A stretch of DNA of 23,735 bases from positions 1-23,735 of the IMG/VR virus record IMGVR_UViG_3300029319_000518. One strand, 5' to 3'. This document shows, piece by piece, positions 1-23,735 of the stretch. The translations under genes and the position numbers were made by a program. Origin of the DNA: a virus. The notes under the pieces are model-generated. The model saw nothing but the letters and a program-made list of their open reading frames with translations, searched no databases and was not told the DNA's origin. Position 1 is the stretch's first letter. Every line of letters begins with the position of its first letter.

Positions 1-776
1 CTACCAGGATTGTGGTACTTGCCATTTGTGCGATCTCTTGTTCCCCAATCTTTTGCTGGTTCTTTGATTGCTTCATTGTCATAATAATAATTTTTACTCT
101 TGCTTAATAGAAATATGTACTCATGTGCTTTAGTACATCTATCCTTGACACTCTCAGGCATAGGATTAGGTTTATGCCAGATGATATCCTGACGTAGATA
201 CCATCCATCCGCACGTAATGCGAATGCTAACATCCAAGGTATACCTATCAAGTCTTTTTGTTTCAATCCTTCTAGTTTATTACCTCTCACTGGTGTGCTC
301 TGTGGTAAATCCTGTCTAGTCTTAGATACTGTCTGTTTAGGATAGTTACCATCACTACGATAATTATAGTATGAATCTCCTATATTCAACCATAATGTAC
401 CATCATCCGTAAGACAATCACGGACTAATGAGAACACCTTGACCATTTCTTTCACATAATCCTCTGGTGTCTGCTCTAATCCAATTTGACTATCTTGTCT
501 AATAGCACCACACTTAGGGCAAACAGTTTTATAAATCGCATCTCCCACTCCTGCCATGTCATCATGGTTCTTGTGTCCTGTGTTACAATTCTCAGGTTTG
601 ACTTTTGTGTCTCTCCTATGATTACAATTTGGGTCGCCACCTATCCATGTTGCTGTACCATAGTCACGTAGACCATAATAAGGAGGTGATGTCACACACA
701 TCCGTGCTTTTGTATCAGAGGTTGCAATTGTTTTGAGTGACTCACGACAATCGCCAAATAATATAGTGTCTTTCAT
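1..776 (-). CDS. DNA methyltransferase, SPPY type (N4-cytosine or N6-adenine), 3' end cut by window edge
   Basis: Translating the minus strand from the ATG at 776-774 gives 258 codons with no stop before the left edge, so the C-terminus is missing. It should transfer methyl groups from S-adenosylmethionine to an exocyclic amine in phage or host DNA. Residues 29-33 read TSPPY, followed by YGLRDYG; this is catalytic motif IV of the N6/N4 methylase family (Pfam N6_N4_Mtase). Residues 122-136 (LTDDGTLWLNIGDSY) and 198-213 (IIWHKPNPMPESVKDR) also match the family. Motif IV comes first and no FxGSGTT motif I is seen, so motif I should lie beyond the edge, as in beta-class enzymes. An insert at about 48-90 contains Cys51, His53, Cys64, His68, His71, Cys86 and Cys89 (CPKCG) and probably binds zinc. 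The ATG directly follows the TAA stop of the preceding gene, which suggests translational coupling. The target base and recognition site cannot be told from this. I am very sure of the class. Confidence 0.93.
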   Translation of the reverse strand, partial: MKDTILFGDCRESLKTIATSDTKARMCVTSPPYYGLRDYGTATWIGGDPNCNHRRDTKVKPENCNTGHKNHDDMAGVGDAIYKTVCPKCGAIRQDSQIGLEQTPEDYVKEMVKVFSLVRDCLTDDGTLWLNIGDSYYNYRSDGNYPKQTVSKTRQDLPQSTPVRGNKLEGLKQKDLIGIPWMLAFALRADGWYLRQDIIWHKPNPMPESVKDRCTKAHEYIFLLSKSKNYYYDNEAIKEPAKDWGTRDRTNGKYHNPG

Positions 777-980
777 TTAGATTTTGTTAGTATGCTTCCA
801 ATCACATCGGTATATACAAATTTTACATTGTCCTACACCATGTAGTGTATCATTATCTTCCCATTGTTTAACGCATAGCGTGAAGTAGTCAGAACTTATG
901 AATGTAATGAAACCTGTCTCATGCAACAGTTCTCTTTTTACCTCCACATGATCTCCCACGTTGAATGGGAACTTGCTCAT
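777..980 (-). CDS. Small SH3/KOW-like protein of unknown function, 67 aa
   Basis: This short protein begins MSKFPFNVGDHVEVK and is predicted to be mostly beta strand. The pattern VGD-x-V-x-V-K, then TGFITFI and YFTLCV, looks like a small SH3/KOW-type barrel, but I cannot name a family. It resembles the 54 aa protein at 1914-2078 in the same operon (VG-x-x-V-x-x-K ... TG ... Y). Its ATG overlaps the TGA stop of the 113 aa gene upstream by 4 bases (ATGA). Its own TAA abuts the ATG of the methyltransferase. These tight junctions argue that it is a real, co-translated gene. No membrane segment or signal peptide is seen. Cys36, Cys52, Cys55 and Cys59 are present, but with no clear metal motif. Confidence 0.8.
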   Translation of the reverse strand: MSKFPFNVGDHVEVKRELLHETGFITFISSDYFTLCVKQWEDNDTLHGVGQCKICIYRCDWKHTNKI

Positions 981-1318
981 AGTGAATTACCACGTTGAAA
1001 TCTTCTTATGTCTGACAATGTTATGTCAGCAGCATATTCATATGATTTAGATTTGACATATGATTCTACCTTTGGTGGTTCATCAGGTAATTTACCTGGT
1101 AATCCTGTTTCAACATATGGACGAGGATTGATCATCTTCTCCACTAATGTAATAATGTCATCACGTATTTGCATGAGTTCATCAAAACAATGTTGATTGT
1201 GAGCACAACCACGAAGGTCGTGATCTGGTTTATGCAATGATTCTAAGAATAAAGTCTTAGCACGATCCCATTTCTCATATGAGGATGGTTCTTCTATTGA
1301 TCCTTGATCTTTAGCCAT
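977..1318 (-). CDS. Hypothetical protein, 113 aa, in the methyltransferase/nuclease operon
   Basis: I do not recognise a family. The protein starts MAKDQGSIEEPSSYEKWDRA and appears largely helical and charged over residues 12-62, with LFLESLH and FDELMQIRDDIITLVEKMI as amphipathic segments. A proline-rich stretch follows at about 65-84 (NPRPYVETGLPGKLPDEPP), then a short basic tail ending RRFQRGNSL. Cys38 and Cys44 sit in a GCAHNQHCF segment with two histidines between them. This could bind a metal, but one C-x5-C pair is weak evidence. The ATG lies 2 nt after the TAA of the nuclease-like gene, and its TGA overlaps the start of the 67 aa gene, so it belongs to one coupled operon. It could be an accessory or specificity subunit of the neighbouring enzymes, but that rests on position only. 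Confidence 0.8.
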   Translation of the reverse strand: MAKDQGSIEEPSSYEKWDRAKTLFLESLHKPDHDLRGCAHNQHCFDELMQIRDDIITLVEKMINPRPYVETGLPGKLPDEPPKVESYVKSKSYEYAADITLSDIRRFQRGNSL

Positions 1319-1320
1319 AG

Positions 1321-1914
1321 TTATAAAGACATAAGTTTTTTATAGAAAGGACCTACTACAACTCCTTCACTGTAGTGAGCATGTTCCTTGAGTAAATCCT
1401 TGTTTATGTAGTGAACTGTTAGGTCTGGATTGTCTATCCAGTTACTATAAGTCCATGAGCAAGAGCGAACATATCTGTTGCCTTGTTCTTCACATATGCG
1501 TACAATTTGATCATTCAATCTTTCAGCGATTGATTCAAATTTAAACTCTACAACATATATTAGCATACCATCAGCAAAAAGAGAAGAGATGATAGGTAAA
1601 TTAACACTTACATCTCTTTCATATCTACTTCTGGTATAATCATTGAAACATCCACCACCATTTGTTCTCTTACCAGTATAGTTCTTAGGTTTAATTTCTT
1701 TCTCAACACCATTGATATCAATAGCATCACGACCTAATTTACCTGGTATAGTCTTACAACCTGCAACAGCAGCAGTTATCTGTTCACGTAAGGTAGAACT
1801 GTTTGGGTCAGACATATACTCTTTGTATAGTTCTTCAAATAATTCTCCTTGATTCTTAGTTGGTTTACCCAACGCACGATCTACTGCTAGTTTGAGTAGT
1901 TTGGTTGAGAACAT
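1321..1914 (-). CDS. Putative PD-(D/E)XK-type nuclease (candidate restriction endonuclease), 197 aa
   Basis: The core reads GRDAIDINGVEKEIKPKN at residues 61-78, with Asp66 followed by Glu73-Ile-Lys75. This D-x6-E-x-K spacing on predicted beta strands is the active-site signature of PD-(D/E)XK nucleases, which include most type II restriction enzymes. Glu24 in an upstream helix (GELFEELYKEY) could be a further acidic ligand. Downstream, residues 86-98 (GGGCFNDYTRSRY) and 116-127 (GMLIYVVEFKFE) complete a mixed alpha/beta fold of plausible size, since many type II endonucleases are 150-300 aa. The start has the best ribosome binding site in the window (GGAGGT, 1926-1921), and its ATG overlaps the TAA of the 54 aa gene (TAATG). 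A DNA methyltransferase lies three genes downstream in the same operon, which fits a restriction-modification or host-DNA-degrading role. The nuclease call is motif-based, and a non-catalytic relative is possible. Confidence 0.6.
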   Translation of the reverse strand: MFSTKLLKLAVDRALGKPTKNQGELFEELYKEYMSDPNSSTLREQITAAVAGCKTIPGKLGRDAIDINGVEKEIKPKNYTGKRTNGGGCFNDYTRSRYERDVSVNLPIISSLFADGMLIYVVEFKFESIAERLNDQIVRICEEQGNRYVRSCSWTYSNWIDNPDLTVHYINKDLLKEHAHYSEGVVVGPFYKKLMSL

Positions 1915-2078
1915 TATGCAACCTCCAAATCAGATAGGAAGCATTCAACTGTCATCATTTCATATTCAATGATGTCTGTCATAATAACAGCATAGTTGTT
2001 GATTGGTTCGCATACTACAACATGACCAGTAAGATCATCATGTATTTTTGACTTGACGTTAGTTCCAACTTTGATCAT
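1914..2078 (-). CDS. Small SH3-like protein, 54 aa, first gene of the operon
   Basis: The minus-strand ATG at 2078-2076 opens a 54-codon frame that ends with TAA at 1916-1914. The last A of that stop is the first base of the next gene's ATG. The protein starts MIKVGTNVKSKIHDDLTGHV and ends with an acidic segment, ECFLSDLEVA. It is predicted to be beta-rich. The VGTNVKSK ... LTGHVVV ... NYAVIM pattern matches the 67 aa protein at 777-980 and looks like an SH3/KOW-type barrel. No specific function can be given. The start lies about 20 nt downstream of a strong sigma70-like promoter, but no clear Shine-Dalgarno sequence is seen ahead of it. It fills an otherwise empty interval between the promoter and the nuclease-like gene, and its stop/start overlap supports translation. 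Confidence 0.75.
   Translation of the reverse strand: MIKVGTNVKSKIHDDLTGHVVVCEPINNYAVIMTDIIEYEMMTVECFLSDLEVA
1921..1926 (-). promoter_or_regulatory. Strong ribosome binding site of the nuclease-like gene
   Basis: GGAGGT on the minus strand lies 6 nt before the ATG at 1914, inside the 3' end of the 54 aa gene. It is the closest match to the Shine-Dalgarno consensus in the window and fixes the start of the 197 aa protein. Confidence 0.85.
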
Positions 2079-2103
2079 GATGTAATTCGTTTGTTATACT
2101 ATT

Positions 2104-2131
2104 ATTATAGCATCAAAAAACCCCCTGTGAA
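2104..2131 (-). promoter_or_regulatory. Sigma70-like promoter for the nuclease/methyltransferase operon
   Basis: On the minus strand a TTCACA hexamer (2131-2126, one mismatch to TTGACA) is followed by a 16-bp spacer and a perfect TATAAT (2109-2104). Transcription would start near 2097, about 19 nt ahead of the 54 aa gene. The -35 hexamer lies in the loop and upper stem of the intrinsic terminator that ends the structural block, so the two signals overlap. This indicates host-sigma (early-type) control of the downstream genes, separate from the late fibre genes. Confidence 0.75.
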
Positions 2132-2137
2132 GGGGGT
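2115..2137 (-). terminator. Intrinsic terminator after the fibre gene block
   Basis: Read on the minus strand, ACCCCCT and AGGGGGT form a 7-bp, GC-rich stem around a TCAC loop, followed at once by a run of T (2120-2115). It lies 25 nt past the stop of the 113 aa gene at 2163. The plus strand has no T run on the other side, so termination should act only on minus-strand transcripts coming from the structural genes. Confidence 0.88.
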
Positions 2138-2162
2138 GTGTGACAGTTTGTTATATTGTCCC

Positions 2163-2504
2163 TTAATTTTGCCAAGTTATATCACCAAATGCATCAACAA
2201 CATAAGCACTTATGTGATGATCTGCATCTGGGCATTGTGCCAATTTAGGAAACCATGATTCTGCATTGATACCAGCAGCAGTCTCATTGTCAAATTTAAT
2301 TGTATTAAATATTCCACCTTGTTTTATTATATCCATAATATAATCATCAACAAATTCTTCGTAATACGTTGTAACAGTTGCTTTCTTTGTAGCATCTAGA
2401 CTATTATATTTGTCTAGATTGAAATACAAACATGCACACTGGTTCCTATTGGCATAATAAGATACCAAATCAAATAAAGATAGTTCGTTTCCCTGTATAA
2501 TCAT
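2163..2504 (-). CDS. Hypothetical protein, 113 aa, last gene of the fibre block
   Basis: No family is recognised with confidence. It is an acidic soluble protein starting MIIQGNELSLFDLVSYYANR. A helical middle section (residues 38-62) is followed by a C-terminal beta section with NAESWFPKLAQCPDADHHI and AYVVDAFGDITWQN. I have the impression that small proteins ending in a 'NAESWFP...CPD' segment recur beside cyanophage fibre genes, but I cannot verify this. The ATG overlaps the TGA of the 290 aa gene (ATGA), with AGGA at 2513-2510 only 5 nt ahead, so the pair is translationally coupled. The intrinsic terminator follows its stop. A role in fibre assembly or fibre decoration is inferred only from position. 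Confidence 0.8.
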   Translation of the reverse strand: MIIQGNELSLFDLVSYYANRNQCACLYFNLDKYNSLDATKKATVTTYYEEFVDDYIMDIIKQGGIFNTIKFDNETAAGINAESWFPKLAQCPDADHHISAYVVDAFGDITWQN

Positions 2505-3373
2505 GGTGATCCTAATTCATTTTGTGCTTGTTGAATTATTAAATTCAAGAACTCTGTCTTATCATAAGCATTAGCGAGTTCATCTGTAGCATTTACTGTT
2601 ACAGATTTGCTTATTTGATACTCAGTGATAAGTTGACTAAAGTAATTGGTCTGTGTTAATGATTTTAATAGTAAGAAGTGTGCTATCTTATCTTTAAACT
2701 GTTTGAGATAATGATTTGCTAATGGTAAAAACTGATCATCTGTTGCAAGGTATGCATTAGATGGAAATTCTGCTTTGTAGATTTTATTATAGAACTCAGG
2801 TGATATTGGAAACTTAGTGCCTTCTGCATTACCAGAAAACTCAGGAGTATTAGTAATATCTCTCAGTTTAGTTCTATATGTAGTATACATTGCCTTATCA
2901 TCAGCACTTAATGGACAATCACTACACATTACCCAATCAGATTCATCTAATAAGAAATTTCTTGCAAGTCTTACACTCAATGGTGTAACAGTCGCTTGCC
3001 TAGCATACATTTGTGCTAGTTCTGTTTGAAAATTAGTATTCTCAATAGAATCAATTAGATACCAACCTTCAATTAATTTATCTTTGAGAGCAGTAGCTTT
3101 AGCAATATCAACTCCTTCCATCTCATAGTCTTTCCACTCATCTGTATTAGTCTTAAAATTTCTTACAAACTTTCTACGTGCAGCAATATACTTATTACTG
3201 TCACTATAATAACTAAATGTTATCAGTTTATCTTTATCACTGTCCCAATCAGGGTACAATAGAGGGACTAATGTATCTTTCCAATAAGTTTCTGGAATAG
3301 GTTTTGATGAACCCATATATGTTAATTCTTGTGCTATTACATCTAATTGCACTCTTAGTACTGGTGTTGACAT
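2501..3373 (-). CDS. Tail fibre assembly chaperone-like protein, 290 aa
   Basis: Residues 137-175 contain LLDESDW, then CPLSADDKAMYTTYRTKLRDI. This closely follows the consensus of the phage tail assembly chaperone domain (Phage_tail_APC type: W...PL....K..W..YR..LRDI). Such small proteins lie directly downstream of fibre or adhesin genes and help fold or attach them. Here the segment is embedded in a much longer protein. An N-terminal domain (residues 1-130) has many aromatics, and a helical C-terminal domain (190-290) includes FLPLANHYLKQFKDKIAHFLL. The gene follows three fibre proteins, as expected for a chaperone. GGAG at 3391-3388 lies 14 nt before the ATG, a rather long spacing, in a 29-nt gap. 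It could instead be a structural protein that borrowed the motif. I am confident of the motif and less so of the function. Confidence 0.65.
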   Translation of the reverse strand: MSTPVLRVQLDVIAQELTYMGSSKPIPETYWKDTLVPLLYPDWDSDKDKLITFSYYSDSNKYIAARRKFVRNFKTNTDEWKDYEMEGVDIAKATALKDKLIEGWYLIDSIENTNFQTELAQMYARQATVTPLSVRLARNFLLDESDWVMCSDCPLSADDKAMYTTYRTKLRDITNTPEFSGNAEGTKFPISPEFYNKIYKAEFPSNAYLATDDQFLPLANHYLKQFKDKIAHFLLLKSLTQTNYFSQLITEYQISKSVTVNATDELANAYDKTEFLNLIIQQAQNELGSP

Positions 3374-3387
3374 TTTAAAATTATAGT

Positions 3388-3391
3388 CTCC
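3388..3391 (-). promoter_or_regulatory. Ribosome binding site of the 290 aa gene
   Basis: GGAG lies on the minus strand in the 29-nt gap after the 1285 aa gene, 14 nt before the ATG at 3373. The spacing is longer than ideal, but it is the only purine-rich candidate here and no alternative in-frame start lies closer. Confidence 0.5.
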
Positions 3392-3402
3392 GTCTTATTT
3401 AG

Positions 3403-6400
3403 TTAATATGCTTTAATTAAGTATTTACACGTTCTGTAAGGATGTATTAATGGTACATCTATGTCTGGATCAATAGTAGCCTGTGGTTCAATTTTAGTTG
3501 TTGCTTTCATTGTTAATGTAGCATCACTACAACTAAGACCAGAACTATATGTAACAGAAGGACCGACTTCACCTTGAACTGTATAAGTTAATGAATCAAC
3601 ATTTTGTTTAAGTATTTTACCAGCAGTAGGAACATATACTAAAGTGGTTGCCTTTCCATTCCACCATATAAATTCACAAATTGCAAAATGATCTGTATTA
3701 CCAGCATTATCATTTGTAGATGATGCATCAGCACGTGTCTGTTCTATTTTAAAATTAGTACCTGATGCCTTTGCATTTTGTGGTAATGAAACTGTATAAG
3801 TGTACCATTTAGTATCACCAGAAGCACCATCCCAAGTATTATTCAAATCAACAGCTGGTACAGTACCAATAAAAGGATCATTTCTTGATGTAGTTCTTCC
3901 TGCGATAATAGTATCAACCAATATCCAAGTAGTAGGTGATCCTGCTGTTGAGTAATATACTTTCAAGGATTCTTCTGATGCATCACCACCGTTTACACCA
4001 TTTCCTCTCGCTGCTTTAATAGAAAAATATTCTGCATTTGATGTATCTACAGGCATCAATTCTATCCATCTCGTTTTAGAACCAACAGAAGTCTGATTAT
4101 GATTTCCTCCAAATAACACATAATTTGTATAGGCAGTTGCACCAGTAACAGCAATACTATCAACCTTGTCAGAATTACCTCCAGTTCCTAGAGTTGCAGT
4201 AGCAACTGCGTTTCCACCTTGACCATTTAACACATGAACATATGGTGTCTCAGTATATCCAGATCCACCATTTGTTACAGTAATACCTGTAATTAAACCA
4301 CCTGTCATAACTGGTGTTGCTGTCGCACCAGTTCCACCACCTCCACGAATTAATATAATTGGATCTGCGGTTGGAAGTTTAAATCCACCAGCATTACCAG
4401 TTCCAGAACCATTGGTGTTGATTGTGACATCATCAACAGTTTGATTAAATGATGCTGATTTAATAAGAGCATCTTCAGTTATAACTGTTGTTGGATTATC
4501 ATATCCAGTAATAACACCAACTTGTACCTTAGCATATCCATCACCACCATTACTAGTGGTTCCTGTTGTCTGTCCTGACATTGACACACCTGTACCACCA
4601 GAACCTACTTTAACTTCAATTGATGCAGGAGAACCTAAATTTGCAAATTGCACAAATCCATTCCAAGTTCCACCAGCAGCACCACCACCTCCACCAGGAG
4701 TCCAATAGTCATCATTATAATTTGCTACCATTATAACTTTACCATTTGATAGGTTAGAATCAACCATAGTTCCAGAATCAAAGTAAGTAGTAGAATAAGA
4801 TGAAATTCCTTGATTACCACCAGCACCACCATCATGACCTCCGTTACCACCAGGTCCTCCACCAGGTCCACCAGCACCGCCACCATTTCCAGATCCACCA
4901 GTAATTTGGCCAGGAGTACCGCAGCCACCGCCGCCACCTCCTCCTCCACCACCGATACATCCATGATCACCACCAGTTCCACCACCACCCAATCCGAGTG
5001 ATGAACTTGTTCCTTGAATACCTCCAATTGGACTAGGTTTTCCAGTTTGTCCTGTACCACCATCATATCCATCAGAACCAGCTCCACCACCACCGCCAGC
5101 ACCAGCGACAACAGTATTATTTCTTAAAAGTGCTGTAGCAGCACCACCTCCACCACCACGAGCACCATTATGACCACTACCACCTTTACCACCATCGCCA
5201 GAACCTGACATTTGTTTTCCGTTCGTATTTGGCGAATTATTAGAGTGTCCTGCTCCTATTTGACAAGACCATGTTGCAGTTTTAAAAGTTGCTAATTGAC
5301 TACTTTTTAAGGAAATATTTACTTTAGCACCTTCACCACCGTTTATATCACCTGAAACACCTGAATATAAAGCATCACTACCTCTACCACCATGTAGTTC
5401 AAAAGTAACTGAAGTGAGATTGTTACCACCACTAAAAGTGAAATTAGCATCACTGGTTTTTGTTTGAGTATCTGTACCACTTTGTCCACCAACCAATACG
5501 TTTACTCCTGCACTACCATCACTATATGAACCAGTCTGAACACCACCAGCACCACCACCATTAGGATTACTTGGATAATCTATATACGGCCATCCATTTC
5601 CTGAAGTACCTTGTTGTCCATCAGCACCTGGTTGTCCAGATACTGCACCAGCAGCGTTTTCACTACCAGAATTGACAGCTAATCCAACAGAACCACCTGT
5701 ACCACCTGCTAATCCACTACTACCGTTACCTTTACCACCACCATTTGCTTTTAAATATATTTTTGATCCATCACCAACTTTTATGTAACTCTGTGTGCCA
5801 TTATTACCTGCTTTTGTACCAGCAGCACCTGATCCACCGCCACCATATAATGAATATGTTAACCTATCTGGTGTACCACTAATAGAAGTTAAATCAATAG
5901 TATATGTTCCAGGAACAGTATATTCAAAATCAGTATAGTCAAATATTGGTGTACCACCTATTGTAGATAATTTACCTCCTAACACTGTAGTGGTAAGAAT
6001 AGGTTTCATTATTGGGTTTGGTATGGTAGTTTGAAATTCAAAAGATCCAGATCCAGTACCAGACGCAAGATAATAATCACCAGGTTCATTAGCACCACTT
6101 GCAAATCCTGCTGTGGGGTCAGCAGTACCACCTGTACCACCTGCACCACCTGCAAAATCAAAAGCATCATATGTTGCAATCGTATTATCACTAAGAGGTC
6201 CTCTTAAAAGACCATGCTTATGTGTTAATACAACACCATCACCAGTTGGATACCATCTAGTAACTTTTCCTGTTGATGGTTTATAATCTTGAATATATCT
6301 GTCTCCACTTGCACCACCAACCCATTCACCACCACCAGGAGTAGAGTGATACACTATGTGACTATGCTGAGGAGGTCCTGAAAGTTTCCTCTCTCTCATT

Positions 6401-7260
6401 GTTATGGTAACATCTTGACTACCAATAATTGTACAACCAGTAGTTTCAATTACTTTATCATATCCACTTGTAGTAATTGTACCTAAAGAAAAATATTCAT
6501 CCTGTTGATCTTTGTCAAGATACCATGCACCACCTGTAGTACCTGTTGCTATGCTAATATTTCCAATATTAGGAGAGTTACTACCATATACAGGACCATT
6601 ACCGACTACCTTTTTAGCAATTAAATCAGGAACTTTAAATGTTCCCATATATGGATCACCCCAATTTTCAAATGCATTAGCAGTATTAATTGGTTGTAAT
6701 GTTGCACCACCAGCAGCAGTTAAATCAGTCATTCTCAACTGAAATGTAGCACCAGTTCCACCTGCTACGGTCACAGTAGGAACTGAAGTATATCCAGTAC
6801 CACTATTTGTGACGTTCATATAAAGAATTTTTCCATTTGTATCAACAGCTCCAACTGTTGCTAACATATTAATTCCACCAGCTGGTGCTTGAGTTATTGT
6901 GACAATAGAAGATGTTGTATATCCAGATCCACCATTGACTACATCAATTCCATTACTAGATCTTCCACCATATTTTGTACCAATAATTTGATATAATCCT
7001 ATATAATCACTTATATTATATTCTGATCCATCACAATATAAGTATCCTTCATGTGTATATGCTGGATCGTCTCCTGTAGTATAAGCATTACCAATAGCCT
7101 CACTTAAATTTGGATAATTAGAGGAAGTTGCCTTAACAAAGCTATGATCATAAGAATTTTGACCTGCTTTTAAGTTAGATACAATAGAACCAATTGGTGT
7201 AGTATCTGTAAGAAGATCTGTTAAATATCCTTTTCTAGAATTTCTATATCCTTGTGTCAT
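3403..7260 (-). CDS. Glycine-rich tail fibre/adhesin protein with split Tail_Collar domain, 1285 aa
   Basis: This is probably a receptor-binding fibre or tip protein. Residues 72-99 ([11 protein letters not shown] ... IGTKYGG) are the first half of a Tail_Collar domain, and TFKVPDL at 207-213 is the second half. Between them is a ~105-residue insert with two GSGYT-type units. HxH motifs occur at 299-301 (QHSH) and 347-349 (HKH), as in trimeric fibres that bind metal. Residues about 445-600 and 605-830 are two glycine-rich modules, each led by a beta segment ([19 protein letters not shown]). The second module includes ten glycines between Cys768 and Cys780. Another GSGYT unit lies at 972-1025, followed by a beta-rich domain and the ending YLIKAY. 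Polyglycine-II adhesins such as phage S16 gp38 are a possible analogue. The ATG lies 2 nt after the previous stop, with no strong ribosome binding site. The receptor is unknown. Confidence 0.88.
4186..4347 (-). repeat. C-terminal GSGYT-type beta repeat in the 1285 aa protein
   Basis: Residues about 972-1025 run [12 protein letters not shown] ... [19 protein letters not shown] ... [10 protein letters not shown]. This is the same unit type as the copies that interrupt the collar domain at 6736-6939. Such units are common in phage and bacterial surface proteins and probably form short beta hairpins or a small sandwich. Confidence 0.7.
4662..5844 (-). repeat. Glycine-rich low-complexity tract of the 1285 aa adhesin
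   Basis: This covers residues about 473-867. Runs of Gly with Ala, Ser and Asn predominate, and the longest is ten Gly at 770-779. GGT, GGA and GGC codons are mixed rather than repeated as one triplet. The composition makes other frames open by chance, giving Val/Leu-rich and Thr/Ser-rich false frames here. Gly-rich domains of this sort can pack as polyglycine-II helices in adhesin tips. Confidence 0.85.
6736..6939 (-). repeat. GSGYT-type insert inside the Tail_Collar domain
   Basis: Residues about 108-175 carry two units: [21 protein letters not shown] and [19 protein letters not shown]. They lie between the two halves of the collar domain (GYLYCDG ... IGTKYGG before, TFKVPDL after), at the point where ordinary collar domains have only a short loop. 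Confidence 0.75.
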
Positions 7261-7262
7261 AA

Positions 7263-8648
7263 TTAGATCTTAATTAAATATTCCATAACAATAAATGGAG
7301 CAGTTGCAGAATCAATGGATCTTGATGCATCAGTTCCTATGGACATTGTTGTATCTAGGTTTTCTGGATTGACAACGATGGCATTTGTTTTTACTTTGTA
7401 TGTATGGTCACCCTTAACCAAATCAATACGATGATTATGTAATGTTGGATCACCATTTGCTGATTGATCTAAATCAACAGTATCAGTTTCTATATTTTGT
7501 ACATCAGGTACTACTCTATTGTCATTAACTTGAAAATTTGATTGTAAAGGAAGAACATCATGTAAACTTACACTACCAAAATCAGTTGGTACACCAGGTA
7601 ATCCACTGGCATATGTAATAGGAACGGTAAAAGTATGTGATGAAGGAGCTCCACTACCATTAAAAACACATCCAAAAATAGGAACTTTTGTCTTATTAGC
7701 ATAATAAGCAGTATTTTGTCCATCTGGTGATCCTTCTAAAATTCCACCATCCAATGTGTAAGTTGCATTATTAATGCATTGATATGTAAATTCATTACCG
7801 CCTGGTTGCCAACCACCTATAATACAATTACCCCAATAAATTGTTTGTTGATTTCCAAAACCTTGAGTACTAATTGTAGATCCACAAGGACTAACAGGAC
7901 ACCAACGAACTGTGCGACATTGTTCTTGAGCACTTCCAGGATGTCCACTACTATTTGCAGTAGCGTCCAACCAATCTTGTATAGCAACTGTTGATGCATT
8001 TAATCTACCAGCAAATCCTTGCACCTGTGGTTCATTAGTACTGTTCTCATTAGTGGTTAATATTCTTTCTCTAAGAGCAGTATGAAAATGAGAATGTGGA
8101 TGAATAGAATTTTCTTCAACACCTTCTGTATCAGTATAATGAGTAGCACCAGCATATTCCCATGATGGTTTGCCTTTTACTTCAATCTCTTGACTAGGTA
8201 CATCAATCTGTCCTGAGTATTCTATATTAACGGGAGATCCAATAGCAGATTGTGCTTCAATACCAATACCAGATCTACTAAACTCATTTCCTAAAGCATT
8301 ATTCAATCTTATATTATTATATACACCTGCGTTAGCACCCGAAGTTGGTTCTGCATATTTAGATCCCATATCAGGAACCATAAATTGAGTGTCTAATAAA
8401 TTATCAAAATTAGTGCCATCTGCATTTTTTCTGATAAACTTGCAATTAGATCCTGTTCCACATATAGCAGCAAGTTGTGGATAATCTTCAGCAAAGTATT
8501 TTGTACCATCACATTTTAAATAACCAGCAGGTAAATTATTTACATTTTGTCCGTCATCTGGTAACCCATTGTAATCAACTGGCCAATTTATAATTTGACC
8601 TGTTAAATTACCATACTTAGATCTTTCTTTACTGTATAAAACTGCCAT
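7263..8648 (-). CDS. Tail_Collar fibre protein, 461 aa
   Basis: I place the start at the ATG at 8648-8646, giving [17 protein letters not shown]. It overlaps the TAA of the previous gene (TAATG). A longer frame begins at a TTG at 8681, but this only adds 11 residues inside the neighbour. Residues 42-94 form a Tail_Collar domain (GYLKCDG ... [10 protein letters not shown] ... TQFMVPDMG). HPHSHFH at 183-189 is a run of overlapping HxH motifs, and LHNH follows at 403-406. These suggest metal-binding positions in a trimeric tip, as known for T4 gp12 and gp37. Nine cysteines (46, 63, 69, 244, 250, 255, 275, 291, 327) are many for a phage fibre. The C-terminus ends [11 protein letters not shown], the typical closing strand of collar-type fibres. 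It sits between two other collar proteins and is probably a receptor-binding or baseplate-attached fibre. Confidence 0.87.
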
Positions 8649-10300
8649 TAGTATGCTTTGATTATGAACGTAATTGTACAACTAGGTTGTGATGTATCAC
8701 ATGAAATATTTAGAGCATTTTCAAGACTATCTGCTTGCAATGAAGATCCATTTGCATTATCAGCAGTATGTGATGGAGGACCTGACATAGATCCAATACC
8801 CTGAGATATTTCAAAACTACCATGATTATGTGCTCTAAATGCTTGCTCTAAAGGATCTTTATTTTCCTTACCTTGATTGAGCGACATTGGCCACGCACCA
8901 TGTCTAAACACCAAAGTCTCTACACCAGCAACTGTACCTATTTGATCTTTCACAGTGATTGTATATACATCAGTTGTTGAATCATATACTATGTTTTCTA
9001 TTTGAGAACTACCAGTAGATGTCCAATAAGTATACTTTTTAGAAGCATCTTTTACAGTAACAAACATCAATGGAGTAATTCTATCATGCTGAGTCCATGT
9101 ATTTGGTGAAGTACCATAAGTTCTAGCAATGCTAGTTCCAGCTGGCAATGCAATATCTCTTGTACCAGCAGGAAGAGTTACACTAGCAACTTCAAAAGCT
9201 GCATTTACATGTTCTGGATCATCAGCCATGGCATCAGCGGATCTTGGAGAACCATTATATCCAAAGAAGTTTGGTCTTGCTCTTCTTTCCATTGGTCGTG
9301 GAAACATACCAACATGTGCTGGTACTTTATGTGTATCTACTGGAGTTGTGGCATTGATAGCACCAGTATTACCTTGACCAAATAGGTTTTGAGTATAGGT
9401 TGAAGATTCTTGACCAGATCCTCTGGTAGCTCCTCTCCAGTTAGCAGTACCAGCTGGAACATGGTTCCAATAATTTTTACCAGGTTCATTAACAAATTCA
9501 AAAAATCTATCACAACGTGGTAATGTCCATTCATGCTGTTCATCACCAAAATGTGTTAGAGTAGTAGCACCATTCTGCCATGATACTGGTTGAGCAGCTG
9601 CATTAGCACATGTATTAGGACCATGAGTTGCATTACATATACTTGTTGTTGATGTACCAGACATTGCAACACCTTCGTCTGTTTGAAATAACATAGCTCC
9701 AGTAGCATTTGGAGCAACACTTTGAAGTGTATCGCTATGACCGTGTTGAGGAGTGTGATTGATACCCAACTTACGATTAAGGACGTACACTGTTTCCAAA
9801 AAGTCAGGAGCACTCAGGTTCATATTGGTAAATTTAAAATACAAATTACCAGCAAGATTCAAAGAAAAATCAATATCAGATGTTGCTTCATATGTTGTTG
9901 ATATTGGGTTTGTCTCACCATAATCTGCAACTCTATTTCCTAATACAGTTGCAGCATCTGACTGTCCTTGCTGATACTTAGAATTTTGTAAATTTGCAGG
10001 TTCTAAATCCATTAACACACTATTAGATAATTGTGGTAATCTAAATGTTGCTGCTGTACCAATATAAGGAAACTCATAATGATTATTTTGAGAATCAGTC
10101 ATATCACCACCATAGGTATCACCTATGACTGACGCTAATAATGGATAATCAGAAGCAGATAATGTATCTCCTTTACATGTAATCCAACCTTTAGGAATAT
10201 TAGATTCAAGAAATCCATTTCCTCCATCACCACCCCAAGGCATGATTGTGCCAATCTTGGCAGATCTCATTGTCTTTATTGAATCGTATTTTACCGTCAT
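8648..10300 (-). CDS. Tail_Collar fibre protein of cyanophage type, 550 aa
   Basis: The N-terminus MTVKYDSIKTMRSAKIGTIM, followed by PWGGDGGNGF, is one I recall from structural proteins of T4-like cyanophages. Residues 38-92 are a Tail_Collar domain (GWITCKGD ... SDYPLLASVIGDTYGG ... ATFRLPQL), with CKG in place of the usual CDG. NHTPQHGHS at 181-189 and AHNHG at 490-494 are HxH motifs. GSMSGPPSH near the C-terminus recalls the SGPPQHSH of the 1285 aa protein, which suggests these proteins are paralogues. It ends TITFIIKAY. The ATG follows the giant gene's stop by 3 nt, with GGAG (10313-10310) 9 nt upstream inside the end of that gene. Its stop overlaps the start of the 461 aa gene. It is likely a tail fibre or tip component; the exact place in the virion is unknown. 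Confidence 0.9.
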   Translation of the reverse strand: MTVKYDSIKTMRSAKIGTIMPWGGDGGNGFLESNIPKGWITCKGDTLSASDYPLLASVIGDTYGGDMTDSQNNHYEFPYIGTAATFRLPQLSNSVLMDLEPANLQNSKYQQGQSDAATVLGNRVADYGETNPISTTYEATSDIDFSLNLAGNLYFKFTNMNLSAPDFLETVYVLNRKLGINHTPQHGHSDTLQSVAPNATGAMLFQTDEGVAMSGTSTTSICNATHGPNTCANAAAQPVSWQNGATTLTHFGDEQHEWTLPRCDRFFEFVNEPGKNYWNHVPAGTANWRGATRGSGQESSTYTQNLFGQGNTGAINATTPVDTHKVPAHVGMFPRPMERRARPNFFGYNGSPRSADAMADDPEHVNAAFEVASVTLPAGTRDIALPAGTSIARTYGTSPNTWTQHDRITPLMFVTVKDASKKYTYWTSTGSSQIENIVYDSTTDVYTITVKDQIGTVAGVETLVFRHGAWPMSLNQGKENKDPLEQAFRAHNHGSFEISQGIGSMSGPPSHTADNANGSSLQADSLENALNISCDTSQPSCTITFIIKAY

Positions 10301-10303
10301 TGA

Positions 10304-10720
10304 TTATAACTCCATGAGCCACCAACCTCTTAAGGAAGCTGGTATTGTTTGTTGTGATGTGGATCCTTCTATATCATATGTACCAACAAAAACTAATCCA
10401 AATGCACAGTTACGTGTCTGAATAACTAATTCACCAGAATCCCATGCCACTGTTCTTACTTGACCAGAACCTGCATCAAGTTTAGATCCAGTATTATCAC
10501 CTTGAATTGCTGTAGATACATTATTAATTTTCTTCGCTCTAATAATTAAACTTGTATTGTATGTTAAATTACCACTAAGTTCAGTAAATCTAATCATATC
10601 ACCTGTTTGTGGATTATCTGGTAGATATAGAACCATATTGCTTCCAGATGTAGCATTGATCAGATAGTTGTTGTTAACCTGTAATGGATTAGTCTCTTGC
10701 TGACCTATACCAGTTGTAGC
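10304..10720 (-). other. C-terminal domain of the giant protein ending RGWWLMEL
   Basis: The last ~135 residues contain YLINATSGSNMVLYLPDNPQ, GDMIRFTELSG, LIIRAKK, AWDSGELVIQT, AFGLVFVGTYD and a terminal RGWWLMEL. The alternating pattern suggests a compact beta-sandwich. I recall similar GWW-containing endings in other cyanophage fibre or baseplate proteins, so it is probably a trimerisation or attachment domain. This is memory-based and not verified. Confidence 0.5.
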
Positions 10721-13700
10721 ATCAAATGCAACATATGTGTGTCTTCTACCACCATTTGATGTCCAGTATTTTTCAATACCAAATGAATCAATAGCATTGT
10801 TATGATAGATTGTAAAGTCTTTAGGACCAACAGTACCACCAGTTCCAGCAGATCCAAGGTTATCTATCTGGAAGATTTTATCAGTCGCAGATTCTATAGC
10901 AAGAACCTTACCTTTCTGATAATATTGCTCACCTAAGAATATACTTCCCTCAAGAGCTGTCATCTTAATAGATTCTACACTATTACAGACTCCATTAGAC
11001 TGACATGATTCATAGAATATTTTAAGATTACCATAGAAGTTACCATTACCTTTAAGTGTCATACCATTGGTATTGGTTACTGGATCTTCAATTGATCCAT
11101 CACCTATGTGACCATCATCGTTTGCAATAGATAGAACTAAAGTTTTACTATCAGAACCATACATTCTAAGAACACCACTGTTGATAGTAAAGTCATCATT
11201 AACAGTTGTATGACCACCACCATATAAATCAATTAAAGTTGTAGCAACAGTGTTTGGATTCCTATAAGACTTAGGCATCTTGACCTGATAGAAAGCATCA
11301 AGAGTTCCATCAACACTATCAGTAAGGAAGAACTCAGATCCAATTCTGATGAACTGAATGTAATCAAGTTTTGGTTGAATTAAATCAGCGTCTACTAATC
11401 CTATTTCAAGTCTTGTATCAAGAGTGTTAGGAGTTCTTGCCTTGAATGTCTTACCAGTTGCAGGTGCTCTCAAAGCACGAGTAGCAGGTAAATCTTCTAG
11501 TAATGTTGTTGTTCCTAACTTATTCAACTTAACAACATTAAGACCAACGCCAGCATTTATTGCAGTCGTTCCTTCTACACCTCTACCACCATTAGTATAA
11601 TTGGCATTAGATGATGTTGGTAAGAACTGATTTGATCCACTTACATATGGTGCAGCAGTAATTTGTATAATCTCAATTTGATTACTATCGTAAATTGCTA
11701 CTAAATCACCAATTGTAAATGCTTCATAATTTGCTTGAATTTGAATATTAGTTGTTGCTGGTACAACAGCGGCTGCTATTGTTGTGAATGGTCTTGTAGC
11801 AAGAGTCGTGTTGGATGATTGTGGATCATGTTTGTAAACATGAACTACATCAGTAGTTGTGTATCCAGCAGGTGATGTGCCAAAGGACTCAGCAATAGCA
11901 AAGTGAGTTCCATGCTTATTACCAATTGTTGTATCACCTGTGCAAGTATCAACCTCAAAGGTCTTAATACCACTACCATTTGTTATAGTCAACTTTTTGT
12001 TGGTGGTTGCGTTAACATATGGTGTAGTGCATGTTCCATTTAATGTAAGACCACCAGTGTATGACTGATCACCATTGATGGTTACAGCACCAGTTACAGA
12101 GTCAACTTCAAATAATGTATTCTCTGAATTAGTATCACATCCATTTTTGACGGAGAATTTTTTAGAAACTTGATCTAATGTAGTCTTGAGTTCAAATATT
12201 TCACCATCACTACCATTAGAAGGACGAGAAATAATTACATAATCGCCAGGTTGTCCTGTAGCACGATTATCAGAACCTGTCAATACTCCACCAAATTGTG
12301 ATAAGTAAACATTATCTTCTGCTCCAGAACCATCAATAATTTGAGTAGTCCATGTAGCATCAAACTGAACAGTACACTTATAAATGTTTGTTGTATCAGG
12401 ATGCTCTGTGCTTATTGTTGATAAAGTTCCAAATGGTTGTCTCTGAACCTCAATGTAGTATGGTGTAGTATTAATTTGTGGTAGACGTGTAATCTTCACA
12501 AATTCAGCATGTTCAGTTCCCTGTTCAACAGTATCAATAAGTAGAATATCATTCTCATTATAATACTGAGTACCATTTGCATCATAAGGAGTTCTCTTAA
12601 GTGGTAAGTAGTACTTGTCTCCTGTTAGTACTGGGAATGTAGCAACACTCTGACCAGTAGGAGTTTGTTGATATGAAGTTCCACCCCAATCACCAGAACC
12701 AGCTGTATCAATCTTATTAAGTTCTCCTGTTGCAGCAGTAGAAACTAAAACAGTAATTAAGTCTACATTATTATCAAAGAGATTGTTACCAAGAACACCA
12801 CTTGTATGACTCTGAATTGTAGAACCAGCCTGTGCTCTACGTCCAACGAAGGAGTAAGAAGCATTACCACCACATAATGTTACATCAGCATTAAATCTTG
12901 ATGTAGCATCAACAACTAAATTGTTTCTAATTGTAGTTGTACCACCTTGACCAGCAATTCTCAATGTAGAAGCATTAGTAGCAAAGTCTACGATACTTGT
13001 TGCACTGTTACCAGATAAGAATTCAACAGTTCCAGATGGAGATTCAAACTTAGTAGAATCAGTTAATCCTCTTCTAGTACCAAGTATTACATCACCAGCA
13101 GTCTTAAGTGCTTTAGTATCAATCTGTACGAAGGAGTCAGATTCAGTGCTTGCAAATGCACCACCAAGAGTTATCTTAGACTTATTAGAATTAGATCCAT
13201 CAATACTATCACCAATAGTAATCTCACTATCACCACTTGTATTACCAATCTTGATATTTTGTGATCCAGTTGTTACATTACCAATTTCAATGTTTCTTGC
13301 AGATCCACCAATCAATAGACCTTGAGTTGGTCTGGTTCCAGTTGTTAATCCGACAAATGTATTGTTATTGAATAATGTTGCTGTACCATTAGTAATGGTT
13401 GTATTAATATCAGCACTATTAGCACTACCTGCACCACCACCGTTGACTGAAATATCGTCTTGGAATACAGCACTAGCAGTAAATTCAGAAGTTCCAGTGA
13501 CAGTTAATGTACTGTTCATATTTGCTAGAGTTGTATTAATACCAACTCTTCCATTGTTTGTAGTAGAAACTCTAAATGTTGCTGCTGTTTGTGGAGCAGA
13601 ACTATCACCACCAACCATGAATGCATGATCTTGAGCAGTCTGAGTTCTTGCTGCATATGTTGAATGAGCAGCAAAGTTTTCAATAGTCTTACCACTAATC

Positions 13701-16700
13701 CATGCAGTACCAACAACATCTAAGTTAGCAAGAGGATCAGTCGCAGCAGATACAAATGCGTCTGCATAATCAACATGAGCAGCACGAGCAACAGTGTTAA
13801 TACCAATCTTAAATTCACCAATAGTCTGTGTATCAGTTCTAATTGTCTGAGCACCAAGTACACCAACTTCCTTCCAAGAAGCATTGGCAAGTTTCACCAC
13901 AGCATTTGGTGTATTTGTACTATTAAATATTAACTCGCCAGCTGAAATAGTATCATTAGCATTGATACTAAATGTACATGTATTACCACCATTGGTAAAT
14001 CCAGTATTAATTAAGAAAGTTCCATTAAGTTTGTTCTCAGTTAATCCTGATAACTTAATTTCTTGACCAGCAACCAAACCACCAGTTATGACATTTCCAT
14101 TAGTGACACCAGACTTCCACTGAATTGTAATAGTTCTGGTAGAATTAAAGATAAACTTCTCAATCTGAGAGGTAATTGTTGTAAAGGAGTTAGAGAATAT
14201 CCAACCAAGTGAACCACTATTTCCTACAGACTCACCCTTAAGTAAGATATCTCCAGTTAAAGGAGCTCCTGCTGAACCATAAGCAACAACCTGTGATGCA
14301 TCATAAGTTCCATCTTGATCAGGAGTAATATTAGATGCTACAGATGCAACAGCATGTGTTTGAATCTTATAACCTTGACCAGATCCAAGTGAACCACGTT
14401 GGTTGAACTGGAATACACCAGCTATTACCCTATTACCTGCAATTAGAATATCACCATTGCTCTGGCGATTCTTAGTCATTGCAGTTCTATCAAGACTTGA
14501 ATCATCCTTAGTGGAGGATACATTAGATACAACTTTTAGTGAAGATAGAACACCAACATTGGGCAGACCTAGTGTTAAATCTCTAACGTCAGCACCAACA
14601 TTAATGGTTACAGGTGAGTTGAAGGTGCTTGTTTGATCACCATTTTCACCACCATTGACTGTAATATACTCATTAAATGTAACAGGAGTGTCAAATGTAG
14701 TAACTAGATTTCCTATTGCATCATCTTCATCCTCAGATGCTGTAAGTGATGCAGACTCTAGGAATATTTCTTCACCAGTGATAGCATCAATCTTACGGTT
14801 ACCAATGTATAGGTCACCATTACTATTAAGACCAGTGTAGAATACTAGACCACCATCTTGTTTCTTAGACTGTGCAAAGAAATCTTGCTCTACAGTCAAT
14901 AGAACTTCTTGACGTGCTGGTAAACCAGTACTGTAGTTACCTGGACCAAAACCGAGATATTCAAATGTGTGGTTACCTGCTCTTGCAATAGATGGTCGTC
15001 TCAGTTCAACGTACATACGTTGATCAACAACAACTGTGCTGTCACCTGCAATAGATATCTTACGATCTTCAGATCCAGCTGATGCATTACCACTCTGTGC
15101 TTCAAGTTTGTTACTACCTGTGTAGTTATTGTTCTTGAGTGCTTCAGTAGCAAGGAAGTCAGTAACAGATTCTTTTGTCAATGAACCCTTGAAGTCATTA
15201 ACTGTAACTAAACCATGAACATAGTTATCAGCAGCAGAATATGTTTGACCAGGATCCTTAGCGTTAGGATCAAGTTGCTTGAACCATACTGGATCATTCT
15301 TATAATCTAGTGGATATAACTTACTAATTGGTTGAGAGAACTTAAAGTTCCTGAAGTTACCTAAGTTACCTGCACCTTGTGGGAATGGTGATATGTTACC
15401 ACGAACAGCTGTTAGATAGAATATACCATCTTGCTGATCAAAGATACGTCTCTGTATTTCCTGAACATCATAAACGTAGAATGTTTCATCAATCTCACCA
15501 GCATCCTCTACAGATTCAACATAGAATTGTATGTTAGCAGCGTCAGTAATAATATCACCAGGTGTGATAGTATAAACTTTAGCACCATTTTGTCTGTAGT
15601 AGAATTGTGGTAGACCTTCTTTAATAAGATCCTTACGTACAAGTGACTTACCACTATCAGGGAAATCTATAAGATCTGCAAATACAGAACCTTGAGTAAA
15701 TCTGATGTTATCTGTAGATGAATACTTAATATCACCACTAACACCCTTAAGAATTAAGTGCCATGTAGATGTATTAGGTACATTCAATGCAGCATGAATA
15801 TAACCAGAACCAGATGAATTACCAGTCCATGTTACAGCGTTGGCAGTAACAGATGATGTCTTGTTAGCAGTAAAGTTACCACCTTGAGGTGCAGTTATCT
15901 TGACTGTTGTAAAGTTCTCATTCTTAAGTCCAACATTTGTAATATTATGGTCAAATACAGTAAGTTCTAAGTACTCATTGCTATTCTCTGTGTAATATCT
16001 ACCAGACTGAATAGACATTGAAACATAGTTTGATGTCTCAATAGTTCTTAGATAATTCTTAGTTCCTTTTGTATCTTTCTTATATGGATCATAGAATATA
16101 TTTTCACCAGAAGCATTAGTCTTAGCAATACTATTTGAGGTAAATTCAGCATCAGTAAATCCAATAACTTCGTTTGCGTTACCACTATCAGTTGTGTTAA
16201 AGAATTTCGCTTTGGTTACGTTACCTGTTACTGGTTTTAATTTAATTTTTTGTGGTAAAAGTTTTCTTGTATCATCCTTTCTTGCCTTGATACTAAATCC
16301 ATTTAGAGGATCACGAACAGACTTGAGATACTTAGGAATAACATAACGTAAACGATAGATACGATCATTTGCTTCTCTTTCAGAATCATCAATTCTTTCA
16401 TAGTAAGAGTCATTTGTTTTATTATTACCAGAACTATCACTATATTCAGAATCGTGGAATCTTCCTAAAATACTCTGAGGATTTGAAGACTCATTCTTAA
16501 CATTTAAGTACCATTTACCCTTATCGCTAGTTCCAACATTACCATCATATGTTGGATCATAACGCATAGGTGACTCACGCTTATCTGCAAATACAGAGAA
16601 GTTATAAGTTCCACTGTTTAGAGGAACAAATATGATAGGATTAGTTCCTGCTATTGCATCAGCATGTGTTTTGTGTATTGTAATTACCTTAGCAGTATTA

Positions 16701-19700
16701 TACTTAGCATAGAAGAACTTATCTCCTCTAAGTCTGCTACTACTATCAGCAACATCAGGATCATTGGCAGATGATCCACCTACGACTGGTAAGTTACCAC
16801 TTTCATTCTTTCTAAAGAATACTTTATGAGGTGTAACAGAAGCGTTAGGAACATCAAATATATGAGGAATATCTGTAATAATTCCTCCACTAACAGCAGT
16901 TGAAAGAACACAACCATATTCATGTAGATCATATTTGTCATCAAGAACAAATTGATACATATCAATCTCAACATCTGGATGAATTGCTTCTACTTCAGCT
17001 GAGTGTATGTAAATACCAGCAGCTGCGTTATCCTTACTGCTTGCAAGCATTAACTTAGTTTGATCACTTCCATTAAATGTTGTTGTACCAGAGTAATCTT
17101 CTGGTTTTGTAATTCTACCAGGTGCAATTACATAATACTCTGTATTAGTGTCAAAACCATTAGGTAGTCTTACATTACGTTTATCAACTTCAACATACTG
17201 ATTAGTTGTTGTATTATAACGAGGTCTTGGAACCAATCTTACAGGAGTTCCAGTTTCTAATTGGTGAGGATTAGAACCTGATGTAGGTCCTGGTGTCCAA
17301 TCTTTTAATCCCCAAATAGTTGCTCTAGCAGCAAGACTAGAAGTAGCACTAGGAGGTTGAGTTCTAGTTACAGTCCCTACACCAGTCTGAATGATTGTTG
17401 TAATATTAGCAAAGTACTGACGTATGGTATCAGAAACACCCACACATTCAGGATAGGTTGTATCTTGAGTAATAGTTTCATCAACATCTGGTGTATATGC
17501 AGTTGTGTATCTACCAGCTGGTAGTGTAAAGTAGAGATATGTATTAGTTGTAGTAGCAGTAGCATTAACAGCATTACCTGTTGATAATCCTAACGGTGCA
17601 ACATTTCTCTCAATAGAACTTAAATTACCTGGTGTAGTAATTGTATCTGTGATTAACTTATAAAGAGTTGTAATAGCAGAAGCAACATTCTGGCAAGGTC
17701 CGTTAGAAATATTTCTAACTACATTGTCTAGTGAAGCTGGTGTTGTTACAGTATCGGTGACAATCTTGAATAGAGTATCAATAGTAGACTTGACATTATC
17801 ACATCTCGCACTACCTGTGTGTCCTGTTCTGGTTACAGTAGCAAGAGTTTCTGGTGCTGAAATAGCATTCTGTACAATATTAGACAGAGTAGTAATTGCA
17901 GATTCTACAGCATTACACTTGTAAACTGACTGAGTACGTGTAACATCTTTGAGTGTTGAATTATTACTAATCGCATTAGTTAGAATAGTTGATAATGTAG
18001 TAATATTATTAATTTCACTTGTTAGTTGTGCATCAGTCCAGTTAGTAGTATTAGCACCAGAGTAACTAATTTGACTGAGTGTAGTGTGTCCACCAATAGT
18101 AACTGCATCACTCTTAATTACTTGAAGAGCAATATCTTTTAGATGATTGATAGCTTCTACTGTTTCAGTAATAGCACCACCTTGTACAGCACCACCAACA
18201 TATAAGTTAGCAGTATCCCACATACGATCATTACCACCATGCTTGATGTTAAATGCAAGTACATCAACGATGTCTAACAAGTCATCATTGCAGTCAGCAA
18301 TTGTATAACCAACAGGAGGAGTATAACCAGGATTATTAGCAAGCATTCTACCCTGTGCTATATCGGCAATGAATTGTCTATTAAGTGTCAATAGAGTTGC
18401 AGAATCACCCGCTTCATTACTTACGATGCTTAGATTATCACCTGTAATTGTATTATCAAATGTCTGTGTCAATCCATGCTTACCAACAACAAGAACTTTT
18501 TCATTTCTCATTGCTTGGATTGCTATCTGTGTAGCATCTTGGAATGCTTCTAATGTTTGAGTTTCTTCGCCAGCAACATGAGCACCCTTAACATATAAGT
18601 TTGCCATATCCCAGACTCTATCATTACCACCAAATCCTACATTGAATGCAACTTCAACAACGAAGTCCTTGATGTCATCAATACAATCTTGCTTATTACC
18701 AGTTGGAGGTAAGAAACCAGGATGATTAAGAAGCATTCTCTCATATGCTTCTGCTGCAATAAACGCAGCGTTAGCATTAAGAAGATTGTATGCATCACCA
18801 GCACCATTGTTTATAGAAATTTGAGTATCAAGTGTAATCGTGGTATCATAAGTTTGATGTAATCCATGAGAACCAATTGCAAGAATTTTCTGGTTCTTAA
18901 TGACCTGAGCTGCCATGTCTTTGGCATGTTCAAATACTATATTGGTTTCAGTTTCTTCACCAGCAACGTGAGCACCTGTCTTATATGAGTATGCAGCATC
19001 CCATGTCTTATCATTACCACCATATGCTACGTTATCTGCAATTGCTTCTAATAGATCTCTAACATCATCAACACAATCAGAGTTATGATATGTTCTATTA
19101 CCTGCAACAGAGAATATCTTATGAACTGAATCAGTCTTAGCAGATATAAATGTGTGTGGATAAACAGCACCACCCTTAACTACTCCTCTCTTAATACTAT
19201 TTGCAACAGCAGATACAAATGTATGTGCTGTAGTATTTGTAGAAGGTGCAGATGCTAGTGTCTGTAAAGTAAATGTATTAGCGTCTATAACAGTTATTCT
19301 TACCCATTTGTTGCTAATAGGGTCTGTTGCTCTAGGATATGAGTGGTTAGTAGCGTTACTATCTTGAGCACATGTAAATGTAAATGCATTGTCAGCAATT
19401 TTGACGAAATCATCAGTCTGCATTCCATGATTAGCAACAGTGACTGTCATAATACCTGTAGTAGGATTATATGCAGCATTTGTTGGTGTTAGATCAGTTG
19501 CAGGAACAAACTGATGATCATACTGTTGACCAGGTGCAGAAGCACCTACATTAACTGTGATAGTTCCTGCTTGTTTCTCAATAGCATTTGTAGCAGCTCT
19601 CTTAAATGTGTGAACACTAGATGGTTCATACTTAATACTATTTGCTACAGCACTGTCAAATGTGTGTGCAGACTGTGGTAAGTATTGAATTGCTTCAGAA

Positions 19701-22700
19701 AGAGCACTTACAAATGAATGAACGTACTGATCACTAGCAGCAGAAACACCTACATTAAATGTGATATCTCCAGTTTGTTTCTTAATTCCATTTGCTACAG
19801 CAGATACAAATGTATGTGTAGAATTATCAGAAGATTTACCAACATTGACTGTAAATGTATTTGTTGTTTTACTTCTTATCTGTAACCAACGATTACTTGG
19901 ATAATCAAAACCAGCACGAGGATATGTCTTCTGTGCTGTATTACCATCAAGACTGCATGTAAATGTCAATGATCCATCAGCAACCTGTATATAATCACCA
20001 CCATTAGTAACAGAGTTAGCAACAGCAGACACAAATGTATGTACAGTTGTATTTGTAGATGGAGTGTAATCTAATATTTGAACGTCAAAAGTATTTGTAG
20101 TTACATTAGATACAGTAAGAGCTCTACCACTTGCAGGATCATTTGGTCTTGGATATGAATGGTTAGTTACGTTACCATCTTGAGCACATGTAAATTTAAG
20201 AGCATAATCAGCAATTCTTACAAAATCATTATTTTGTAGACCATGATTTGCAATAGTAAGAGTTACAATACCTGTAGTTGGATTATATGCAGCATTTGTT
20301 GGAGTGAATACAGCAGGACCGTTGAATCCATGATTTGCAACTGTAAGTGTTAAATCACCAGTTGTGGAGTCATATACTGCATTAGTTGCAGTATGGTCTG
20401 AAGAACTAACATCTGTAATTCTTATTGACTTACCTGCAAATGGGTCAGTGCCAGGACGAGGATAAGAATGTTGAGTTGCATTACTGTCCTTAGAACATGT
20501 AAAGGTTAATGAATTATCTTTAAGAACTATGTCATCTCCAACACGCAAGCCATGTTGTCCTATGGTTGTTACCATGACACCCGTTGCAGGATTGTATGAA
20601 GCACCTGAAGGCTTAAAGAATTTGTTAGTACCAGCGTTACCTACCTTAACAGTAATGGTTGTTGCTGTTACTGCTGTAATCTTAAGTGATCTACCAGATG
20701 CTTGATCTCTACCTGCACGTGGATATGACTGTGCTGTATCATTACCATCCATTGTGCATTTGAATGATACTGCACCATTTTCAATTAAAACCCCTTTCCC
20801 TTTCTTAAGACCGTGAGCTCCAATAGTTAGAGTTAAGTCACCACTTGCAGGATCATATGTTGCATTTGATGGAGTAAAGGTTTGATTAGAACCTGCTTCA
20901 CCAACAGAAACTTTAAATGTATCAGCAGTTACATCAGAAACTGATAACCACTCAGCGTCAGCAGGATCTCCCTCTCTTGGATACTTATGCTCTGTAGCAT
21001 TATTATCCATTGCACATGTAAATGTTAGAGAGTCTGTTGCAAGTCTAATTCTATCTCCATTTACAAGACCATGAGCTGCTTTTGTAAATACTAATTCTCC
21101 ATTTGTAGGAGTATATGCAGCACCAGTTGGTGTGAAGAAAGAACTACCAACATTAGTAATCTTTAATGCATTCTGATATGCTCTGTCTTTTCTTCTCTCA
21201 ATAGCATTTGTAGCAGCACTAACAAAAGTATGTAATGATACGTTTGTGGAAGGTGTGATATTTAAAGTTTGTATATCAAATGTATTTGTAGTTACGTTTG
21301 ATACTGGAATAAACTTACCACTAATAGGATCAGTGTTACGTGGATATGTTTTTTGAGTAGCGTTGTTATCAGTAGCACAAGTAAATGTTAGTGAGTTATC
21401 TACAACCTTAATTAGATCTAAGTTTTCAAACCCGTGATTATTCAGAGTAAATGTTAAAATACCCGTTGTTGGATTGTATACAGCATTAGTTGGTGTATGT
21501 TGTGTTACATCACCTCTAGGATATACATGTTCAGTAGCATAAGAATCTTGTGAACATTTGAATATTAGAGATCCATCAGCAAGTTTAATACTTTGTCCTT
21601 CATGGAAATTATGATCATTAACAGTTAATTTAAGATCACCAGTCTGAGCATTGTAATCTGCATCTGTTACATCAAAGTTTGTAGCAGGTGATTTACCAAT
21701 ATTGATTGTAAATGTATCAGTTGTTGAATCAACAAGAGGTAATATGCTTGCACCAGCTGGATCTCCTGATCTAGGATATGAATGCTGTGTAGCATAGTTA
21801 TCCATACCACAAGTAAAGTTCAATGCATTGAAATCTATTCTGACTGCATCATTTTCTGCTAGAACACCATTAGCAACAGCAGATACGAATGTATGAGCAT
21901 ACTGATCACTTGAAGCAGAAGCACCAACATTAACTTCAAATGTATCTGTTGTTTTATTTGATATTGTTAACCACTTTAAACTAGAAGGGTCAGTTGAACG
22001 TGGATAAGTATGATTTGTTGCATTACTATCTTTAGTACATGTAAAGGTGAGTGAATCATCTTTAATTAAAATTCTCTGTCCATTAGTAAATCCATGAGCG
22101 AGGATTTGCAATACCAATTTACCGTTAGATGGAGTATAAGTTGCATTGGTAACTGTATGTACACTTGCCTTAGTCATACCATGACCAGCAGCAGTGATAA
22201 CCATTACACCAGTCTCGGCATCATATGTTGCGTTAGTAGGAGTATACTTCTGAGTTGATGATTCAATAATCATCCTTTCAACTGACTCAGCAGCAATTAA
22301 ATTTTTATTAGCAAGAATAAGGTTACGAGCATCACCATTTCTATCAGCAACTAATTCTGGTTGATCAGTAGCAACAGGATCATTAGCAGTAGTATAAGTT
22401 TGTGTTAGACCATGAGTACCAAAGATGAAAACTTTCTCTTTACGCATGACCTGAATTGCCATGTCTTTACAGTAGTTAAATGCTGCAAGAGTCTCATCTT
22501 TCTTTGCTGCTAGGTCTTGGATAGCACCTCTTTCATAGTAATCAGCAGCGTCCCATGTCTCAGCGTTACCACCATAACCTGTGTTTTCTGCAACAGCTTC
22601 TAATGCTTTTTCTAGGTCATCAATACATTTTGCTTTACCTGTAGCAGCATTGTATCCAGAAGAAGGTGTATAATTAGGGAAATCAAGAAGCATTCTTTCA

Positions 22701-23735
22701 TATGCTTCTGTCGCAATAAATGTCTTATTATTGAGAATTAATGCACGGGCATCACCAAAACGACCCGTTACAACTTGTTTAGTTGCAGTTTGTGCGTTGT
22801 CACCTAACTCAATAGATGCTGAGTCAAGAACTCTCTTAACAAATGTATTGTTAGGAATTACAGGAGTTGTTGGTCTTGTTGCACCAGTATTCAACTTTCC
22901 ATTTGTAAACTGACTAGGATCATAGTCAGCAACTGTCATACCTTCTACAACACCACTAGTATCACCAATATTAACAATAGCACTATTATTAGTGGTGTCT
23001 ACACCTTGACGTAAGTATGTGAAGTTACGCATTGCTGCGATTGCAAGATCCTTAGCGTAGTTGTAACCCTCTAAGGTTTCTGTTAGTTCACCATCAATGT
23101 AAGATAGATTAGTACCAACATAGTAAGATTCAGCAGCTTGAATAGTGTTGATATTGCCACCAAGTCTTAGATCCTGAATTGTAGCATCAATCAAATATCC
23201 AACGTCTCTACGACATTTGGTAATAGTAATTGTTTCTTTTACCTTAAGTGCAGGATACTTAGCAAGAATCCTATCATATGCTTCATGTGCAATAAAATCT
23301 TTATTTGCTTCAATTCTATCAGCAGCGTCAAGAATTTTATTATTAATAGTTACACCAGATGGATTTAGTATATCAGCTGTAGCAGTGAACTTTTTAAATC
23401 CACTTGGTTCTAAAGTAGCAAAGAATGTATTGTTACCGCCAGCAGTTCTTGGATTTAATTTGACATATAATTTATCATCTGTCTTAGCACCAATCCTATA
23501 TCCACCAATAGTAGCAGCAGGACGTTTCTTTGGATCTATTGCACCATCATCACCATGATACACTTTTGTATCATTGCCAGTATCATTTGATGCATAAACG
23601 TCTAGTGTATAGTATGACTGTCTCTTGACATTTCCAGAAGTCTCATCAACTGTTTGAGGAGGAATAATATCTGTAATGAATCCACCCTTGTCTTGGTTGA
23701 ATGCAAATCCTTTGAAACCAATAGCATGTAAGGAT
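10304..23735 (-). CDS. Giant modular tail fibre/structural protein, at least 4476 aa, N-terminus outside window
   Basis: The frame is open without a stop from the right edge to the TAA at 10306-10304. A GTG at 23563 is only an internal codon, because the frame continues upstream with about 57 more residues (including GGFITDIIPPQTVDE). Regions in order: GYRIGAKTDDKLYV near 23500; five helical modules (23335-18065), the third split by a long FTC/HTFVSA repeat array (22246-19118); short helical repeats (18030-17590); a mixed, beta-rich section (17330-14760); a shaft-like region with VGINTT, TVNGG and IEIGN...IKIGN...ITIGD rungs (14760-12700); further beta domains; and a C-terminal domain ending RGWWLMEL. 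Such endings and modules occur, as I recall, in long proteins of T4-like cyanophages. Its position ahead of the collar proteins fits a proximal or long tail fibre. No signal peptide, enzyme motif or autoproteolytic S74 domain is seen. Its virion location is inferred. Confidence 0.9.
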   Translation of the reverse strand, partial: SLHAIGFKGFAFNQDKGGFITDIIPPQTVDETSGNVKRQSYYTLDVYASNDTGNDTKVYHGDDGAIDPKKRPAATIGGYRIGAKTDDKLYVKLNPRTAGGNNTFFATLEPSGFKKFTATADILNPSGVTINNKILDAADRIEANKDFIAHEAYDRILAKYPALKVKETITITKCRRDVGYLIDATIQDLRLGGNINTIQAAESYYVGTNLSYIDGELTETLEGYNYAKDLAIAAMRNFTYLRQGVDTTNNSAIVNIGDTSGVVEGMTVADYDPSQFTNGKLNTGATRPTTPVIPNNTFVKRVLDSASIELGDNAQTATKQVVTGRFGDARALILNNKTFIATEAYERMLLDFPNYTPSSGYNAATGKAKCIDDLEKALEAVAENTGYGGNAETWDAADYYERGAIQDLAAKKDETLAAFNYCKDMAIQVMRKEKVFIFGTHGLTQTYTTANDPVATDQPELVADRNGDARNLILANKNLIAAESVERMIIESSTQKYTPTNATYDAETGVMVITAAGHGMTKASVHTVTNATYTPSNGKLVLQILAHGFTNGQRILIKDDSLTFTCTKDSNATNHTYPRSTDPSSLKWLTISNKTTDTFEVNVGASASSDQYAHTFVSAVANGVLAENDAVRIDFNALNFTCGMDNYATQHSYPRSGDPAGASILPLVDSTTDTFTINIGKSPATNFDVTDADYNAQTGDLKLTVNDHNFHEGQSIKLADGSLIFKCSQDSYATEHVYPRGDVTQHTPTNAVYNPTTGILTFTLNNHGFENLDLIKVVDNSLTFTCATDNNATQKTYPRNTDPISGKFIPVSNVTTNTFDIQTLNITPSTNVSLHTFVSAATNAIERRKDRAYQNALKITNVGSSFFTPTGAAYTPTNGELVFTKAAHGLVNGDRIRLATDSLTFTCAMDNNATEHKYPREGDPADAEWLSVSDVTADTFKVSVGEAGSNQTFTPSNATYDPASGDLTLTIGAHGLKKGKGVLIENGAVSFKCTMDGNDTAQSYPRAGRDQASGRSLKITAVTATTITVKVGNAGTNKFFKPSGASYNPATGVMVTTIGQHGLRVGDDIVLKDNSLTFTCSKDSNATQHSYPRPGTDPFAGKSIRITDVSSSDHTATNAVYDSTTGDLTLTVANHGFNGPAVFTPTNAAYNPTTGIVTLTIANHGLQNNDFVRIADYALKFTCAQDGNVTNHSYPRPNDPASGRALTVSNVTTNTFDVQILDYTPSTNTTVHTFVSAVANSVTNGGDYIQVADGSLTFTCSLDGNTAQKTYPRAGFDYPSNRWLQIRSKTTNTFTVNVGKSSDNSTHTFVSAVANGIKKQTGDITFNVGVSAASDQYVHSFVSALSEAIQYLPQSAHTFDSAVANSIKYEPSSVHTFKRAATNAIEKQAGTITVNVGASAPGQQYDHQFVPATDLTPTNAAYNPTTGIMTVTVANHGMQTDDFVKIADNAFTFTCAQDSNATNHSYPRATDPISNKWVRITVIDANTFTLQTLASAPSTNTTAHTFVSAVANSIKRGVVKGGAVYPHTFISAKTDSVHKIFSVAGNRTYHNSDCVDDVRDLLEAIADNVAYGGNDKTWDAAYSYKTGAHVAGEETETNIVFEHAKDMAAQVIKNQKILAIGSHGLHQTYDTTITLDTQISINNGAGDAYNLLNANAAFIAAEAYERMLLNHPGFLPPTGNKQDCIDDIKDFVVEVAFNVGFGGNDRVWDMANLYVKGAHVAGEETQTLEAFQDATQIAIQAMRNEKVLVVGKHGLTQTFDNTITGDNLSIVSNEAGDSATLLTLNRQFIADIAQGRMLANNPGYTPPVGYTIADCNDDLLDIVDVLAFNIKHGGNDRMWDTANLYVGGAVQGGAITETVEAINHLKDIALQVIKSDAVTIGGHTTLSQISYSGANTTNWTDAQLTSEINNITTLSTILTNAISNNSTLKDVTRTQSVYKCNAVESAITTLSNIVQNAISAPETLATVTRTGHTGSARCDNVKSTIDTLFKIVTDTVTTPASLDNVVRNISNGPCQNVASAITTLYKLITDTITTPGNLSSIERNVAPLGLSTGNAVNATATTTNTYLYFTLPAGRYTTAYTPDVDETITQDTTYPECVGVSDTIRQYFANITTIIQTGVGTVTRTQPPSATSSLAARATIWGLKDWTPGPTSGSNPHQLETGTPVRLVPRPRYNTTTNQYVEVDKRNVRLPNGFDTNTEYYVIAPGRITKPEDYSGTTTFNGSDQTKLMLASSKDNAAAGIYIHSAEVEAIHPDVEIDMYQFVLDDKYDLHEYGCVLSTAVSGGIITDIPHIFDVPNASVTPHKVFFRKNESGNLPVVGGSSANDPDVADSSSRLRGDKFFYAKYNTAKVITIHKTHADAIAGTNPIIFVPLNSGTYNFSVFADKRESPMRYDPTYDGNVGTSDKGKWYLNVKNESSNPQSILGRFHDSEYSDSSGNNKTNDSYYERIDDSEREANDRIYRLRYVIPKYLKSVRDPLNGFSIKARKDDTRKLLPQKIKLKPVTGNVTKAKFFNTTDSGNANEVIGFTDAEFTSNSIAKTNASGENIFYDPYKKDTKGTKNYLRTIETSNYVSMSIQSGRYYTENSNEYLELTVFDHNITNVGLKNENFTTVKITAPQGGNFTANKTSSVTANAVTWTGNSSGSGYIHAALNVPNTSTWHLILKGVSGDIKYSSTDNIRFTQGSVFADLIDFPDSGKSLVRKDLIKEGLPQFYYRQNGAKVYTITPGDIITDAANIQFYVESVEDAGEIDETFYVYDVQEIQRRIFDQQDGIFYLTAVRGNISPFPQGAGNLGNFRNFKFSQPISKLYPLDYKNDPVWFKQLDPNAKDPGQTYSAADNYVHGLVTVNDFKGSLTKESVTDFLATEALKNNNYTGSNKLEAQSGNASAGSEDRKISIAGDSTVVVDQRMYVELRRPSIARAGNHTFEYLGFGPGNYSTGLPARQEVLLTVEQDFFAQSKKQDGGLVFYTGLNSNGDLYIGNRKIDAITGEEIFLESASLTASEDEDDAIGNLVTTFDTPVTFNEYITVNGGENGDQTSTFNSPVTINVGADVRDLTLGLPNVGVLSSLKVVSNVSSTKDDSSLDRTAMTKNRQSNGDILIAGNRVIAGVFQFNQRGSLGSGQGYKIQTHAVASVASNITPDQDGTYDASQVVAYGSAGAPLTGDILLKGESVGNSGSLGWIFSNSFTTITSQIEKFIFNSTRTITIQWKSGVTNGNVITGGLVAGQEIKLSGLTENKLNGTFLINTGFTNGGNTCTFSINANDTISAGELIFNSTNTPNAVVKLANASWKEVGVLGAQTIRTDTQTIGEFKIGINTVARAAHVDYADAFVSAATDPLANLDVVGTAWISGKTIENFAAHSTYAARTQTAQDHAFMVGGDSSAPQTAATFRVSTTNNGRVGINTTLANMNSTLTVTGTSEFTASAVFQDDISVNGGGAGSANSADINTTITNGTATLFNNNTFVGLTTGTRPTQGLLIGGSARNIEIGNVTTGSQNIKIGNTSGDSEITIGDSIDGSNSNKSKITLGGAFASTESDSFVQIDTKALKTAGDVILGTRRGLTDSTKFESPSGTVEFLSGNSATSIVDFATNASTLRIAGQGGTTTIRNNLVVDATSRFNADVTLCGGNASYSFVGRRAQAGSTIQSHTSGVLGNNLFDNNVDLITVLVSTAATGELNKIDTAGSGDWGGTSYQQTPTGQSVATFPVLTGDKYYLPLKRTPYDANGTQYYNENDILLIDTVEQGTEHAEFVKITRLPQINTTPYYIEVQRQPFGTLSTISTEHPDTTNIYKCTVQFDATWTTQIIDGSGAEDNVYLSQFGGVLTGSDNRATGQPGDYVIISRPSNGSDGEIFELKTTLDQVSKKFSVKNGCDTNSENTLFEVDSVTGAVTINGDQSYTGGLTLNGTCTTPYVNATTNKKLTITNGSGIKTFEVDTCTGDTTIGNKHGTHFAIAESFGTSPAGYTTTDVVHVYKHDPQSSNTTLATRPFTTIAAAVVPATTNIQIQANYEAFTIGDLVAIYDSNQIEIIQITAAPYVSGSNQFLPTSSNANYTNGGRGVEGTTAINAGVGLNVVKLNKLGTTTLLEDLPATRALRAPATGKTFKARTPNTLDTRLEIGLVDADLIQPKLDYIQFIRIGSEFFLTDSVDGTLDAFYQVKMPKSYRNPNTVATTLIDLYGGGHTTVNDDFTINSGVLRMYGSDSKTLVLSIANDDGHIGDGSIEDPVTNTNGMTLKGNGNFYGNLKIFYESCQSNGVCNSVESIKMTALEGSIFLGEQYYQKGKVLAIESATDKIFQIDNLGSAGTGGTVGPKDFTIYHNNAIDSFGIEKYWTSNGGRRHTYVAFDATTGIGQQETNPLQVNNNYLINATSGSNMVLYLPDNPQTGDMIRFTELSGNLTYNTSLIIRAKKINNVSTAIQGDNTGSKLDAGSGQVRTVAWDSGELVIQTRNCAFGLVFVGTYDIEGSTSQQTIPASLRGWWLMEL
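10310..10313 (-). promoter_or_regulatory. Ribosome binding site of the 550 aa fibre gene
   Basis: GGAG on the minus strand lies within the last codons of the giant gene (ATG GAG TTA TAA) and 9 nt before the ATG at 10300. It supports that start and means that translation of the giant protein's last codons passes over the next gene's binding site. Confidence 0.75.
12700..14760 (-). other. Beta-structured shaft-like region of the giant protein
   Basis: This part of the giant gene encodes short alternating strands typical of fibre shafts. Examples are TFDTPVTFNEYITVNGG, TFNSPVTINV, LDVVGTAWISGKTI, GRVGINTTLANMNSTLTV, then IEIGNVTTGSQNIKIGN and ITIGD, and GDVILGTRRGL. Such segments are common in trimeric phage fibres and give a triple beta-helix or solenoid. 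The boundaries are approximate and the fold is inferred from pattern only. Confidence 0.55.
17590..18030 (-). repeat. Four short helical repeats (SAITTLY-x-IITDTI type) in the giant protein
   Basis: Four units of about 33-38 residues follow module 5: INNITTLSTILTNAI, VESAITTLSNIVQNAI, VKSTIDTLFKIVTDTV and VASAITTLYKLITDTI. Each is followed by a Leu-x-x-Val/Ile-x-Arg-Thr/Asn element (for example TLATVTRT, SLDNVVRN). Three of the linkers contain a cysteine (KCN, RCD, PCQ). A weaker fifth copy, VSDTIRQYFANITTII, lies near 17400. The spacing suggests a helical bundle or coiled stalk segment. Confidence 0.75.
18065..23335 (-). repeat. Five helical modules of the giant protein (ANK-x-FIA-x-EA / YGGN-x-WDAA type)
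   Basis: Each unit begins GDAR or a variant, then ANKxFIAxEAxERML, a short loop, CxDDixDxxExxAxNxxYGGN, WDxAxxY, ETxxAxxxAKDMAxQVMRNEKVL and GxHGLTQTYD. Starts are near 23335, 22756, 22336, 18799 and 18409. The first unit is more diverged (LRLGGN instead of YGGN) and carries a beta insert (SAIVNIGDTSGVVEGMTV). Unit 3 is interrupted from 22246 to 19118. Units 2, 4 and 5 have loops of about a dozen to two dozen residues at the same point. The heptad-like helical character suggests a coiled or helical-bundle trimer segment. Confidence 0.85.
19118..22246 (-). repeat. About 1,043-residue array of FTC..YPR and HTFVSA repeats inside helical module 3
   Basis: Ten units share D-x-SLTFTC-x2-D-x7-YPR-x2-DP, centred near 22042, 21807, 21552, 21375, 21013, 20755, 20493, 20186, 19953 and 19370. 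Most are led by an N-A-x-Y-x-P-x-TG-x-LTLT-x-x-HG element and followed by an ITNVTTNTFxVxVG element. About ten HTFVSAxANAI-like segments are scattered between and after them. Units are typically 60-100 residues apart, and a group of degenerate HTF segments fills the largest gap (19953 to 19370). Cys, Asp and Tyr-Pro-Arg are kept in all ten. It is predicted to be all-beta. Confidence 0.88.

Follow-up and report, generated by a model that had tools for sequence, protein, structure and literature searches.

The fiber gene and its neighborhood

The sample was a 23,735-base IMG/VR metagenome fragment, referred to below as the window. A single unbroken frame encodes 4,476 amino acids of a protein with the N-terminus cut off (Table 1). 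Close relatives have 651 residues before the first helical module versus 135 in the window, and therefore about 516 further N-terminal residues and a full fiber of about 4,990 residues are expected. The protein matched the PHROG 4527 profile with 2,656 bits over most of its length, and the best stretch reached the end of the profile. Downstream of the fiber gene there is a gp12-like gene (PHROG 4591, 8648-10300), followed by a collar-like gene (7263-8681), the same order as in S-PM2. By profile and by downstream neighbors, the window protein is assigned to the giant "short tail fiber" family of cyanophages (Kyanoviridae; PHROG 4527, T4-like GC 734; S-PM2 165928-177267, Syn1_032), in agreement with an earlier note on this DNA, which had called it a giant fiber.

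Two minor observations concern this region. An adjoining gene for a 1,285-aa collar-domain protein contains a short tandem repeat with an 18-base unit (window 5143-5194). About 15 tRNAs are annotated inside the S-PM2 fiber gene (L080, NC_006820.1 168556-173383), but ARAGORN did not find them and the annotation is probably misplaced.

Table 1. Features of the giant fiber gene in the window.
Feature	Window position	Strand	Residues	Remarks
Giant fiber gene, PHROG 4527 "short tail fiber"	10304-23734	(-)		4,476 codons; extends beyond the window at the 5' end
Helical module 1	23015-23368	(-)	123-240	phycobiliprotein-like, KCRRD motif
Helical module 2	22424-22762	(-)	325-437	uninterrupted
Module 3, N-terminal half (RNGDARNLILANKNLIAAESVERM)	22271-22342	(-)	465-488	
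Inserted beta-repeat array	19115-22270	(-)	~489-1540	~1,052 residues; occupies the loop that precedes the CxDD helix
Long repeat unit	21863-22156	(-)	527-624	repeat HMM 132 bits
Long repeat unit	21200-21496	(-)	747-845	repeat HMM 124 bits
Long repeat unit	20009-20305	(-)	1144-1242	repeat HMM 132 bits
Long repeat unit	19193-19489	(-)	1416-1514	repeat HMM 130 bits; nearly all missing in L005
Module 3, C-terminal half (FSVAGN...CVDDVRDLLEAIADNVAYGGN...)	18869-19114	(-)	1541-1622	
Helical module 4	18479-18805	(-)	1644-1752	uninterrupted; modelled with module 5
Helical module 5	18095-18412	(-)	1775-1880	uninterrupted; modelled with module 4

A beta-repeat array in a loop of module 3

Module 3 is broken after ERM and resumes at FSVAGN...CVDD. 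Joined together, the two halves align end to end with modules 2, 4 and 5, and it is only in this joined form that module 3 can be aligned. Natural empty homologs served as the comparison for the joined module and set the limits of the gained stretch. The limits of the earlier note (19118-22246) were off by one residue at the lower end and by eight at the upper, and its count of 1,043 residues was essentially right. Farther along the protein, after module 5, four repeats of about 45 residues (C..V.SAITTL..I..DAI, window ~17585-18013, minus strand) resemble half-modules.

The insert contains ten F[TK]CxxD..YPR motifs. The remainder of the protein has none, and none arose when the insert was shuffled 2,000 times. 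Four of the units are long (about 98 residues) and the others are shorter or partial. Mean pairwise protein identity between units is 37%, and Tandem Repeats Finder reported no array at the insert in the window DNA because the units are too diverged. The units strongly match beta-repeat profiles from cyanophages (PHROG 1276, and also 5342, 18802, 701 and 2885). These families are of unknown function or represent whole giant proteins, and in the sources seen their nesting in a helical module is not described. Pfam gave chance-level matches and no family at cut-off for the window insert; in the insert of a related contig (L030), E1_FCCH was slightly below cut-off.

AlphaFold predicted the array of the filled module with confidence as an all-beta structure. 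When the filled-module model was compared to the PDB with Foldseek, the only matches were to multi-domain beta proteins and were weak, with high rmsd; the repeat fold had no clear relative.

Empty and filled states among related fibers

A search of 75 related viral loci with profiles of both half-modules gave loops of 8-24 residues between the halves; the exceptions are the third modules of the filled clade and the cases described below. Module 3 of the empty group is intact, with a loop of 10-12 residues, whereas in the filled group (32 fibers) the same loop holds 854-2,633 aa of repeats. The natural empty modules aligned to the two halves of the window module, with not a single residue falling within the array. 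As relatives have the same block uninterrupted, the array is a side insertion and not a new in-line domain. Homologs with the two halves as separate complete domains, which according to the earlier note would contradict nesting, were not encountered in this comparison.

In a tree of the module halves, all filled third modules fell into one clade (15 representatives, support 99/86), nested among empty third modules that branch off one after another. The tree was midpoint rooted for drawing, and the other modules serve as outgroup. The filled or empty label required 2 changes on this tree, versus 15 when shuffled. The empty state is therefore ancestral, and module 3 acquired the array once in its lineage.

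The nested array raises the question of an assembly artefact, an intein-like element or a frameshifted pseudogene, particularly as the window is a metagenome fragment. However, 31 further contigs, drawn from many metagenomes, have the same joint, the frame is open and dN/dS is well under 1 through the array, and no self-splicing Pfam family was detected in the insert. We regard explanations of this kind as next to impossible.

Parallel insertions have occurred, both at this same loop and at a second loop of the module. Three loci (L069-L071) have a separate filling of the loop that is occupied in the window, with an array of 434 residues. The second loop, before the last helix, is filled with repeats in L062, L064, L065, L073 and L074, all of which also carry a first-loop array, and in the isolates P-RSM6 and ACG-2014i. 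The S-RSM4 counterpart of the filled ACG-2014i module is empty. A comparable array is found in a linker between modules in L044, and nesting is therefore not the sole arrangement for such arrays. Among the PHROG 4527 isolates examined, none had a first-loop array in a complete module; this filling was seen only in uncultured contigs. The P-RSM6 protein (L082, CPXG_00128, about 8,570 aa) is itself a giant protein with several repeat arrays.

Constraint on the split module and on the array

We compared the window with its three closest relatives (L005, L008 and L009). The module 3 halves were 97% identical (dN 0.014-0.015), the array was 83-88% identical (dN 0.07-0.11), and modules 2 and 5 were 74-95% identical. 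The array is thus under weaker purifying selection than the split module, and the low dN and high identity of the halves indicate that the split module is still a constrained part of the protein. Unit number changes by whole units, as L005 is short of exactly one 97-aa unit. The repeat number proposed as variable in the earlier note does vary, both between close relatives and across the clade.

It is conceivable that the split module no longer makes one fold. The halves would then be separate helical caps, perhaps pairing across trimer chains, and the array would be a linear segment of the fiber. AlphaFold modelled the filled state with a pLDDT of only ~41-73 for the halves (pTM 0.56) and with low confidence on how they pack, which would fit such an arrangement, as would the linker array of L044. 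However, helices that had lost the partners they pack against should be prone to drift. In fact, the split halves were the most conserved among modules 2-5 in 6 of 7 comparisons, and 13 of 14 intact empty modules shared 64-78% identity with them. We therefore consider separate caps unlikely. The conservation of the halves, the intact empty homologs and the descent of filled from empty modules support the earlier claim that the two halves belong to one module whose loop houses the array.

The helical module resembles phycobiliproteins

AlphaFold prediction for the natural pair of modules 4 and 5 (45 sequences) had a pLDDT of 83 and showed five helices per module. The insertion position corresponds to residues 28-37, in a loop between helices. 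A Foldseek search of this model against the PDB returned phycoerythrins as best matches, with a probability of 1.00 and ~2.9 A over ~114 columns, at E-values of only 0.2 and up and TMt values of 0.49-0.57. Sequence profiles of the modules found phycobiliproteins almost exclusively (33 of 34 matches in one search; best match 7.5e-4 in another). The Pfam profile PF00502 scored 35.3 bits for the whole fiber, summed over modules, against a cut-off of 22.2. Single modules of the window were below this cut-off (17.8-18.9 bits), and one S-PM2 module passed with 22.3 bits.

Foldseek, the independent sequence profiles and PF00502 agree, and we therefore conclude that the helical module has a phycobiliprotein-like fold. 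The N-terminal X and Y helices are absent, as the matches begin around residue 38 of the solved phycobiliprotein chains. The modules share the conserved C-x-x-D and GG motifs with phycobiliproteins (PF00502, especially phycoerythrin beta), but differ by an identity of only about 20%, by tandem repetition in a phage structural protein and by the lack of the X and Y helices. The fold recurs among predicted structures of viral proteins, namely those of structural and tail proteins from Synechococcus phages and from uncultured Caudovirales. The likeness had gone unnoticed in the earlier note, and no report of phycobiliprotein-like fiber modules was found in the open-licence literature. A repeated module of many marine cyanophage fibers is related to the light-harvesting protein of the hosts.

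The cysteine that opens the CxxD helix is the counterpart of the chromophore cysteine of phycobiliproteins. Of 229 distinct modules, 225 have both the cysteine and the aspartate (C-x-x-D). The arginine of C-x-R-D is found in only 40 of the 229, essentially those of the module 1 type, which keep the full motif.

Bilin genes upstream of the fiber

In 22 contigs, 1.9 kb or more of sequence precedes the fiber start, and all 22 have a gene of the CpeT bilin-lyase family upstream of the fiber and on the same strand (among them L005, L008, L009, L013, L037 and L049). It lies about 0.5-3 kb upstream, which is beyond the right edge of the window. In 7 of these contigs a bilin reductase gene is located between two CpeT genes, and a heme oxygenase is also present in 4 of the nearest kin of the window. 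Among isolates, S-PM2, Syn1, ACG-2014i and S-RSM4 have CpeT 0.4-1.5 kb before the fiber, and the coordinates agree for further isolates.

These genes suggest that the fiber modules might be, or descend from, bilin-carrying domains. Phage heme oxygenase, bilin reductase and a CpeT-type lyase would then make a candidate chromophore and attach it to the conserved cysteine. We do not take the linkage as proof of function. The CpeT-bearing contigs are relatives of one another, and the interval between gp5 and the fiber also houses unrelated auxiliary genes. S-SSM2 and S-ShM2 are without CpeT and bilin reductase, yet keep the cysteine and the aspartate. For these reasons, and because in P-RSM6 and MED4-213 the genes for CpeT and the giant protein lie far apart, bilin attachment appears very unlikely. 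If it did take place, the bilin "auxiliary metabolic genes" of cyanophages would gain a structural substrate, and the lyase gene next door makes a concrete and cheap test of their purpose possible.

Geometry and role of the array

The above observations are probably best accounted for by a nested beta array that was acquired once, loops out sideways and acts as a display surface. In a string of phycobiliprotein-like modules, module 3 gained the tandem array just ahead of the helix that opens with the conserved cysteine, and it would still fold as one unit from its two halves. The parent loop has only about 11 residues, which fixes the two ends of the array near each other, and looping out from the fiber is the simplest geometry. 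Tethered in this way, the array must turn back on itself to make a loop or a compact bundle and would not project as a free-ended rod. A lateral, looped-out array is our best reading; protrusion and adhesion are inferred.

The core-membrane linker ApcE offers a comparison. Its PB-loop interrupts a phycobiliprotein domain with 50-55 inserted residues (residues 81-136), ahead of the site that corresponds to Cys81 (PMC5436742). The insertion appears to affect the same loop region as in the fiber, with a likeness by position only: the PB-loop has ~55 largely disordered residues, versus ~1,050 residues of folded repeats in the fiber. It can nevertheless serve as a natural, if small, precedent for an insertion here.

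The array could also be mainly a passive spacer or shield, with a length tuned by unit number, and not a binding surface. Whole-unit length change between close relatives and the three-fold length range across the clade would be expected for a spacer, and Pfam detected no known binding domain in the window array. In contrast, the several-fold faster evolution of the array protein than of its host module would be expected of a surface under host selection, and a lectin-like Laminin_G_3 domain (2e-19) is present among such repeats in P-RSM6. Because of these last two points a binding surface is favored, and a purely passive role seems possible but less probable. The array would then most likely be a fast-evolving display surface that binds cell-surface polymers, with its reach set by repeat number.

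The related fibers provide natural before and after states for the building of a branched rather than linear phage fiber. A tolerant loop of a repeated helical module has taken up whole beta-domain arrays, repeatedly and in different lineages. S-BM3 and S-ShM2 (L084, L085) also have the same helical modules, in giant proteins encoded next to gp25-gp6, close to where T4 has gp7.
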